DNA of 64,000 nucleotides from Streptomyces fumanus (GTDB taxonomy: Bacteria > Actinomycetota > Actinomycetes > Streptomycetales > Streptomycetaceae): positions 620,001-684,000 of the forward strand of contig NZ_BNBI01000001.1 of NCBI RefSeq assembly GCF_014655295.1, in the 5' to 3' direction. The notes under the pieces are model-generated. The model was not told the DNA's origin. It worked only from the letters and a program-made list of their open reading frames with translations, and did no database searches. Positions 1-64,000 of this stretch are shown in pieces. The translations under genes and the position numbers were made by a program. Every line of letters begins with the position of its first letter. Position 1 is the stretch's first letter.

Positions 1-44
1 CGGTCCTCGCGCTCGGCCTTCTTCTCCTCGCTCCGGCGGCTCAC
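1..44 (-). CDS. Start of a gene cut by the window edge (probable VirB4-like ATPase)
   Basis: Only the first codons are present. A GTG start at 44 overlaps the stop of the upstream SCO6880-family gene in a GTGA arrangement, which implies translational coupling. The visible N-terminus is very charged (SRRSEEKKAERED). In the Streptomyces SCO6880 neighbourhood the following gene usually encodes a VirB4/TraC-like ATP-binding protein. That identity comes from context, not from the residues seen here. Confidence 0.55.
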   Translation of the reverse strand, partial: MSRRSEEKKAERED

Positions 45-1534
45 AGCGCCTCCTGCAGTTCGTGCGGGATCAGGGTCTGCTCCCACGGGAGGATGCCGAC
101 GGGCAGCGTGCAACTGAACGCCGCCGCCTGCATCCGGTCGGCGGGGCGCATCAGCACCCGCGATGCCGCGGTCAGATTGCGTACGGCGACCGTCGCGTCG
201 GCGAGTTGGTCGACCTCGTCGACGGTGACGGTCAGCATCAGCGAGAACTCCACCAGTCCGGCGCCCGCGGCCTCCTCGGACGCGGTCTGCTCGGCCGCCC
301 GCATCTCGGAGGCGGCGCGGGCCCGCACCATGCCCCGGCCCGACGTGGCCATGAACTGGGCGGCCCGCCGGTCCGCCTCGACGATCCGCGCCGAGGTGGC
401 GGGGTCGATCGGCCGGTAGACCAGCGCGACCCGCTTGCGGCGGGTGCCGGGGGTCGCCTCCAGCAGGCTCCTGAGCACCGAGGACCGTACGGTGCCGCGC
501 GGGGCCAGCGTCAGCAGCCAGGTCCGGGACACCCCGGAGTCGTGCTGATAGCTGTTGACGGTCTCCACCGCGGCGGCCGGTCCGGCGTCCTCCCACTCCA
601 GGCCCGTGCCGCCGTGCTGGGCGCGGGCGTCCAGCACGTCACCGGCGACCGCCGGGTCGTAGGCGACCCGTACGACCTCGGCGATCCGCTCGGCCGACAG
701 GGGGTACGCGGAGCCGCCGCCGGCCGCGACGAGCCCGCTGAGCAGGCCCGGGATGCGGATGGCGAGGTCGGTGATCACGTCCTCCTTGCTGCGCCGCTGG
801 CCGGCCGGGATGCCGTAGGTGAGGGTGACGTAGGTGTGCATCTCGGAGGAGGCGGTCGGGTAGCGCTCGACGACCTCCTCCATCACCGCGCGGGCGGCGG
901 GCGGGGCGTCGGGCCGGATGCGGGGCAGCACCTCGTGGGCGAGGGCGGTGCCGGGGTCGGGCGCGGTCTCCACGATCAGGGAGGCGCCGCGCAGCCCGGG
1001 TTCGTGGGCCAGCCGTGCCAGCCACTCCCCCCACAGGGCGACCCAGACGTCGATCTGGTCGGGGTCGACCAGGGAGCCGCCGTCGGGGTCGCAGCCCAGC
1101 ACGATGGTGTACAGGTTGCGCGCCGGGTGGTGGAGGATGCCGAAGGGCCGGTCGTAGGCGTCCCGGCCTTCGAGGGGGGTGACCTTGTTCAGCAGCCCGG
1201 GCGGACGGAAGCGGCCGCCCGGCCGCGCCGACAGCGGGCCGGACACGTACAGGTGCGCGCCCTTGGCCTTGCGGCGGCGCCAGCCGATGCGCAGGGCGAG
1301 CAACTGGTAGATGTTGCGCCCGTCCTGGGTGCGGATGGCGAGCGGCGTCAGGAACAGCACCACCGGGACGAACACGGTCACCGCCGCGTACAGCGAGATC
1401 AGCGACGCGAGCAGGGTGACGACGAGGCCGCCGAACACACCGAACGTGCCGACGAGCCCGAGCGGCCCGAGCCCCGGCCGCCGGGGCCGGCGCCAGTTCC
1501 CGTAGGTCGGATGGGTGACGGCTTCCGTGGACAT
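41..1534 (-). CDS. SCO6880-family protein with PrgI-like N-terminus (T4SS-like component)
   Basis: The 497-residue protein starts with a short basic segment and two hydrophobic helices at about residues 26-67. A long soluble region without obvious catalytic motifs follows. This matches the actinobacterial SCO6880 family, whose N-terminus resembles PrgI and which sits beside VirB4-like ATPases in conjugation-like (type IV secretion) clusters. The gene lies downstream of the TrbL-like gene and overlaps the next gene by GTGA. Its role is probably a structural inner-membrane part of the translocation complex, inferred from family and context. The substrate is unknown, and no relaxase is visible in this window. 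Confidence 0.85.
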   Translation of the reverse strand: MSTEAVTHPTYGNWRRPRRPGLGPLGLVGTFGVFGGLVVTLLASLISLYAAVTVFVPVVLFLTPLAIRTQDGRNIYQLLALRIGWRRRKAKGAHLYVSGPLSARPGGRFRPPGLLNKVTPLEGRDAYDRPFGILHHPARNLYTIVLGCDPDGGSLVDPDQIDVWVALWGEWLARLAHEPGLRGASLIVETAPDPGTALAHEVLPRIRPDAPPAARAVMEEVVERYPTASSEMHTYVTLTYGIPAGQRRSKEDVITDLAIRIPGLLSGLVAAGGGSAYPLSAERIAEVVRVAYDPAVAGDVLDARAQHGGTGLEWEDAGPAAAVETVNSYQHDSGVSRTWLLTLAPRGTVRSSVLRSLLEATPGTRRKRVALVYRPIDPATSARIVEADRRAAQFMATSGRGMVRARAASEMRAAEQTASEEAAGAGLVEFSLMLTVTVDEVDQLADATVAVRNLTAASRVLMRPADRMQAAAFSCTLPVGILPWEQTLIPHELQEAL

Positions 1535-1698
1535 GGGCGTCCGTTTCCCTTCGTGTTGCGTGAGGTGATGGGGGTTACGGCGGTGGGGGCCGAGTCGGGG
1601 AAGGGGGGAGGGCCGCCGGGTTCCGCGAGGGGGCGCGGGAGCCCGGCGGCCCGTTCAGGGGGCGACGGCGTACGTCCGGGCGGGCCGGCCGTCACCGG

Positions 1699-3015
1699 TC
1701 AGTGGCGCGGATGGCTGCCGTTGTGGCCCTGTTCGCCGTCGGCGCCGTCCAGGGCACCGGAGGCGGTCTTGCCGACGAACCGCGCCGCGGACACGGCCGC
1801 CCCGATCGCCGCGGCGGCCGCCGCACCGGTCGGACCGCCGGCCGCCGCGGCGGCACGGCCACCACCGCTCGCCGCGCCCGCACCGGCCCTTTCTTCGGCG
1901 CCCCCGCCAGTGCTCCCACCGGCGGCGCCGCCCGGTCCCGTTCTGCCACCACCGCCCGACGCTCCGGCGGCGCCGTTCGCACCGCCCGCACCGGACGAGC
2001 CGGATGAACCGGAACCGCCCGCACTGCCCGACGCACCACTCGGACCCGCCCGGCCCGCGCTGCCGCTGTCGCCGCCACTGCCACTGCCACCGATCCTGCC
2101 GCCGAGGGACCGGGCGCCGGTGGCCAGGGCGCCGCCCACCTGATCCATGGCCCCGGAGTGCGCGGACGCACCACCGAGCGCGGCGGTGGCGGGCACCACG
2201 AGCTTCAGCAGGGCGGGCAGGGCGACCGCGGACAGCAGCAGCACGCCGATACCGGCGATGCGTTCACTGGCGGTGCCGCCGTCGGTGATGCCGGCGTCGT
2301 CGCTGGTATTGATCATTACCGACCCCGCGTACATCACCAGACCGGCCGCGGGTTTGTACAGCAGCCAGGCGATCAGCCAGCCGATGTGCTTGCGCCACCA
2401 GCCGCCGCCCCAGTCGGTCATCGAGGCCGCCGCGGCCACGGGCAGGGTGCCGAGCAATATGATCATGACGCCGAGGCGGATGTACATCAGGATCGTCTGG
2501 ATGATCGCTGCGATCAGCAGCAGGAAGCCCAGGATCAGCAGCAGGAAGTTCCCCGCGATACCGGAGTCGGAACAGGACCCGACATCTTGCAGCAGGTTCT
2601 TCGCGCCCAACCCGATGAGGTACTGGGAGTAGTCGTCCGCGACGGTCGCGGCGACCCCCACGACGGTGGTAGCGGCAGTCGAGACCACGAGGACCCGGAC
2701 TATCCCCTTCAGGGCGGTGATTCCCGCGTTACTGCGCCGCTCGATGGCCATCCGGACGGCCGCGAAGAGCAGCGAGCCGACCGCGAGGTAGACCACGATC
2801 CACTGTGTCTCCCCGTTGATCTTACCCGCGGTGCTCTCTTCCGACAGCCTGGGCAGGGTGGGTACCTGGAAGGTCAGGGAAGCGAACACGCTGACCGCGG
2901 CCGCGAGGATCGCCTTCGCGATCAGTCCGATGATGGTTCCGACGGGGTCGAAGAGGAATTGGAAGAACCCCAGCACGGCGTCCAGGAACGGATTGCCGGT
3001 CGAGCACGATCCCAC
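1699..3015 (-). CDS. TrbL/VirB6-like polytopic membrane protein with Gly/Ser-rich tail
   Basis: The 438-residue protein has about six to eight hydrophobic segments between residues 20 and 290. They include two adjacent long ones near 150-190 and a WGGGWWRKHIGW segment like that of TrbL/VirB6 channel proteins. After residue 290 it becomes a low-complexity Gly/Ser/Ala tail, probably disordered. The GTG start at 3015 lies one base after the stop of the preceding gene, so the two are co-transcribed. A role as the inner-membrane channel of the T4SS-like apparatus is inferred from topology and neighbours. Confidence 0.8.
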   Translation of the reverse strand: MGSCSTGNPFLDAVLGFFQFLFDPVGTIIGLIAKAILAAAVSVFASLTFQVPTLPRLSEESTAGKINGETQWIVVYLAVGSLLFAAVRMAIERRSNAGITALKGIVRVLVVSTAATTVVGVAATVADDYSQYLIGLGAKNLLQDVGSCSDSGIAGNFLLLILGFLLLIAAIIQTILMYIRLGVMIILLGTLPVAAAASMTDWGGGWWRKHIGWLIAWLLYKPAAGLVMYAGSVMINTSDDAGITDGGTASERIAGIGVLLLSAVALPALLKLVVPATAALGGASAHSGAMDQVGGALATGARSLGGRIGGSGSGGDSGSAGRAGPSGASGSAGGSGSSGSSGAGGANGAAGASGGGGRTGPGGAAGGSTGGGAEERAGAGAASGGGRAAAAAGGPTGAAAAAAIGAAVSAARFVGKTASGALDGADGEQGHNGSHPRH

Positions 3016-3016
3016 G

Positions 3017-3766
3017 TCACACCCCCCACATGATGTAGTCGCGCGGAGTGCCCTGAATCGCGTTCACCGGTGTGTGCAGTTCCCCGCTGTCATCGGGCAG
3101 GACCTTCCAGTCGCCGTCGCTCCAGCGCAGTCGGATGATGGTCGCCGAATACCCCTGAGCGGACCTGATCAGCAGGCCGATGTCCGCCGCCTCGCCCGTG
3201 TACGAGGCCACGCTGAAGCCGGCGGCCGAGCCGACGGATATGCCACCGCTCTGGGCGCTGTCGATGTCCTGGTAGGCCGAGCGCTTGAATTCGAACATGT
3301 CCCGTCCGCTCCCGGCCACCACCTGCTGCCGGCTGACGGTCTCCCAGCCGGACCCGCTCATCTGGGACGTGATGACCGTGGCGGCGAGGACGGCACCCAT
3401 GGGCGTGTGCGCGTAGCACCAGTGCACCGGCCCCGTCGTCCGGGTGGGCCCGGCCGAGGCGGAAACGGGCACCCGGGAGGCGCCGAAGGTACGCCAAGTG
3501 ATGTCCTCGGGCGCCTTCTTGGGCAACGCGTCTCCCGCCCTGTCGTCGGTGCGGCAGCCCGGAGGTCGCTCGTCCGGCCGCGTGAGGTCACCGACCAGCG
3601 GGCCCTCGGACGCCACCGCGCTGTCGCCGCCACTCTCGGACGTCAGCGCGACGAATCCGCCCAGCAGTACGACGACGCCGAGGAACGCCGCCGACAACTG
3701 CCAGCTACGCTGCTGCCAGTACGGCCCGGACTCCTCGAACCGCCGCCGTCGACGTATGAGTCTCAC
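3017..3766 (-). CDS. Single-pass membrane protein of the T4SS-like module
   Basis: The 249-residue protein has an Arg-rich N-terminus (RLIRRRRR), one transmembrane segment at about residues 26-45 and a large extracytoplasmic domain. That bitopic layout resembles VirB8/TcpC-type assembly proteins, but no family motif is certain. The GTG start at 3766 is preceded by GAGGA at a good distance. Two extracytoplasmic cysteines are visible (PPGC and HWCY contexts) and could form a disulfide. It lies 13 bases after the upstream small membrane gene and one base before the TrbL-like gene. Confidence 0.7.
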   Translation of the reverse strand: MRLIRRRRRFEESGPYWQQRSWQLSAAFLGVVVLLGGFVALTSESGGDSAVASEGPLVGDLTRPDERPPGCRTDDRAGDALPKKAPEDITWRTFGASRVPVSASAGPTRTTGPVHWCYAHTPMGAVLAATVITSQMSGSGWETVSRQQVVAGSGRDMFEFKRSAYQDIDSAQSGGISVGSAAGFSVASYTGEAADIGLLIRSAQGYSATIIRLRWSDGDWKVLPDDSGELHTPVNAIQGTPRDYIMWGV

Positions 3767-3779
3767 GATCGTCCTCGAC

Positions 3780-4079
3780 TCAGCCGAAGACGAAGTTGAC
3801 TATCGGGCCGGCCGTGGCGACCAGCACGCAGCCGCCGAGCACCATGCCGAGGCGGCTCATGTGCTCCGAGCTCTCGCCGCGCTTGAGGGAGACGGCCATC
3901 ATCGCACCGGTGATCAGCACTCCGAGTACTCCGGCCGCGGTACCCGCCCAGGCGACGATGCTCAGGACCGTGTCGACCTTGCCCGACAGCTCCGGGGGGG
4001 CCTTGCGGCCCGGGTTGGGCACGTTCGTCGCGGGATCGGCGGCAAGGTACTGGGACGCCTTGATGAGCAGGGAGGACAT
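3780..4079 (-). CDS. Small two-TM VirB2/TrbC-like protein
   Basis: The 99-residue protein starts at the ATG at 4079, where GGAG sits six bases upstream. An upstream in-frame extension to 4229 lacks support. The N-terminus is hydrophilic with a PNPGRKAPPE stretch, followed by two hydrophobic helices at about residues 38-62 and 76-97 separated by a short basic loop. This layout matches small pilin-like or DUF6112-type proteins of actinobacterial conjugation modules. The next upstream gene has the same architecture, so the two are probably paralogues. Confidence 0.75.
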   Translation of the reverse strand: MSSLLIKASQYLAADPATNVPNPGRKAPPELSGKVDTVLSIVAWAGTAAGVLGVLITGAMMAVSLKRGESSEHMSRLGMVLGGCVLVATAGPIVNFVFG

Positions 4080-4167
4080 GGGTTTCTCCGTGAAATCGGT
4101 GCCCACATGAGCGGTGGGCAGAGAGCTCGATGTATGTACGTGAAGCGTCGGCGTGGGCCTATGTGGC

Positions 4168-4509
4168 TCACGGTGTCGGTGTGAGTGAGGGCTCGGCCGG
4201 TTGCTGTGTCGGTGCGAGGGAGACGTCACCGAGGAAGGACACGAGCGGTCCCGCGGTCGTGCCGATCAGGCAGGCGATCACGACGATGAAGGCACCGCGG
4301 AAGTGCGCGCCGCCCTCCCCCGGCTCGCCGCGGTTCATCTGGACGGCCATGTTGAGGCCGACGACCAGCAGCCCGAAGACGCCCGCGGCCGTGACGGCCC
4401 AGGCGAGGTATTCGAGGAGTATGTCCGCTCCCGCGGGCCTCGGGTCGTAGGCCGCGGAGTGCGAGGGTGCGGCGGCCAGGAACCAGGCATCGGACAGGGT
4501 GGGGGTCAT
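4168..4509 (-). CDS. Second small two-TM VirB2/TrbC-like protein
   Basis: The 113-residue protein begins at 4509, where its ATG overlaps the stop of the upstream gene (ATGA). Two hydrophobic segments (about 33-55 and 70-93) flank a basic loop containing MAVQMNRGEPGEGG, mirroring the neighbouring 99-residue protein. A Pro/Thr-rich C-terminal tail follows. It is probably a duplicated pilin-like subunit of the T4SS-like module. The assignment rests on topology and operon position. Confidence 0.72.
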   Translation of the reverse strand: MTPTLSDAWFLAAAPSHSAAYDPRPAGADILLEYLAWAVTAAGVFGLLVVGLNMAVQMNRGEPGEGGAHFRGAFIVVIACLIGTTAGPLVSFLGDVSLAPTQQPAEPSLTPTP

Positions 4510-5450
4510 GAGGCGGCTCCCTCGGTGTGCAGTTCGCTTCCCATCAGTTCGGCGAGCCGGTCGAACTGCCGGGGCAGGGCCCTCGGGGTGCCGCCGGTGC
4601 GCCATGCCGGTATCCACGGCACCCGCAGCACCCGGGCGGCGGAGCGCAGGACGCGGATACGGCGCAGCAGGCCGAGCGGCAGCCGGCCGGGGGCGTCGGC
4701 GACGAGGACCACGGCGAGCAGTTCGAGCCCCTGCGGGGCGCGTCCGTCGCGCAGCGCGCCCAGCGCCTGGGACGCGGAGGCGAGGCCGCGTGCGCTGGTC
4801 CGCGCGACGAGCAGGACCCGTCGCGGCTCGCCCCGGGCGGGGTCCGGCCAGCGGGCGCCCACGTCCGTCCCGCCGAGGACCTCGACCAGCGAGGTCACCC
4901 CGGCGCCGCCGTGTGCCTTGACCCATCCGACCTCGTCGCGTCCACCGCCGCGGGCCGCCCGGGGGCGGCGGGGCGCGCCCCAGGACGGTTCGGCGGAGGG
5001 AGCGGTGGAACGGCGGCGGGGCCGGGGCTGCGGGGACTGCGCCGCCGTGGCGGGGGCGGTCCGGGCCGGTGCGGCGGTACGGGCGGGGGCCGGTGCGGCG
5101 GTACGGGCCGGAGCCGGCGCGGCAGTACGGGTCGGGGCCGGCGCGGTCGGGGTGCGGGGGGCAGCGGTCCGCGCCGGCCTGGCCGCCGTGGTGGCGGCGG
5201 GCGGCGGGACCGGCGCGGCGGTCGTGGCGGCAGCGGCCGGCCCGGCGGTCGTCCCCCCGGCCGGTCGCGCCGCCGTACCGGCCGCGCTCCCGCCGGTAGC
5301 GGGACCGGGGGCGGGGCGCGGCGACGGGGAAGCGGGCTGCGCCGTTTTCGGCCCCCGTACCCAGCCCCCCTGGCCCGACGGTGTCGCCGAAGGTGTGCCC
5401 ATGCGTGTCACGCCCCCCTCTTGCCTCGTACGTCCACTGCTCTGGATCAT
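4506..5450 (-). CDS. DUF6668-like protein with long Ala/Pro-rich N-terminal linker
   Basis: Up to 314 residues. The first 150 or so are Ala/Pro/Thr/Arg-rich with degenerate repeats (variants of TAAPAP) and are likely disordered. The C-terminal 150 residues form a compact domain (WVKAHGGAGVTSLVEVLGGTD, then LLVARTSARGL) reminiscent of degenerate P-loop/ParA-like folds and of DUF6668 proteins in SCO6880 clusters. The GGAGVTS segment looks like a Walker A remnant without the lysine. The start could be the ATG at 5450 or a downstream ATG at 5402 with GAGGGGGG upstream. It is the first gene of the minus-strand run and overlaps the next gene. Confidence 0.6.
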   Translation of the reverse strand: MIQSSGRTRQEGGVTRMGTPSATPSGQGGWVRGPKTAQPASPSPRPAPGPATGGSAAGTAARPAGGTTAGPAAAATTAAPVPPPAATTAARPARTAAPRTPTAPAPTRTAAPAPARTAAPAPARTAAPARTAPATAAQSPQPRPRRRSTAPSAEPSWGAPRRPRAARGGGRDEVGWVKAHGGAGVTSLVEVLGGTDVGARWPDPARGEPRRVLLVARTSARGLASASQALGALRDGRAPQGLELLAVVLVADAPGRLPLGLLRRIRVLRSAARVLRVPWIPAWRTGGTPRALPRQFDRLAELMGSELHTEGAAS

Positions 5451-5573
5451 CTGGTTTCCGCCGGTTTGAACTTATTCGTTCCGTGGCCCGTTTCGATCTC
5501 CCGAGCCCGTCCGACAGCACAACGGGCCGTCACGGCCCTGCGGTTCAAGGCGAGGAGAAGAAGGCGGACACCC

Positions 5574-6395
5574 ATGAGCGATGAAGAGGGCGGATCGAAA
5601 GCCGTCAGGAACACGGCGGTGGCGGTCGGCGGCGCGGGCTGTCTGCTGTTCCCGGCAGGTGTGGCCGGCGGCACCGTCGTCATCATCATCTTCGGGGGGC
5701 TCGGTGTCCTTCTGGCCCCGCTGATCGCCCTCTTCCTGATCTTGCACGCCATCTTCGGCGGAGACGGAGGCGGGGGTTACACCCTCCCGGGCCCGACCGA
5801 GGCCAGTTCGGTGCTCGCCATCTTCCAGGGCAACGGTCAGGGCGAGCTGGACACCTCGCAGGTCCCCGAAGACCTGGCGGACACCATCAAGAAGGCCGGT
5901 CAGCTCTGCCCCGCCATCGGGCCCATCGTCATCGCGTCGCAGATCGAGCAGGCGTCGCACTTCAACGCCTCGCTCGTCGGACCGAACGGCAAGAAGGGCA
6001 TCTCCCAGTTGCCGCCCGACGTCTTCGAGAAGTACGGCGAGGACGAGGACGACAACGACGAGACCTCGGCGCTGGACGCGAAGGACTCGATCATGGCGCA
6101 AGGCCGCTACATGTGCGATCTGGCCGACCAGGCGCAAAAGATGATCGACAGCAAGGAGGCCAAGGGCAGCGTGCTGGATCTCGCCCTGGCGGGTTACGCC
6201 GTGGGAATGGACGCCGTCCGCGCCGCCAAGGGGCTGCCGGACACCAACGAGGCCCAGGGCTATGTCTCCGCCGTCCGCGCCCAGTTCGCCAAGTACTCGG
6301 GGGCCGCCGTCATACCGACCGACCTGCCCACCCCCACCATCACCGTCGAGACGGCCGTGCCCACCGAGTCCATCACGCCCACCACCACCCCCTGA
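5574..6395 (+). CDS. Membrane-anchored lytic transglycosylase (SLT-like)
   Basis: The 273-residue protein starts at the ATG at 5574 after a GAGGAGAAGAAGG leader. A long hydrophobic region (about 14-62) anchors it, followed by a Gly-rich linker. The catalytic region shows [13 protein letters not shown] with the probable catalytic Glu and [14 protein letters not shown], the pattern of goose-lysozyme/SLT transglycosylases. The C-terminus is a Thr/Pro tail. T4SS and conjugation modules usually carry such an enzyme (VirB1-like) to open peptidoglycan, which fits its position divergent from the membrane genes. It is probably co-transcribed with the next gene, 11 bases away. Confidence 0.8.
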
Positions 6396-6406
6396 GGAGG
6401 ACAGTC

Positions 6407-7600
<1,194 letters not shown>

Positions 7601-7795
7601 GCCGGCCCCCGGGCGCCCACCCGCTCCGGCATGAGCTGCGCGTATATCGCCGTCATCACCGCGTGGACCGCCTGTCAATCGAACATGCACCGCACGTCAC
7701 AAGACTCCAGCCTCACGAGGCCCAGCCCCTCGATCCGCGGACCGCTCTCGTTCCGCGGGCCGGGGGCAGGTCACCGCGAGTATCTGGAGCACACC

Positions 7796-8341
7796 TTGAA
7801 CGTGACGGTCATCGGATCGGCGAGCGCGACCTCCGCCGACGAACGGGCGCTGCGCGCGCTCTACCTGGAACACGGCCCGGCGCTCTACTCGTACGTGCTG
7901 CGCATGCTGGGCGGGGACACGCACCGCACGGAGGACATCCTGCAGGAGACGCTGCTGCGCTGCTGGAACAAGAGAGCACTGGCCGACAACGAGGGGATGG
8001 CGGTGCGGCCCTGGCTGTTCCGGGTGGCCCGCAACCTCGTCATCGACGCGCACCGGACGCGGATGGCCCGGCCGCCGGAGGTCAGCGGCGACTCCTGGCT
8101 GTCCGACATGTCCGCCGAGGTGGACCTCATCGAACGGATGCTGTCGTCCATCGTGGTACGGGACGCCCTGCGCTCGCTGACCCCCGCGCACCGCGAGGCA
8201 CTGCAGGCGACGATCTTCGCGGACCACACCACCCAGCAGGCGGCCGAGGCCCTCGGCGTCCCGCAGGGCACGGTGAAGTCCCGGGTGTACTACGCCCTGC
8301 GCAGCCTGAAGGCGACACTGGCGGACGACGCGGCGGCATGA
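7796..8341 (+). CDS. ECF-type sigma-70 family RNA polymerase sigma factor
   Basis: The protein has 181 residues from the TTG at 7796, which has GGAG six bases upstream. A GTG at 7802 and a longer frame from 7631 are alternatives. Region 2 is seen as ALRALYLEHGPALYSYVLRML...TEDILQETLLRCW, and the linker includes WLFRVARNLVIDAHR. Region 4 is LTPAHREALQATIF...QQAAEALGVPQGTVKSRVYYALRSLK. No anti-sigma gene follows. The next gene is convergent, so regulation by a partner is not evident here. It resembles SigL/SigK-type actinobacterial ECFs. Confidence 0.92.
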   Translation: MNVTVIGSASATSADERALRALYLEHGPALYSYVLRMLGGDTHRTEDILQETLLRCWNKRALADNEGMAVRPWLFRVARNLVIDAHRTRMARPPEVSGDSWLSDMSAEVDLIERMLSSIVVRDALRSLTPAHREALQATIFADHTTQQAAEALGVPQGTVKSRVYYALRSLKATLADDAAA

Positions 8342-8351
8342 GCGGACCGCG

Positions 8352-11255
8352 TCACCCGGACGGTGCGTTCCCGCCGTTCGGTCCGCTCAGCTCGCTCAGC
8401 TCGCGCCGTACCTCGTCGGCCTCCGTGTGGCCGCCCTCCTCCAGCAGGGCGAGCGCCGCCGTCAGGGCCTCGCGGGCGGCGCCCAGGTCGCCGGTGGCGC
8501 GGTGGGCGGCCCCGAGGTGACGCAGGACGTCGGATTCGAGGAAGCGGTCGCCGATCTCGTGGAACAGCCGCTGCGACCGCTCGAAGCGCTCGATGGCCTG
8601 CGGGTACCGGCGAAGGTGGTACAGGGCGTAGCCGAGGGTGTCCTGGGTCGACGCCTCACCGTAGGGGTCACCCAGCTCCTGGCAGTGCGCGATGGCCTCC
8701 TCGCAGCGCAGCAGGGCCTTCTCGTGCTCGTCGATCAGGATGTACGTCCACGCCACCTGGTTGAGCACACCGGCCTCGCCGCTGACATTGCCCTCGGACC
8801 GGTACAGCTCGATGGCCCGCGCGTAGTGGTCGAGCGCGTCCTGGGGGCGTCCCCCGCGGTTGCTCAGGTAGGCGAGGCCGCGGTGGACCAGGGCCTGGCC
8901 CATCGGGTGGCACGCCGACCGGAACAGGCGCAGCGCGTCCTCGAGATGCCGCAGCGCCTGTTCGGGGTGGTTGAGCTGGGAGTGCGCGCCGCCCAGTCCG
9001 CACAGGGCGTACGCCTGGCCGATGGCGGAGCCGGCCGCCCGGGCCGACCGCAGCGCCGTGCCCTCGATCTCGAGGAGGTCGTGCCAGTAGCCGAGCCGGT
9101 TGAAGTACACGTTCAGGGCCGCGGCGGTGAGCCAGGCGTGGGTGTGGTAGCCGTGGGCGGCGGCGTGCCCGACGATCTCGCGCAGCACGTACCGCTCCGT
9201 GCGCAGCCAGGCCGCCGCCTGCGCGCGGTCGCCGAACCGCAGCGGCGCGGCGTCCGGCGGGCACGGCGGCAGCGGCATGGCCTCGCGGAACGGGTCCAGG
9301 GCCGTGGCGGCGTTGTGCGCGGTGAACAGGAAGTGACTGTGCAGCCTGAGCAGGGCCGCCGCGCTCTCCGGCGGGCCATCCTCGGCCTCGGTGCGCTCCG
9401 CGGCGTAGGCGCGCAGCAGGTCGTGGAGGACGAACCGGCCGGGAGCGCGCTCGGTGAGCAGACTGGCCCCGGTCAGCTCGGTCAGCAGGGCGCGCACCTG
9501 GCGCGGGGGTACGCCGGCCAGCGCGGCGGCCGCGGCGTGGGTGACGTCGGGGCCGGGGTGCAGGGCGAGCCGCCGGAAGAGCCGGGCCGCCTGCGGCGAC
9601 AGGGCCTGGTACGACCAGGAGAAGACGGCCCGTACGTCGGTGCCGACGTCGTCGCCGGCGAACGCGTCCAGGCTGCCGTGGTCCTTGCGCAGCTCCGCGG
9701 CGATGTCGGCGAGCCGGAAGCCGGGGTGCAGGGCGGCGCGCGCCGCGACGATCGACAGGGCCAGCGGCAGCCGGGCGCACAGCTCGACGATGGCGCGCGC
9801 GGCCTCCGGTTCGGCATCGACGCGTGCCGCGCCCAGCCGCCGGGCCAGCAGTTCGAGGGATTCCCCGCAGGACAGCACGCCCAGGGTGAGCGGATGGGCG
9901 CCGTGCCGGGCGACCAGGCCGCTGAGCCGGCTGCGGCTGGTGACGACGACGAAGCAGCCGGGGGCGGCCGGCAGCAGCGGCTCCACCTGTTCGGTGTCGG
10001 CGGCGTTGTCCAGGACGATCAGCAGGCGCCGGCCGGCGAGCACACCGCGGTAGAGGGCGGCCTGCGCGTCGAGCCCCTCGGGGATGGCCTGCGGGGCGAC
10101 GCCGAGCGCCACGAGGAATCGTTCCAGCGCCTCACGGGGGTCCATCCGGGACCCGGACGGGTCGTGGCCGCGGAGGTTGACGTAGAGACTGCCGTCGGGA
10201 AAGCGGTGGGCCATCTGGTGCGCCCAGTGCACCACGAGGGTCGTCTTGCCCGCCCCGGCCATGCCGCTGACCAGGCCGAGCAGCGGGGTCTGTGGGTGCC
10301 CCCGGTCGGGCAGCAGCGCGGCGGCGCAGTCCAGTTCGGCCCGGCGGCCGGCGAACGTGACCAGGTCGGCGGGGAGTTGGGACGGCCGTACGATGCCGCC
10401 GGGGCCGGGGGGACCGTCCGGCTCGGCGCCGCTTGCGGAGCCGTGGCCGGCGTCCGCCGACGCGGGCCGCGCGGCCGGTCCGGCATCGTCCGCGAGGAGG
10501 TCGGCGTGCAGGGCGCGCAGCGACGGGCCGGGTTCGATGCCGAGTTCCTCGACGAGGAGGCGGCGGGTGCGGGCGTACACGTCGAGGGCCTCGGCCCGGC
10601 GCCCGCCGCGGTACAGGGCGATGATGCGCAGCTCGCACAGCGCCTCGCGCAGCGGGTGCGCCGCGCACAGGGCGGTCAGCTCGGGCAGCACCCGGGCGTG
10701 CTCCCCGAGGTCGAGTTCGATGCGCAGCCGCGTCTCCAGGGCGGCCAGCCGCCGTTCCTCCAGGTGGCCGCGCTCGGCCTCGATCCGCGGTCCGGGCAGC
10801 CCGGTCAGCGGGACGCCCTCCCACAGCGCGTCCGCGTCGCGCAGCAGGTCCACCGCGGCCCGGTCCGCGCCCTCGGCGCGCAGCGCCCCGGCCCGCTCCA
10901 CCAGGTCCTCGAACCGGTCGAGGTCGCTCAGGACGGCGTCGGAGCGCAGCGCGTATCCGTCGCCCAGGGAGACCAGGAGCCGCGGTGCCTCGTCCGCGGG
11001 CCGGCCGGGTTCGAGGAGTTTGCGCAGCCGGGAGACGTAGGTCCGCAGGACGGACACCGCCGCGGCCGGCGGATCGGCGCCCCAGATGCCGTCCACGAGC
11101 TCACCGAGTGCGACCGCCCGGCCGCGCCGCAGCAACAGCAGCGCGAGGACGGCGCGTTGCTGGGGCGGCCCGAGGGGCAGTTCCGCTTCTTGCCGCCAGG
11201 CCCGCAGCGGACCCAGCAGGGAGACCTGGAACGACTCCTGTGCTCGTGCGTCCAC
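8352..11255 (-). CDS. AfsR/SARP-family transcriptional regulator (wHTH-BTAD-NB-ARC-TPR)
   Basis: The 967-residue protein has an OmpR-like winged helix at about 8-100 (VSLLGPLRAW, then VSVLRTYVSRLRKLLEP). A BTAD helical domain at about 105-255 contains the ELGIEPGPSLRALH end. A NB-ARC ATPase carries Walker A GMAGAGKTTL near residue 330 and LLIVLDNA as Walker B. C-terminal TPR repeats follow. This is the full AfsR-type architecture used for activation of secondary metabolism and development. The gene ends 10 bases from the convergent sigma gene. No AfsS-like target lies nearby, so its regulon is unknown. Confidence 0.93.
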   Translation of the reverse strand: MDARAQESFQVSLLGPLRAWRQEAELPLGPPQQRAVLALLLLRRGRAVALGELVDGIWGADPPAAAVSVLRTYVSRLRKLLEPGRPADEAPRLLVSLGDGYALRSDAVLSDLDRFEDLVERAGALRAEGADRAAVDLLRDADALWEGVPLTGLPGPRIEAERGHLEERRLAALETRLRIELDLGEHARVLPELTALCAAHPLREALCELRIIALYRGGRRAEALDVYARTRRLLVEELGIEPGPSLRALHADLLADDAGPAARPASADAGHGSASGAEPDGPPGPGGIVRPSQLPADLVTFAGRRAELDCAAALLPDRGHPQTPLLGLVSGMAGAGKTTLVVHWAHQMAHRFPDGSLYVNLRGHDPSGSRMDPREALERFLVALGVAPQAIPEGLDAQAALYRGVLAGRRLLIVLDNAADTEQVEPLLPAAPGCFVVVTSRSRLSGLVARHGAHPLTLGVLSCGESLELLARRLGAARVDAEPEAARAIVELCARLPLALSIVAARAALHPGFRLADIAAELRKDHGSLDAFAGDDVGTDVRAVFSWSYQALSPQAARLFRRLALHPGPDVTHAAAAALAGVPPRQVRALLTELTGASLLTERAPGRFVLHDLLRAYAAERTEAEDGPPESAAALLRLHSHFLFTAHNAATALDPFREAMPLPPCPPDAAPLRFGDRAQAAAWLRTERYVLREIVGHAAAHGYHTHAWLTAAALNVYFNRLGYWHDLLEIEGTALRSARAAGSAIGQAYALCGLGGAHSQLNHPEQALRHLEDALRLFRSACHPMGQALVHRGLAYLSNRGGRPQDALDHYARAIELYRSEGNVSGEAGVLNQVAWTYILIDEHEKALLRCEEAIAHCQELGDPYGEASTQDTLGYALYHLRRYPQAIERFERSQRLFHEIGDRFLESDVLRHLGAAHRATGDLGAAREALTAALALLEEGGHTEADEVRRELSELSGPNGGNAPSG

Positions 11256-11511
11256 ATGCAGGACAGTACCCCGCGGAAGAGGTGACGGTCAGGTCGGACC
11301 GGCGCCGTGGACCGGTGACTGACGGTTTGTCACCATCGGCGTCCGCCCGGCCGGCGGGGCGCGGCGCCGTGCCAGCCGAATGGACCCACCTCGCGTCCCG
11401 AACGAGTGACATCGCCCCTTTTCTCCCGATACGTACTGGTTTCATGGCTAGCATCACCGCGAAGCCTGTCCCATGCACGGGGCGGGTTCGACCGTTGAAC
11501 CCGGAGAGAAA

Positions 11512-11742
11512 ATGATCAAGAAGTTTCTGACGTGCGCGGCCGTCACCGCGGCCGCCTGCGCACTGGGAGCCGGAAGCGCCGCCGCGAGTTGCGACGAGGG
11601 CCACGAGCGTGACGGCCACCACGAGCGTCTCGTCGCCGCCGAGAAGACCGGCGGCAGCTTCGAGGCCCTGCGGACGTCGTCCGGCACCGGCATCTACGAG
11701 GGTTCCCTGCACCACGCGGCCTTCGTGAGCGTCACCGACTGA
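11512..11742 (+). CDS. Small secreted protein, unrecognised
   Basis: The 76-residue product starts at the ATG at 11512 with GGAGAG seven bases upstream. A signal peptide (MIKKF, then a hydrophobic core ending near GSAAAS) leaves a mature His/Glu-rich peptide of about 50 residues starting SCDEGHERDGHHER. That segment could bind metal, but this is speculative. A strong bidirectional hairpin terminator follows 37 bases after the stop. It opens a run of genes for small exported proteins. No family was recognised. Confidence 0.7.
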   Translation: MIKKFLTCAAVTAAACALGAGSAAASCDEGHERDGHHERLVAAEKTGGSFEALRTSSGTGIYEGSLHHAAFVSVTD

Positions 11743-11778
11743 CTGCGGGATCCGTTCGCGTTCCTCGGATCGTGCTGA

Positions 11779-11830
11779 GAAAAAGCCTGAGGCCCCTCGA
11801 TCGAAAGATCAGGGGCCTCAGGGCTTTTTC
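11779..11830. terminator. Strong bidirectional terminator hairpin
   Basis: A stem of about 24 bp with two single-base bulges runs from GAAAAAGCC through TGAGGCCCCT to a GAAA loop and back. A-runs and T-runs lie on the two flanks, so it can terminate transcription from either side. It follows the small secreted gene that ends at 11742. Confidence 0.9.
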
Positions 11831-11873
11831 CGCACATGCACCCGATAGTGGTGCGGCGAGCCGTAGCGCAGCA

Positions 11874-11908
11874 CGTCGGGGCCGCTCCAGGAGCGGCGGC
11901 CCCGACGT
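11874..11908. terminator. Hairpin downstream of the first tandem secreted gene
   Basis: The outer stem GTCGGGGCC/GGCCCCGAC encloses a second perfect stem, GCTCC-A-GGAGC, with a three-base bulge. It lies 31 bases after the stop at 11939 and has no T-run. It is probably a terminator for the minus-strand gene. Confidence 0.65.
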
Positions 11909-11938
11909 CAGCGGTAAAGCCTGCCTCATCTATCGCGT

Positions 11939-12220
11939 TCAGTCGATGACAGCCCCGAGGATGGGGAGCGCCGGGGCGGCGGAGTCGTCGGTGACCTTCG
12001 ACTTCTGACGGATCTCGTTGCACTGGAACGCACGGGCCTCGTCCAGGACCTCGATGGTCAGGATGTCGACGTCCTGAATGGTGGGGCAGATGTCGCGGAT
12101 GATCTCGATGTTCTGCGAGTAGTGGCCGTGCACCTCTTCGTCGGCCATGGCCGGCGAGACCGCCACGCCGGTAGCAGCCAGCGTCAGCATCGAACCGGCG
12201 AGAACCTTCTTGGCGTTCAT
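11939..12220 (-). CDS. Small secreted Cys-containing protein, tandem paralogue 1
   Basis: The 93-residue protein starts at the ATG at 12220 with AAGGAAGG eight bases upstream. The signal peptide MNAKKVLAGSMLTLAATG ends at AMA, leaving a mature peptide of about 66 residues. Its core is ADEEVHG, IEIIRDICPTIQD, TIEVLDEARAFQCN and a PALPILG end. Two cysteines, in CPTIQD and FQCN, could form one disulfide. The next two upstream genes are close paralogues with nearly identical leaders. No known family was recognised. It is probably secreted to the cell surface or medium. Confidence 0.85.
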   Translation of the reverse strand: MNAKKVLAGSMLTLAATGVAVSPAMADEEVHGHYSQNIEIIRDICPTIQDVDILTIEVLDEARAFQCNEIRQKSKVTDDSAAPALPILGAVID

Positions 12221-12377
12221 TCGTGTTGCCTTCCTTGTGCGTGATAACCGCGGCACGTAGTGGCGAGTGCCGACAGCCTACTAACCCACTTCATACCCTT
12301 GGGGTTCCGTGCCGCGACCACGATTCATCCACTTGCAGCAATGGGCGTCCGGGGTGCCGCCGTAAAGGCATGAAAAG

Positions 12378-12420
12378 GCCCCGGACTGCGCGGCTGGTCG
12401 CACAGTCCGGGGCGCTTTTT
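12378..12420. terminator. Hairpin terminator after tandem paralogue 2
   Basis: A 14-bp stem, GCCCCGGACTG with a GC extension, closes over a short loop. It is flanked by AAAA on one side and GCTTTTT on the other. It is bidirectional in form and sits 50 bases after the stop at 12470. Confidence 0.88.
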
Positions 12421-12469
12421 ACCTCGTCGAGGACAATCCTCGGAAGCCGGGTGAACGGATTCCGGGAAT

Positions 12470-12754
12470 TCAGTCGTTGACGACCTGTCCGAGCAGCGGC
12501 AGGGCCGGCGCCGACGAGCTGTCGTGCACCTTCGACTTCTGGCGGATCTCGTTGCACTGGAAGGCACGGGCCTCGTCCAGGAGCTCGATGGTCAGGATGT
12601 CGATGTCCTGGATGGTGGGGCAGACGTCGCGGATGATCTCGATGCTCTGCGAGTAGTGACCGTGCACCTCTTCGTCGGCCATGGCCGGCGAGACCGCCGC
12701 GCCGGTAGCTGCCAGCGTCAGCATCGAACCGGCGAGAACCTTCTTGGCGTTCAT
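12470..12754 (-). CDS. Small secreted Cys-containing protein, tandem paralogue 2
   Basis: The 94-residue product shares an almost identical signal peptide and mature core with paralogue 1 (ADEEVHGHYSQ, IEIIRDVCPTIQD, ARAFQCNEIRQKSKV) and diverges only near the C-terminus. The start, the RBS and about 100 bases of upstream DNA are also conserved, including a TTCATCC-CTTGCAGCAATGG element. This points to a recent duplication of a gene with its promoter. Each copy has its own terminator, so each is probably an independent unit. Confidence 0.87.
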   Translation of the reverse strand: MNAKKVLAGSMLTLAATGAAVSPAMADEEVHGHYSQSIEIIRDVCPTIQDIDILTIELLDEARAFQCNEIRQKSKVHDSSSAPALPLLGQVVND

Positions 12755-12950
12755 TCGTGTTGCCTTCCTTGTGCGTGAATCCGCGACACCTAGTGGTGAG
12801 TGCCGACAGCTCACTAACCGAGCCCGCACTCGTGGAGTTTCGTGCCCGGCCCCCGGTTCATCCGCTTGCAGCAATGGCCGCCGCCGGTAAGGCATATCGC
12901 CGGCCGATCGGATGGGCGGGGCACGGGGAAATCGGCGGGCCGCAGGACAA

Positions 12951-12992
12951 GGCCCCGGTGCCGTGCGGTGGTTCGCGCACGGCACCGGGGCC
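12951..12992. terminator. Perfect 17-bp hairpin after tandem paralogue 3
   Basis: GGCCCCGGTGCCGTGCG is repeated in inverted form around an 8-base loop, 24 bases after the stop at 13016. No strong T-run follows on the minus strand, which is common for Streptomyces terminators. Confidence 0.82.
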
Positions 12993-13015
12993 CGGAGAAA
13001 AGCGGTACCGGAGAA

Positions 13016-13297
13016 CTAGTTCCGGACGCTGCCGAGAATCGGCAGGGCCGGGGCCGACGAGTCGTCGGTCACCTTCGAGCCCTCGCGGACGTGGTTGCAC
13101 TGGAACGTCCGGGCCTCGTCCAGGACCTCGATGGTCAGGACGTCGATGTCCTGAATGGTGGGGCAGATGTCGCGGATGATCTCGATGTTCTGCGAGAAGT
13201 TGCCGTGCACCTCTTCGTCGGCCATGGCCGGTGTGGCGGCGAGCCCGGTGACGGTCAAGGTCAGCATGGACCCGGCGACGATCCTCTTCATGTCCAT
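13016..13297 (-). CDS. Small secreted Cys-containing protein, tandem paralogue 3
   Basis: The 93-residue protein uses the ATG at 13297, which has an AGGAGGT seven bases upstream, stronger than in the other two copies. The signal peptide MDMKRIVAGSMLTLTVTG ends at AMA. The mature part retains ADEEVHG, IEIIRDICPTIQD and the second Cys (TFQCN) but is more divergent, for example NFSQ for HYSQ and VREGSK for IRQKSK. The upstream region differs from copies 1 and 2, so this may be the older member of the family. Confidence 0.87.
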   Translation of the reverse strand: MDMKRIVAGSMLTLTVTGLAATPAMADEEVHGNFSQNIEIIRDICPTIQDIDVLTIEVLDEARTFQCNHVREGSKVTDDSSAPALPILGSVRN

Positions 13298-13381
13298 GGT
13301 ATTTACCTCCTGGCGTATGGCGACGCCGTCAGGTGACGACGGCAGCACCATGGCTAACCGTTTTTTCGCGTGGACGTTTCT

Positions 13382-13410
13382 CCCGGTGTTCGGCTGTCAC
13401 CCGAACACCG
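13382..13410. terminator. 11-bp hairpin between secreted genes
   Basis: CCGGTGTTCGG and its exact complement flank a 7-base loop, 32 bases beyond the stop of the minus-strand gene ending at 13442. It probably ends that transcript before the promoter of paralogue 3. Confidence 0.75.
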
Positions 13411-13441
13411 GATTCGTGTGACTTGGCGGCAAGAACCCGGT

Positions 13442-13690
13442 TCAGCCGAGCCGCAGCGCCTTGCCCGCCTGGGGAAGTACCTGGCGGGCGCTGTCCCCGC
13501 CGGCCTTGGCCACCAGGCCGGCGGGCTGCTGTGCGGCGCCGTCGACGGCGTCGCTCAGCCGGTCGGGGGAGACGCCCGGGATGCTGCTCAGGGTGGACGC
13601 GTCGGCGAGGTCCACGGCGTGGGCGGTGCCTGCCGCGGCCCAGCCCAGTGCCGTCGCCGCCAGCACGCCCGCGGTGAGGGTTCGTCGCAT
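13442..13690 (-). CDS. Small secreted protein, unrecognised
   Basis: The 82-residue protein starts at the ATG at 13690 with AAGGA seven bases upstream. The signal peptide (MRRTLTAGVLAATALGWAAA) ends near AHA. The mature peptide is about 56 residues, begins VDLADASTLSSIPGVSPD and has no cysteines. Its size and Ala/Gly/Asp character resemble the 98-residue secreted protein at 15775, but without clear homology. It lies in the secreted-protein island beside the DUF5949-like gene, 77 bases away. Confidence 0.7.
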   Translation of the reverse strand: MRRTLTAGVLAATALGWAAAGTAHAVDLADASTLSSIPGVSPDRLSDAVDGAAQQPAGLVAKAGGDSARQVLPQAGKALRLG

Positions 13691-13767
13691 GGGAGAGTCC
13701 TTCGTTCGGTGCCTGCGCGGCCCGCGCCGGGCCGCGCGGGTCCTGGTCATCAGGGGGGACGGCGGGG

Positions 13768-14271
13768 TCAGCGGCGCAGTCGGGTGACGGGGACCAGGCA
13801 GTGGGAGCTGGCCGACCGCAGGTCGTCGTCGGTGAGGAAGGCGCGCAACTGCTCGGGGGCCACGGCCTCGCCCGGAGCGACGTGCGGCCACGGGCGGGTC
13901 AGGCAGATCAGCCGGACGGAGCCGTTGCGGTACGCGGCGTCCTGCCAGGACTCCGGGACCGGGCACTGCACCTGGAGGAAGGGCAGGGTGAGCACGGCCT
14001 GTTCGGCCTCGACCAGCAGGGTGACGGCGGCCCTGGCCTCCTGGGTCAGTTCGACCAGCTCGCCGGTGACCGGCAGGCCGATCTTCTCCAGGTGGGCGCG
14101 CATCGCCCGCTCCCCGGCCTCGGGTCCGCCCGCGCCGTCGCCGAGCGAGTACACCGTGAGGAACGGCAGCCGGGGGGTTTCGGTGGTGGGCACGCTGGAC
14201 CACGGGACGATGGTGAGGGTCCCCAGCAGGGACCCCCGCGGCGTCTCGGGTGCGGCGGTCGAAGAAGTCAT
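13768..14271 (-). CDS. DUF5949-like cytoplasmic protein
   Basis: The 167-residue protein starts at the ATG at 14271. An in-frame ATG at 14304 is possible, and neither has a strong RBS. Recognisable segments are LGTLTIVPWSS, LPFLTVYSLGDGAGGPEAG, the IGLPVTGELVEL segment, VEAEQAVLTLPFLQVQCPVP and a TRPWP...LVPVTRLR end. This is the pattern of the Streptomyces DUF5949 family as I recall it. Its biochemical role is unknown. There is no signal peptide, which is unusual for this stretch of exported-protein genes. Confidence 0.75.
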   Translation of the reverse strand: MTSSTAAPETPRGSLLGTLTIVPWSSVPTTETPRLPFLTVYSLGDGAGGPEAGERAMRAHLEKIGLPVTGELVELTQEARAAVTLLVEAEQAVLTLPFLQVQCPVPESWQDAAYRNGSVRLICLTRPWPHVAPGEAVAPEQLRAFLTDDDLRSASSHCLVPVTRLRR

Positions 14272-14389
14272 GGGGCCGGATGCTAGTGGCGCACCGGGGG
14301 GCATTCCGGGGGATTTCCACCCGTTCGGCGCAGCCCTCGGTCCGCATTCACCTGTCCGTGTCAGCTCCCCGGTCCGGGTCCGCGCGGGG

Positions 14390-15256
14390 TCAGCCGTAGC
14401 GGTAGATCCGGCTGTGGTCCTCCAGTTCGTCCGGGGTCACGTCCCACGGCGGGAGCCGTTCGTGCCGGGCGACGATCCGTCCGTGCTGGGCGCTGTTCCG
14501 GCCGGGCGGCGCGGCGGGCAGGTAACGGGCGCCGCGGTGCCGGCGTTGCCAGCGGGACCACTGCAGGTCGAGGAAGGCGTGCACCAGCCAGAAGACCGGG
14601 TCGTTGACCGCGGCGCCGCCGGTCATCGCGCCGCCGACCCAGCGGTGCACCCGGTTGTGGTTGCGCCAGGAGGCGCTGCCGCGTCCGGGGCCCCACCCCT
14701 CCAGCTTGTTGCGGAACCCCTTGGCCGCCGTGGAGTCCCAGGGGTGGGCGTCGTAGACCGGGTCGGCCAGCGCGCTGTCCAGGTCCCGCCGGGTCGGCAG
14801 GTCGATCGGGGCGCGGGGGCGGCCGAGGTCCCGGGTGAGGTACTCGGTGTCGGTCACGTTCTCGGTGAGGGTCCAGTGACCCGCGGCGTGGGCGAACGGG
14901 CCGGTCGTCACCCGCAGGTCGGAGCGGCGCCCGGTGCCGCCGAGCAGGTCCGCGGTCCAGGGCGCGCCGGTGGTCGAGCGGTCCTTGGTCCAGTCCCAGT
15001 ACGGCACGGACACCGACGGGTCCACCCGGCGCAGCGCCCGCTCCAGCTCCAGCACGAACCGCCGGTGCCAGGGCAGGAAGGACGGTGCCATGTGGGCGGT
15101 GCGCAGGCCGTCCTCGCCGTCGGGGACGTAGTACGCGATGTGGATGCGGACGAACTCGTCGTACTCGCCGCGGCGTTTCAGCTCCAGCAGTGCCTTGACG
15201 AACCGGCGCCGCTCGGCGCGGGTGAGGGTGCTGACGTCCTTACGCGAGTACGCCAT
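14390..15256 (-). CDS. melC2: Tyrosinase MelC2/MelD2-type, binuclear copper monophenol oxidase
   Basis: The 288-residue protein has the CuA ligands His39, His55 and His64 (RIHIAYY, TAHMAPSFLPWHRRF). The CuB ligands are His200, His204 (HNRVHRWVGG) and His226 (DPVFWLVHAF). The first His of the common WLHHA motif is Val225 here, while the true ligand His226 is kept. It oxidises monophenols and o-diphenols toward melanin. It has no signal peptide; by family precedent it is exported with its MelC1 chaperone. AAGGAGG lies five bases before the ATG, and the gene overlaps the chaperone gene by 17 bases. Confidence 0.93.
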   Translation of the reverse strand: MAYSRKDVSTLTRAERRRFVKALLELKRRGEYDEFVRIHIAYYVPDGEDGLRTAHMAPSFLPWHRRFVLELERALRRVDPSVSVPYWDWTKDRSTTGAPWTADLLGGTGRRSDLRVTTGPFAHAAGHWTLTENVTDTEYLTRDLGRPRAPIDLPTRRDLDSALADPVYDAHPWDSTAAKGFRNKLEGWGPGRGSASWRNHNRVHRWVGGAMTGGAAVNDPVFWLVHAFLDLQWSRWQRRHRGARYLPAAPPGRNSAQHGRIVARHERLPPWDVTPDELEDHSRIYRYG

Positions 15257-15686
15257 GGTGTCCTCCTTCCGGGTGCCCGTGGCCGCCGTGGACGGTGGTG
15301 GTGCGCGGGTGGTGTCCGGGGCCGAGTTCGTCGACGGCCGCGCGGGCCGCGGCGAGCGGGGTGGGGTACGAGCAGTAGTGGTCGATCGTGCTCAGCCAGG
15401 TGCCGTCGGCGCGGCGCATCAGGTGCAGCGGCCGTCCGTCGACGGTGACCCGCCAGCCCCCGGCCGGGGTCGCGGCGCCCTGGAGGCGGCGCCCGCGGTA
15501 GTGCTCGTCGAAGCCGGCGGCCCCGGGCGGGGAGGCGGCGGCCAGGGAGGTGAGCGGCAGGGCGAGGGCGGGGGCGAGCAGCCCGCGTACCACGCCCCGC
15601 CGGGTGGCGGTCGGGGGTCCGCCGCGCTCCGGGGCCGCCGGGTGGCGTCCTGTGTCCCGCGGCGCTGGGCCCGCGCTGACGACCAT
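15240..15686 (-). CDS. melC1: Tyrosinase copper chaperone/cofactor MelC1-type
   Basis: The 148-residue protein has an N-terminal Arg-containing export region (TATRRGVVRGLL, then a hydrophobic core), compatible with twin-arginine export although the motif is imperfect. The mature domain has FDEHYRGRRLQGAA, VDGRPLHLMRRADGTWLSTIDHYCSYPTPLAAARAAVDEL and a His-rich end (HHPRTTTVHGGHGHPEGGHH). These are hallmarks of MelC1, which delivers copper to tyrosinase and carries it out of the cell. GAGGAG lies eight bases before the ATG. The gene is translationally coupled to melC2. Confidence 0.92.
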   Translation of the reverse strand: MVVSAGPAPRDTGRHPAAPERGGPPTATRRGVVRGLLAPALALPLTSLAAASPPGAAGFDEHYRGRRLQGAATPAGGWRVTVDGRPLHLMRRADGTWLSTIDHYCSYPTPLAAARAAVDELGPGHHPRTTTVHGGHGHPEGGHHGVLA

Positions 15687-15700
15687 GTCTGACTCCTCGT

Positions 15701-15726
15701 CCGGCCCCGGTGCTGCCGGGGGCCGG
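15701..15726. terminator. Hairpin in the melC1 leader
   Basis: CCGGCCCCGG and CCGGGGGCCGG (one bulge) flank a 5-base loop, just upstream of the melC1 ribosome binding site and 49 bases after the stop of the gene at 15775. It could terminate that gene or attenuate the mel transcript. Confidence 0.5.
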
Positions 15727-15774
15727 GGTAGTACGGGATCACTGCGGGGGTCGGGCGGCCGGTGGCCGTGGGCG

Positions 15775-16071
15775 TCAGCCCTGCGGCGGGAGGCCGCCGA
15801 GGAGCCCGCCGACGGCGTCCGGCCGGACGCTGGTGCCCTTCACGGTGTCCAGCAGGGTCTTCCTGCTGGCAGGGTTGCCGGGGCCGAGCACCTCCGGCCG
15901 GTGGCGCAGCGGGACGACCTGGACGGGGCTGTCGGCGAGCGTGTCCAGGGCGCCGTCGAGGCCGGCGGATTGGAGTCCGGCACCGGCCGGGTCCTGGGCG
16001 CACGCGGGCGCGGCCGGGGCCGCGAGGACGACGGACCCGACGATGACGGCGGCGGCCTTGAGGGGCTTCAT
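15775..16071 (-). CDS. Small secreted protein, unrecognised
   Basis: The 98-residue protein starts at the ATG at 16071 with AAAGGA six bases upstream. The N-terminus (MKPLKAAAVIVGSVVLAAPAAPACAQ) is a signal peptide. A cysteine close to the cleavage site is not in a convincing lipobox. The mature peptide includes LDTLADSPVQVVPLRHRPEVLGPGN and ends GGLLGGLPPQG. Streptomyces secrete several such uncharacterised peptides of about 100 residues. The gene is upstream of the tyrosinase pair on the same strand. Confidence 0.7.
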   Translation of the reverse strand: MKPLKAAAVIVGSVVLAAPAAPACAQDPAGAGLQSAGLDGALDTLADSPVQVVPLRHRPEVLGPGNPASRKTLLDTVKGTSVRPDAVGGLLGGLPPQG

Positions 16072-16181
16072 CGTGTTCCTTTCTCGGCAACGGGTGTCGC
16101 CAGGGGGGAGCTGCCGCCGTGCCTAACGACCCCGGTGCGCGGCGGAAACCCCGCACTCGGGGGATTTCACCGCCGCGAAAA

Positions 16182-16221
16182 GGCCGCCGCACCCGCCCGG
16201 GGAGGGGCGGGTGCGGCGGCC
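16182..16221. terminator. Perfect 17-bp hairpin terminator
   Basis: GGCCGCCGCACCCGCCC and its exact complement surround GGGGAG, 19 bases after the stop of the gene at 16240. AAAA precedes it on the plus strand, giving T residues after the hairpin on the minus-strand transcript. Confidence 0.9.
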
Positions 16222-16239
16222 GGAGGGGGCGGGCCGGGG

Positions 16240-17013
16240 TCAGGCGCGGTCGTCGTCCGCCAGGCCGGACAGCGAGCCGCCGGACAGGATGGCGGCGATG
16301 GCGTTGGTCAGGCTCTGCACCACGGAGGCGGCGGCCGAACCGATCTGCCGGATCGTGCCGGACAGGCCCGCTTCGGCCAGGGTGTCGACGTCCGACCGGA
16401 GCTGGGCGCGCGCCGCGTCGTCGGCGGCCGGGTCGTCCGGCGCGAGGGCGGGCCGCGCGGGCAGGGTGGTGACGGGCGCGGCGTCCCGGGCGGTGCCGGC
16501 CGGTCCGTTCACCCAGTCGTCCCAGTCGCCGGGGGCGGAGCCGTCCCAGTCCGCGCCGCCGTCGTCCCCGTCGCCGCCCCGGCCGCCGTGGTCCCGGCCG
16601 CCGTCGTCATCCTCGTCGTCCCGGTCGTCGTCGTCCTGGTCGTCGTCGTCCCAGTCCTCGTCGTCGTCCGGGTCGGCCGTCAGGGAGGCCGCCCTGGCCG
16701 CCTCGGCCTTGGCGAGGGCCTCCTCGATGGCCACGCTCAGCCGGTCGGTCTCCTGGGCGGTGAGCCGCCCGTCGTCCCCCTTCGTCACGGTGCCGAGCAG
16801 TCGGGTGACCGGCCGGAGGTAATCGCCCATCGAGCCGAGGAGCGCCGCCTGGTCGTCGGGGCGGCCGGCTTCGGGAGCGGGTGCGTGCGCCGCCGCGCCG
16901 GCGCGCTCCCGGGGAGCGTCGCCGTCGGCCGCCATCGCCGCCGGCCCGGTGAGCCCGAGCAGGAAGGTCGCGCAGAGTACGGAGGTGGCGGTTCGCCGTG
17001 CGGGCAGGCGCAT
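16240..17013 (-). CDS. Secreted protein with long Asp/Glu-rich central region
   Basis: The 257-residue protein starts at the ATG at 17013. A signal peptide ends near AMAADGD. A helical segment (about 50-110) is followed by an extremely acidic stretch of Asp runs (about 112-150) and a Gly/Asp/Trp-rich part. A C-terminal helical domain (about 195-245) contains LRSDVDTLAEAGLSGTIRQIG. The Asp-rich region could bind calcium, which is inference. No family was recognised. It is exported, has its own terminator and is the first gene of the minus-strand secreted island. Confidence 0.72.
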   Translation of the reverse strand: MRLPARRTATSVLCATFLLGLTGPAAMAADGDAPRERAGAAAHAPAPEAGRPDDQAALLGSMGDYLRPVTRLLGTVTKGDDGRLTAQETDRLSVAIEEALAKAEAARAASLTADPDDDEDWDDDDQDDDDRDDEDDDGGRDHGGRGGDGDDGGADWDGSAPGDWDDWVNGPAGTARDAAPVTTLPARPALAPDDPAADDAARAQLRSDVDTLAEAGLSGTIRQIGSAAASVVQSLTNAIAAILSGGSLSGLADDDRA

Positions 17014-17355
17014 GAGGGGGATCCTTTCGGTGGCGCGAAGATCTTGTGCCCACGGTGGGATGCGCCCTCGCGCTCCGCAACCGGACCGCCACCCTCCGCC
17101 ACCGCGATGTCCCTGCTCCCCGTGGCATCGCCGCTGGTGAGGCGGTGTCAAGGGGAACTCGCCGGGCCGCCGCCCGTGCCCTCCGTCCGGGGCAACGCGG
17201 TCCCCCGGCCGGCCGTCGGCGACACACTTATCCGGTTTCTCCGCATTAGTTGCTTTTGCGGTTAGAGTTCCGGCCATTCGACGCACCCTCGGGCCACCGC
17301 AGTGAGGCGCGTTCCCGCCCGTCCCGAGCACCGCCCGTGAGCGAGGAAGCCGCGC
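17014..17355. other. 342-bp divergent intergenic region, no gene seen
   Basis: It separates the acidic secreted protein from the glycan operon and should carry both promoters. The stretch 17225-17275 is relatively AT-rich (TTGCTTTTGCGGTTAG) and is the most promoter-like part for the plus-strand operon. No operator palindrome or conserved RNA was recognised. Confidence 0.5.
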
Positions 17356-18525
17356 ATGTACCTGTCAGCAACCGATCTCCGGCCGCGCGTCCTCCACATC
17401 ACCCAGCCGGTGGACGGCGGAGTCGCCCGGGTGGTCACGGACCTGACGCGGGCCCAGCTCGCCGCCGGTCTGCGGGTCGCGGTCGCCTGTCCGGACGGCG
17501 CGCTCGCCGCCGCGCTCCGCTCGCTGGGCGCCGAGGTGCGGCGGTGGGAGGCCACCCGCTCGCCGGGGCCGCGGCTCGGCGCGGAGGTACGGCGGCTCGC
17601 CCGCGTGGTGGCGGAGGTACGGCCCGATCTGGTGCACGCGCACAGCGCCAAGGCCGGGCTCGCCGGGCGGCTCGCCGTGCGGGGGCGGCTGCCCACCGTG
17701 TTCCAGCCGCACGCCTGGTCCTTCGAGGCGGTCGACGGCACCGCCGCGGCCCTCGCCCGGGCCTGGGAACGGCGGGGGGCGCGGTGGGCGGCGCGGGTGG
17801 TGTGCGTCAGCGAGGCGGAGCGCCGTACCGGCGTACGGGCCGGGGTGCGCGCCCGGTGGGCGGTGATCCCCAACGGCGTGGACCCGGACCGCTTCCGCCC
17901 CGCCCCGCCCTCCGGTGTCCCGGCCGGCCCGGCGGCGCCGCTGGTGGTCTGCGTCGGGCGGCTGTGCCCGCAGAAGGGCCAGGACCTGCTGCTGGCGGCC
18001 TGGGAACGGGTCCTCGGCCGGGTGCCGGGGGCGCAACTGGTGCTGGTCGGCGACGGGCCGGACCGGGAGCGACTGCGGGCCCGCGCGCCGCGCTCCGTAC
18101 GGTTCGCCGGACCGGTCGCGGACCCCGGGCCCTGGTACCGGGCCGCCGACCTGGTCGTCCTGCCCTCGCGCTGGGAGGGCATGGCGCTGGCCCCGCTGGA
18201 GGCGATGGCCTGCGGCCGGCCGGTGGTGGTGACCGACGTGGCCGGGGCCCGTGAGGCCCTGCCCGCGGCGGCCGTACCGCACTGCGTCGTCCCGGCGCGG
18301 GACCCGGCGGCGCTCGCCGGGGCGGTCGCCGGGCTGCTGGCCGACCCGGCGCTGCGCGCCTCGCTGGGCCGCCTCGGCCGGACGCACGTCCGGCAGGCGC
18401 GGGACGTACGGCTGACGGCCGGGGCCGTCACGGCGCTCTACCGCGAACTGCTCGGCGGCGGACCGCGCACCCGGCACCGGTCCGCCGCGCCCACCGAGTC
18501 CTCCAGGGAGTGCCTCCACCCGTGA
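17356..18525 (+). CDS. GT4-family glycosyltransferase, first gene of glycan operon
   Basis: The 389-residue protein has the GT-B fold signature: an N-terminal Rossmann half starting VLHITQPVDGGVARVVTDL, then VHAHSAKAGLAGR. In the C-terminal half are VIPNGVDPDRF, VVCVGRLCPQKGQDLLL and PSRWEGMALAPLEAMACGRPVV, which contains the nucleotide-sugar-binding EX7E-type Glu pair. It adds a sugar to a lipid-linked acceptor in the cytoplasm. The ATG at 17356 opens an eight-gene operon. The stop overlaps the next start by GTGA. Sugar specificity cannot be read from the sequence. Confidence 0.88.
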   Translation: MYLSATDLRPRVLHITQPVDGGVARVVTDLTRAQLAAGLRVAVACPDGALAAALRSLGAEVRRWEATRSPGPRLGAEVRRLARVVAEVRPDLVHAHSAKAGLAGRLAVRGRLPTVFQPHAWSFEAVDGTAAALARAWERRGARWAARVVCVSEAERRTGVRAGVRARWAVIPNGVDPDRFRPAPPSGVPAGPAAPLVVCVGRLCPQKGQDLLLAAWERVLGRVPGAQLVLVGDGPDRERLRARAPRSVRFAGPVADPGPWYRAADLVVLPSRWEGMALAPLEAMACGRPVVVTDVAGAREALPAAAVPHCVVPARDPAALAGAVAGLLADPALRASLGRLGRTHVRQARDVRLTAGAVTALYRELLGGGPRTRHRSAAPTESSRECLHP

Positions 18526-19937
18526 CCGCGGAAAGCACCGTGCCCGGCCCCGCCGGGCAGCCATACGACCTCGGGCGGCCCCCGGTCTCGGTCCTGCCGC
18601 CGCGCCCCGCGCCCGGCCCGGCGCTCCCCGCCGGACGCCCGGCCGCACCGCCCGCCGCCGCGCCGCCGCTCGCCGCGGACGGCGCCGCCGCCCTGGTGAC
18701 CGCCCTGGCGCTGCCCGGCCTCCCCGGACGGCCGCTGTGCGCGGCCCTGCTGGTGGCCGTGTCGCTGCTGTTGGCGCCGCGCCGGGCCCGGCGACTGCCG
18801 GCCGTCCTGGACGAACTGCCCGCCGTCGGCGGCCGGATCGCGGTGGCCTGGCTGACGCTGGCGGCGCTGGCGGCGGCCTGCGACCCCCGGTACGCGCTGT
18901 CCGCGCCGGTCCTGCTCGCGGGCTTCGCCGCCCAGACGGCGCTGGCCTGCGCGGGCCGCGGCGCCCTGTACCGGCGGCGCCGCGCGGCGCTGCTGCGCCA
19001 CCCGCACGCCGCCCTCGTGGTCGGGCCGGCCGCGACCGCGCGGCGGGTGGCCGCCGCCGTGCTGCGCCACCCCCGGTACGGGCTGCGGCCGGTGGGGATC
19101 GTGGCCGCCGACGCGGACGGCACCGAGCCGCTGCCGGTGCTGGCCACCGACGAGGAGGTGCTGCGGGCCGTGGTGCAGAACGGCGTCCGGGACGTCCTGG
19201 CCGTCCACCCCGCCGCGCGGGTACGGCACGCGGCGCTGCTGCGGACGCTGGCCGCGGCGGGCTGTGCGGTCTGGGAACTCGACCCCGACTCCCCCGCCGC
19301 CCCGGGCCCCGAGGTGATCGCCGGGTACACCGGCCGGCGGCTCGCCCCGGGCCCGGACCGGCGCGGGGCGGCCAAGCGGGCGCTGGACGTGGTGGTGTCG
19401 GGGGCGCTGCTGGTGCTGGCCGGACCGCTGCTGCTGGTCTGCGCGGCGGTGCTGCGGGTCAGCGGCGGACCGGGCGTGGTCTTCCGGCAGGAGCGGATCG
19501 GGCAGGGCGGCCGGCCGTTCACGCTGCTGAAGTTCCGCACCCACCGCCCGGCCGACGCGCACGAGTCGGCGACCCGGTGGAGCGTGGCGGACGAGCACCG
19601 GATGACCTGGTTCTGCCGGTTCCTGCGCCGCACCTCGCTGGACGAGCTGCTCCAGTTGTGGAACGTCTTCCGGGGCGACATGAGCCTGGTCGGCCCGCGT
19701 CCCGAACGCCCGTACTTCGTCGCCCAGTTCAGCCAGGCCCACCCCGGCTACGCCGCCCGCCACCGGATGCCCGCCGGGATCACCGGGCTGGCGCAGATCC
19801 ACGGGCTGCGCGGGGACACCTCCATCGAGGACCGGGCCCGCTTCGACAACGCCTACATCGACACCTGGTCGCTCTGGCAGGACGTGTGCATCCTGCTGCG
19901 GACGGCCGCCACGCTCGTCCGCCCCACGGGGAGCTGA
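18522..19937 (+). CDS. Polyprenyl-phosphate sugar-phosphate transferase (initiating enzyme)
   Basis: The 471-residue protein (start GTG at 18522) has an N-terminal half with several membrane segments and a Rossmann-like nucleotide-binding region near residues 160-250. The C-terminal bacterial sugar transferase domain starts KRALDVVVSGALLVLAGPLLL. It includes the conserved GGPGVVFRQERIGQGGRPF, LLKFRT, RRTSLDELLQLWNVFRGDMSLVGPRP and RHRMPAGITGLAQI motifs. It loads the first sugar-phosphate onto undecaprenyl phosphate, as WbaP-type enzymes do. A GTG at 18510 lies too close to the RBS to be used. The gene is coupled to its upstream neighbour. Confidence 0.92.
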   Translation: MTAESTVPGPAGQPYDLGRPPVSVLPPRPAPGPALPAGRPAAPPAAAPPLAADGAAALVTALALPGLPGRPLCAALLVAVSLLLAPRRARRLPAVLDELPAVGGRIAVAWLTLAALAAACDPRYALSAPVLLAGFAAQTALACAGRGALYRRRRAALLRHPHAALVVGPAATARRVAAAVLRHPRYGLRPVGIVAADADGTEPLPVLATDEEVLRAVVQNGVRDVLAVHPAARVRHAALLRTLAAAGCAVWELDPDSPAAPGPEVIAGYTGRRLAPGPDRRGAAKRALDVVVSGALLVLAGPLLLVCAAVLRVSGGPGVVFRQERIGQGGRPFTLLKFRTHRPADAHESATRWSVADEHRMTWFCRFLRRTSLDELLQLWNVFRGDMSLVGPRPERPYFVAQFSQAHPGYAARHRMPAGITGLAQIHGLRGDTSIEDRARFDNAYIDTWSLWQDVCILLRTAATLVRPTGS

Positions 19938-19939
19938 CC

Positions 19940-21394
19940 GTGGCGAGCCACGCCCTGCCCCGGTCCGTGCCGCGCGCCCGGAGGCTGCCGGCCGCGGCGC
20001 CGGTGGCCGGGGTGATCGCCCTGCTCGCGCTGCCGGTCGAGCCGGGCGGCGACGGCGGCGCGCACCCGGCGGACGCGGCCTCGGCGGTCCTGGTGCTGTG
20101 GTGCGCGGTACGCCTGCTCCGGGAGCGCCGCCGCCCGCTGCCGCGGCGGGCGGCGCTGGTGCTGGGGCTGCCGGTGCTGGGCCTGGCGGCCGCCGCCGCG
20201 GGCGCGCCGGCGCCCGGGGACGGGCTCCTCGGGTTCGTCCGCTACCTCCAGGTCTTCGTGCTGGTCCCGGCCGCCGTCCTGCTGCTGGTCCGCGACCGGC
20301 GCGACGTACGCCTGGTGGCCTGGGCGCTGACCGGACTGGCGCTGTGGCAGGGGGCGGTCGGCACCCACCAGTACGTCACCGGGACCGGCGCGTCCTACCA
20401 GGGCGAACCGGTGCGGGCGGTGGGCACCTTCGGGCCGCAGGACGTGATGGGCATGGCCACCGTGGTCTCGGTGGGCCTGGTCTGCGCCGCCGGGCTCGCC
20501 CTGGGCCGGTCCGCCCCGCGCGAACGGGCCGTCGCGGCCGGCTGCGCGACGGCCCTGACGGTGCCGCTCGCGCTCTCCTTCAGCCGGGGCGCGTGGATCG
20601 CCACGGCGGTCGCCTGCGCGCTGCTGCTGGCCCTGTCGGGGGCGCGGCGGGCGCTGGCGGTGGGGGCGGCCGTGACCGCGGCGGGCGTGGTCCTGGTCGG
20701 CGGGCTGGGGCTCGGTACGGCGATGCTCCAGGAACGCGTCGGCAGCATCACCCGGGTCGCCGACGCGCCCGACCGGTCCGTCACCGACCGCTACACGATG
20801 TGGGCGGCGGCGGTCGGCATGTGGCGCGAGAGGCCGCTGACCGGCGTCGGCCTCAAGGGGTTCCCCGAACACCGGGACGCGCACGCGTCGGTGGCGCTGT
20901 CCTCGGGCAGCGACACGGAGGGCGCGGGCGCGGCCTTCCGCCGCCAGCCGCTGCTGTCCCCGCACAACATGTACCTGCTCGTCCTCGCCGAACAGGGCCT
21001 GCTCGGGCTGCTCGCCCTCGCCGGGAGCTGGGCGGCCCTGCTGGTCTGCGCGCTGCGCCGGGCGGCCCTCGCCGGGAGCGGGCCGATCGGGTGCGGACTG
21101 CTGGTGTGGCACCTGGTCGACTTCGCGTACGGCGACATCGGCGGGCCCTCGACGGTCCTGACGGCGGTGTGCCTCGGACTGGCGGCGCGGTGCGCGGTGG
21201 GCGGCGGGTGGCCGGCCGGGCGGGGGCGGGGGGAGGACCGGGCGGCCGGTACGGGGGAGGCGGTCTGCTCGCGGGTGGTCGGCGCGGGTGGCCCGCCCGG
21301 CCCGATGACCGGCGGGGGTGACGCGCCGGTGGTCGGTACGGGCGAGCCGCCCTGCTCGCGGACGGTCGGTGTCGGCGGGGAGGAGAGGCGGTGA
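19940..21394 (+). CDS. O-antigen ligase/polymerase-like membrane protein
   Basis: The 484-residue protein begins at the GTG at 19940, with GGGGAG seven bases upstream. It has about ten to twelve hydrophobic segments and a Wzy/WaaL-type signature: SFSRGAWIATAVACALLLAL, a large loop with RYTMWAAAVGMWRERPLTGVGLKGF, and HNMYLLVLAEQGLLGLLAL. Such proteins polymerise or ligate lipid-linked glycan at the outer face of the membrane. The C-terminal 80 residues are hydrophilic and Gly-rich, probably a poorly conserved cytoplasmic tail. The stop overlaps the next gene's GTG. Confidence 0.86.
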   Translation: MASHALPRSVPRARRLPAAAPVAGVIALLALPVEPGGDGGAHPADAASAVLVLWCAVRLLRERRRPLPRRAALVLGLPVLGLAAAAAGAPAPGDGLLGFVRYLQVFVLVPAAVLLLVRDRRDVRLVAWALTGLALWQGAVGTHQYVTGTGASYQGEPVRAVGTFGPQDVMGMATVVSVGLVCAAGLALGRSAPRERAVAAGCATALTVPLALSFSRGAWIATAVACALLLALSGARRALAVGAAVTAAGVVLVGGLGLGTAMLQERVGSITRVADAPDRSVTDRYTMWAAAVGMWRERPLTGVGLKGFPEHRDAHASVALSSGSDTEGAGAAFRRQPLLSPHNMYLLVLAEQGLLGLLALAGSWAALLVCALRRAALAGSGPIGCGLLVWHLVDFAYGDIGGPSTVLTAVCLGLAARCAVGGGWPAGRGRGEDRAAGTGEAVCSRVVGAGGPPGPMTGGGDAPVVGTGEPPCSRTVGVGGEERR

Positions 21395-23103
21395 CTCCCC
21401 CGTCGGCCGGGCCGGCGGCGCTGTCCCCGGCGGCGGACGGCGTACGGACCCGCCAGGACACCGGGAGCGGCGGGCGGTCGCGGGGGCTGGCGCGGGCCGC
21501 GCTGCTCACCGCCGCGCTCTCCGTGGCCGCCTCCCTGCTGGGGCTGGTGCGCGACCAGGCGCTGGCCCGGCTGTTCGGGGCGGGCAGCGGAACCGACGCG
21601 TTCCTGGTGGCGTGGACGGTACCGGAGTTCGCCGCGACGCTGCTGATCGAGGACGGGCTGGCGTTCGCGCTGGTGCCGATGTTCAGCCTGGCCCTGGCCC
21701 GCCGCGCGCGGGGCGCCCCCGGCGACCCGGTGCGGGCCCTGGTCGCCGCCACCCTGCCCCGGCTCGCGCCGGCCTTCGCCGCGGTCGCCGCGCTGACCGC
21801 GCTGACCGCCCCGTACCTGGTCCGGGTGCTGGCGCCCGGGCTGCCCGACCGGGCGCTCGCCGTGGACTGCACCCGGCTCACCGCCACCTGCGTGCTGAGC
21901 TTCGGGCTCGCCGGGTACGCCAGCGCGGCCCTGCGCGCCCACCGCCGCTTCCTCGCGCCGGCCGCGATCTACGTGGCGTACAACACCGGCATCATCACCA
22001 CGATGTTCCTGTGCGGCGGGGCCTGGGGGGTGCGCGCGGCGGCCCTCGGGGTCGCGGTGGGCGGCTGTCTGATGGTGGCGGTCCAGCTCCCCGCGCTGCT
22101 CGGGCAGGTACGGCGGGGACCGGCGCGGCGGGCCGGGCCGGCGGCCGACGGGACGCGTCCGCTCGCCCTGGCGCTGCTCGGCACCGTCCTGCTGTTCGCG
22201 CTGGGCCGGCAGTCGCAGGTCCTCATCGAGCGGTTCCTCGCCTCCGGGCTGCCCGCCGGGGCCATCTCGCACCTCAACTACGCGCAGAAGGTCGCCCAGA
22301 TCCCGATGACGCTGTCGCTGATGCTGTGCACGGTCACCTTCCCGGTGGTGGCGCGGGCCCTGGCCGACGGCGACACCGAACGGGCCCGCCGCCGGGTGGA
22401 GCGGGACGTGGCGCTCGCCGCCCACCTGGTGCTGCTGGGCGCGGCCACGGTCGTCGCCTGCGCGCCGCAGCTCGTCGGACTCCTCTTCCAGCGCGGCGCG
22501 TTCACCCCGGCGGACACGGCGGCGACCGCGGGCGTCATGCGGGTCTACGCGCTGGGGCTGCTCGCCCAGACGGTGGTCGGCGCGCTGGCCCGTACGTACT
22601 TCTCGGCCGGCCGGGCCAGTTGGTACCCGGCGGCCGCGATGGCCGCCGGCCTGGCCGCCACCGCCGTGCTCGGCGCCGGGGCCGTGACCGCCTGGGGCGT
22701 GCGCGGCCTCGCCGCCGCCAACGCGGCCGGCATCACCGTCACGGCGGCCCTGCTGCTCGCCGGCACCGGACGCCGTGCCGTCCCGGTGCGCACCGGGCGC
22801 GTCCTGGCGGGGCTCGGCCGGGCGCTGGCCGTGGCGGCGGTCGCCGCGGCGGCGGGCGCCGGGGTCGCCGCGCGGTGCGCCGCCCCGGCCGCCGGTCTGG
22901 CCGCCGGGGCCGCGACCGTCGCCGCCGTCTTCGCCCTGACCGGCGCGGTCCTGGGCGTACCGGGCGTCGCCACCGCACGGGACCTCCTCCGGCCCCTCCG
23001 CTCCACCCGCTCCACCCGTTCCGCCCCTCCCCTCTCACGAAGGCTCCCGCATGGCCGTTTCCGCAGGTACCACAGGTTCCCCTGGCTTCGCAGGCCCCGT
23101 TGA
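21391..23103 (+). CDS. MurJ-like lipid-linked oligosaccharide flippase (MVN family)
   Basis: The 570-residue protein has about 13-14 TM helices. The N-terminal signature SVAASLLGLVRDQALARLFGAGSGTDAFLVAW is typical of MurJ/MviN, as is the later HLNYAQKVAQIPMTLSLMLCTVTFPVVAR. It probably flips the undecaprenyl-linked glycan repeat made by this operon across the membrane, filling the place of Wzx. The GTG start overlaps the previous stop (GTGA), and the last 53 bases overlap the next gene. Confidence 0.88.
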   Translation: MTPPSAGPAALSPAADGVRTRQDTGSGGRSRGLARAALLTAALSVAASLLGLVRDQALARLFGAGSGTDAFLVAWTVPEFAATLLIEDGLAFALVPMFSLALARRARGAPGDPVRALVAATLPRLAPAFAAVAALTALTAPYLVRVLAPGLPDRALAVDCTRLTATCVLSFGLAGYASAALRAHRRFLAPAAIYVAYNTGIITTMFLCGGAWGVRAAALGVAVGGCLMVAVQLPALLGQVRRGPARRAGPAADGTRPLALALLGTVLLFALGRQSQVLIERFLASGLPAGAISHLNYAQKVAQIPMTLSLMLCTVTFPVVARALADGDTERARRRVERDVALAAHLVLLGAATVVACAPQLVGLLFQRGAFTPADTAATAGVMRVYALGLLAQTVVGALARTYFSAGRASWYPAAAMAAGLAATAVLGAGAVTAWGVRGLAAANAAGITVTAALLLAGTGRRAVPVRTGRVLAGLGRALAVAAVAAAAGAGVAARCAAPAAGLAAGAATVAAVFALTGAVLGVPGVATARDLLRPLRSTRSTRSAPPLSRRLPHGRFRRYHRFPWLRRPR

Positions 23104-23854
23104 CGTCCGGGCGGGCTCCGGCGCGCACGCCGGTGTCCGTACGCCCCGGGTGCCGTGGATCGCGATGTACCACTCCGTCGGCGACCGCTCCGACGACCCG
23201 TACCGCGTCACGGTCACGCCCGCCCGGCTGGACGCCCAGCTCGGCTGGCTGCGCCGGCGCGGGCTGCGCGGGGTGTCCGTGGCGGCGCTGCTGGCCGCCC
23301 GGGAACGCGGCGCGGGCCGGGACCTGGTCGGGCTGACCTTCGACGACGGGTACGCCGACTTCGTCACGCACGCCCTGCCGCTGCTGCGCAAGTGGGGCTG
23401 CGGCGCCACCCTGTTCGTGCTGCCGGGCCGGCTCGGCGGCGACAACGCCTGGGACCGGCTCGGCCCGCGCAAGCCGCTGCTGACCGCCGACGGCATCCGG
23501 CAGGCCGCCGCCGAGGGCGTGGAGATCGGCTCGCACGGGCTGACCCACGTCGACCTCACCGGGGCCGACGACGCGGTGCTGCGGGCGGAGACCGCCGGGA
23601 GCCGGGCGCGGCTCGCCGAGCTGACGGGGACCGGGCCCGCCGGGTTCTGCTACCCGTACGGCACGGTGGACCGGCGGGTCGCCGAGGCGGTGCGCCGGGC
23701 CGGGTACGGCTACGGCTGCGCCATCGACCCGGGCGCGCTGACCGGCCCGTACGCGCTGCCCCGGGTACATGTCGGGGAGGACGACACCGCCGTACGGCTG
23801 CTGCTGAAGCGAGCGCTGCACCGGTGGCGCCGGCGCCCGGCCGCGGGGGTGTGA
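23051..23854 (+). CDS. Polysaccharide deacetylase (NodB-like)
   Basis: The 267-residue protein has the NodB motifs: LTFDDGYADF (Asp98 base, Asp99 metal) and SHGLTHVDL (His162, His166 metal ligands). GFCYPYGTVD, an arginine-region equivalent, and a His near PRVHVGED follow. It probably removes N-acetyl groups from the glycan product of this operon, tuning charge and adhesion. No signal peptide is evident, so it may act on a cytoplasmic intermediate. It starts inside the previous gene (53-base overlap) with GAAGG seven bases before the ATG. Confidence 0.88.
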   Translation: MAVSAGTTGSPGFAGPVDVRAGSGAHAGVRTPRVPWIAMYHSVGDRSDDPYRVTVTPARLDAQLGWLRRRGLRGVSVAALLAARERGAGRDLVGLTFDDGYADFVTHALPLLRKWGCGATLFVLPGRLGGDNAWDRLGPRKPLLTADGIRQAAAEGVEIGSHGLTHVDLTGADDAVLRAETAGSRARLAELTGTGPAGFCYPYGTVDRRVAEAVRRAGYGYGCAIDPGALTGPYALPRVHVGEDDTAVRLLLKRALHRWRRRPAAGV

Positions 23855-23855
23855 G

Positions 23856-25013
23856 GTGCGGGTCCTGCACATCATCACCGGCCTCGGGGTCGGCGGCGCC
23901 GAACAGCAACTGCGGCTGCTGCTGCGGCACCTGCCGGTCGACGGCGAGGTGGTCACGCTGACCGAGCCGGGCCCGGTCGCCGCCGGGCTGACCGCCGACG
24001 GGGTGCGGGTGACGCACCTCGGCATGCGCGGCAACCGCGACCTGTCCGCCCTGCCCCGCCTGGTCCGGCTGATCCGGGACGGCGGCTACGACCTGGTCCA
24101 CACCCACCTGTACCGGGCCTGTCTGTACGGCCGGATCGCGGCGCGGACGGCCGGGGTCCGCGCGGTGGTCGCCACCGAGCACTCCCTCGGTGACACCCGC
24201 ATCGAGGGGCGCCCGCTGACCCCGGGCGTCCGCGCCCTGTACCTGGCCGGGGAGCGCCTGGGCAGCACCACCGTCGCCGTCTCCCCCACCGTCGCCGCCC
24301 GGCTGCGGCGCTGGGGCGTGCCCGCGCGGCGCATCACGGTCGTGCCCAACGGCATCGAGCTGGACCGGTTCCGCTTCGATCCGGAACGGCGGCTGCGCAC
24401 CCGCCGCCGGCTGGGCCTGCCCGAGGGGGCGTACGTCGTCGGCGGCGTCGGCCGGCTGGTACCCGGCAAGCGGTTCGACGTGCTGGTCCGCGCGCTGGCC
24501 CGGCTCCCCCGTGACGGGCATCTGCTGCTGGTCGGCGGCGGTCCCGAGGAGCACCTGCTGCGCCGCACCGCCCGCGAGGCCGGGGTCGCCGACCGGGTGC
24601 TGTTCACCGGGGAGCGCCCCGCCCTGCCCGACGGCTCCCCCGGCCCCGACCTGCCGTCGCTGCTCTGCGCGATGGACGTGCTGGCCGCCCCGTCGCCCCA
24701 GGAGGCGTTCGGGCTGGCGGCGGTGGAGGGCCTCGCGGCCGGGCTGCCGGTGCTGTACGCCTCCTGCCCGGCGATCGAGGACCTGCCCCCGGACGCCGCG
24801 CCGGCCGCCCGGCGGGTCTCCGGCGGCGCGGCCGGGTTCGCGGACGCGCTGGCCGGGGTCCGCGCGGCGGGCCCGCCCCCGCGCGACCCCCCGGAGGCCG
24901 CCCGTCACTACTGCGTCACGCGCAGCGCGGCGCGGTTGGCGGACGTGTACGCCGCCGCCCTCACGTCCGTGCCGTACCCGGCATCCGCACTTCAGGGAGT
25001 CAGTTCCGCATGA
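23856..25013 (+). CDS. Second GT4-family glycosyltransferase
   Basis: The 385-residue protein opens RVLHIITGLGVGGAEQQLRLLLRHL, the GT4 N-terminal glycine-rich motif. It has VHTHLYRACLYGRIAA, VVPNGIELDRFRF and GVGRLVPGKRFDVLVRAL in the middle, and SPQEAFGLAAVEGLAAGLPVLY as the EX7E-containing donor site. The GTG start is one base after the preceding stop. Together with the first glycosyltransferase it suggests a repeat unit of at least three sugars, counting the initiating one. Donor sugar unknown. Confidence 0.88.
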   Translation: MRVLHIITGLGVGGAEQQLRLLLRHLPVDGEVVTLTEPGPVAAGLTADGVRVTHLGMRGNRDLSALPRLVRLIRDGGYDLVHTHLYRACLYGRIAARTAGVRAVVATEHSLGDTRIEGRPLTPGVRALYLAGERLGSTTVAVSPTVAARLRRWGVPARRITVVPNGIELDRFRFDPERRLRTRRRLGLPEGAYVVGGVGRLVPGKRFDVLVRALARLPRDGHLLLVGGGPEEHLLRRTAREAGVADRVLFTGERPALPDGSPGPDLPSLLCAMDVLAAPSPQEAFGLAAVEGLAAGLPVLYASCPAIEDLPPDAAPAARRVSGGAAGFADALAGVRAAGPPPRDPPEAARHYCVTRSAARLADVYAAALTSVPYPASALQGVSSA

Positions 25014-25723
25014 CGGAGAACCGCACACACGAGGGCAAGGCGCCCGGGGCGCACCGCCCGGCCGGCGCCGCCCGCACCCGCCTCACCTCCCGGATCGGGG
25101 CCCGGGCCGGTTCCCTGCCGCCCTGGTCGCCGCTGGTCGCGGGCGTCCTGGTGGGCGCGCTGGCCGGCGGCGGCTACGGCCTGCTCCGCACCCCGCAGTA
25201 CACGGCCACGAGTTACGTCGTCGCCGTACCGGCCAAGGGCACCGACCCGGCGTCCGCGCTGGGCTACGCGCAGGCGTACGGCCGGGTCGCCACCCAGCTC
25301 GCGGTGCTCGGGGACGCGCAGGTGTGGGCGGGGGTGCCGTCCGCGACGCTGCGGAAGAACGTGCGCACGGCGACCTCGCCGGACGCGCCGATGGTCGCGG
25401 TCACCGCCACCGCCGCCCGCCCGGACCTGGCCGCCGACATGGCCGACGCGGTCGCCCGGGCGCTGACCCGGCACGCGGCCGCCACCAAGGGCGCCACCCG
25501 GGTCGGGCTGCGGCAGTTCGCCCGTGCCGTCGAGCCCGGCGGGCCGTCCTCCCCGCCGGCCGGGCTGACCGGGCTGGTCGGGGCGAGCGCGGGCGGTCTG
25601 CTCGGCGCGCTCGGCCTGCTGGTCCGGCCGCGCCGGGCGCCGGACGGTCCCGGCCGCCCGGCCGCCGTACCCGGCCCCTCCCCGGCGCCCGCGCCCGCCG
25701 CCGAGGTGCACGGCCAGTCATGA
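25010..25723 (+). CDS. Wzz/chain-length-determinant-like membrane protein
   Basis: The 237-residue protein has a cytoplasmic N-terminus, a TM at about 43-60, an extracytoplasmic domain (QYTATSYVVAVPAKG...) and a second TM near 185-205. The second is followed by a Pro/Ala tail. That is the two-TM layout of polysaccharide co-polymerases, with no tyrosine-kinase domain attached. It probably sets chain length for the operon's polymer. Start and stop overlap both neighbours by ATGA. Confidence 0.75.
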   Translation: MTENRTHEGKAPGAHRPAGAARTRLTSRIGARAGSLPPWSPLVAGVLVGALAGGGYGLLRTPQYTATSYVVAVPAKGTDPASALGYAQAYGRVATQLAVLGDAQVWAGVPSATLRKNVRTATSPDAPMVAVTATAARPDLAADMADAVARALTRHAAATKGATRVGLRQFARAVEPGGPSSPPAGLTGLVGASAGGLLGALGLLVRPRRAPDGPGRPAAVPGPSPAPAPAAEVHGQS

Positions 25724-26823
25724 CGTACCGCACCGAACTCCTCACCGACGAGCGGGACTTCGCCGCGCTGGGCGCCGACTGGGCGGGGCTGTACCGGCGG
25801 TGCGCGACGGCGACCCCGTTCCAGAGCCACCCCTGGCTGCACTCCTGGTGGCTGTCGTACGGCAGACCGGGCGCGCTGCGGCTGCTCGTGGTCCGCGAGG
25901 GGCCCGCGCTGGTCGCCGCCGCGCCGCTGATGCGGGTGTGGCGGCCGGTGCCGGCCCTGGTGCCGCTCGGCGGGTCGATCTCCGACTACGGGGACGTGCT
26001 GGTGGACGACGGGCACGGCGAGGCGGCGGTGGCCGCCCTCACCCGGGCGCTGGCCGCCGCCGCCCGCACCGCCCTGGTCGACCTGCGCGAGGTCCGGCCC
26101 GGCGGCGCCGCCGAACGCGTCTGGGCCCGCTGGTCCGGGCCCCGGCACCGGGTGGCCGACTCCCCGTGCCTGGAGCTGCCCGCCGTCCCGATGGCCGACC
26201 TGATCGCCCGGCTGCCCTCGGCCCGGACCCAGCAGCGGGCCCGCGCCAAGCTGCGCAGGCTGGCCGCGCTGGGCGTCAAGAGCCATGTCGTCCTGCCCGG
26301 CGAGGCGGAGGCCGCGGTCGGGCGGCTGCTCGCCCTGCACCGGTTGCAGTGGGAGGGGCGGAAGGTGACCGGCGAGCATCTGCGGCCCCGGTTCCGTGAG
26401 CATCTGGTGCGGGCGGTGGGGCCGATGGTGTGCTCCGGGGACGCGGTGGTCACCGAGTTCCGGATCGACGACGAGGTGGTGGCCGTCGATCTGACGCTGC
26501 TGTCGGCGGGGCTGGCGGGCGGCTATCTGTACGGCGCCCATCCGGTCCTGCGCGAGCGCAAGGCGGACGTGGCGGCGATGCTGCTCGACTCCTCCGCCGC
26601 GCACGCCCCGGCCCCCGGGCGCGGCACGCTGAGCCTGCTGCGCGGCGACGAGCCGTACAAGCACCACTGGCGGCCCCGCCGGGTGGTCAACCAGCGGCTG
26701 CTGCTGGCCCGGCGGCGCACCGCCCCGCTGCTGGCGGTGGCCGCCGGTGACGTCGCCGCGCGGCGGTGGGGCAAGGAGCTGCTGCGCCGCCGGGAGGAGC
26801 GGGCCGGTGGCGGCTCGACCTGA
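25720..26823 (+). CDS. FemAB/BioF2-like GNAT acyltransferase
   Basis: The 367-residue protein starts LLTDERDFAALGADWAGLY and has ATPFQSHPWLHSWW, typical of BioF2-like/CelD acetyltransferase domains. Its C-terminal half contains LLALHRLQWEGRK, GGYLYGAHPVLRERKADVAAMLLD and RGDEPYKHHW, the double-GNAT pattern. Family members attach acyl or aminoacyl groups to cell-envelope glycans. Here it could decorate an amino sugar freed by the NodB enzyme. It is the last gene of the operon and is coupled by ATGA. Confidence 0.82.
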   Translation: MTYRTELLTDERDFAALGADWAGLYRRCATATPFQSHPWLHSWWLSYGRPGALRLLVVREGPALVAAAPLMRVWRPVPALVPLGGSISDYGDVLVDDGHGEAAVAALTRALAAAARTALVDLREVRPGGAAERVWARWSGPRHRVADSPCLELPAVPMADLIARLPSARTQQRARAKLRRLAALGVKSHVVLPGEAEAAVGRLLALHRLQWEGRKVTGEHLRPRFREHLVRAVGPMVCSGDAVVTEFRIDDEVVAVDLTLLSAGLAGGYLYGAHPVLRERKADVAAMLLDSSAAHAPAPGRGTLSLLRGDEPYKHHWRPRRVVNQRLLLARRRTAPLLAVAAGDVAARRWGKELLRRREERAGGGST

Positions 26824-26848
26824 CCGGGCCGGCCGCCGCCGCGCACCG

Positions 26849-28198
26849 CTAGCGCGTGCCGGGCAGCGGGCCCAGCCGCAGGCAGAGCTTGCGGCCGTAC
26901 CACCGCTCGAACCACTCGCCGAGGTCCAGCGGCGTGCAGCCGACCGGGGCCGGAGGTGCGGTGGGCGGTGGCGTCGGCACCGGTGCCGGGCTCTGCGGGG
27001 TGCCGGGCCGGTCGGTGCGGCCGGACAGCAGGGAGCGGTAGACCCGGGCCGCCCGGGGGTTGTCGGCGCACGTCCACACGCCGTGCGGGCAGTAGTCGGT
27101 CAGCGTGTTGTAGAGCGGCCGGTGCTCGTCCATCCAGGCCAGCATGCGCCGCATGTACTCGGCGTTGTCGCCGTTGCGGAACAGCCCCCACTCCGGGTAC
27201 GAGACGGGCTTGCCGTGCTCCCGGGCGAAGTCGACGTGCGCCTGGAGTCCGTAGGGCTCGGTGACCTGTTCGTCGAAGGGCATGCCGTGCGGCTGGTCGT
27301 AGGAGTCCATGCCGATGATGTCGACCGTGTCGTCACCCGGGTAGCACTCGGTCCAGGGGACGGCGTCCCGGCCGCGGCTGGGCGCGAAGTCGAACCGGAA
27401 GCGCTGGCCGGGCACCGCGCGCATGGCGGTGACGATCCGGTTCCAGTACGCCTTCCACGCCAGCGGGTCCGGGCCGCAGCGGTGGGTGTACGTGGTGCCG
27501 TTCATCTCCCAGCCCAGCACCAGGACCGTGTCGGGCACGCCCAGGGCGACCAGCCGTTCGGCCAGGGCGCGGAAGTGGTGGTCGAACCGTCCGGCCGCGC
27601 CGGCCCGCAGCAGCTCGCGGACCTCCGGGTCGGGGACGCCCTCCTCGTTGCGCTCCAGCATCGGCACGTTGAGGACGAACAGCCGGTCGGCGCCGCCGGC
27701 CCGCCAGTCGGCCCACGCTTCGAGGAAGCCGGGGGCGCCCGCGATGTTGCTCCAGCGGTCACCGGGCAGGTAGGTGTGGCCGACGCGCAGGTCCGCACCG
27801 TCCAGCCAGCGGCTCAGCTCGGTCATCCGGGTCACGCCCCGGGGGCCGTAGTCCAGGTAGGCACCGAAGGCGGGCGCCCCGCCCGGGGGCACCTCGGGAG
27901 CGGACGGCGCGTCAGGACCGGCCGGGTCGGCCGGTGCGGAGGGGGCGGGCTCGGCGGGCGGTTCCGACGGGACGGGCTCGGCGGGCGGCGCGGACGGAAC
28001 GGGCTCGGCGGACGGGGCGGGCGGGGCGGCCTCGGCGGACGGGGCGGCGGGCGCGGGCGGTGCGGCGGGCGCGGGCGGAGCCGGGTCGGGTGGGCCGGCG
28101 GCCCGCACCGGGCCCGCGGCCAGCGCGGCCGTCACGGCGACCGCCGCCGCCACGAGCGCCGGCCGCCGCATCCGCGTACCCGGCTGGTGTGGAGACAT
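26849..28198 (-). CDS. Secreted GH26-like glycoside hydrolase
   Basis: The 449-residue protein starts at the ATG at 28198, preceded by GGGAGAGGG. The signal peptide ends near VRAAG and a Pro/Ala/Glu linker runs to about residue 105. A TIM-barrel domain follows with LVLGWEMNGTTY (Glu231, probable acid/base), IIGMDSYDQPHG and SYPEWGLF (Glu336, probable nucleophile), as in GH26 enzymes. It may cleave the polymer made by the adjacent operon or an environmental beta-mannan. The gene is convergent with the operon end (25-base gap) and divergent from the ATP-grasp gene. Confidence 0.82.
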   Translation of the reverse strand: MSPHQPGTRMRRPALVAAAVAVTAALAAGPVRAAGPPDPAPPAPAAPPAPAAPSAEAAPPAPSAEPVPSAPPAEPVPSEPPAEPAPSAPADPAGPDAPSAPEVPPGGAPAFGAYLDYGPRGVTRMTELSRWLDGADLRVGHTYLPGDRWSNIAGAPGFLEAWADWRAGGADRLFVLNVPMLERNEEGVPDPEVRELLRAGAAGRFDHHFRALAERLVALGVPDTVLVLGWEMNGTTYTHRCGPDPLAWKAYWNRIVTAMRAVPGQRFRFDFAPSRGRDAVPWTECYPGDDTVDIIGMDSYDQPHGMPFDEQVTEPYGLQAHVDFAREHGKPVSYPEWGLFRNGDNAEYMRRMLAWMDEHRPLYNTLTDYCPHGVWTCADNPRAARVYRSLLSGRTDRPGTPQSPAPVPTPPPTAPPAPVGCTPLDLGEWFERWYGRKLCLRLGPLPGTR

Positions 28199-28337
28199 GC
28201 CGACCCTCTCCCTTTCTTTCGCCATTCCTCTTTCCCGCTTTTTCTCATTTCTCCTCGCCAGTCAGTCACATGAAAAGCCATCACGCCACCGGCGCTACGG
28301 CTTCCGGGTACTCCGCCGAATCGAAGGAAGAAAATCC

Positions 28338-29630
28338 GTGTCGCCTTTCGACACCCGTGTTCCCGCCGTCGTCCTGCGCGTCGACCGCAATCCCTTCCAC
28401 CACGGCACGCTGGGCGCGGTCCGCTCCCTGGGCCGGGCCGGCGTGGAGGTGCACGTCGTCGCCGACTGCGCCGACAGCCCGGTCGGCGCCTCCCGTTACC
28501 TGCACCGGCTGCACACCCCGCCTCCGCCCGGCGCGTCCCCGGCCCAGGTCGCCGAGGCGCTGCGCCGGGTCGCCGCCGGGCTCCACGGGCCCGCCGTCCT
28601 GGTGCCGATGGACGACCTCGGCGCGATCGCGGTGGCCCGTACCCGCGCCGAGCTGACCCCCCGTTACCTGCTGCCGGAGCTGCCCGGCCCGCTGCCCGAA
28701 CGGCTGGCCGACAAGGCGGAGCTGGCCGCGGTGTGCGCCGCCCTGGACGTGCCGCACCCCGTGACGGTGCTGCCGGACAGCGCCGCCGAGGCCGTCCGCG
28801 CCGTCGGGAGACTGGGGCCGCCGGTGGTCGCGAAGTGGAGCCGGCCCTGGCTGCTGCCGGCCGGCAGCGGACTGCGCAGCACCCGGCTGGTGCACTCCGC
28901 GCGGCAGGTCCGGGAGCTGTACGCGCGCACCGGCGAGGCCGGCGGGCGACTGCTGCTGCAGGCGTTCCTGCCGCCGGGCCCGGACCGCGACTGGTTCTTC
29001 CACGGGTACGCCGACCACCGCGGCGTCCTGCGCGCGGGCGGCACCGGCGTGAAGACCCGGGCCCGGCCGCGCGGCGCCGGTCTGACCGCGGTCGGCCGCT
29101 GGGCCGCCGACCCGGGGGTGCGGGCGCCGGCCGAGCGGATCGTCGCCGAGCTGGGCTACCGCGGCGTGCTCGACCTGGACTTCCGCCGCTGCGGCAGCAC
29201 CGGGCGCTACCACCTGCTCGACTTCAACCCGCGCCCCGGCGCCCAGTTCCGGCTGTTCACCGACACCGCCGGGCTGGACGTCGTACGGGCCCTGCACCTG
29301 GATCTGACCGGCCGGGCGCTGCCGGTGGGGGCGGCCGTGCCGGGGCGGGTGTTCGTGGCGGAGAACTACGCGCCGCTGGCCGCGCTGCGCCCCGCGCCCG
29401 GCGGCCGGGAGAGGGCCTGGCACGCCCGGGACGACCGGGCGCCGGGCCGCGCGCTGTGGCGGATGTGGGGCCGGCACGCGGCCGGACGGCTGGTGCGGCG
29501 ACCGCGCCGGCCGGACGCGGCGGGCGGCGGCCCGGCGGTCCCGGGGACGGCGACCGCCCGGCTGCCGCACCAGGCCGACCCGGCGGACCCGGTCGGCCTC
29601 GGCGACGGCGAACGGGCGGGCCGGCGCTGA
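28338..29630 (+). CDS. ATP-grasp carboxylate-amine/peptide ligase-like protein
   Basis: The 430-residue protein starts at the GTG at 28338 with GGAAG seven bases upstream. It opens PAVVLRVDRNPFHHGTLGAVRSLGRAGVEVHVV, the N-terminal domain of single-gene ATP-grasp ligases. It continues with KWSRPWLLPAGSG (nucleotide-binding lysine), LLLQAFLPPGPDRDWFF and VLDLDFRRC...YHLLDFNPRPGAQF (metal-binding DFNPR). It forms an amide or ester between a carboxylate and an amine with ATP. Beside a glycan operon it may build or attach an amino-acid decoration, which is inference. A strong hairpin follows it. Confidence 0.82.
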   Translation: MSPFDTRVPAVVLRVDRNPFHHGTLGAVRSLGRAGVEVHVVADCADSPVGASRYLHRLHTPPPPGASPAQVAEALRRVAAGLHGPAVLVPMDDLGAIAVARTRAELTPRYLLPELPGPLPERLADKAELAAVCAALDVPHPVTVLPDSAAEAVRAVGRLGPPVVAKWSRPWLLPAGSGLRSTRLVHSARQVRELYARTGEAGGRLLLQAFLPPGPDRDWFFHGYADHRGVLRAGGTGVKTRARPRGAGLTAVGRWAADPGVRAPAERIVAELGYRGVLDLDFRRCGSTGRYHLLDFNPRPGAQFRLFTDTAGLDVVRALHLDLTGRALPVGAAVPGRVFVAENYAPLAALRPAPGGRERAWHARDDRAPGRALWRMWGRHAAGRLVRRPRRPDAAGGGPAVPGTATARLPHQADPADPVGLGDGERAGRR

Positions 29631-29651
29631 GCGGCGCGGGGCCGGACACGG

Positions 29652-29694
29652 CTCCGCCCCCGTCCCGGCGGTCGGTGCCGGGGCGGGGGCGGAG
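29652..29694. terminator. 18-bp hairpin between convergent genes
   Basis: CTCCGCCCCCGTCCCGGC pairs with its complement (one G-U wobble) around a 7-base loop. It lies 21 bases after the ATP-grasp stop and 19 before the chaplin stop, so it probably terminates both. Confidence 0.85.
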
Positions 29695-29713
29695 GGGGGC
29701 GACCGCGGTCGCG

Positions 29714-30520
29714 TTACCGCGTGGCGGCGGCGCGGCTGCGGCGGTACAGGAGGACACCGCCGGCGATCAGCACGGCGCTCGCGGCGCCCGCGCCGAGCAT
29801 GCCCTCGGCGCCGGTCTTCGGCAGCGACAGCTTCTCGTCGTCCTCGGCGGGCGGCGCGCTCTCCTCACCGGCGGGCTCCGGGGACTCCTCCTCGTCGGAC
29901 GGCGTGGTCTCCTCGTCCTCCTCCTCGTCGGCGGGCGGGGCCTCCTCGTCGTCCCGCGGCGGGTGGTGGCCGGCCGGCGGCGCCTTCGGGGGCGCCTCGT
30001 CGTGGCCGTAGCCGCCGTGCTCGCAGCCGTTGCCGGCCACCGGGTTGAGCGCGCCGCCCACGTCGACGCTGTTGCCGCAGGCGTTCACCGGCACGTCCAC
30101 CGGCACCTGCACGACGTTGCCGGACCCGAGGCCGGACGAGCCCTCGGCCTCGCCGTACGCGCCCGCGTCGGGACCGTCGTCCTCGCCGTAGCCGGACTTC
30201 TCGTCCGCGCCGTAGCCGGAACCGTAGCCGGAGTCGTCGTCCTCGCCGTACCCGTAGTCGTGGTCGTCGTACTCGTCGCCGCCCTGGCGGCACTTGTTGC
30301 CGAAGGACGGGTTGAGGGCGGCGGCTCCGTCGACGGTGTTGCCGCAGGCGTTGACCGGCGCGTTGACCGGGACCTGGACCACGTTGCCGGACATGAAGCC
30401 GGAGGACTTCTTGGCGATGCCGTCCGCCTGCGCGTCGGCGAGGGCGGGGCTGCCGTAGAGGGACAGGACGCTCGTCGCGGCGGCAGCCGCGGCCATTCCC
30501 CTGCTCAAGGTCTGTCGCAT
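29714..30520 (-). CDS. chpA: Long chaplin with two chaplin domains and sortase signal
   Basis: The 268-residue protein has a signal peptide to about residue 29 and chaplin domain 1 at 40-78 (SGNVVQVPVNAPVNACGN, Cys59 and Cys77). A Tyr/Gly/Asp-rich spacer leads to chaplin domain 2 at 130-168 (Cys148, Cys166). A Pro/Glu-rich wall-spanning region is followed by LPKTG at 233-237, a TM segment and an RRSR tail, so sortase anchors it to peptidoglycan. Chaplins form the amyloid hydrophobic layer of aerial hyphae. Its pairing with a short chaplin matches chpA-chpD of S. coelicolor. The symbol is from that recalled synteny. Confidence 0.92.
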   Translation of the reverse strand: MRQTLSRGMAAAAAATSVLSLYGSPALADAQADGIAKKSSGFMSGNVVQVPVNAPVNACGNTVDGAAALNPSFGNKCRQGGDEYDDHDYGYGEDDDSGYGSGYGADEKSGYGEDDGPDAGAYGEAEGSSGLGSGNVVQVPVDVPVNACGNSVDVGGALNPVAGNGCEHGGYGHDEAPPKAPPAGHHPPRDDEEAPPADEEEDEETTPSDEEESPEPAGEESAPPAEDDEKLSLPKTGAEGMLGAGAASAVLIAGGVLLYRRSRAAATR

Positions 30521-30570
30521 TTCCCTGGTTCTTCCTGCTGGTAGAGACGGGATGGCTGGTGCGGACGACG

Positions 30571-30798
30571 TCAGTCGATCTCGCACTCGTTGCCGGAGGC
30601 CGGGTTCAGAACGCCGATGACGTCGATGGTGTTGCCGCACGCGTTGACCGGGACGTCGACGGGCACCTGGACGACGTTGCCGGAGAAGGAGCCGTCGGCG
30701 TCCTTGGCCACGGCGGTGGCGCCCGCGTCGGCGACGGCCGGTGTCCCGAAGCCCAGGGCCATGGCCGCGCCCGCGACGAGAGCAGCACTCTTCCTCAT
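30571..30798 (-). CDS. chpD: Short chaplin
   Basis: The 75-residue secreted protein has a signal peptide to about residue 24 and one chaplin domain: DGSFSGNVVQVPVDVPVNACGNTID with Cys54, then NPASGNECEID with Cys72. The two Cys form the conserved disulfide of most chaplins. It self-assembles into amyloid fibrils at the air-water interface to lower surface tension during aerial growth. It lies 50 bases upstream of the long chaplin on the same strand. The symbol chpD is inferred from the adjacent long chaplin. Confidence 0.92.
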   Translation of the reverse strand: MRKSAALVAGAAMALGFGTPAVADAGATAVAKDADGSFSGNVVQVPVDVPVNACGNTIDVIGVLNPASGNECEID

Positions 30799-30934
30799 GT
30801 GGTGTCCCTTCTCTGCGGTCAGGCCCGGGTGGTGACGGCTTCAGCCGAGCGAGCGCGGTTCCGACGGCTCGCACCATGACCAGCAGTCTGCAAACGAGGA
30901 AAGGACGGCCGGGAAACTCGGGAAGGGACCGGCC

Positions 30935-30975
30935 CCGGGGAATTCACCCGATTGCCCGCCGGGTGAATTCCCCGG
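30935..30975. terminator. Perfect 16-bp inverted repeat downstream of fadD
   Basis: CCGGGGAATTCACCCG is repeated as its exact complement around a 9-base loop, 22 bases after the stop of the acyl-CoA synthetase gene. It is the likely terminator of that gene, and it also insulates the chaplin promoter. Confidence 0.82.
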
Positions 30976-30997
30976 AAAGGGGGAAGCGGGCCGGCGG

Positions 30998-32923
30998 TCA
31001 GCGGCCCTCGGCGTACAGGGCCTCGATCTCGTCGGCGTAGGCCGCCGTCGCGGCGTGCCGCTTCACTTTCAGGGAGGGGGTCAGCAGGCCGTTCTCCTCG
31101 GTGAACTCGCCGTCGATCAGACGGAAGGCGCGGATGGACTCGGCGCGGGAGACGGCCCGGTTGGCGTGGTCGACGGCCCGCTGGACGTCGGCGCGCAGTT
31201 CCTCGTCGCGGACCAGCGCGGACAGCGGGGTGCCGACGGGCCGTCCCCGTACGGCGAGCCAGTGGGCGAGCGCGTCCGGGTCGAGGGTGATCAGGGCGGC
31301 GATGTAGGGCCGGTTGTCGCCGACGACCAGGCACTGGCCGACCGGCGGGCGGCTGCGCAGCCGGTCCTCCAGGACGGCCGGGGAGACGTTCTTGCCGCCG
31401 GAGGTGACCAGGAGGTCCTTCTTGCGGCCGGTGATGGTCAGATAGCCGTCGGCGTCGAGGGAGCCGAGGTCGCCGGTGGCGAACCAGCCGTCGGTGAGGG
31501 CCCGGTCGGTGGCCGCCGGGTCGCCCCGGTAGGCGCCGAAGACGATGTCGCCCTTGATCTGCACCTCGCCGTCGTCGGCGATCCGGACGGCGGTGCCGGG
31601 GACGGGCAGGCCGACGGTGCCGGGGCGGGGGGCGAGCGGCGGGACGATGGTGGCGGCGGCGGTGGTCTCGGTGAGGCCGTAGCCCTCGTAGACCATGATC
31701 CCGGCGGCGTAGAAGAACAGGTTGAGGTCGCGGTCGAGCGGGGAGCCGCCGCTGATGGCGTAGCGGGTGCGGCCGCCGAGTTCCTTGCGGACGCGGCGGT
31801 AGACCAGCAGGTCGTACAGGGCCCAGGCGGCCCACAGGGCGGGGCCGGGGCCGGGTCCCCGGCCGAGGAACCGGTTCAGGTGGGCCGCGCCGAAGCGGAC
31901 GGCGACGCGGTGGGCGCGGTCGAAGGAGGCGCCGCGGCCGATCTTCTCGGCGGTGGCCCGCCCGGTGTCGTGGATCTTCTCGAACAGGTAGGGGACGCCG
32001 ACCAGGAAGGTCGGGCGGAACTCCTTGAGGGCCGGGCGGAGTTCGTCCGGCTTGAGGCTGGGGAAGTGGCCGAGCTGGATACGGGCGGTCAGACAGGCGA
32101 TCTGGAGGGTGCGGCCGAGGATGTGGGCGAGGGGCAGGAAGAGGAGCGTGGCGGCGGCCTGGCCGGTGACCGCCTTGAAGACCGGGTGGAGCAGCTCGAC
32201 CGTGTTGGCGGCCTCGGCGAGCAGATTGGCGTGGGTCAGGACGCAGCCCTTGGGGCGGCCGGTGGTGCCGGAGGTGTAGCAGAGGGTGGCGGCCGTGTCG
32301 GGGGTGAGGGCGGTGCGCCGCTTGGTGACCTCCTCGTCGGGGACCGGCCGGCCGAGCGCGGCGAGGTCGGCGAGGGCGCCGGCGTCGAGTTCCCGGACCC
32401 GGGGGCGTTCGGGGTGGCCGGCGGTGCCGGCCAGGACGGTGGCGGTGTGCGCGGCGGTCTCGGTGACGACGAGGCAACTGCCGGAGTCGCGGACGATCCA
32501 CTCGACCTGCTCGGCGGAGGAGGTGGGGTAGACGGGGACGGTGAGGCCGCCGGCCGCCCAGACGGCGAAGTCCAGCACGCTCCACTCGTAGCGGGTGCGG
32601 GACATCACGGCGACCCGGTCGCCGGGTTCCAGGCCGGTGGCGATCAGGCCCTTGGCCACGGCGGTCACCTCGTCGGCGAAGGCCGCCGCGGTCACCGGCC
32701 GCCAGGTGCCGCCGGTCCGGCGGCGCAGGACCACCGCGTCGGGGGCCTCGGCGGCGTTGGTGAACGGGATGTCGGCGGTGGACCCGGCGGCCGGGCGCGG
32801 GACCAGGGGCGGGACGCGGACCTCGCGGACGGTGCCGGTGGCGTCCCTGGTCAGCTCCGCCCGGGTGCGGGCGGCCAGGCCCGCGTGCCGTGCGGCCCGT
32901 TTCAGATCCTTGCGTACACCCAT
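30998..32923 (-). CDS. Long-chain acyl-CoA synthetase (AMP-forming)
   Basis: The 641-residue adenylate-forming enzyme has the AMP-binding motif CYTSGTTGRPKGCVLTHAN. It also shows YGLTETTA, DGWFATGDLGSLDADGYLTITGRKKDL and a C-terminal LTPSLKVKR lysine region. Its length and IHDTGRATAEKIGRGASFD-type insert match the FACL/FadD15 subgroup. It activates fatty acids with ATP and CoA for beta-oxidation or lipid synthesis. GGGAG lies five bases before the ATG. The upstream repeat at 32951-32983 suggests control by a TetR-type repressor encoded elsewhere. Confidence 0.92.
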   Translation of the reverse strand: MGVRKDLKRAARHAGLAARTRAELTRDATGTVREVRVPPLVPRPAAGSTADIPFTNAAEAPDAVVLRRRTGGTWRPVTAAAFADEVTAVAKGLIATGLEPGDRVAVMSRTRYEWSVLDFAVWAAGGLTVPVYPTSSAEQVEWIVRDSGSCLVVTETAAHTATVLAGTAGHPERPRVRELDAGALADLAALGRPVPDEEVTKRRTALTPDTAATLCYTSGTTGRPKGCVLTHANLLAEAANTVELLHPVFKAVTGQAAATLLFLPLAHILGRTLQIACLTARIQLGHFPSLKPDELRPALKEFRPTFLVGVPYLFEKIHDTGRATAEKIGRGASFDRAHRVAVRFGAAHLNRFLGRGPGPGPALWAAWALYDLLVYRRVRKELGGRTRYAISGGSPLDRDLNLFFYAAGIMVYEGYGLTETTAAATIVPPLAPRPGTVGLPVPGTAVRIADDGEVQIKGDIVFGAYRGDPAATDRALTDGWFATGDLGSLDADGYLTITGRKKDLLVTSGGKNVSPAVLEDRLRSRPPVGQCLVVGDNRPYIAALITLDPDALAHWLAVRGRPVGTPLSALVRDEELRADVQRAVDHANRAVSRAESIRAFRLIDGEFTEENGLLTPSLKVKRHAATAAYADEIEALYAEGR

Positions 32924-32950
32924 GGCGGCTCCCGGTGACGGCGGTCGCGT

Positions 32951-32983
32951 ACTTACTCACGAGTCAACTTACTCACGCGTAAG
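32951..32983. promoter_or_regulatory. Operator-like repeat upstream of the acyl-CoA synthetase gene
   Basis: ACTTACTCACG occurs twice with 16-base spacing, and the second copy forms the imperfect palindrome CTTACTCACGCGTAAG. It is 28 bases upstream of the start codon, in an AT-rich patch of otherwise GC-rich DNA. Such TTAC..GTAA sites fit TetR-family fatty-acid regulators. No regulator gene is adjacent. Confidence 0.6.
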
Positions 32984-33035
32984 AAAGTCAAGGGCCGGGT
33001 GGGACGGACGCCCCGCGAGTGCCTCCCCGGGCGGT

Positions 33036-33914
33036 CTACGACACGATGTCCTTGCGGGCGAAGCCCCGGAAGGCCAGGGCGAACAGGACCAGCGCGTACG
33101 TCACCGACAGCGAGCTGCCCTGGATCATGCCGGCCGGGTCCAGGCGGGGCTGGACGGCGTCGAGCCAGGCGTACTGCCAGTGCGCGGGGAGCAGCGAGCG
33201 CCAGTCGCCGAGGGCGGTCACCTCGTCCAGGACGCTGCCGATGATGGTCAGCCCGACCGCGCCGCCGACCGCGCCGAGCGGGGCGTCGGTGCGGGTGGAG
33301 AGCCAGAACGCCAGGGCGGCGGTGACCAGTTGGGAGACGAAGACGTACGCCACGGTCAGCGCGAGGCGCCCGGTGGCGGTGCCGGCCGGCAGGGTGCCGC
33401 CGGTGGGCAGGTGCAGCGGGCCCCAGCCGTAGGCGGCGGTGCCGACGGCGAGCGCGACCAGGGGCAGCAGCACGATCGCGGCGAGGCTGAGGGCGAGGCC
33501 GACGGTCAGCTTGGACAGCAGCAGCCGGGCGCGCGGGACGGGCGCGGCCAGCAGATAGCGCAGGGAGGACCAACTGGCCTCCGAGGCGACGGTGTCGCCG
33601 CAGAACAGGGCCACGGGCACGACGAGGAGGAAGCCCGCGGAGGCGAACAGGGTGACGGCGGCGAAGTTGGCGCCGGAGGCGGTGGCCGAGTCCATCAGGC
33701 TGATCTGCCCGGGTCGGCCCTCGGGTTCGCCGCCCACCGCGAAGGCGATCAGCAGCACGAACGGCAGGGCGGCCAGCAGGCCGCCCATGACCAGGGTGCG
33801 GCGCCGCTTGAGCTGCCGGACCAGTTCGACCCGCACGGGCAGGGTGCGCCCCGCGCGGTAGCCGTCGGCGACCTCGCGGGGGGCGGCGGCGCGCTCGGTG
33901 CGCGGCGTGCTCAT
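33036..33914 (-). CDS. ABC-2 type transporter permease
   Basis: The 292-residue protein has a cytoplasmic N-terminus and six hydrophobic segments between about residue 40 and 285 with ABC-2 character. Examples are LVRQLKRRRTLVMGGLLAALPFVLL, EASWSSLRYLLAAPVPRARLLLSK and a C-terminal FALAFRGFARKDIV. It starts three bases after the stop of the hydrolase-ATPase gene, so the two form one exporter. Substrate unknown. Confidence 0.87.
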   Translation of the reverse strand: MSTPRTERAAAPREVADGYRAGRTLPVRVELVRQLKRRRTLVMGGLLAALPFVLLIAFAVGGEPEGRPGQISLMDSATASGANFAAVTLFASAGFLLVVPVALFCGDTVASEASWSSLRYLLAAPVPRARLLLSKLTVGLALSLAAIVLLPLVALAVGTAAYGWGPLHLPTGGTLPAGTATGRLALTVAYVFVSQLVTAALAFWLSTRTDAPLGAVGGAVGLTIIGSVLDEVTALGDWRSLLPAHWQYAWLDAVQPRLDPAGMIQGSSLSVTYALVLFALAFRGFARKDIVS

Positions 33915-33917
33915 GCG

Positions 33918-36548
33918 TCAGTCTCCGATCAGGGTGAGGAAGGCGTCTTCGAGGCGGCGGTGCGGGCCGACCGACTCCACGGGCACGTCCAGCCGGACCA
34001 GGTCGGCGACCAGGCGGCGGGCGGTGGCCCCGGGTTCCAGGCGGACCAGCAGCCCGGCGTCGGCGGGGACCGCGGAGGCCACCCCGGGCAGCGCGGCGAC
34101 CTTCTCGGCGAGCGGTGCCGGGACGGGCCCGGCGGTGCCGACCAGCAGGGTGTCGCCGGCGCCGGTGATCTCCCGGACCGGTCCGGCCTGGAGGAGCCGG
34201 CCGTGGTCCATGACGACCAGGTGGGTGCAGGACTGCTCGACCTCGGCCAGCAGATGGCTGGAGACGATCACCGTGCGGCCGGCCGCCGCGTACCGGATCA
34301 TCACCTCGCGCATCTCGCGGATCTGCGGCGGGTCCAGGCCGTTGGTCGGTTCGTCGAGGATCAGCAGGTCGGGCAGGCCCAGCATGGCCTGGGCGATGGC
34401 CAGGCGCTGGCGCATGCCCTGGGAGTAGGTGCGCACCGCGCGGGCGAGCGCGTCGCCGAGCCCGGCGATCTCCAGGGCCTCGTCCAGGTGGGCGTCCTCG
34501 GGCGGGCGGCCGGTGGCCCGCCAGTACAGCTCCAGGTTCTCCCGCCCGGACAGGTGCGGCAGGAAGCCCGCGCCCTCCACGAAGGCGCCGACGCGGGAGA
34601 GCACCGAGGCGCCGGGCGCGACGGCGTGCCCGAAGACCCGGATCTCACCGGCGTCCGGGGTGATCAGGCCCATCAGCATCCGCAGGGTGGTGGTCTTGCC
34701 GGCGCCGTTCGGCCCGAGCAGCCCCAGCACCTGGCCCCGCTCCGCCCGGAACGACAGGTCGCGCACCGCGTACCGGTCGCTGGACCCGGCATACCGCTTG
34801 GTGAGACCGGTGATGGTCAGCGGTACGTCCGCCAGGGCCGGGTCGGGCGGCGGGGCGGCGGTGCGGCGGCGGGCGGTCAGCAGCAGCGCGGCGGCGACGG
34901 CGGCACCGGCGAGCGGCGCCCACCACACCCAGGCGGGCAGCCCGGCCACCTGGTCGGGGGCGCCGAGCGCGGCCGGCACCTCCAGGGAACTCCTGACCGA
35001 GACGGTGTACGTCGCCGGGGCCGCCGGGGAGGCGTAGCCGAGGTCGGTGGCGGACAGGACCAGGCGGAGGCGGTGGCCGGCCTGGACGGTGTGGTCCACG
35101 GCCGGAAGCGTGATCGTCACGTCCTTGCCCTTCCGGGCGCCCTCCACCCGTACGGGGGTGACGAGCTGGGCGGGCAGCACCTGTCCGCCGCCGTCGGGGG
35201 CGACGTCGTAGACCTTGGCGAAGAGCACGGCGTCGCCGGTGGTGGACTTCACGTGCACGGTGACCGTCGGGGAGCCGGTGATCTGGAGGTCCTCGCGCAG
35301 GCGCGCGGAGGTGAACGCGGCGTGCTGGCCGGGGAAGTCCAGGGAGACGCCGATGCCGAGCGAGGAGAGCTGGGCGAGGCCGCCGGTGCCGGTGAGGCCG
35401 GGCAGCGCGGAGACCGAGGGCGGGCTGGCGCCCGGCGGATTGGCGAACTCCTGCTCGCGTCCGGCCAGTTCGAGGGCGTGCGGCTCGGCGGTCAGCCCGG
35501 GGTAGGTGTCGGCGCCGATGCCGCCGAGGCGGGGTTCGCCGTCGCCGGTGCCGGTGCCGAGGGTGCGGGTGACGCGGAAGGCGGGGCCGGTGTCGGCGCC
35601 CCGGTCGTCCTTCAGGTAGCGGTCGAACCACGCCCGGACGCGGGCCTGGACGCGGTCGCCCTCCAGGTCGCCGCCGTCGTGCCCGCCGGCGATCCAGTCG
35701 ACGTCGACGGGGGCGCCGTTCGCCCTGATCGCCCGGGCCGCGGCGTCGGCCTGGCCGAGCGGGAACAGGGAGTCGGTCTGCCCCTGCGTCAGCAGCGTCG
35801 GCACCTCGATGCGGTCGCCCACGGCCTGCGGGCTGCGCTCCTCGAGCAGGTCGACCGCCGCGGGGTCCGGCTCGCCCGACTCGGCGACCCGCTCGTACAT
35901 CCGGCACAGCGCGGGCTCGAACTTGTCGCATCCCCCGCCGGAGTTGACGAAGATGCCCGCCCAGAGCTTCTTGAAGACGCCGTCGGGGAAGAGGGCGTCC
36001 GCGAGGTTCCAGTACGTGATGGCCGGGGCGATGGCGTCGACCCGGGTGTCGTGCCCGGCGGCCAGCAGGGCGATCGCGCCGCCGTAGGAGGCGCCCGCCA
36101 TGCCGACGCGGGGGTCGCCGGGCCCGTCCAGCGCGACGCCGGGCCGCTTCGCCAGCCAGTCGACGAGCCGGGAGACGTCGGCGACCTCGCCGTCCGGGTC
36201 GTTCAGGCCGATCTTCCCGGTGGAGCGGCCGAAGCCGCGGGCGGACCAGGTCAGGACCGCGTACCCGTCCCGGGCCAGGTCCTCCGCCTGCTCGCGGACG
36301 TCGTCCTTGCTGCCGCCGAAGCCGTGGCCGAGGAGGACGGCGGGGTGGTCGCCGTCCCCGGCGGGGGTGAAGTACGAGGTGTCCAGGCGGATTCCGGGGG
36401 CGGTGGTGAGGAAGCCGTCGGTGTGGTGCACCTCCGGTGGGTCGTCGGCGGCGGCTACGGCGGTCCAGGTGCCGATGCCTGCGGCCACGAGGGCGACGAT
36501 GGCCGCGGCGGCCCGCCGGCGGCGGGTGCCGGGCAGTCGAAGATCCAT
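33918..36548 (-). CDS. Fusion of CocE/X-Pro-peptidase-like alpha/beta hydrolase with ABC ATPase
   Basis: The 876-residue fusion has an N-terminal signal/anchor, then an alpha/beta-hydrolase domain with GHGFGGSKDD, nucleophile motif GASYGG (Ser154) and a jelly-roll-like C-terminal part as in CocE/X-prolyl peptidases. A TM lies at about 545-565. The C-terminal ABC ATPase has Walker A GPNGAGKTT near 611, YSQGMRQRLAIAQAML and LLILDEPTNGLD. The hydrolase should lie outside the membrane and the ATPase inside. With the permease it forms an exporter coupled to an extracellular hydrolase. Confidence 0.9.
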   Translation of the reverse strand: MDLRLPGTRRRRAAAAIVALVAAGIGTWTAVAAADDPPEVHHTDGFLTTAPGIRLDTSYFTPAGDGDHPAVLLGHGFGGSKDDVREQAEDLARDGYAVLTWSARGFGRSTGKIGLNDPDGEVADVSRLVDWLAKRPGVALDGPGDPRVGMAGASYGGAIALLAAGHDTRVDAIAPAITYWNLADALFPDGVFKKLWAGIFVNSGGGCDKFEPALCRMYERVAESGEPDPAAVDLLEERSPQAVGDRIEVPTLLTQGQTDSLFPLGQADAAARAIRANGAPVDVDWIAGGHDGGDLEGDRVQARVRAWFDRYLKDDRGADTGPAFRVTRTLGTGTGDGEPRLGGIGADTYPGLTAEPHALELAGREQEFANPPGASPPSVSALPGLTGTGGLAQLSSLGIGVSLDFPGQHAAFTSARLREDLQITGSPTVTVHVKSTTGDAVLFAKVYDVAPDGGGQVLPAQLVTPVRVEGARKGKDVTITLPAVDHTVQAGHRLRLVLSATDLGYASPAAPATYTVSVRSSLEVPAALGAPDQVAGLPAWVWWAPLAGAAVAAALLLTARRRTAAPPPDPALADVPLTITGLTKRYAGSSDRYAVRDLSFRAERGQVLGLLGPNGAGKTTTLRMLMGLITPDAGEIRVFGHAVAPGASVLSRVGAFVEGAGFLPHLSGRENLELYWRATGRPPEDAHLDEALEIAGLGDALARAVRTYSQGMRQRLAIAQAMLGLPDLLILDEPTNGLDPPQIREMREVMIRYAAAGRTVIVSSHLLAEVEQSCTHLVVMDHGRLLQAGPVREITGAGDTLLVGTAGPVPAPLAEKVAALPGVASAVPADAGLLVRLEPGATARRLVADLVRLDVPVESVGPHRRLEDAFLTLIGD

Positions 36549-36589
36549 GCGACAACCGTACGGGGTGCGTTGTCGGGTGCGGGTTCGTA

Positions 36590-36655
36590 GTGGCTTGTCG
36601 CGCCCACGCGGCGGAGCCGCACATCGACACAGCCCCGCGCCCCTAAAGACGGGGC
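36590..36655. repeat. Streptomyces-type intergenic repeat element
   Basis: The stretch with TTGTCGCGCCCACGCGGCGG and CAGCCCCGCGCCCCTAAA matches, from memory, a short sequence scattered between genes in many Streptomyces. It ends in the hairpin CGCCCC-TAAAGA-CGGGGCG, which overlaps the stop of the permease gene and may act as a terminator. Confidence 0.6.
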
Positions 36656-38055
36656 GTGTCCGTGTCCTCGGGGATCGAGACCAGCCAGCGGGTGTCGCGG
36701 TGGGGGCGGAGGTAGCAGGCCCAGTACAAGGTCGCCGCTGCCGCTATGCCGCCCGTCCACAGGAGGTACGCCGTCTCCTGCTGGGTCAGGATGTAGGTGA
36801 GGACGATGATCAGCAGGACGGGGAGGGCCGGCCACAGGGGCATGCGCCAGGCCGGGGTGTGGCGGTGGGGGGTGCGGCGGGCGAGCAGGGCGGCGACGGC
36901 GACCAGGAGGTACATGCCGGTCACCGAGACGCCGGTGACGCCGTACAGGGTGTCGAGGTTGACGAAGCAGAGGGCCGCGCCGGGGACGCCGACCGCGAGG
37001 GTGGCGACCCAGGGGGAGCCGAAGCGGCCGAGCCGGGCGAAGAGCCGGTTGACCGGCTCGGGCCACGCCTTGTCGCGGGCGGAGGCGAACAGCACCCGGG
37101 AGTTCTGGATGACCATGACGATGCCCGCGTTGACGATGGCGAGGGCCACGCAGAGGCTGACGAAGGTGCCGGTGGCGGAGTTGGACCAGGCGGTGACCAT
37201 GGCGCCGATGTCGCCGCCGGTCAGCTCGGTCAGGTCGGCGGCGCCCAGGGTGATGGCGACGACCGGGACCAGGATGATCGCGGTGGAGACGGCGAGGGTG
37301 GCCAGCACCGTGCGGGCGACGTTGCGGCGCGGGTGCTCCAGTTCCTCGGAGAGGTAAACGGCGGTGGAGAAGCCCTGGGTGACGAAGAGGGCGATGGCGA
37401 GGCCGGAGACGACCAGCATGCCGGTCACCGCGTCCGCGTGGCCGTCGGCGCCGGCCACCTGCATCGAGACGAGGCTGCCGGGGCCGCGCTCGCCGTGGGC
37501 GAAGCCGAGCACCGCGACCAGGGCCGCCGCGATGACCTCGAGGACCAGGAAGACGCCGGTGATCCAGGCGTTGGCGCGCAGGTCGAGCAGGCCGGCCAGG
37601 GTGGCGAGCAGCATGACGCCGGCGCCGGCCGTGGCGGGGTCGAGGTGCACGACCGGGGCGAGGTAGTCGGCGGTGCCCATGGCGATCACCGGCGGCACGA
37701 TCACCACGACCAGCAGGGAGAGCACGAAGACCAGCCAGCCCGCCAGCCGTCCGGCCATCGTCGACACCATGGCGTACTCGCCGCCCGCGCTGGGCACCAG
37801 GGTGCCCAGCTCCGCGTAGCAGAACGCCACGGCGATACAGAGCAGCGAGCCGATGGCGATGGTGAGGGCGGTGGCGGTGCCCAGCGAGCCGAACAGGTCG
37901 GGGACGACCACGAACAGGGTCGAGGCGGGGGTCACGCACGAGAGGGTCAGCAGCGTCGCGCCGACGACTCCGATGGAGCGCTTCAGCGTCCGGGGGCCGG
38001 GGTGGTCCGGGGGCGCGGCGGCGGTGGTTCCGGCGGGGCGGAGCGTGTCGGTCAT
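36643..38055 (-). CDS. APC-family amino acid permease
   Basis: The 470-residue protein has about 12 TM segments and starts at the ATG at 38055 with GGAAG six bases upstream. The longer frame to 38187 is unsupported. APC features are LKRSIGVVGATLLTLSCVTPASTLFVVVPD, ELGTLVPSAGGEYAMV, FSTAVYLSEELEHPRRNVART and NSRVLFASARDKAWPEPVNRL. It probably imports an amino acid or polyamine by proton symport. It is monocistronic, next to mmsA on the same strand, which may hint at a branched-chain amino acid link. Confidence 0.87.
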   Translation of the reverse strand: MTDTLRPAGTTAAAPPDHPGPRTLKRSIGVVGATLLTLSCVTPASTLFVVVPDLFGSLGTATALTIAIGSLLCIAVAFCYAELGTLVPSAGGEYAMVSTMAGRLAGWLVFVLSLLVVVIVPPVIAMGTADYLAPVVHLDPATAGAGVMLLATLAGLLDLRANAWITGVFLVLEVIAAALVAVLGFAHGERGPGSLVSMQVAGADGHADAVTGMLVVSGLAIALFVTQGFSTAVYLSEELEHPRRNVARTVLATLAVSTAIILVPVVAITLGAADLTELTGGDIGAMVTAWSNSATGTFVSLCVALAIVNAGIVMVIQNSRVLFASARDKAWPEPVNRLFARLGRFGSPWVATLAVGVPGAALCFVNLDTLYGVTGVSVTGMYLLVAVAALLARRTPHRHTPAWRMPLWPALPVLLIIVLTYILTQQETAYLLWTGGIAAAATLYWACYLRPHRDTRWLVSIPEDTDTPRL

Positions 38056-38324
38056 GGAGCGCTTCCGATCGACTCGTGCGTGAGGAAGAAGGGGGACGGG
38101 AGCGCTATCGCCTCCGGCGGCTGGGTCGTACGTGGTTCTGGGTCGCTCCCGGCGTATGAGAGAACCTTGACGAAACCAGCACGTCAATGGGTGTTTTCCT
38201 GCGGAATCCGTTGCCGGTGACGGGGTTCTGGCTCGGATACGGCACTTCGCGGCGGGAATTACCGGGTGTTGGGGGGTGCGGGAACCGCAGGGGGGCGGTG
38301 AAAAATTTACGTCCGTGACAAAGG

Positions 38325-38360
38325 CGCCGCCCCGCCTCCGGGAGCGGGGGCGGGGCGGCG
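38325..38360. terminator. 15-bp hairpin terminator after mmsA
   Basis: CGCCGCCCCGCCTCC pairs with GGGGGCGGGGCGGCG (one G-U wobble) around a 6-base loop, 13 bases after the mmsA stop. TTTGTC follows on the transcribed strand. Confidence 0.87.
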
Positions 38361-38373
38361 GGGGTGGGTCGGG

Positions 38374-39876
38374 TCAGTGGTTGCGGGGGAAGCCCAGGTC
38401 GACGCCGGACGGGGTGTCGGCGGGGTCGGGCCAGCGGGTGGTGACGACCTTGCCGCGGGTGTAGAAGTGCGTGCCGTCGTTGCCGTAGACGTGGTGGTCG
38501 CCGAAGAGGGAGTCCTTCCAGCCGCCGAAGGAGTGGTAGCCGACCGGGACCGGGATCGGGACGTTGACGCCGACCATGCCGGCCTCGACCTCCAGTTGGA
38601 AGCGGCGGGCGGCGCCGCCGTCCCGGGTGAAGATCGCGGTGCCGTTGCCGAACGGGGAGGCGTTGATCAGGGCCAGGCCCTCCTCGTAGGTGGCGGCCCG
38701 CAGGACGCACAGCACCGGGCCGAAGATCTCGTCCTGGTACGCCTTCGCCGTGACCGGCACCTTGTCGAGCAGGGAGATGCCGATCCAGTGGCCGTCCTCG
38801 TACCCCTCGACGGTGTACCCGGTGCCGTCGAGGACGACCTCGCAGCCCTCGGCCGCCGCGTTCGCCACGTAGGACGCCACCTTGTCGCGGTGGGCCTTGG
38901 TGATCAGCGGGCCCATCTCACTGGCCGGGTCGTCGCCGGGGCCGATGGTGATCTTCTCGGCGCGCTCGCGGATCCTGCGGACCAGTTCGTCGCCGACGCC
39001 GCCGACGGCGACGACCGCGGAGATCGCCATGCAGCGCTCGCCCGCCGAGCCGTAGGCGGCGCTGACGGCCGCGTCGGCCGCCGCGTCGAGGTCGGCGTCG
39101 GGCAGCACCAGCATGTGGTTCTTGGCGCCGCCCAGGGCCTGCACGCGCTTGCCGTGGGCGGAGGCGGTGGCGTGGATGTGGCGGGCGATGGGCGTGGAGC
39201 CGACGAAGGAGACGGCCTTGACGTCCGGGTGCTCCAGGAGGCGGTCGACGGCCGTCCTGTCACCGTGCACGACGTTGAACACGCCGTCGGGCAGACCGGC
39301 CTCGGCGAGCAGTTCGGCGAGCCGGTTGGCGGCGGAGGGGTCCTTCTCGCTGGGCTTGAGCACGAAGGTGTTGCCGCAGGCGATGGCGAGCGGGAACATC
39401 CACATCGGCACCATCGCCGGGAAGTTGAACGGCGTGATGCCGGCGACGACGCCCAGCGGCTGCCGGATCGCGGCCACGTCCACCCGGCTCGCCACCTCGG
39501 TGGACAGCTCGCCCTTCAACTGCACGGTGATCCCGCAGGCCAGGTCGACGATCTCCAGGCCCCGGGCGACCTCGCCGAGCGCGTCGGAGTGCACCTTGCC
39601 GTGCTCGGCGGTGATCAGGGCGGCGAGGTCGTCGCGGTGGGCGTCCAGCAGCGCCCGGAACCGGAAGAGGATCTCCGTACGCCGGGCCAGCGAGGACCGG
39701 CCCCAAGTCGCGTACGCCTCCTTCGCGGCGGCGACCGCGGCGTCCACCTCCTCGGCCGAGGCGAAGGCGACCCGGGTGGTGACCGCGCCGGTCGCCGGGT
39801 CGGTCACCGGCCCGTGGATGCCGGAGGCGCCTTCGACGGACTTGCCGCCGATCCAGTGGGTGACGAGGTGCGTCAT
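38374..39876 (-). CDS. mmsA: Methylmalonate-semialdehyde dehydrogenase (CoA-acylating)
   Basis: The 500-residue ALDH-superfamily enzyme carries the MMSDH hallmarks: ITPFNFPAMVPMWMFP, FVGSTPIARHIHATASAHGKRVQALGGAKNHMLVLPD and catalytic Cys282 in GSAGERCMA. GGAKNH replaces the usual ALDH glutamate motif and is diagnostic of the CoA-dependent class. It converts methylmalonate semialdehyde to propionyl-CoA in valine and inositol breakdown. AAGGAG precedes the ATG at 39876. No other valine-pathway gene is adjacent. A palindrome about 310 bases upstream may be its operator. Confidence 0.95.
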   Translation of the reverse strand: MTHLVTHWIGGKSVEGASGIHGPVTDPATGAVTTRVAFASAEEVDAAVAAAKEAYATWGRSSLARRTEILFRFRALLDAHRDDLAALITAEHGKVHSDALGEVARGLEIVDLACGITVQLKGELSTEVASRVDVAAIRQPLGVVAGITPFNFPAMVPMWMFPLAIACGNTFVLKPSEKDPSAANRLAELLAEAGLPDGVFNVVHGDRTAVDRLLEHPDVKAVSFVGSTPIARHIHATASAHGKRVQALGGAKNHMLVLPDADLDAAADAAVSAAYGSAGERCMAISAVVAVGGVGDELVRRIRERAEKITIGPGDDPASEMGPLITKAHRDKVASYVANAAAEGCEVVLDGTGYTVEGYEDGHWIGISLLDKVPVTAKAYQDEIFGPVLCVLRAATYEEGLALINASPFGNGTAIFTRDGGAARRFQLEVEAGMVGVNVPIPVPVGYHSFGGWKDSLFGDHHVYGNDGTHFYTRGKVVTTRWPDPADTPSGVDLGFPRNH

Positions 39877-40425
39877 GGCCGAGAACTCCTTCACAGATGG
39901 CGGCGTCGGGTCGCGAGGTGCCGCGCGTCCATCCCATCAGGCGGGAGGCCGCCGCGCGCTCGACAGAGTGTCTGCGGTTCGGGCCCGCCCGTAGACACAT
40001 GACCTCCGGCGCGGGGCCGTGGCGGGCGGGGAGTCGGCGCTCGCCCTTCGCTCCTGCCAGGGCGAAGCGGTCTCCCGCGCCGGAGGCGATCGGTGCGCGG
40101 CGGGCCGCCGGTCGTGGGGCATGGCGGCCCTTTCGCGTCGACTCCCCCGCTTTCTAGCCCGGCACCGGACGACTGTCAATGCTTTGTCCGGACATTCGGA
40201 CGACAGGGCCATGTCTGGTCTTCGCCGCCGCGCCGCGGAATGCCTCAGGTCTGTCACGGGTGTCGCGGCCGGATCGCCGCCGCGTCACAGTCGCGTACGG
40301 CCCGTCCCCGCCTTCCCGCTCCGCCGCGCGCCGGACACAGGCTTGATGACCGCCAGCGCAGCGCCCGGCTCCCCCTGGGCGGCCGTCCCGGTCGCCGCCG
40401 CGGCGCGCGCGGGGAGGTGCGACCC
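39877..40425. other. 549-bp divergent intergenic region with palindromes
   Basis: It should hold the promoters of mmsA and of the small HTH gene. An AT-richer patch at 40175-40210 carries a perfect palindrome. Long reading frames here have no start signals and no recognisable protein, so I see no gene. Confidence 0.5.
40185..40205. promoter_or_regulatory. Palindromic operator-like site upstream of mmsA
   Basis: The perfect 10-bp palindrome TGTCCGGACA is followed by TTCGGACGACA, which repeats a half-site in inverted orientation. It resembles GntR-type operators (TTGTCCGGACA). The candidate target is mmsA or the HTH gene. No partner regulator was proven. Confidence 0.5.
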
Positions 40426-40617
40426 ATGACCGACCGCAGGCTCTGGTCCTACAAGGACATCGCGGCCCACATCGGGGTCCAGCCGGACACCGTCCGCTCC
40501 TACCGCAAACACGGCCTGCTGCCGCCGCCCGACCACATGGAGAGCGGCAAGCCCTACTGGTACGCCGACACCGTCCGGGCCTGGGCGGCGTCCCGGCCCG
40601 GGAACAGGCGGCGGTAG
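40426..40617 (+). CDS. Small helix-turn-helix (MerR/Xis-like) DNA-binding protein
   Basis: The 63-residue protein starts at the ATG at 40426 with GGGGAGG eight bases upstream. It is almost only a winged HTH: WSYKDIAAHIGVQPDTVRSYRKHGLLPPPD, then GKPYWYADTVRAWAASRPG. This resembles the DNA-binding half of MerR or excisionase-type proteins, without a ligand domain. It may be a cofactor-like regulator. Its targets are not evident. It is monocistronic, 45 bases upstream of the copper operator. Confidence 0.78.
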   Translation: MTDRRLWSYKDIAAHIGVQPDTVRSYRKHGLLPPPDHMESGKPYWYADTVRAWAASRPGNRRR

Positions 40618-40661
40618 GCGGGACGTTCTCCGGGGCGGGGCGGCCGGGATGCGCGGTCGCG

Positions 40662-40678
40662 TTACCCCCTAGGGGTAT
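40662..40678 (+). promoter_or_regulatory. CsoR-type copper operator
   Basis: TACCCCCTAGGGGTAT is a near-perfect inverted repeat matching the known actinobacterial CsoR box (C-rich and G-rich arms around CTAG). It lies about 68 bases upstream of copZ. Cu(I)-bound CsoR would release it to express copZ-copA. The csoR gene itself is not in this window. Confidence 0.85.
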
Positions 40679-40745
40679 GGTGGGAGAGAGGTGACCCCCC
40701 GCGGGTCACGGGTACCCCACCCACACGCCCCGACGAGGAGTAGAC

Positions 40746-40985
40746 ATGACCGCCCACACCGACACCCAGGGTTCCGTCACCACCGTCTACAAGGTGAGCG
40801 GAATGAGCTGCGGACACTGCGAGGGCGCCGTCTCCGGCGAGCTCGGCGAGCTGCCCGGCGTCACCTCGGTGAAGGCCGTCGCCTCCACCGGCGAGGTCAC
40901 CGTCGTCTCCGACGCCCCGCTGGAGGAGGCAGCGGTGCGCGCCGCGGTGGACGAGGCGGGCTTCGAACTGGTCGGCCGGGTCTGA
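40746..40985 (+). CDS. copZ: Copper chaperone CopZ (HMA domain)
   Basis: The 79-residue single-domain protein has the metal-binding motif GMSCGHCEGAV, whose two Cys bind Cu(I). The rest follows the ferredoxin-like HMA fold, ending AAVDEAGFELVGRV. It passes Cu(I) to CopA in the cytoplasm. GAGGAG precedes the ATG. A CsoR box lies upstream and the ATPase gene 164 bases downstream. Confidence 0.93.
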   Translation: MTAHTDTQGSVTTVYKVSGMSCGHCEGAVSGELGELPGVTSVKAVASTGEVTVVSDAPLEEAAVRAAVDEAGFELVGRV

Positions 40986-41149
40986 GACCGGCCGGCCGCG
41001 TCCCGTAGCCGTACGGGGCGGTCGTGCCCCCGAACGGGGACCGGCCCGCAGCCGTCCGCCCGTCCGTACGGGCGGCCCCGTACCCCCCAGGAAGTCTTCC
41101 GCCGACCGGACCGCCGCCGCACGGTCCGGTCCGCCGTCTGGAGCCGGAC

Positions 41150-43441
41150 ATGACCACCACCACCGCCCGCACCCCGTCGGCCCCGGCGCCCGCCGGCCCC
41201 GGTCCCGGTCCCGGCCGGTCGGAGGTCGAGCTGCGCATCGGCGGGATGACCTGCGCCTCCTGCGCGGCCCGGGTCGAGAAGAAGCTCAACCGCATGGACG
41301 GCGTGACCGCCACGGTGAACTACGCGACCGAGAAGGCCCGGGTCGTCTACCCCGCCGGGACCGAGGTCGCCGACCTGATCGCCACCGTGGTGAAGACCGG
41401 GTACACGGCCGAGGAGCCCCCGCCGCCGGAGCCCGCCGTCCAGGACACCCCGGGCGCGGACGCCCCGGCCGCGGACACCGACCCGGAGCTGTCCGCGCTG
41501 CGGCGGCGGCTCACCGTGTCGGCGCTGCTCGCCCTGCCCGTCGTGCTGCTCGCCATGGTCCCGGCCGCCCAGTTCGACAACTGGCAGTGGCTGTCGCTCA
41601 CCCTCGCGGCGCCCGTCGTCGTCTGGGGCGGGCTGCCCTTCCACCGCGCCGCCTGGACCAACCTGCGGCACGGCGCGGCCACCATGGACACGCTGGTCTC
41701 GCTCGGCACCCTCGCGGCGTTCGGCTGGTCGCTGTGGGCGCTGTTCCTCGGCGACGCGGGGATGCCCGGGATGCGGCACCCCTTCGCCTGGACCGTCTCC
41801 CGCGCGGACGGCACGTCCACGATCTACCTGGAGGTGGCCGCCGGGGTCACCGTCTTCCTCCTGCTCGGCCGCTTCCTGGAGGCCCGCTCCAAGCGCCGCG
41901 CCGGTGCCGCCCTGCGGGCCCTGCTGGATCTGGGCGCCAAGGACGTCGCCGTGCTGCGCGACGGGCGCGAGGTCCGGATACCGGCCGGCCGGCTCGCCGT
42001 CGGCGACCGGTTCGTGGTCCGCCCCGGCGAGAAGATCGCCACCGACGGCACGGTGGTCGAGGGCGCCTCGGCCGTGGACACCGCCCTGCTGACCGGCGAG
42101 TCGGTCCCGGTGGACGTCGCGGTCGGCGACGCCGTCACCGGCGCCACGGTCAACGCCGGGGGCAAGCTGGTGGTCGAGGCCACCCGGGTCGGCGCCGACA
42201 CCCGACTGGCGCGGATGGCCCGCCTGGTCGAGGAGGCGCAGAGCGGCAAGGCCGAGGTGCAGCGGCTGGCCGACCGGGTCGCCGGGATCTTCGTCCCGGT
42301 GGTGCTGCTGATCGCGGTGGGCACCTTCGGCGGCTGGCTGGGCGCGACCGGTGACACGGTCGCCGCGTTCACCGCCGCCGTCGCGGTGCTGATCATCGCC
42401 TGCCCGTGCGCCCTGGGCCTGGCCACGCCGACCGCGCTGCTGGTCGGCACCGGGCGCGGCGCCCAGCTCGGCATCCTCATCAAGGGCCCCGAGGTGCTGG
42501 AGTCCACCAGGCGGGTGGACACCGTCGTCCTGGACAAGACCGGCACCGTCACCACCGGCCGGATGACCCTGGTGGAGGTGTACGCCGCCGAGGGCACCGA
42601 CGAACGGGAGGTGCTGCGGCTGGCCGGCGCGGTCGAACACGCCTCCGAGCACCCGGTGGCGCGCGCGGTCGCGGCGGGCGCCGGGGAGCGCATCGGTGCG
42701 CTGCCGTCCGCCGAGGACTTCACCAACGTGCCGGGAAGGGGCGTACGCGCCCGGGTGGAGGGCCGTGAGGTCGCCGTGGGCCGCCGCCTGTTCGACCAGG
42801 TGCCCGAGGAGGTCGCCGGGGCCGTCCGGGCCGCCGAGGAGGCCGGGCGCACGGCCGTCCCGGTCGGCTGGGACGGCGAGGTGCGCGGCATGGTCGCCGT
42901 CGCCGACGCGGTGAAGGAGACCAGCGCCGAGGCGGTGGCCGCGCTGCGCCGCCTGGGCCTGCGGCCCGTCCTGCTGACCGGCGACAACCGGCGGGTCGCC
43001 GAGTCCGTCGCCCGGGAGGTCGGCATCGCGCCGCAGGACGTCGTCGCCGAGGTGCTGCCCGAGGAGAAGGCCGAGGTGGTGAAGGGGCTGCGCGCCGAGG
43101 GCCGTACGGTCGCCATGGTCGGGGACGGCGTCAACGACGCGGCGGCGCTGGCCACCGCCGACCTGGGCCTGGCGATGGGCACCGGCACGGACGCGGCGAT
43201 CGAGGCGAGCGATCTGACGCTGGTCCGGGGCGATCTGCGGGTGGCCGCGGACGCCATCCGCCTCTCCCGGCGCACCCTCGCCACCATCAAGGGGAACTTG
43301 GTCTGGGCCTTCGGCTACAACGTGGCGGCGCTGCCGCTGGCCGCCGCCGGGCTGCTCAACCCGATGATCGCGGGGGCGGCGATGGCCTTCTCCTCGGTCT
43401 TCGTGGTCACCAACAGCCTGCGGCTGCGGACATTTCACTGA
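41150..43441 (+). CDS. copA: Copper-exporting P1B-type ATPase
   Basis: The 763-residue protein has one N-terminal HMA domain (GMTCASC near residues 32-38) and eight TM helices. The CPC transport motif is at 418-420 ([16 protein letters not shown]), the phosphorylation motif DKTGT at about 462 and the hinge [10 protein letters not shown] near 658. HP of the N-domain is present (EHPVARAV). It pumps Cu(I) out of the cell using ATP. The ATG at 41150 has GGAG six bases upstream. It follows copZ and is controlled by the CsoR box. Confidence 0.95.
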
Positions 43442-44040
43442 GGTACCCCTGGAGTCCGGAACCCACCTCACATAAGCTCTTCACAAGGCTCGCGCATCTT
43501 CCTTACGCTGGGACGCGTTCGACGTATGGGCTTCTTGCGTATTTACCGGACATATGCAAGAGACGCAGATCACAGTGATCCGAACGTAACCATCGAAGGG
43601 GTTCGAAGGTCTAAGTTGGCGATGTCGGGGAGCGTCTTGGGGGGCGCTGCCTGACATCTGGAGATGTCTTGGGGGACTTCTCCAGAGGTGCGTTGCCGGG
43701 ACACGTACACCGGGGAGCTTTGAGCGGCCCTCCCGAGCGTGCGCTGTCCCGGCAGACCGCGCAGGTGCACGACACAGCGATTCAGGCGCTGTCCTCACAA
43801 GCGCCCGGCCCGGATCCCGTGGGGGGAATCCGCACCGGGACATGGGAAGGCGCCCTGGTCGTCGGCCCGTGGGGGGACCGGCACCGGGGCGCCTTTCGTC
43901 GTACCTTCTTCCGGGTGACTTTCGGCTCGCTTACGGGCTCGCCGGCGACCGCCCGTCGGCCTCCTGGTCCGCCTTCCCGGAGACAGCACGCGGCCCCGCG
44001 CCCGACGGATCGGACCCGGGGCCGGTACGGAGACGGCGGC
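43442..44040. other. 599-bp intergenic region, possible gene remnant
   Basis: A TTG at 43669 with GGAG upstream opens a frame reading LGDFSRGALPGHVHRGALSG that continues without a stop into the antisense of citrate synthase. Its codon use is less GC-biased than real genes here. It may be the decayed start of a regulator gene. Related GTCTTGGGGG strings at 43634 and 43666 and a long hairpin at 43847 lie inside. No confident gene was found. Confidence 0.4.
43847..43897. terminator. Long hairpin, probable citrate synthase terminator
   Basis: GAAGGCGCCC pairs with GGGGCGCCTTTC around a loop that can itself fold through GGTC/GACC. It lies about 145 bases downstream of the citrate synthase stop. 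T residues follow on the plus strand, so it may serve either direction. Confidence 0.55.
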
Positions 44041-45330
44041 TCAGCGCTCCTCGACGGGGACGAAGTCGCGCTCGACCACGCCGGTGTAGATCTGGCGCGG
44101 GCGGCCGATGCGGGACCCCGGCTCCTTGATCATCTCGTGCCACTGGGCGATCCAGCCCGGCAGCCGGCCGAGGGCGAACAGGACCGTGAACATCTCGGTC
44201 GGGAAGCCCATGGCCCGGTAGATCAGACCGGTGTAGAAGTCGACGTTCGGGTAGAGGCTGCGCGAGACGAAGTAGTCGTCGGAGAGCGCGTGCTCCTCCA
44301 GCTTCAGCGCGATGTCCAGCAGCTCGTCGGACTTGCCGAGGGCGGAGAGCACATCGTGCGCGGCGGCCTTGATGATCTTGGCGCGGGGGTCGAAGTTCTT
44401 GTAGACCCGGTGGCCGAAGCCCATCAGGCGGACGCCGTCCTCCTTGTTCTTCACCTTGCGGATGAAGGAGTCGACGTCGCCGCCCGCGTCCCGGATGCCC
44501 TCCAGCATCTCCAGCACCGACTGGTTGGCGCCGCCGTGCAGCGGGCCCCACAGCGCGTTGATGCCGGCCGAGATCGAGGCGAACATGTTCGCCTGCGAGG
44601 AGCCGACCAGGCGGACGGTGGAGGTCGAACAGTTCTGCTCGTGGTCCGCGTGCAGGATCAGCAGCTTGTCCAGCGCGGAGACCACGATCGGGTCCAGCTC
44701 GTACTCCTGCGCCGGCACGGAGAACGTCATCCGCAGGAAGTTCTCGACATAGCCGAGGTCGTTGCGCGGGTAGACGAACGGGTGGCCGACCGACTTCTTG
44801 TACGCGTACGCCGCGATCGTCGGCAGCTTGGCGAGCAGCCGGATCGTGGAGAGGTTGCGCTGCTGCTCGTCGAACGGGTTGTGGCTGTCCTGGTAGAACG
44901 TGGACAGCGCCGAGACCACCGACGACAGCATGGCCATCGGGTGCGCGTCGCGCGGGAAGCCCCGGTAGAAGTTCTTGACGTCCTCGTGCAGCAGGGTGTG
45001 CCGCGTGATGTCGTTCTGGAACGAGGTGAGCTGGTCGACGGTCGGCAGCTCGCCGTTGATGAGCAGGTACGCGACCTCCAGGAAGGTGGAGCGCTCGGCG
45101 AGCTGCTCGATCGGGTAGCCGCGGTACCGGAGGATGCCCGCCTCGCCGTCCAGGTACGTAATGGCGGATTTGTAGGCGGCGGTGTTGCCGTAACCGCTGT
45201 CCAGTGTCACCAGACCGGTCTGGGCGCGGAGCTTCCCGATGTCGAAGCCCTTGTCACCGACGGTGCTGTCGATCACCGGGTAGGTGTACTCGCCGTCGCC
45301 GTACCGCAGTACTACAGAGTTGTCGCTCAC
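44041..45330 (-). CDS. gltA: Citrate synthase
   Basis: The 429-residue enzyme starts at the GTG at 45330 (SDNSVVLRYGDGEYTYPVID), with AGGGAAG upstream. An in-frame GTG at 45342 is less likely. Catalytic residues are His265 (WGPLHGGANQ), His307 (GFGHRVYKN) and Asp364 (PNVDFYTG). It condenses oxaloacetate and acetyl-CoA in the TCA cycle. Length and sequence match the main hexameric-type enzyme of Streptomyces (citA/gltA). It is monocistronic. A perfect 19-bp inverted repeat in its upstream region may be an operator. Confidence 0.96.
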   Translation of the reverse strand: MSDNSVVLRYGDGEYTYPVIDSTVGDKGFDIGKLRAQTGLVTLDSGYGNTAAYKSAITYLDGEAGILRYRGYPIEQLAERSTFLEVAYLLINGELPTVDQLTSFQNDITRHTLLHEDVKNFYRGFPRDAHPMAMLSSVVSALSTFYQDSHNPFDEQQRNLSTIRLLAKLPTIAAYAYKKSVGHPFVYPRNDLGYVENFLRMTFSVPAQEYELDPIVVSALDKLLILHADHEQNCSTSTVRLVGSSQANMFASISAGINALWGPLHGGANQSVLEMLEGIRDAGGDVDSFIRKVKNKEDGVRLMGFGHRVYKNFDPRAKIIKAAAHDVLSALGKSDELLDIALKLEEHALSDDYFVSRSLYPNVDFYTGLIYRAMGFPTEMFTVLFALGRLPGWIAQWHEMIKEPGSRIGRPRQIYTGVVERDFVPVEER

Positions 45331-45437
45331 GTCTTCCCTCACCGACGTAGTGCCTCATCTTCGAGGTGCCCTGACTGTCTCTACCATCCCCCACTTGGCT
45401 CAGGAGAGTGCACTCGGGGTCGACCATCGGGCCTATC

Positions 45438-45456
45438 GGCGGCACTCAGTGCCGCC
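45438..45456. promoter_or_regulatory. Perfect 19-bp inverted repeat upstream of citrate synthase
   Basis: GGCGGCACT-C-AGTGCCGCC is centred about 117 bases before the citrate synthase start. It could be a regulator binding site for gltA. It is also between the gltA promoter and the end of the helicase gene, but has no T-run, so termination is less likely. Confidence 0.5.
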
Positions 45457-45564
45457 AACTTGCTCATACTGCCCCCTCTGTTCCCCTTCGGGAAGTGCTC
45501 TGTGACCTTTGCGACTCGTTTGATCGATCATTTTTTTCACAGGGGGTGACCCCCGTGCTCCCGG

Positions 45565-47820
45565 TCAGGGGCGGGCCAGCCGGAAGTCGAGGGCCGTGCA
45601 GCGCCGGCCGGCCGAGACGGTGCGCACCGCCTGTCCGATCGCCTTGCGCGAACCGACGAGGACGACCAGCTTCTTCGCCCGGGTGACCGCCGTGTAGAGC
45701 AGGTTGCGCTGGAGCATCATCCACGCGCCCGTGGTCACGGGGATGACCACCGCCGGGTACTCGCTGCCCTGGGAGCGGTGGATGGTGACCGCGTAGGCGT
45801 GGGCCAGCTCGTCCAGTTCGTCGAACTCGTACGGAACCTCCTCGTCCTCGTCGGTCAGCACCGTCAGGCGCTGGTCCACCGGGTCGAGCGAGGTGACCAC
45901 GCCCACGGTGCCGTTGAAGACACCGTTCTCCCCCTTCTCGTAATTGTTGCGGATCTGGGTGACCTTGTCGCCGACGCGGAAGACCCGGCCGCCGAAGCGC
46001 TTCTCGGGGGTGTCCGGGCGGCCCGGGGTGATGGCCTGCTGAAGCAGTCCGTTGAGGGTGCCGGCGCCGGCCGGGCCGCGGTGCATCGGCGCCAGGACCT
46101 GCACGTCACGGCGGGGGTCCAGGCCGAACCTGGCGGGGATGCGGCGTGCCGCCACGTCCACGGTGAGCCGGCCGGCCTCCTCGGTGTCGTCCTCGACGAA
46201 GAGGAAGAAGTCCTTCATGCCGTCGGTGACGGGGTGCTGTCCGGCGTTGATCCGGTGCGCGTTGGTGACCACGCCGGACTGCTGGGCCTGCCGGAACACC
46301 CGGGTCAGCCGCACCGCCGGGACGGGACCGCCCCCGGCGAGCAGGTCCCGGAGCACCTCCCCCGCGCCGACGCTGGGCAACTGGTCGACATCGCCCACGA
46401 ACAGCAGGTGCGCCCCCGGCGGTACGGCCTTGACCAGCTTGTTGGCCAGCAGCAGGTCCAGCATCGACGCCTCGTCCACCACCACCAGGTCGGCGTCGAG
46501 CGGCCGGTCCCGGTCGTAGGCCGCGTCGCCGCCCGGCTTCAGCTCCAGCAGCCGGTGCACGGTGGACGCCTCCGCGCCGGTCAGCTCGGCCAGCCGCTTG
46601 GCGGCCCGGCCGGTTGGCGCGGCCAGCACCACCTTGGCCTTCTTGGCCCGGGCCAGCTCCACGATCGACCGCACGGTGAACGACTTGCCGCAGCCCGGAC
46701 CGCCGGTCAGCACCGCCACCTTCTCGGTCAGCGCCAGCTTCACCGCCGCCTCCTGCTCGGGCGCGAGGTCGGTGCCGGTGCGCCCCCTCAGCCAGCGCAG
46801 CGCCTTGTCCCAGGCCACCTCCCGGAACGCCGGCATCCGGTCCTGGTCGGTGCGCAGCAGCTTCAGAAGCTGCGCGGACAGGGAGAGCTCGGCGCGGTGG
46901 AACGGGACGAGGTAGACGGCGGTGACCGGGTCGCCGCCCTGAGGGTCGGGCACCTTCTCCCGGACCACCCCCGGGTCCTCGCCCTGTGCCGGCTCCGCCG
47001 CCAGCTCGCCCAGGCACTCGATGACCAGGCCGGTGTCGACCTGGAGCAGCTTCACCGCGTCCGCGATCAGCTTCTCCTCGGGGAGATAGCAGTGCCCCTG
47101 GTCGGTGGCCTGGCTCAGCGCGTACTGGAGCCCGGCCTTCACCCGGTCCGGGCTGTCATGCGGGATGCCGACCGACTGGGCGATCTTGTCGGCGGTGAGG
47201 AAGCCGATGCCCCAGACATCGGCGGCGAGCCGGTAGGGCTGGTTCTTCACCACCGAGATCGACGCGTCGCCGTACTTCTTGTAGATCCGCACCGCGATCG
47301 ACGTCGACACCTCGACGGTCTGGAGGAAGAGCATGACCTCCTTGATCGCCTTCTGCTCCTCCCACGCCTCGGCGATCTTCTTCGTCCGCTTCGGGCCCAG
47401 GCCCGGGACCTCGATCAGCCGCTTCGGCTCCTCCTCGATGATCCGCAGGGTGTCGGTGCCGAAGTGCTGGGTGATCCGGTCGGCGAAGACCGGCCCGATG
47501 CCCTTGACCAGGCCGGAGCCGAGGTAGCGCCGGATGCCCTGGACGGTGGCGGGCAGCACGGTGGTGTAGTTCTCCACCGTGAACTGCTTGCCGTACTGCG
47601 GGTGAGAGCCCCACCGGCCCTCCATCCGCAGCGACTCCCCCACCTGCGCGCCGAGCAGCGCGCCGACGACGGTGAGCAGGTCACCGGCGCCCCGGCCGGT
47701 GTCGACCCGGGCGACCGTGTAGCCGTTCTCCTCGTTGGCGTAGGTGATCCGCTCCAGGACTCCTTCGACGACAGCGAGCCTTCGTTCCCCGGGGGCGGCG
47801 CCTGCGGACTGGTTGGGCAT
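45565..47820 (-). CDS. recD2: RecD2-like ATP-dependent DNA helicase (SF1B)
   Basis: The 751-residue protein starts at the ATG at 47820. The frame continues upstream but only as antisense of the next gene. N-terminal RecD2 features include an OB-like segment (ERITYANEENGYTVARV) and HhH repeats (GIGPVFADRI, VPGLGPKRTKKI). Helicase motifs are Walker A GGPGCGKSFT near 373, VVDEASMLDL, GDVDQLPSVGAG, LTRVFRQAQ and the SH3/motif V-VI end AYAVTIHRSQGSEYP...LLYTAVTRAKK. It unwinds DNA 5'-3' in repair and is not part of a RecBCD complex. Confidence 0.94.
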   Translation of the reverse strand: MPNQSAGAAPGERRLAVVEGVLERITYANEENGYTVARVDTGRGAGDLLTVVGALLGAQVGESLRMEGRWGSHPQYGKQFTVENYTTVLPATVQGIRRYLGSGLVKGIGPVFADRITQHFGTDTLRIIEEEPKRLIEVPGLGPKRTKKIAEAWEEQKAIKEVMLFLQTVEVSTSIAVRIYKKYGDASISVVKNQPYRLAADVWGIGFLTADKIAQSVGIPHDSPDRVKAGLQYALSQATDQGHCYLPEEKLIADAVKLLQVDTGLVIECLGELAAEPAQGEDPGVVREKVPDPQGGDPVTAVYLVPFHRAELSLSAQLLKLLRTDQDRMPAFREVAWDKALRWLRGRTGTDLAPEQEAAVKLALTEKVAVLTGGPGCGKSFTVRSIVELARAKKAKVVLAAPTGRAAKRLAELTGAEASTVHRLLELKPGGDAAYDRDRPLDADLVVVDEASMLDLLLANKLVKAVPPGAHLLFVGDVDQLPSVGAGEVLRDLLAGGGPVPAVRLTRVFRQAQQSGVVTNAHRINAGQHPVTDGMKDFFLFVEDDTEEAGRLTVDVAARRIPARFGLDPRRDVQVLAPMHRGPAGAGTLNGLLQQAITPGRPDTPEKRFGGRVFRVGDKVTQIRNNYEKGENGVFNGTVGVVTSLDPVDQRLTVLTDEDEEVPYEFDELDELAHAYAVTIHRSQGSEYPAVVIPVTTGAWMMLQRNLLYTAVTRAKKLVVLVGSRKAIGQAVRTVSAGRRCTALDFRLARP

Positions 47821-47967
47821 GATCCGACGGTACCGGGCGGGTACGACAGCGGGCCGGGGCACGGTGGTGCAGGCTGTACCCCGGGTTCGGCAGACGGCGC
47901 TACCGACGCGCGCGCCCGGATTCGGAATCGTCTTCCTCATCGATCGCAGCGAGCTGAGGGAGCACCG

Positions 47968-49143
47968 ATGCAGCGGAACACGACCTCGAAGTGGCACAAG
48001 GGACTGCTGGCCGTGGCGGTGGCCGGGCTGATGAGCGCCGCCCTGACCGACGCGGCGGTCGCGGACCCGCCGGGGCGGGCGGAGGCGCGTCCGCGCCCGG
48101 CGGTGCAGGAGAGCCTCGACTCGCTGGTGCGGGACGAGAAGTTCCCGGCCGCGCTCGCCTGGGTCGGCGAGGACGGCCGCGGGACCTCCGCCGTCGCCGG
48201 GTCCGCGCGACTGGACCGGCGGGTTCCGGTGCCCCGGGACGGCCAGGTGCGGGCGGGCAGCAACACCAAGACCTTCACCGCGGTCGTGGTCCTGCAACTC
48301 GTGGCCGAGGGCAAGGTCGAGCTGGACGCGCCGATCGAGAGGTACCTGCCCGGCCTGGTCCGCGGGCCGGGCATCGACGGTCACGACATAACGGTCCGTC
48401 AACTCCTGCAGCACACCAGCGGGCTGCCCAACTACACCGCGTACATCGGCCTGGAGGACTTCGCCGAAGTCCAGCACCGGTTCTTCCAGCCGCACGACCT
48501 GCTGGCCGCGGCGCTGGCGCACCGCGCCGAGTTCGCGCCCGGCACCCAGTGGGAGTACAGCAACACCAACTACCTGCTGGCGGGCCTGCTCATCGAGCGG
48601 GTGACCGGACGCCCGGTCCAGGAGGAGATCGACCGACGGGTCATCAGCAAGGCGGGCCTGCGCCACACGTACTGGCCGGCGGCCGGGGACCAGACCATCC
48701 GGGAGCCGCACCCGCACGGCTACGCGGTCGCCGACACGGAGTCCGGCAAGGTGATCGACGCGACCGTCATGGACCCGTCCTGGGGCGGCGCGGCCGGTCA
48801 GCTCATCTCGACGCCGAGCGACATCGCGCGGTTCACCCGCGCGCTGCTCGGCGGCAAGCTGCTGCCCGCCGAGCAGCTCGCCGAGATGCGCAAGACGGTC
48901 GACGCCCCGGTGTTCCCCGGGTGGCGTTACGGACTCGGCCTGTTCCGTGTCCCGCTGAGCTGCGGCGGCGCCTACTGGGGGCACGGCGGAGACATCGACG
49001 GCTACGAGACGCGCGGCGGCGCCACCGACGACGGCCGCTCCGTCGGACTGGCGGTGACCGCGCTGCCCGGCACCTTCGGCAACGACGCCGACCAGGCGGC
49101 GAAGGCGGTCGTCGACGCCGTGGACACCGCCTTCTGCGAGTGA
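47968..49143 (+). CDS. Secreted serine hydrolase (class C beta-lactamase/DD-peptidase fold)
   Basis: The 391-residue protein has a signal peptide to about residue 32. It shows SxxK as S98-N-T-K101 (GSNTKTF), YxN as Y197-S-N199 (EYSNTNY) and HGG at 339-341 (YWGHGGDIDGY). The spacing fits the DD-peptidase R61-like/beta-lactamase-related serine hydrolase family (Pfam beta-lactamase). It may trim peptidoglycan peptides or act as an esterase. Its sequence is not close to a specific resistance enzyme. The start is at the ATG at 47968 with GAGGGAG upstream, and a strong hairpin follows. Confidence 0.88.
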   Translation: MQRNTTSKWHKGLLAVAVAGLMSAALTDAAVADPPGRAEARPRPAVQESLDSLVRDEKFPAALAWVGEDGRGTSAVAGSARLDRRVPVPRDGQVRAGSNTKTFTAVVVLQLVAEGKVELDAPIERYLPGLVRGPGIDGHDITVRQLLQHTSGLPNYTAYIGLEDFAEVQHRFFQPHDLLAAALAHRAEFAPGTQWEYSNTNYLLAGLLIERVTGRPVQEEIDRRVISKAGLRHTYWPAAGDQTIREPHPHGYAVADTESGKVIDATVMDPSWGGAAGQLISTPSDIARFTRALLGGKLLPAEQLAEMRKTVDAPVFPGWRYGLGLFRVPLSCGGAYWGHGGDIDGYETRGGATDDGRSVGLAVTALPGTFGNDADQAAKAVVDAVDTAFCE

Positions 49144-49148
49144 CGGCA

Positions 49149-49174
49149 GGGGGGAGCCCGCCGGGGCTCCCCCC
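49149..49174. terminator. 11-bp hairpin terminator after the serine hydrolase
   Basis: GGGGGGAGCCC pairs with its exact complement around a 4-base loop, 5 bases after the stop codon. It isolates the ribose locus downstream. Confidence 0.88.
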
Positions 49175-49220
49175 TCGCACAGTGGCCCGAGTCACACCCC
49201 CCGCCTCTTGCCCTGAGGGC

Positions 49221-49257
49221 GTGTAATCGATTCCAATCCCTCGTGTAATCGATTCCA
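49221..49257. promoter_or_regulatory. Two RbsR operator sites
   Basis: GTGTAATCGATTCCA occurs twice, starting at 49221 and 49243. The 22-base spacing is about two helical turns. Each copy is centred on the palindrome AATCGATT, typical of actinobacterial LacI-family ribose repressors. They sit 19 bases before the rbsR start, so the repressor should control its own operon. Confidence 0.85.
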
Positions 49258-49275
49258 CGAGGAGGTGGAACGACG

Positions 49276-50319
49276 ATGGCGAGCATCAAGGACGTTGCCG
49301 CCGAGGCCGGGGTGTCCGTGGCCACCGTGTCGCGTGTGCTCAACGGGCATCCGTCGGTCAGCGCTCAGGCGCGGACCCGGGTGCTGGCCGCCGTCGCGGC
49401 GCTGGGGTACCGGCCGAACGCCGTCGCGCGGTCGTTGCGCACCGACCAGACCCGCACCCTCGGCCTGGTCATCAGCGATGTGCTGAACCCGTACTTCACC
49501 GAGCTGGCGCGGTCCGTGGAGGAAGAGGCCCGCGCGCTCGGGTACAGCGTGATCATCGGAAACGCCGACGAGCGGCCCGAGTTGCAGGACCACCATGTGA
49601 CGACGCTGCTGGACCGGCGTATCGACGGACTGCTGGTGTCGCCCACCGACGGCGGCTCCCCCCGCATGATCGAGGCCGCGCGGGGCGGCACGCCGATGGT
49701 GTTCGTGGACCGGTGGATACCCGGCGTCGACGTGCCGGTGGTGCGGTCGGACGGGCGGGAGGCGGTACGGGATCTCGTCGCGCATCTGCACGGGCTCGGC
49801 CACCGCAGGCTGGCGATCATCGCGGGGCCCGCGGCGACCACGACCGGCCGGGAGCGGGTGGACGCCTTCCGCGCGGCGCTCGGCGAGTTCGGGCTGCCGC
49901 TGCCCGACCCCTACATCGGGCAGGGCGACTTCCAGGCGGACAGCGGACGGCGGGTCACCGAGGGGTTCCTCGATCTGCCCGAGCCGCCCGAGGTGGTCTT
50001 CGCCGCCGACAACCTGATGGCGCTGGGCGCCCTGGACGCCGTACGGGCGCGGGGGCTGCGGGTGCCGGAGGACATCGCGCTGGCCGCGTTCGACGACATC
50101 CCGTGGTTCGTGCACACCGATCCGCCGGTCACCGCCATCGCCCAGCCCACGGGTGAGCTGGGGCGGGCCGCGGTACGGGCGCTGATCGACCGGATCGAGG
50201 GGCGGCGGCCGGAGTCGGTGGCGCTGCCCGCCCGGCTGGTGGTGCGGCGCTCCTGCGGGGCGCCCGGCCCCGCCTCCTCTGCCTCCCCTGCCTCTTCCGT
50301 ACGAAGGAGTACGTCGTGA
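49276..50319 (+). CDS. rbsR: LacI-family ribose operon repressor
   Basis: The 347-residue protein has an N-terminal HTH (ASIKDVAAEAGVSVATVSRVLNG) with hinge helix VAALGYRPNAVARSLR, then a periplasmic-binding-protein-like effector domain (LGLVISDVLNPYFTELAR, FVDRW, FAADNLMALGALDAV). Position at the head of the rbs genes and two adjacent operator copies identify it as the ribose-responsive regulator. The ATG at 49276 follows GAGGTGG. The stop overlaps the rbsA start by GTGA. A Ser/Pro-rich tail of about 15 residues is unusual. Confidence 0.9.
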   Translation: MASIKDVAAEAGVSVATVSRVLNGHPSVSAQARTRVLAAVAALGYRPNAVARSLRTDQTRTLGLVISDVLNPYFTELARSVEEEARALGYSVIIGNADERPELQDHHVTTLLDRRIDGLLVSPTDGGSPRMIEAARGGTPMVFVDRWIPGVDVPVVRSDGREAVRDLVAHLHGLGHRRLAIIAGPAATTTGRERVDAFRAALGEFGLPLPDPYIGQGDFQADSGRRVTEGFLDLPEPPEVVFAADNLMALGALDAVRARGLRVPEDIALAAFDDIPWFVHTDPPVTAIAQPTGELGRAAVRALIDRIEGRRPESVALPARLVVRRSCGAPGPASSASPASSVRRSTS

Positions 50320-51842
50320 GCGACCCGGACGAGTTGCTGCGCATCGAGGGCGTCCGCAAGGTGTTCCCCGGCGTGGTCGCGCTCGACGGCGTGGATTTCG
50401 ATCTGCGCCGGGGCGAGGTGCATGTGCTGCTCGGTGAGAACGGCGCGGGCAAGAGCACCCTGATCAAGATGCTGTCCGGCGCCCACACGCCCGACGCGGG
50501 CCGGATCCTCGTCGGTGGCGAGGAGGTCCGCATCCACGGGGCGCAGGACGCCGAGCGGCTCGGGATCGCCACCATCTACCAGGAGTTCAACCTGGTCCCG
50601 GACCTGACCGTGGCCGAGAACATCTTCCTCGGGCGGCAGCCCCGGCGGTTCGGGATGATCGACCGCAAGGCCATGGACGCCGCCGCGGCCGTGCTCCTGG
50701 AGCGGGTCGGGGTCGAGGTGTCGCCGCGCACCCGGGTGCGGGAACTGGGCATCGCGCGGCTGCAGATGGTGGAGATCGCCAAGGCGCTGAGCCTGGACGC
50801 CCGGGTGCTGATCATGGACGAGCCGACCGCCGTGCTCACCTCGGAGGAGGTGGAGAAGCTCTTCGCCATCGTGCGCAGGCTGCGCGAGGACGGCGTCGGG
50901 ATCGTGTTCATCACCCATCACCTGGAGGAGATCGCCGCGCTCGGGGACCGGGTCACGGTGATCCGGGACGGGGCCAGTGTCGGGCAGGTGCCCGCCGCCA
51001 CGCCCGAGGACGAGCTGGTACGGCTCATGGTGGGGCGGTCGATCGAGCAGCAGTACCCGCGCGAACGGGCGGCGGCCGGTGCGCCGTTGCTCACGGTGGA
51101 GGGGCTGACCCGGGACGGGGTCTTCCACGACGTGAGCTTCGAGGTGCGGGCCGGCGAGGTGGTCGGCATCGCGGGGCTGGTGGGGGCCGGGCGGACCGAG
51201 GTGGTCCGGGCCGTGTTCGGCGCCGACCCCTACGACACCGGCAGCGTGCGGGTCGGCGGCACACCGCTGCGCCGGCACGACGTGAACGCCGCGATGGCGG
51301 CCGGGATCGGCCTGGTGCCCGAGGACCGCAAGGGCCAGGGGCTGGTGCTGGACGCCTCCGTCGAGGAGAACCTCGGGCTGGTCACCCTCCGGTCGGCCTC
51401 CCGCGCGGGCCTGGTCGACCTCCGGGCGCAGCGCGAGTCGGCCGCCCGGATCGCCGGGCAGCTCGGCGTGCGCATGGCGGGCCTCGGCCAGCAGGTGCGC
51501 ACCCTGTCCGGCGGCAACCAGCAGAAGGTCGTCATCGGCAAGTGGCTGCTGGCCGACACCAAGGTGCTGATCCTCGACGAGCCGACCCGGGGCATCGACG
51601 TCGGTGCCAAGGTCGAGATCTACCAGCTCGTCAACGAGCTGACCGCGCAGGGCGCCGCCGTCCTGATGATCTCCAGCGATCTGCCCGAGGTGCTCGGCAT
51701 GAGCGACCGGGTGCTGGTGATGGCGCAGGGCCGGATCGCCGGCGAACTCACCGCCGCCGAGGCCACCCAGGACGCCGTGATGGCGCTCGCCGTCGGCACC
51801 ACGAACCACAGCAACGGAACGGAGGCCCCCGGTGGCCACTGA
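50316..51842 (+). CDS. rbsA: Ribose ABC importer, double ATPase subunit
   Basis: The 508-residue protein has two ABC domains. The first has Walker A GENGAGKST near residue 38, a LGIARLQMVEIAKALS region and LIMDEPTAVLTSEE. The second has the degenerate P-loop GLVGAGRTEVVRAVFG, LSGGNQQKV and LILDEPTRGIDVGAK. This is the standard RbsA/MglA layout in which the second site is weak. It energises ribose uptake through the RbsC part of the next protein. It overlaps rbsR by 4 bases and the next gene by 11. Confidence 0.95.
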   Translation: MSDPDELLRIEGVRKVFPGVVALDGVDFDLRRGEVHVLLGENGAGKSTLIKMLSGAHTPDAGRILVGGEEVRIHGAQDAERLGIATIYQEFNLVPDLTVAENIFLGRQPRRFGMIDRKAMDAAAAVLLERVGVEVSPRTRVRELGIARLQMVEIAKALSLDARVLIMDEPTAVLTSEEVEKLFAIVRRLREDGVGIVFITHHLEEIAALGDRVTVIRDGASVGQVPAATPEDELVRLMVGRSIEQQYPRERAAAGAPLLTVEGLTRDGVFHDVSFEVRAGEVVGIAGLVGAGRTEVVRAVFGADPYDTGSVRVGGTPLRRHDVNAAMAAGIGLVPEDRKGQGLVLDASVEENLGLVTLRSASRAGLVDLRAQRESAARIAGQLGVRMAGLGQQVRTLSGGNQQKVVIGKWLLADTKVLILDEPTRGIDVGAKVEIYQLVNELTAQGAAVLMISSDLPEVLGMSDRVLVMAQGRIAGELTAAEATQDAVMALAVGTTNHSNGTEAPGGH

Positions 51843-53778
51843 CACCCTCAAGAGCAAGCCGGGCGCCCCGGGCGGGCTGCGCCGCCTGCTGCTCGACAAC
51901 GGCGCGCTGACCGCGCTGATCGTCCTCGTCATCGCCATGTCGGCGCTGTCCGGGGACTTCCTGACCACGGACAACCTGCTCAACGTCGGCGTGCAGGCGG
52001 CGGTGACCGCGATCCTGGCGTTCGGCGTCACCTTCGTGATCGTCTCGGCCGGCATCGACCTGTCGGTCGGTTCGGTGGCCGCGCTGTCGGCGACCGTGCT
52101 GGCGTGGACCGCCTCCCAGGCCGGGGTGCCGGTGCCGGTGGCCGTGCTGCTGGCGGTGCTGACCGGTGCCGCCTGCGGCCTGGTCAACGGCTTCCTCGTG
52201 TCGTACGGGAAGCTGCCGCCGTTCATCGCGACGCTGGCCATGCTGTCGGTGGGGCGCGGTCTGTCGCTGGTGATCTCGCAGGGGTCGCCGATCCCGTTCC
52301 CCGACTCGGTCTCGCACCTCGGGGACACGCTGGGCGGCTGGCTGCCCGCGCCGGTGCTGGTGATGATCGTGCTGGGGCTGGTGACGGCCCTGGTGCTGGG
52401 GCGGACGTACATCGGCCGGTCGATGTACGCGATCGGCGGCAACGAGGAGGCCGCGCGACTGTCGGGGCTGCGGGTGAAGCGGCAGAAGCTGGCGATCTAC
52501 GCGTTCTCCGGGCTGTTCGCCGCCGCCGCGGGCATCGTGCTCGCCGCCCGGCTCTCCTCCGCGCAGCCGCAGGCCGCGCAGGGGTACGAGCTGGACGCCA
52601 TCGCGGCGGTCGTCATCGGCGGGGCGTCGCTGGCGGGCGGCACCGGCAAGGCGTCGGGGACGCTGATCGGCGCGCTGATCCTGGCGGTGCTGCGCAACGG
52701 CCTCAACCTGCTGTCGGTGTCGGCGTTCTGGCAGCAGGTCGTCATCGGTGTCGTCATAGCCCTGGCGGTGCTGCTGGACACCGTGCGCCGCAAGGCGGGG
52801 GCGGCCCCGGCACCGGCCGGCGCCTCCTCCGGCGGCGGCAGGGGCAGGCAGGCGGTCACCTACGTGATCGCGGCCGTGGTCGCCGTCGCGGTGGCCGGCG
52901 CGACCTCGCTGCTGCACGGCGGCGCCGAGGCGGGCACCAGGCAGAAGATCGGCCTGTCGCTGTCGACGCTGAACAACCCCTTCTTCGTACAGATCCGGGC
53001 CGGCGCGCAGGAAGAGGCACGGAAGCTGGGCGTCGACCTGACCGTCACGGACGCGCAGAACGACGCCTCGCAGCAGGCCAACCAGGTGCAGAACTTCACC
53101 AGCGAGGGCCTGTCGGCGGTCGTGGTCAACCCGGTCGACTCCGACGCGGCCGGCCCCTCGGTGCGCTCGGCGAACAAGGCCGGCATCCCGGTCGTCGCCG
53201 TGGACCGCGGCGTCAACAAGGCGGACACGGCCGCGCTGGTCGCCTCCGACAACGTCGAGGGCGGTGAGCTGGGCGCGAAGGCGCTCGCCGAGAAGCTGGG
53301 CGGCAAGGGCACCATCGTGATCCTCCAGGGGCAGGCGGGCACCTCCGCCAGCCGGGAGCGCGGGGCGGGCTTCGCCGCCGGGCTGAAGAAGTACCCGGGG
53401 ATCAAGGTGGTCGCCAAGCAGCCCGCGGACTTCGACCGCACCAAGGGCCTGGACGTGATGACCAACCTGCTCCAGGCTCATCCCGGCATCAGCGGCGTCT
53501 TCGCGGAGAACGACGAGATGGCGCTCGGCGCGATCAAGGCGCTGGGTGCCAAGGCCGGGAAGTCCGTGCAGGTCGTCGGCTTCGACGGCACGCCGGACGG
53601 GCTGAAGGCCGTCCAGGACGGCACGTTGTACGCGTCGGTGGCGCAGCAGCCGACGGAACTGGGCAGGATCGCCGTGGACAACGCGCTGCGGGCGGCCGAG
53701 GGGAAGCGGGTCGAGGAGACGGTGAAGGTCCCGGTGAAGGTCGTCACCCGGCAGAACGTGGCCGGCTTCGACGGCTGA
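51832..53778 (+). CDS. rbsCB: RbsC-RbsB fusion: ribose permease with tethered binding protein
   Basis: The 648-residue fusion has an RbsC-type permease at 1-325 (AFGVTFVIVSAGIDLSVGSV, IGGNEEAARLSGLRVKR, GGASLAGGTGKASGT). An extra TM follows at 342-363. A ribose-binding domain runs from about 371 to the end (IGLSLSTLNNPFFVQIRAGAQEEA, NPVDSDAAGPSV, VVAVDRGVN, VFAENDEMALGA, VGFDGTPDGL). The binding protein, normally separate and lipid-anchored, is covalently joined to the permease here. The GTG start at 51832 overlaps rbsA by 11 bases. Confidence 0.93.
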   Translation: MATDTLKSKPGAPGGLRRLLLDNGALTALIVLVIAMSALSGDFLTTDNLLNVGVQAAVTAILAFGVTFVIVSAGIDLSVGSVAALSATVLAWTASQAGVPVPVAVLLAVLTGAACGLVNGFLVSYGKLPPFIATLAMLSVGRGLSLVISQGSPIPFPDSVSHLGDTLGGWLPAPVLVMIVLGLVTALVLGRTYIGRSMYAIGGNEEAARLSGLRVKRQKLAIYAFSGLFAAAAGIVLAARLSSAQPQAAQGYELDAIAAVVIGGASLAGGTGKASGTLIGALILAVLRNGLNLLSVSAFWQQVVIGVVIALAVLLDTVRRKAGAAPAPAGASSGGGRGRQAVTYVIAAVVAVAVAGATSLLHGGAEAGTRQKIGLSLSTLNNPFFVQIRAGAQEEARKLGVDLTVTDAQNDASQQANQVQNFTSEGLSAVVVNPVDSDAAGPSVRSANKAGIPVVAVDRGVNKADTAALVASDNVEGGELGAKALAEKLGGKGTIVILQGQAGTSASRERGAGFAAGLKKYPGIKVVAKQPADFDRTKGLDVMTNLLQAHPGISGVFAENDEMALGAIKALGAKAGKSVQVVGFDGTPDGLKAVQDGTLYASVAQQPTELGRIAVDNALRAAEGKRVEETVKVPVKVVTRQNVAGFDG

Positions 53779-53790
53779 CACACAGCACCC

Positions 53791-53819
53791 GGGCGGGCGG
53801 TCGGCGCGACCGCCCGCCC
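53791..53819 (+). terminator. 13-bp hairpin between rbsCB and rbsK
   Basis: GGGCGGGCGGTCG pairs with its exact complement around GCG. It starts 12 bases after the rbsCB stop and lies inside the operon, so it may partly stop transcription or stabilise the upstream mRNA, lowering kinase expression. Confidence 0.7.
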
Positions 53820-53846
53820 CCGTGATTTCGAGCGGGGAGACAACCC

Positions 53847-54749
53847 ATGTACGACTACGACCTGCTGATCGTGGGGTCGGCCAACGCCGACCTGGTGATC
53901 GGCGTCGAGCGGCGCCCGGCGGCCGGGGAGACGGTGCTCGGCTCCGACCTGGCCGTCCACCCCGGCGGCAAGGGCGCCAACCAGGCGGTCGCCGCCGCCC
54001 GGCTCGGCGCCCGTACGGCGCTGCTGGCCCGGGTCGGCGACGACGACCACGGCAAGCTGCTGCTGGACTCGCAGCGGACGGCCGGCGTCGACACGGTGGG
54101 CGTCCTGGTGGGCGAGGTGCCCACCGGGGTGGCGCTGATCACCGTGGACCCGTCCGGCGACAACAGCATCGTCGTCTCGCCGGGCGCCAATGGGCGGCTG
54201 ACCCCCGGTGACATCCGGGCCGCGGCCAGCCTCTTCCACGCCTCCCGGGTGGTGTCCACGCAGTTGGAGATCCCGCTGGAGACGGTCGTGGAGGTGGTGC
54301 GCAGCCTGGCGCCGGGCAGCCGCTTCGTCCTCAACCCGTCCCCGCCGCGGGCGCTGCCCCGCGAGGTGCTGGACGCCTGCGACCCGCTGATCGTCAACGA
54401 GCACGAGGCGAAGGTGATCCTCGGGACCTCGCGCGTGGGTGACACCCCCGAGGACTGGGCCCGCATCCTGCTCGCCAAGGGTCCCCGCTCGGTGGTGATC
54501 ACCCTGGGCGCCGAGGGCGCGCTGGTGGCGTCGGCGGACGGGGCCCGGCGGATTCCGGCGGTCCGGGTCGACCCGGTCGACACCACGGGCGCGGGCGACG
54601 CGTTCACCGCCGCGCTGGCCTGGCGCCTTGGCACCGGCGAGTCCCTGGCGGAGGCGGCGGCGTACGCGGCCCGGGTCGGCGCGGCGGCGGTCACGAAGGC
54701 GGGGGCGCAAGCCTCGTATCCGACGGCGGCGGAGGTCGAGGCCCTGTGA
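53847..54749 (+). CDS. rbsK: Ribokinase
   Basis: The 300-residue PfkB-family kinase has the N-terminal VVGSANADLV-like segment, HPGGKGANQAVAAARLGA, an RVGDDDHGKLLLD substrate region and VDPVDTTGAGDAFTAALAW with the anion hole and catalytic Asp. It phosphorylates ribose to ribose 5-phosphate. It starts at the ATG at 53847 after GGGGAGA. The stop overlaps rbsD by GTGA. Confidence 0.95.
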   Translation: MYDYDLLIVGSANADLVIGVERRPAAGETVLGSDLAVHPGGKGANQAVAAARLGARTALLARVGDDDHGKLLLDSQRTAGVDTVGVLVGEVPTGVALITVDPSGDNSIVVSPGANGRLTPGDIRAAASLFHASRVVSTQLEIPLETVVEVVRSLAPGSRFVLNPSPPRALPREVLDACDPLIVNEHEAKVILGTSRVGDTPEDWARILLAKGPRSVVITLGAEGALVASADGARRIPAVRVDPVDTTGAGDAFTAALAWRLGTGESLAEAAAYAARVGAAAVTKAGAQASYPTAAEVEAL

Positions 54750-55135
54750 AGAAGGCCGGGATACTCAACCGCCACCTCGCCGGTGCCCTCGCCGAACTGG
54801 GCCACGGCGACGGGGTGCTGGTGTGCGACGCGGGGATGCCGATCCCGGCCGGCCCGCGCGTGGTGGACCTGGCGTTCCGGGCCGGGGTGCCGTCGTTCGC
54901 GGAGGTCGTCGACGGGCTGCTGGCGGAGCTGGTCGTGGAGGGCGCGACGGCCGCCGAGGAGGTACGGACGGCGAACCCGGCGGCGGCGGCCCTGCTCGAC
55001 GGGCACTTCCCCGCCCTGGACCTGGTCCCGCACGAGCGCCTGAAGCACCTGTCGGCGGGCGCCCGCCTGGTGGTGCGGACCGGGGAGGCCCGGCCGTACG
55101 CCAATGTGCTGCTGCGGTGCGGGGTGTTCTTCTAG
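54746..55135 (+). CDS. rbsD: D-ribose pyranase
   Basis: The 129-residue protein has the RbsD signature KKAGILNRHLAGALAELGHGDGVLVCDAGMPIP with the catalytic His at about residue 9-10 of the motif. The C-terminal HERLKHLSAGARLVVRTGEARPYANVLLRCGVFF closes the decameric ring site. It interconverts ribose pyranose and furanose forms so that RbsK receives furanose. The GTG start overlaps the rbsK stop. The last codons form the first unit of a three-copy 16-bp repeat. Confidence 0.93.
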   Translation: MKKAGILNRHLAGALAELGHGDGVLVCDAGMPIPAGPRVVDLAFRAGVPSFAEVVDGLLAELVVEGATAAEEVRTANPAAAALLDGHFPALDLVPHERLKHLSAGARLVVRTGEARPYANVLLRCGVFF

Positions 55136-55171
55136 CCCCGTGTTCTTCTGGCGCCGTGTTCTTCCGGCGGC
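55124..55171 (+). repeat. Three tandem 16-bp repeats at the rbsD stop
   Basis: GTGTTCTTCT or GTGTTCTTCC begins at 55124, 55140 and 55156, exactly 16 bases apart. The first unit contains the rbsD stop codon. The repeats probably arose by slippage. They precede the operon terminator. Confidence 0.85.
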
Positions 55172-55196
55172 CGGTCGTGCCGGGCCCGTCATGATT

Positions 55197-55229
55197 CGAG
55201 GGGGCCCGGTCGCCGACCGGGCCCCCTCG
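55197..55229. terminator. Terminator of the rbs operon
   Basis: CGAGGGGGCCCGGTC pairs with its exact complement around a 3-base loop, followed by GGTTTCC. It is 61 bases after the rbsD stop. Confidence 0.9.
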
Positions 55230-55801
55230 GGTTTCCCCTCCTGCCAGGACACCCGTGATCCCCCCCGAGATCCCCCCGGGGTGTCCTGATGCCAAGTACG
55301 ACCCGTCGGGTGGGGGAAGGGTTGCACGGGTGCCCGGGTTTTTTTCGGTGCCCGGTCGTGCTCTCGTTCCCTTCGCAAACTGAGCGCTTGCTGAGCGGCG
55401 TCGACCGGTCGGTGGCCCAACGTGGCCGGTCCGCCCGACCGGAGGGGGCCGTGCGGCGATCATTGCTGACGGAAGTACGGATTTTGACGGAGGTTCCGTC
55501 ATCTTGCGGGTGTGAGATACGCGACTTCCGGTCCCGGAACTGGCACCCCGTCACGTCAGACGCATATGCAACGGCACTGGCAGTCGCCTTGATCGCCACA
55601 ACCGTGGCATCCGGGTCAACCGGCCCGGCACGGCGTGCCCTTCCGGTGGGGAGGTGATCACCCTCAGGAGTGGGCCGGACTCGCCGTGGTTGTCGCTGGT
55701 GACCGGTACTGTATGGCGCTATCACCGCTCCCCGGCCCGGCCGCGCCTCGTGGGCTCCCTCGCGAGGTTCACGAACGTGGACCAGAAAGGGGAACGGCCT
55801 G
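55230..55801. other. 572-bp intergenic region with inverted repeat
   Basis: No convincing gene was found. The section 55460-55620 is relatively AT-rich and carries the hairpin/operator TGACGGA-GGT-TCCGTCA at 55485-55501, with another TGACGGA at 55467. A promoter for the 39-residue ORF should lie between about 55660 and 55780. Confidence 0.5.
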
Positions 55802-55921
55802 ATGGCTGCAGAGCCAGAAGGGCACCGGAACACCAAAGCGGACCGGTTCTACAACAAGGTCCGCTGGCTCGGGCCGCTCGCCGGGATCTACAAGATCCTG
55901 CGGGAGCTGCTGAGCCACTGA
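55802..55921 (+). CDS. 39-residue small protein
   Basis: An ORF of 40 codons starts at the ATG at 55802 with AAGGGG ten bases upstream. The product begins MAAEPEGHRNTKADRFYNKV and ends LRELLSH. The N-terminal half is charged. The C-terminal half (WLGPLAGIYKILRELL) is an amphipathic or membrane-binding helix. GC-rich third positions and an immediate hairpin terminator support a real gene. No family was recognised. It could be a membrane-associated regulator or a conserved small protein of Streptomyces. Confidence 0.6.
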   Translation: MAAEPEGHRNTKADRFYNKVRWLGPLAGIYKILRELLSH

Positions 55922-55928
55922 GGGAAGA

Positions 55929-55950
55929 GCCCCGGCCCGAGGGCCGGGGC
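55929..55950 (+). terminator. 10-bp hairpin after the 39-residue ORF
   Basis: GCCCCGGCCC and GGGCCGGGGC flank a two-base spacer 7 bases after the stop codon. No T-run follows. Confidence 0.75.
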
Positions 55951-55972
55951 CCAGCCCGTTCTGGTGCTGTCG

Positions 55973-56084
55973 GAGAGCCTCATCTCGGTAGCTGGCCAGC
56001 CTCGGAGATGGGGCTCTCACTCTGCCCGCGGCGCTCCCGTGAGCCCGCCGAAAGGGCGGGAATGCACGTGCAGCGCGTACGCGC
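55973..56084. repeat. Cluster of four palindromes/hairpins
   Basis: The 14-bp arms GAGAGCCTCATCTC (55973) and GAGATGGGGCTCTC (56005, one G-U pair) enclose the perfect palindrome GCTGGCCAGC. Next come CCCGCC-GAAAG-GGCGGG (56044-56060), then the perfect palindromes TGCACGTGCA (56063) and GCGCGTACGCGC (56073). They may form a structured RNA or protein-binding array. Confidence 0.7.
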
Positions 56085-56375
56085 AGCCCCCATCTTGCCT
56101 TGCGAGGGAGGGCGTATGCGAGACCTGCCGACGGGTTGAGAGAGTGAACGGATATCTGTTTTCGGTGCGCAATCGGGCATTCGGCCAGTTCAGAAATGCG
56201 TTCCTGATCCGCCGGGGTGACGCATACCACAGAGGGAATTACGGCATCCGCTCCGGCCGATGCGGAACGGATGTCCTGTACGCCCCGGTCTACCGTCCGG
56301 TATTCGGAGTATCCGGATAACGGCCGCATATGCTACAGCACGGCACTGACGGTGTGGTTCATGTCCTTGGCTCCC

Positions 56376-57209
56376 TCACAGCGCCGTGTGCGTCACGAAC
56401 CGGTGGGCCGTCTCGGCCAGCACCTCCCGGCCGTCGCGGGACCACAGCGCCTCGTTGAACAGCTCGACCTCGATCGGGCCGGTGTAGCCGGCCGCCTCGA
56501 CATGGCCCTGCCACTCGCGCAGGTCGATCGAGCCGTCGCCGAGCTGGCCCCGGCCGTTGAGGACGCCCTCGGGCAGGGGGGTGGTCCAGTCGGCGAGCTG
56601 GAAGGTGTGGATGCGGCCGCCCGCGCCCGCCCGGGCGATCTCCGCGGGCGCCCGGTCGTCCCACCAGACGTGGTACGTGTCGACGGTGACGCCGACCTGG
56701 TGGGCGGGGAAGCGTTCGGCGAGGTCCAGGGCCTGCGTCAGGGTGGAGACCACACAGCGGTCGGCCGCGTACATGGGGTGCAGCGGCTCGATGGCCAGGC
56801 GGACGCCGTGTTCCCCGGCGTAGGGGGCGAGTTCGGCGAGCGCGTCGGCGATGCGTTCGCGGGCGGCGGCCAGGCTCCGCTCGCCCGGGGGCAGGCCGCC
56901 GGAGACCAGCACCAGGGTGTCGGTGCCGAGCGCGGCGGCCTCGTCGACCGCCCGCCGGTTGTCGGCCAGGGCCGCGGCCCGCGCCTCCGGGTCGGTGGCG
57001 GTGAGGAAGCCGCCCCGGCACAGGGTGGTGACGGTCAGGCCCGCGTCGCGGACCAGCTTGGCCGCCGCTGCCACGCCGTACTCCTGGACGGGTTCGCGCC
57101 ACAGGCCCACGTTGATCACGCCCAGGTCGCGGCAGGCGGCGGCCAGGTCGGGCAGGGTGAGCTGCTTGACCGTCATCTGGTTGATGCTGAAGCGTGCGAG
57201 ATCGGTCAC
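56376..57209 (-). CDS. Sugar phosphate isomerase/epimerase (TIM barrel)
   Basis: The 277-residue protein (GTG start at 57209, GTGA overlap with the upstream gene) has the xylose-isomerase-like AP-endonuclease-2 fold. Segments include VINVGLWREPVQEYG, VTTLCRGGFLT, RLAIEPLHPMYAADRCVVSTL, VGVTVDTYHVWWD and IHTFQLADWTTPLP, with Glu, Asp and His metal ligands visible. It ends with EVELFNEALWSRDGREVL. It probably isomerises a keto sugar in the pathway of this operon. It is the last gene of a three-gene operon divergent from a LacI regulator. Confidence 0.87.
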   Translation of the reverse strand: MTDLARFSINQMTVKQLTLPDLAAACRDLGVINVGLWREPVQEYGVAAAAKLVRDAGLTVTTLCRGGFLTATDPEARAAALADNRRAVDEAAALGTDTLVLVSGGLPPGERSLAAARERIADALAELAPYAGEHGVRLAIEPLHPMYAADRCVVSTLTQALDLAERFPAHQVGVTVDTYHVWWDDRAPAEIARAGAGGRIHTFQLADWTTPLPEGVLNGRGQLGDGSIDLREWQGHVEAAGYTGPIEVELFNEALWSRDGREVLAETAHRFVTHTAL

Positions 57210-58366
57210 CGGTCGACTCCGTACAGGGCGAGCAGGGTCCGCATCCGCTCCTCGGCGAGCTTGGGGTCGGGGAACAGGCCCAGACCGTCGGCGAGTTCGT
57301 AGGCGCGGGCGAGGTGGGGCAGGGAACGGGCCGACTGCAGGCCGCCGACCATGGTGAAGTGGCGCTGGTGGCCGGCCAGCCAGGCGAGGAACACCACGCC
57401 CGTCTTGTAGAACCGGGTCGGAGCCTGGAAGAGGTGGCGGGAGAGCTCCACCGTGGGGTCGAGCAGGGCGCGGAAGCCCGGCACGTCCCCCGTGTCCAGG
57501 ACCCGGACCGCCTCGGCGGCCAGCGGGCCCAGCGGGTCGAAGATGCCGAGCAGGGCGTGGCTGAAGCCCTGCTCGTCCCCGGCGATCAGCTCCGGGTAGT
57601 GGAAGTCGTCGCCGGTGTAGCAGCGCACGCCGTGCGGGAGGCGGCGGCGCAGCTCGACCTCGCGCCGGGCGTCGAGCAGCGAGACCTTGATGCCGTCGAC
57701 CTTGTCGGGGTGGGCGGCGATGACCTCCAGGAAGGTGCCGGTCGCCGCGTCCAGGTCGGACGAGCCCCAGTAGCCCTCCAGCGCCGGGTCGAACATGGGG
57801 CCGAGCCAGTGCAGGACGACCGGCTCGGCGGCCTGGCGCAGCAGGTGGCCGTAGACCTCCAGGTAGTCCTCGGGGCCGCGGGCCGTGGCGGCCAGGGCGC
57901 GGGAGGCCATCAGGATGGCCTGGGCGCCCGCCTCCTCGACGACCGCGAGCTGCTCCTCGTAGGCGGCGCGGATCTCCGCGAGGGTGCGGGGGCCGGCGGG
58001 GGCGAGCTGGTCGGTGCCCACACCGCAGGCGATCCGGCCGCCGGTGGCCCGGGCCTCGGCGGCGGAGCGGCGGATCAGCTCGGCCGCGCCCGCCCAGTCC
58101 AGGCCCATGCCGCGCTGGGCGGTGTCCATCGCCTCGGCGACGCCCAGGCCGTGCGACCACAGGTGGCGGCGGAAGGCGAGGGTGGCGTCCCAGTCGACGG
58201 CGGCCGGCGCGTCGGGACTCACATCGGCGTACGGGTCGGCGACGACGTGCGCCGCGGAGAAGACCGTACGCGAGGTGAAAGCGCTTCCGGGGGTGAGGGC
58301 GAGGGCCTCGCCGCGGGGTTCGTACGCCCGCAGTGTGCCGTCGGCGCCCGGCAGGTGGAGGGTCAC
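57206..58366 (-). CDS. DUF993 dihydrodipicolinate synthase-like aldolase/lyase
   Basis: The 386-residue protein (GTG at 58366, overlapping the upstream stop) resembles the DUF993 group of the DapA/NAL TIM-barrel family: VAEAMDTAQRGMGLDW, ACGVGTDQLAP, ILMASRALAA, KVDGIKVSLLDA and CYTGDDFHYPELI. The Lys of GIKVSLLD is the likely Schiff-base residue, as in DapA-type enzymes. It probably cleaves or hydrates a sugar-acid intermediate. A LacI-type site at 58277-58288 lies within its start region. Its substrate is unknown. Confidence 0.82.
   Translation of the reverse strand: MTLHLPGADGTLRAYEPRGEALALTPGSAFTSRTVFSAAHVVADPYADVSPDAPAAVDWDATLAFRRHLWSHGLGVAEAMDTAQRGMGLDWAGAAELIRRSAAEARATGGRIACGVGTDQLAPAGPRTLAEIRAAYEEQLAVVEEAGAQAILMASRALAATARGPEDYLEVYGHLLRQAAEPVVLHWLGPMFDPALEGYWGSSDLDAATGTFLEVIAAHPDKVDGIKVSLLDARREVELRRRLPHGVRCYTGDDFHYPELIAGDEQGFSHALLGIFDPLGPLAAEAVRVLDTGDVPGFRALLDPTVELSRHLFQAPTRFYKTGVVFLAWLAGHQRHFTMVGGLQSARSLPHLARAYELADGLGLFPDPKLAEERMRTLLALYGVDR
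58277..58288. promoter_or_regulatory. Intragenic LacI-type operator-like site
   Basis: GAAAGCGCTTCC, centred on the palindrome AAGCGCTT, matches the core of the operator at 59565-59584. It is about 80 bases inside the DUF993 gene and could be an auxiliary (looping) operator. Confidence 0.55.
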
Positions 58367-59514
58367 AGCGCGATCTCCGGTACGTCGAGACGGCGGCCCT
58401 CGGCCGAGGAGCGCAGGCCCAGCTCGGCCAACTGCACACCGCGGGCGCCGGCCAGCAGGTCCCAGTGGTAGGGGGCGTCGGCGTACACGTGCTTGAGGAA
58501 CAGCTCCCACTGGGCCTTGAAGCCGTTGTCGAACTCCCCGTTGTCCGGGACCTCCTGCCACTGGTCGCGGAAGACCTCGGTGGCGGGGATGTCCGGGTTC
58601 CAGACCGGCTTGGGGGTGGCGCTGCGGTGCTGGACGCGGCAGTCGCGCAGCCCGGCGACGGCGGAGCCCTCGGTGCCGTCGACCTGGAACTCGACCAGCT
58701 CGTCGCGGTGGACGCGCACCGCCCAGGAGGAGTTGATCTGCGCGATGGCGCCGCCCTCCAGCTCGAAGATGCCGTACGCGGCGTCGTCGGCGGTGGCGTC
58801 GTAGGGCTTGCCGTTCTCGTCCCAGCGCTGCGGGATGTGGGTGGCGGTGACGGCCTGCACCGACCGCACCCGGCCGAACAGCTCGTGCAGCACGTACTCC
58901 CAGTGCGGGAACATGTCGACGACGATGCCGCCGCCGTCCTCCGCGCGGTAGTTCCAGGACGGGCGCTGGGCCTCCTGCCAGTCGCCCTCGAAGACCCAGT
59001 AGCCGAACTCGCCGCGCACGGAGAGGATCCGGCCGAAGAAGCCGCCGTCGATGAGCCGCTTGAGCTTGAGCAGGCCCGGCAGGAACAGCTTGTCCTGGAC
59101 GACGCCGTGCTTGACGCCCTTCTCCGCGGCCAGCCGGGCGAGTTCGAGGGCGCCGTCGAGGCCGGTGGCGGTGGGCTTCTCGGTGTAGATGTGCTTGCCG
59201 GCGGCGATCGCCTTGCGGATCGCCTCCTCGCGGGCCGAGGTCACCTGCGCGTCGAAGTAGACGTCGACGCCGTCGTCGGCGAGGACCGCGTCCAGGTCGG
59301 TCGAGACGTGCTCCAGGCCGTGCCGGTCGGCGAGCGCCCGCAGCGCGTGCTCGCGGCGGCCGACCAGGACCGGCTCCGGCCACAGCACGGTGCCGTCGCC
59401 GAGGTCGAGGCCGCCCTGTTCGCGCAGGGCCAGGATGGAGCGGACCAGGTGCTGGCGGTAGCCCATGCGCCCGGTCACACCGTTCATGGCGATACGCACC
59501 GTCTTGCGTGTCAC
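58363..59514 (-). CDS. Gfo/Idh/MocA-family oxidoreductase
   Basis: The 383-residue protein starts at the GTG at 59514 with AAGGGA upstream. It has a Rossmann N-terminus (IAMNGVTGRMGYRQHLVRSIL), DVYFDAQVTSAREEAIRKAIAAGKHIYTEKPTA (the conserved EKP with catalytic Lys) and GGGIVVDMFPHWEYVLHELFG (the HW-type His pair). It oxidises a hydroxyl of a sugar or inositol with NAD(P). It is the first gene of the operon and is transcribed from the promoter beneath the LacI operator. It overlaps the next gene. Confidence 0.9.
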   Translation of the reverse strand: MTRKTVRIAMNGVTGRMGYRQHLVRSILALREQGGLDLGDGTVLWPEPVLVGRREHALRALADRHGLEHVSTDLDAVLADDGVDVYFDAQVTSAREEAIRKAIAAGKHIYTEKPTATGLDGALELARLAAEKGVKHGVVQDKLFLPGLLKLKRLIDGGFFGRILSVRGEFGYWVFEGDWQEAQRPSWNYRAEDGGGIVVDMFPHWEYVLHELFGRVRSVQAVTATHIPQRWDENGKPYDATADDAAYGIFELEGGAIAQINSSWAVRVHRDELVEFQVDGTEGSAVAGLRDCRVQHRSATPKPVWNPDIPATEVFRDQWQEVPDNGEFDNGFKAQWELFLKHVYADAPYHWDLLAGARGVQLAELGLRSSAEGRRLDVPEIAL

Positions 59515-59564
59515 GTCATTCCCTTCGTACACGGTCCGTGCGCCGCCATCGCCGGGACGGGCGT

Positions 59565-59584
59565 GATAGCAAGCGCTTTCTATC
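59565..59584. promoter_or_regulatory. LacI-family operator in divergent promoter
   Basis: A 20-bp inverted repeat, GATAGC-AAGCGCTT-TCTATC, mismatched at only one pair, lies between the oxidoreductase operon and the LacI gene. It is the expected binding site for the LacI regulator at 59758 and is positioned to control both directions. Confidence 0.85.
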
Positions 59585-59644
59585 TGATACGAAGCTAGCC
59601 TGTGCACGGTGGTCTGGACAAGACCGCGGCCGGGGTTCGACGGG

Positions 59645-59746
59645 CGGCTTCAGGACGACGCGGCTCCAGGACGACGGGGCTTCGGTGCGACGCGGCTCGA
59701 GGACCACGGGGCTTCAGTGCGACGCGGCTCCAGGACGACGAGGCGG
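59645..59746 (+). repeat. Six 16-bp tandem units upstream of lacI-type gene
   Basis: CGGCTTCAGGACGACG and CGGCTCCAGGACGACG units alternate with GGGCTTCGGTGCGACG-like units at exact 16-base steps from 59645 to 59740. They form a 32-bp higher-order repeat that ends 12 bases before the start codon. 16 and 32 are not multiples of three, so the array does not encode a repeat peptide. Confidence 0.88.
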
Positions 59747-59757
59747 AGGACGAGGAC

Positions 59758-60804
59758 ATGACGGTGACCCTGGCGGACGTGGCGGCCCGCGCGCAGGTCT
59801 CCCCCGCGACGGTGTCGCGCGTGCTGAACGGGAACTATCCCGTCGCCGCGTCCACCCGCGAACGGGTGCTGAAGGCGGTCGACGAGCTGGACTACGTGCT
59901 CAACGGCCCCGCCAGCGCGCTGGCCGCCGCCACCTCCGACCTGGTCGGCATCCTGGTCAACGACATCGCCGACCCGTTCTTCGGGATCATGGCGGGCGCG
60001 ATCCAGTCGGAGATCGGCGGGCCCGGCGGCCGGGCCGGCGGCGAGCGGCTCGCGGTGGTCTGCAACACCGGCGGCTCGCCGGAGCGCGAGCTGACCTACC
60101 TCACGCTGCTGCAACGGCAGCGGGCGGCGGCCGTGGTGCTGACCGGCGGGGCGGTGGAGGACGCGCCGCACAAGGCGGCCGTGGCGGCGAAGCTGCGCAG
60201 GCTCGGGGAGGCCGGGACCCGGGTGGTGCTGTGCGGGCGGCCCCCGGCGCCGGACACCGGGGCGATCGCGCTGACCTTCGACAACCGGGGCGGTGGACGG
60301 GAGCTGACCGAGCACCTGATCGGGCTCGGCCACCGCAGGCTCGGCTACATCGCGGGCCCCGAGGAGCGCACGACCACCCGGCACCGGCTGGAGGGCCACC
60401 GCGCCGCGCTCGCCGCGCACGGCATCGCCGAGGACCCGCGCTGGACCGTCCACGGCCGCTACGACCGGCGGTCCGGCTACGAGGCCACCCTCGAACTCCT
60501 GCGCAGGGACCCGTCGTTGACCGCCGTGGTCGCCGCGAATGACTCCGTCGCGCTGGGCGCGTGCGCGGCGCTGCGGGAGGCCGGGCTGCGGATCCCGGCG
60601 GACGTGTCGGTGGCCGGGTTCGACGACCTGCCGTTCAGCATCGACGCGGTACCGGCGCTGACGACGGTCCGGCTGCCGCTGGCCGAGGCGGGGGCGCGGG
60701 CCGGGCGGATCGCGATGGGGCGGGAGGAGGCGCCGCCCGGGGGGATCGCGGTGGTGCGGGGGGAGCTGATGGTACGGGGGTCCTGCGGACGGCCTCGGGG
60801 GTGA
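59758..60804 (+). CDS. LacI-family regulator of the DUF993/oxidoreductase operon
   Basis: The 348-residue protein has HTH TVTLADVAARAQVSPATVSRVLNG, hinge helix LDYVLNGPASALA and an effector domain (LVGILVNDIADPFFGIMAGAI, VAANDSVALGACAAL, VAGFDDLPFSI). The ATG at 59758 has GGAGG eight bases upstream. An in-frame GTG at 59602 would add 52 low-complexity residues encoded by the repeat array and is less likely. Its operator is probably 59565-59584. The effector should be a sugar-like intermediate of the adjacent pathway. Confidence 0.9.
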   Translation: MTVTLADVAARAQVSPATVSRVLNGNYPVAASTRERVLKAVDELDYVLNGPASALAAATSDLVGILVNDIADPFFGIMAGAIQSEIGGPGGRAGGERLAVVCNTGGSPERELTYLTLLQRQRAAAVVLTGGAVEDAPHKAAVAAKLRRLGEAGTRVVLCGRPPAPDTGAIALTFDNRGGGRELTEHLIGLGHRRLGYIAGPEERTTTRHRLEGHRAALAAHGIAEDPRWTVHGRYDRRSGYEATLELLRRDPSLTAVVAANDSVALGACAALREAGLRIPADVSVAGFDDLPFSIDAVPALTTVRLPLAEAGARAGRIAMGREEAPPGGIAVVRGELMVRGSCGRPRG

Positions 60805-60839
60805 GGCTCCTTCTGGTGTGACCCGGCGTCCGTGCGGGC

Positions 60840-60909
60840 GCCGTCCGGGGGCTGCCGCCCCCGGGCCCCCGCATCGGCCTGCGGCCTCGTCCTCGAACGC
60901 CGGACGGGC
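60840..60909. repeat. Streptomyces intergenic repeat with hairpin
   Basis: CCGTCCGG and CCGGACGG ends enclose GGGGGC-TGCC-GCCCCC and a TGCGGCCTCGTCC segment. From memory this is a frequent intergenic sequence in Streptomyces genomes (REP-like). A second copy of its tail, CGGACGGGCTGG, lies at about 60953. Confidence 0.65.
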
Positions 60910-61099
60910 TGGGTGTCGCCGTCGCCGGGCAGTCCGGAAGGTCGCCGTCGTCGGACGGGCTGGAGTGTCGCCTCCGTCGGATGGGGCGCGGGGTGCGATG
61001 CGGCGTACGGGTCGGGAGATCGTCTGCGTACCGATGACTTTGCGAGCCGTGGGCGGTCTGATGTGCGTAGCTGTTCTGACGACCTTCAGGAGTGACCCG

Positions 61100-61708
61100 G
61101 TGCGTATCGTGATCAGTGAGTTCATCAGCCTCGACGGGGTCGTGCAGGCGCCGGGTGGGCCAAAGGAGGACACCGACGGCGGGTTCGCGCACGGGGGCTG
61201 GACGCATCCGTACTTCGACCCGGAGGTGGTCGGCGGGTTCTTCGACGAGGCGCTGCGCGGGGCCGAGGCGCTGCTGTACGGGCGGCGGACCTGGCAGGTG
61301 ATGGCGCAGGCGTGGCCCGCGCAGGCCGGTGATCCCTTCGCCGACCGGATCAACGCGCTGCCGAAGTACGTCGTCTCCGACACCCTCGGCGACGCCGACA
61401 TGGTGTGGAACACCACCCGTATCCCCGGCGCGGAAGCGCTCTCGGAGCTGCGCGGGCTGCGGGCGGCGGGCGGGGACGGCGGGCTGCTGCTCATGGGCAG
61501 CCCCTCGCTGGTCAGGCCGCTGCTCAGCGCGGGCCTCGTGGACGAACTGCGGCTGGTGGTGATGCCGGTGATCCTCGGCGGCGGCAAGAGCATCTTCCCC
61601 GCCGACGGTGCGCTGCGGGCGTTCGAGCTGGTCTCCGCGGCCGCCGCGCCGACCGGCGCCCAGGTGTGCGTGTACCGCGCGGCAGCGCCGGACGTGACAC
61701 CGGAGTGA
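61100..61708 (+). CDS. Dihydrofolate reductase/RibD C-terminal-like protein
   Basis: The 202-residue protein starts at the GTG at 61100 with AGGAG eight bases upstream. It begins RIVISEFISLDGVVQAPGG, has ALLYGRRTWQVMAQAWP, KYVVSDTL and GLLLMGSPSLVRPLLSAGLVDELRLVVMPVILGGGKSIF, the NADPH-binding pattern of the RibD C-terminal/DHFR family. It is a probable NADPH-dependent reductase, like the widespread YyaP/YwjB-type proteins. The exact substrate is unknown. The preceding region contains a repeat element. Confidence 0.9.
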   Translation: MRIVISEFISLDGVVQAPGGPKEDTDGGFAHGGWTHPYFDPEVVGGFFDEALRGAEALLYGRRTWQVMAQAWPAQAGDPFADRINALPKYVVSDTLGDADMVWNTTRIPGAEALSELRGLRAAGGDGGLLLMGSPSLVRPLLSAGLVDELRLVVMPVILGGGKSIFPADGALRAFELVSAAAAPTGAQVCVYRAAAPDVTPE

Positions 61709-61738
61709 CGGGCGTTCTGGCGGGTAGGGTCCGATGAC

Positions 61739-62536
61739 ATGAAGCTGGCGTTCTCCACCCTCGGCGTCCCCGGTCTGCCCGTCACCGAGGTACTGCGGCT
61801 CGCGACCGAGCACGGCTACCACGGTGTCGAACTCCGCGCCCACCCCGAGGAACCGGTCCATCCAGGGCTGCCCCCCGCCGAACGGGCCGCGGTGGCAGCC
61901 GAGTTCGCGGCGGCGGGCGTCGAGATCCTCTGCGTCGCCGGGTACACGCGGGTCGCCGCCCCCGGTGACGACGGACCCGTCCTCGCCGAACTGCGCGACC
62001 TGCTGGGCCTCGCCCGCGACCTGGGCGCCCCGTACGTCCGGGTCTTCCCCGGCGGCGGCGACCTGAGCCCCGAGGAGGCCGACGCGACGGCCGCGCGGCG
62101 GCTGGGCACGGCCGCCGAGGAGGCCACCGACGCGGGGGTGCGGATCCTGCTGGAGACCCATGACTCGCACCGCACCGGCGCCGACGCGATGCGCGTCCTC
62201 GGCCTGGTCGGCCACCGGCAGGCCGGTGCCGTGTGGGACGTGATGCACACCTGGCTGGGCGGTGAGCAGCCGTTAAACTCCTTCGCGGCCCTCTCCCCCC
62301 ACCTGGGCTACCTCCAGGTCAAGGACATCGCCTCCGCCGAGGACACCACGCCGCTGCCGCTGGGCGCCGGGGTGCTGCCGCTCGCCGAGTGCGTGGACGT
62401 GCTCGCCCGGCACGACTGGGAGGGCTGGCTGTGCTGGGAGTACGAGAAGCGGTGGTACGAGGACGCCGCCCCGCTGCCCGGGCTGCTGGACGCGGGGCGC
62501 CGCCACCTGGACAAGCTGCTGAGCGAGGCCGCGTGA
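61739..62536 (+). CDS. Sugar phosphate isomerase/epimerase (TIM barrel)
   Basis: The 265-residue protein starts at the ATG at 61739, 30 bases after the previous stop. It contains LAFSTLGVPGLPVTEVLRLATEHGYHGVELRAHP, GAPYVRVFPGGGD, RILLETHDSHRTG (metal-binding Glu), VWDVMHTWLGGEQP and YLQVKDIAS (metal-binding His and Lys/Asp). It ends DWEGWLCWEYEKRWYED, the family's terminal Glu motif. The fold is AP-endonuclease-2/xylose isomerase-like. It may act in the same or a related sugar pathway as the operon at 56376-59514. Confidence 0.88.
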   Translation: MKLAFSTLGVPGLPVTEVLRLATEHGYHGVELRAHPEEPVHPGLPPAERAAVAAEFAAAGVEILCVAGYTRVAAPGDDGPVLAELRDLLGLARDLGAPYVRVFPGGGDLSPEEADATAARRLGTAAEEATDAGVRILLETHDSHRTGADAMRVLGLVGHRQAGAVWDVMHTWLGGEQPLNSFAALSPHLGYLQVKDIASAEDTTPLPLGAGVLPLAECVDVLARHDWEGWLCWEYEKRWYEDAAPLPGLLDAGRRHLDKLLSEAA

Positions 62537-62588
62537 TCCGACGCGCGTGAACGGACCCGGCTTGCCTGGGTAATACCCGCCCCGGCGT

Positions 62589-63593
62589 TCACTGGCCGCG
62601 GCGCGGCCCCGGCACCGGGCCGGTGTAGGCGGGGTGCCGGCCGCGCAGGCGGCGGTTGTCGCTGATCACGTACGTCTTCATGGTGCGCTCGGCGCGCTGC
62701 GGTACGGGGCCCGGCGGGCGGACGCCGGGCGGCACGGCGGCCTCGGGGCCCGCCGGGTCCGGCACCGCCTCCGGCTCCTGCTCCGCCCCGGCCGGCTGCT
62801 CCGGCTCGGCCCCCGCCCGGTGCCGGGGCGCCGTCCGCCGGGGCGGGCGGGTCAGGGTGATCTGGCGCACGAGCTGCTGGAAGCAGGCCAGGGCGGCGAG
62901 CCCCGGCAGGCCCGCGGCGGCGACGTCGATGACGGTGCCCGGCGCCTGGACCACGCAGAGGAAGACCGAGATCAGCGAGAAGACCAGGACCACGCACCAG
63001 GAGTGCACGGCCCGGCGCTGGTGCAGCGCCGCCCGCAGCACGGAGAGCGAGGCCACCAGCCAGGGCCCGAAGACCAGCAGCGGCCACCAGGACACCACCC
63101 CGGACTGGAGCCGGGTCAGGGCGACGACGCGCAGCGGGTCGTAGGCGACCACGCCGCTGAGCAGGCTCACCGCGGAGGCGATGACGGTGGCGAGGGCGGC
63201 GGTGAGGTAACTGACGGCGTCCAGTCCGCGCGGGCGGCGGCGCTCGCGCACCCTGCGGTGGCTGGGGGCGGCGTCCCGCAGGGGCGGCAGCTCCGCGGTG
63301 ATCTCCTGGAGGTTGTCCAGCGGGCTGCCGGGCGCGGGGGCCGCCGCCGGGGTCTCGCCGGGCGCCGGGGGGAGGTCCGGGCCGCGGTCCGCGAGGGCGT
63401 CCTGGAGCATGAAGGCCAGTTCCTCGGCCGGGTCCCAGGACATGTCCGGGACCAGCGGCGGGGTGGCGTACTCGGGGGCGGGGGCGGGGGCGGGGGCGGC
63501 GCGGTGCCGGCCGTCGCCGGGCGGGAAGTCGTAAGTGCCGAGGGGGTGCGGGTCCGGGAATTGCGGACGGTATGCGGATTCCTCGCCGTACAT
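62589..63593 (-). CDS. DUF2637-like membrane protein
   Basis: The 334-residue protein starts at the ATG at 63593. A longer version from 63638 is possible, and both have weak RBSs. The N-terminal 120 residues are Pro/Ala-rich. Then come four hydrophobic segments (LDAVSYLTAALATVIASAVSLLSGVVAY, WWPLLVFGPWLVASLSVLRAAL, WCVVLVFSLISVFLCVVQ, VAAAGLPGLAALACFQQLV), as in DUF2637/SpdA-like proteins of actinobacteria. The tail is charged and Pro-rich. Family members occur near conjugation and septation genes, but their function is unknown. Confidence 0.78.
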   Translation of the reverse strand: MYGEESAYRPQFPDPHPLGTYDFPPGDGRHRAAPAPAPAPEYATPPLVPDMSWDPAEELAFMLQDALADRGPDLPPAPGETPAAAPAPGSPLDNLQEITAELPPLRDAAPSHRRVRERRRPRGLDAVSYLTAALATVIASAVSLLSGVVAYDPLRVVALTRLQSGVVSWWPLLVFGPWLVASLSVLRAALHQRRAVHSWCVVLVFSLISVFLCVVQAPGTVIDVAAAGLPGLAALACFQQLVRQITLTRPPRRTAPRHRAGAEPEQPAGAEQEPEAVPDPAGPEAAVPPGVRPPGPVPQRAERTMKTYVISDNRRLRGRHPAYTGPVPGPRRGQ

Positions 63594-63842
63594 GATGCGA
63601 CCCCGGTCATTCCGCCCGCGAGAACGCGGGCCGCTCATTCACTTCGCGTGCGATCCGACCCGGTTCTCCGCATGCCACGAGAAGCCGGCCCCCCTCAGTC
63701 ACCTTGGTCATGTTCCGACTAACGCGACCGCGAACCCGCTGGGTACGTGGCACACGAGTGAATGACCGGCCGGACAAGTCCTATCGATGGGCCGATAACA
63801 CAGCACTTATGGGATGAGCGGGAAGGCCGTGTTCTCGTGTGT

Positions 63843-64000
63843 CTATGGGGTTGCCTTTCCGGTGGCCGCCGCCTGGAGTTCCGGCCCCTTTGTTCGTGGT
63901 CGCGGCCCGGTTCCGGTGGGCCTGTCCGCCGGGCGGTGCCGGGGGGTCACCGAGGTCAGTGCCACGCCGCCGACCAGCAGGGCCGCCGCGCACCAGCGCA
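63843..64000 (-). CDS. C-terminal end of a probable EamA/DMT-family transporter
   Basis: The frame runs off the window end. The visible 51 residues begin with a hydrophobic helix (RWCAAALLVGGVALTS), typical of the last TM of EamA drug/metabolite transporters. A hydrophilic Arg/Pro-rich tail follows, ending TGKATP before the TAG at 63843. The assignment is only from this last helix pattern. Confidence 0.5.
   Translation of the reverse strand, partial: RWCAAALLVGGVALTSVTPRHRPADRPTGTGPRPRTKGPELQAAATGKATP

What the first reader, a model, noticed from the sequence alone, without database searches (positions are those of the whole stretch)
11939..13297. Three tandem paralogues of an undescribed secreted disulfide peptide
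Three consecutive minus-strand genes encode 93-94-residue precursors with a signal peptide. The mature peptide of about 66 residues has invariant ADEEVHG, IEIIRD-CPTIQD and FQCN segments (two Cys). Copies 1 and 2 are nearly identical including promoter DNA, and each copy has its own strong terminator. I do not recognise the family. Amplification of a secreted peptide next to tyrosinase and chaplin loci suggests a surface or signalling role.
Basis: partly seen in the sequence, partly recalled or inferred. Interest (0 to 1): 0.75.

Follow-up and report, generated by a model that had tools for sequence, protein, structure and literature searches.

The report
Short divergent rodlins replacing classical rodlins
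Three neighbouring genes in a Streptomyces genome encode small secreted proteins that look like a shortened, unnamed form of the rodlins, which build the fibrous outer coat of aerial filaments and spores, and they seem to stand in for the normal rodlins in this strain and its relatives.

Summary
In detail: three minus-strand genes encode 93, 94 and 93 residue precursors (mature 67-68 residues, two cysteines). No Pfam or NCBIfam model reaches its cut-off. "Undescribed" stands; "signalling or inhibition" gained no support.

Best explanation: short, divergent rodlins.
(1) Three genomes without classical rodlins carry convergent, chaplin-adjacent "bridge" pairs that align to this family (hhalign 4e-11) and to rodlins (4e-6), mature regions only, 0 of 200 column shuffles each. 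The direct family-rodlin match is weak.
(2) In a nearly colinear 19-24 kb chaplin/polysaccharide/tyrosinase locus, one genome has three rodlins where another has this triple.
(3) Carriers rarely keep classical rodlins: 0 of 10 against 215 of 384; 1 of 7 against 207 of 288.
(4) Family and rodlin genes share a promoter-like pattern: 34/40 and 21/24, control genes 1/286; held-out rodlins 20/20, family 3/3, bridges 0/4.

They lack most of the N-terminal region that makes RdlB amyloid and are far more charged, so whether they form rodlets is open. New variant of a known kind.

The parts
11939..12220 (-). copy 1, short rodlin-like precursor, 93 aa (mature 67)
12470..12754 (-). copy 2, 94 aa (mature 68)
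13016..13297 (-). copy 3, 93 aa (mature 67); Met-3 is an alternative start
12282..12308 (-). copy 1 promoter-like element GGAAC-N17-GGTTA
12815..12841 (-). copy 2 promoter-like element GAAAC-N17-GGTTA
13355..13380 (-). copy 3 promoter-like element GAAAC-N16-GGTTA
11873..11908 (-). inverted repeat after copy 1 (13-nt arms, 100%)
11780..11828 (.). second inverted repeat after copy 1 (18-nt arms, 89%)
12373..12418 (-). inverted repeat after copy 2; terminator-like
12951..12992 (-). inverted repeat after copy 3 (17-nt arms, 100%)
13442..13672 (-). sec76: 76-aa putative secreted protein, also labelled beside the array in 3 other of 10 triple loci
13768..14304 (-). DUF5949 gene (PF19374, E 2e-60); the same neighbour lies beside rodlins in other genomes
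11473..11742 (+). small89: conserved small ORF beside 8 of 10 triple arrays
29714..30520 (-). long two-domain chaplin with LPKTG-type end (boundaries read from sequence)
30571..30798 (-). short chaplin (boundaries read from sequence)

Best explanation
The three genes encode a short, divergent class of rodlin. Proposed working: as aerial hyphae form, a developmental (probably ECF-type) sigma factor that also drives classical rodlins transcribes each gene from its own promoter; the proteins leave by Sec, lose the signal peptide, and with the chaplins build the outer surface layer of aerial hyphae and spores, where classical rodlins would sit. The paralogues may share the work as RdlA and RdlB do. 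Shown here: coding sequence, family, bridge homology, locus position, exclusion with classical rodlins, shared promoter-like pattern. Inferred: the sigma factor, timing, surface location, assembly, and any rodlet.
For: Mature-only profile comparison: family-bridge score 55.2, E 4.1e-11 and bridge-rodlin score 34.7, E 3.8e-6 over 59 columns; none of 200 column shuffles reached either (best 19.4 and 20.0). Two Cys in all 22 family, 5 bridge and 19 rodlin sequences compared. Locus: G213 (S. longispororuber) has the triple, then chaplins-GH26-GT4-deacetylase-MurJ-sugar transferase-GT4-DUF5949-MelC1-MelC2-chaplin; G247 has three rodlins, then chaplins and the same genes in the same order and strands (spans 23.6 and 19.5 kb). 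DUF5949 lies within about 3 kb of 9 of 10 triple arrays and of 11 of 16 rodlin loci held; chaplins are next to 3 of 3 bridge pairs and 15 of 16 rodlin loci. Exclusion: 0 of 10 against 215 of 384 genomes over the rodlin cut-off, Fisher p 3e-4; 1 of 7 against 207 of 288, p 0.003. Promoter-like pattern 34 of 40 family and 21 of 24 rodlin upstreams, 1 of 286 control genes, 2% of shuffles; held-out rodlins 20 of 20, held-out family array 3 of 3. Sigma-BldN controls chaplin and rodlin genes (passages of PMC4255298, PMC4125116).
Against: The rodlin model NF041022 does not find these proteins (own genome). Direct family-rodlin comparison is near noise (score 20.1, 1 of 200 shuffles as high), so homology rests on bridges known from 3 genomes. 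Bridge genes lack the promoter pattern: 0 of 4 held out and 0 of 2 in G058. The window array is about 17 kb from its chaplins, and single-copy or two-copy loci (L026-L031, L092, L093, L095, L105, L106, L149, L150) have no rodlin-locus neighbour in the stretch held, apart from one SARP. G119 has both kinds. The proteins carry charged residues at 0.27 of positions against 0.09 in rodlins, and charge in the amyloid region abolished RdlB fibrils (PMC5314377). AlphaFold2 gave no confident fold (mean pLDDT 43.5). Carriers are related, so the Fisher tests overstate independence.
Confidence: 0.7

Rival explanations
1. Non-homologous replacement: an unrelated small secreted surface protein took over the rodlin site and its type of promoter, and the likeness to rodlins is convergence.
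For: Direct family-rodlin similarity is near noise; the curated rodlin model misses the family.
Against: Bridge pairs match both sides over mature regions, are convergent and lie beside chaplins.
Confidence: 0.15
2. A secreted signalling or antimicrobial peptide unrelated to the surface layer.
For: Small, secreted, two-Cys, multicopy. Weak Pfam match to Bacillus PapR for copies 1 and 2 (E 0.028 and 0.1; 15.2 and 13.4 bits against a cut-off of 27).
Against: The PapR match covers residues 4-44, mostly the signal peptide. No processing, immunity or export gene was recognised among the neighbours scanned. Locus, promoter and exclusion data point to the rodlin role.
Confidence: 0.06
3. A spore-wall or matrix structural protein of rodlin descent that no longer makes rodlets, for example a smooth sheath or an RdlA-like partner without fibrils of its own.
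For: Most of the RdlB amyloid region is absent, and charge is high (PMC5314377 sections 3 and 11, first parts).
Against: Hydrophobic beta-prone stretches such as ILTIEVL and PILGAVI remain; there is no experimental test either way. It overlaps the best explanation.
Confidence: 0.35

Closest known systems
Rodlins RdlA/RdlB (NCBIfam NF041022 rodlin_AB)
   Same: Signal peptide, two Cys, S-Q...C...D-I-x-V-L...QC core seen through the bridges, 2-3 copies near chaplins and DUF5949, similar upstream pattern.
   Different: 93 against 131-133 residues; lacks the Gly/Asn-rich mature N terminus and a segment after the first Cys; far more charged; no NF041022 hit.
Bridge pairs in G058 and in G440 and G449 (another genus)
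   Same: Same size and core; convergent pairs beside chaplins, in genomes without a rodlin over cut-off.
   Different: About 40% identical to the window proteins; no shared promoter pattern.
Chaplins (PF03777)
   Same: Small secreted developmental surface proteins with two Cys per domain; in the same locus in several genomes.
   Different: Separate family; the three proteins do not match PF03777.

Membership tests
rodlin_AB (NF041022) | match to the curated model over cut-off (75 bits) | tested here: not met
   no hit for any copy at E<=10; none in the own genome
rodlin_AB (NF041022) | full length about 131-133 residues with the N-terminal amyloid-determining region | tested here: not met
   93-94 residues; region mostly absent in the joint alignment; lengths from PMC5314377
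rodlin superfamily (homology) | significant profile similarity of the mature region | tested here: inconclusive
   met through bridges, direct comparison near noise
rodlin superfamily (homology) | two conserved Cys in a secreted precursor | tested here: met
   signal peptide read by eye
rodlin function | rodlin locus with chaplins and DUF5949 | tested here: met
   chaplins adjacent in G213, 17 kb away in the window
rodlin function | developmental sigma-BldN control | tested here: inconclusive
   shared upstream pattern; no sigma-BldN consensus was obtained from held papers (not held)
rodlin function | needed for the rodlet layer, present in TFA extract, forms fibrils | not testable with these tools
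   needs experiments
chaplin (PF03777) | chaplin domain | tested here: not met
   no hit

The most novel reading that the evidence does not exclude
A second class of rodlins has replaced the classical ones at the same locus and under a similar promoter. Without the amyloid-determining N terminus and with high charge, it builds the outer spore layer by a different assembly, so some strains scored as rodlin-less may have a hidden rodlin system.
Probability: 0.35. Interest if true: 0.65.

Novelty: new variant of a known kind. Interest (0 to 1): 0.52.

Why it matters
Rodlins are described as readily lost in streptomycetes, S. avermitilis among them (passage of PMC4255298). If short rodlins replace them, part of that apparent loss is missed annotation. 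A natural rodlin without most of the RdlB amyloid region would directly test which part of a rodlin is needed for the rodlet layer and why two rodlins are needed.

Tried and rejected
PapR-like quorum peptide: below cut-off and mostly on the signal peptide. Rodlin-model hits of G163 and G213 as the link: they lie elsewhere, in longer secreted proteins. Direct family-rodlin profile match: near noise; one search matched the signal peptide only, so signal peptides were then removed. Profile hits dropped as signal-region-only: G489, G543, G582, G587, G676, G358, G368, G369, G379; several are classical rodlins. Weak hits not counted as carriers: G035, G100, G195, G265, G290. G195 is a small secreted protein, perhaps a distant relative. 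G304 (E 0.003, 464-codon frame) was dropped. The fold prediction was unusable, so no fold search was run. Sigma-70 promoters: none found. A sigma-BldN consensus in held papers: not found.

Papers: PMC5314377 abstract, section 3 part 1 and section 11 part 1; PMC4255298, PMC4125116, PMC5650626, PMC5618241, PMC7766987, PMC9205884 passages only; all others search listings only. The statement that this family is not in print rests; 'rodlin-like' gave 0 papers.

Full report
Observation. Three adjacent minus-strand genes (11939-12220, 12470-12754, 13016-13297) encode precursors of 93, 94 and 93 residues. GC3 and dN/dS support coding. Nothing in Pfam or NCBIfam reaches its cut-off. The own genome has these three and no other match at E<=0.001. 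Copies 1 and 2 are 89% identical in CDS DNA, copy 3 is 80%.

Distribution. With copy 1, 7 of 295 sampled Streptomyces genomes match at E<=0.001. In the named collection there are 14 loci from 10 species records: huasconensis, sp. G44, candidus, longispororuber, ficellus, sp. DH24, aureocirculatus, iconiensis, flavidovirens, zagrosensis. With a profile, 19 of 394 Streptomycetaceae genomes match at E<=0.01, of which I keep 10 with matches over most of the protein. Among 150 relatives of G058 across 44 genera, only G058, G031 and a dropped weak hit matched the bridge profile.

Homology. Bridge proteins in G058, G440 and G449 have the size of this family and rodlin-like cores. With signal peptides removed, family-bridge scores 55.2 (E 4.1e-11) and bridge-rodlin 34.7 (E 3.8e-6, 59 columns); no shuffle of 200 reached either. 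Family-rodlin directly scores 20.1, reached by 1 of 200 shuffles. So homology is transitive, through few sequences.

Position. In G247 three rodlins and in G213 this triple head a locus whose following genes run in the same order and orientation: chaplins, GH26-like, GT4, deacetylase, MurJ, sugar transferase, GT4, DUF5949, MelC1, MelC2, chaplin. The exceptions are one extra chaplin in G247 and small89, sec76 and an acidic protein in G213. The rodlins and the triple differ in strand pattern. DUF5949 lies within about 3 kb of 9 of 10 distinct triple arrays and 11 of 16 rodlin loci held; the rodlin loci were chosen from top hits in well-assembled genomes, not at random. Two copies in S. aureocirculatus look truncated. 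The window has the same genes with the block rearranged: DUF5949 and tyrosinase beside the triple, chaplins about 17 kb on.

Exclusion. Classical rodlins over cut-off occur in 208 of 295 genus genomes, in 1 of the 7 carriers (G119). In the family sample they occur in 215 of 394, in 0 of the 10 carriers. G163 and G213 have weaker matches (E 5.7e-5, 6.3e-5), in different, longer proteins. Relatedness of carriers is not corrected for.

Promoter. A pattern NAAC-N14-18-VGTTR, 60-115 nt before the start, was relaxed after viewing the sequences. It is present in 34 of 40 family and 21 of 24 rodlin upstreams, against 1 of 286 control genes, whose starts are crude. The six family misses include both G058 bridges. 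On loci not used to set it: rodlins 20 of 20, family array of G627 3 of 3, bridges 0 of 4. All three window copies have it. Sigma-BldN controls rodlins and chaplins (PMC4255298 and PMC4125116, passages); that the pattern is its promoter is inference.

Mechanism. In RdlB, mature residues 17-42 drive amyloid formation and added charge there abolishes it; RdlA and RdlB are disordered in solution (PMC5314377). This family keeps only the end of that region and has a charged fraction of 0.27 against 0.09. AlphaFold2 gave no fold, which fits disorder but proves nothing. I therefore favour an outer-layer protein of rodlin descent (0.7) and leave fibril formation open.

Age. Each copy groups with its counterpart in S. 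ficellus and DH24, so the triplication predates this strain; support is good only for copy 3.

Verdict. New variant of a known kind.

Noticed in passing
window 11473-11742 (+): small89, conserved beside 8 of 10 triple arrays; weak NF041022 match to its signal-like part (E 0.089).
   Followed up: partly
window 13442-13672 (-): sec76, a small putative secreted protein labelled beside the array in 4 of 10 triple loci, the window included.
   Followed up: partly
L063 937-1836 (+); L064 1411-2157 (-): Secreted proteins of 299 and 248 aa with a C-terminal stretch that weakly matches the rodlin model.
   Followed up: partly
genera g57 and g46: Many genomes carry weak rodlin-model matches (best E about 1e-8 to 1e-17), possibly further divergent rodlins.
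   Followed up: no
L075 1468-1785 (+), genome G195: Small secreted protein with a weak family match (E 4.4e-5), perhaps another distant relative.
   Followed up: no
L026-L029, L105, L106, L149, L150: Dispersed single family copies away from labelled rodlin-locus genes.
   Followed up: no
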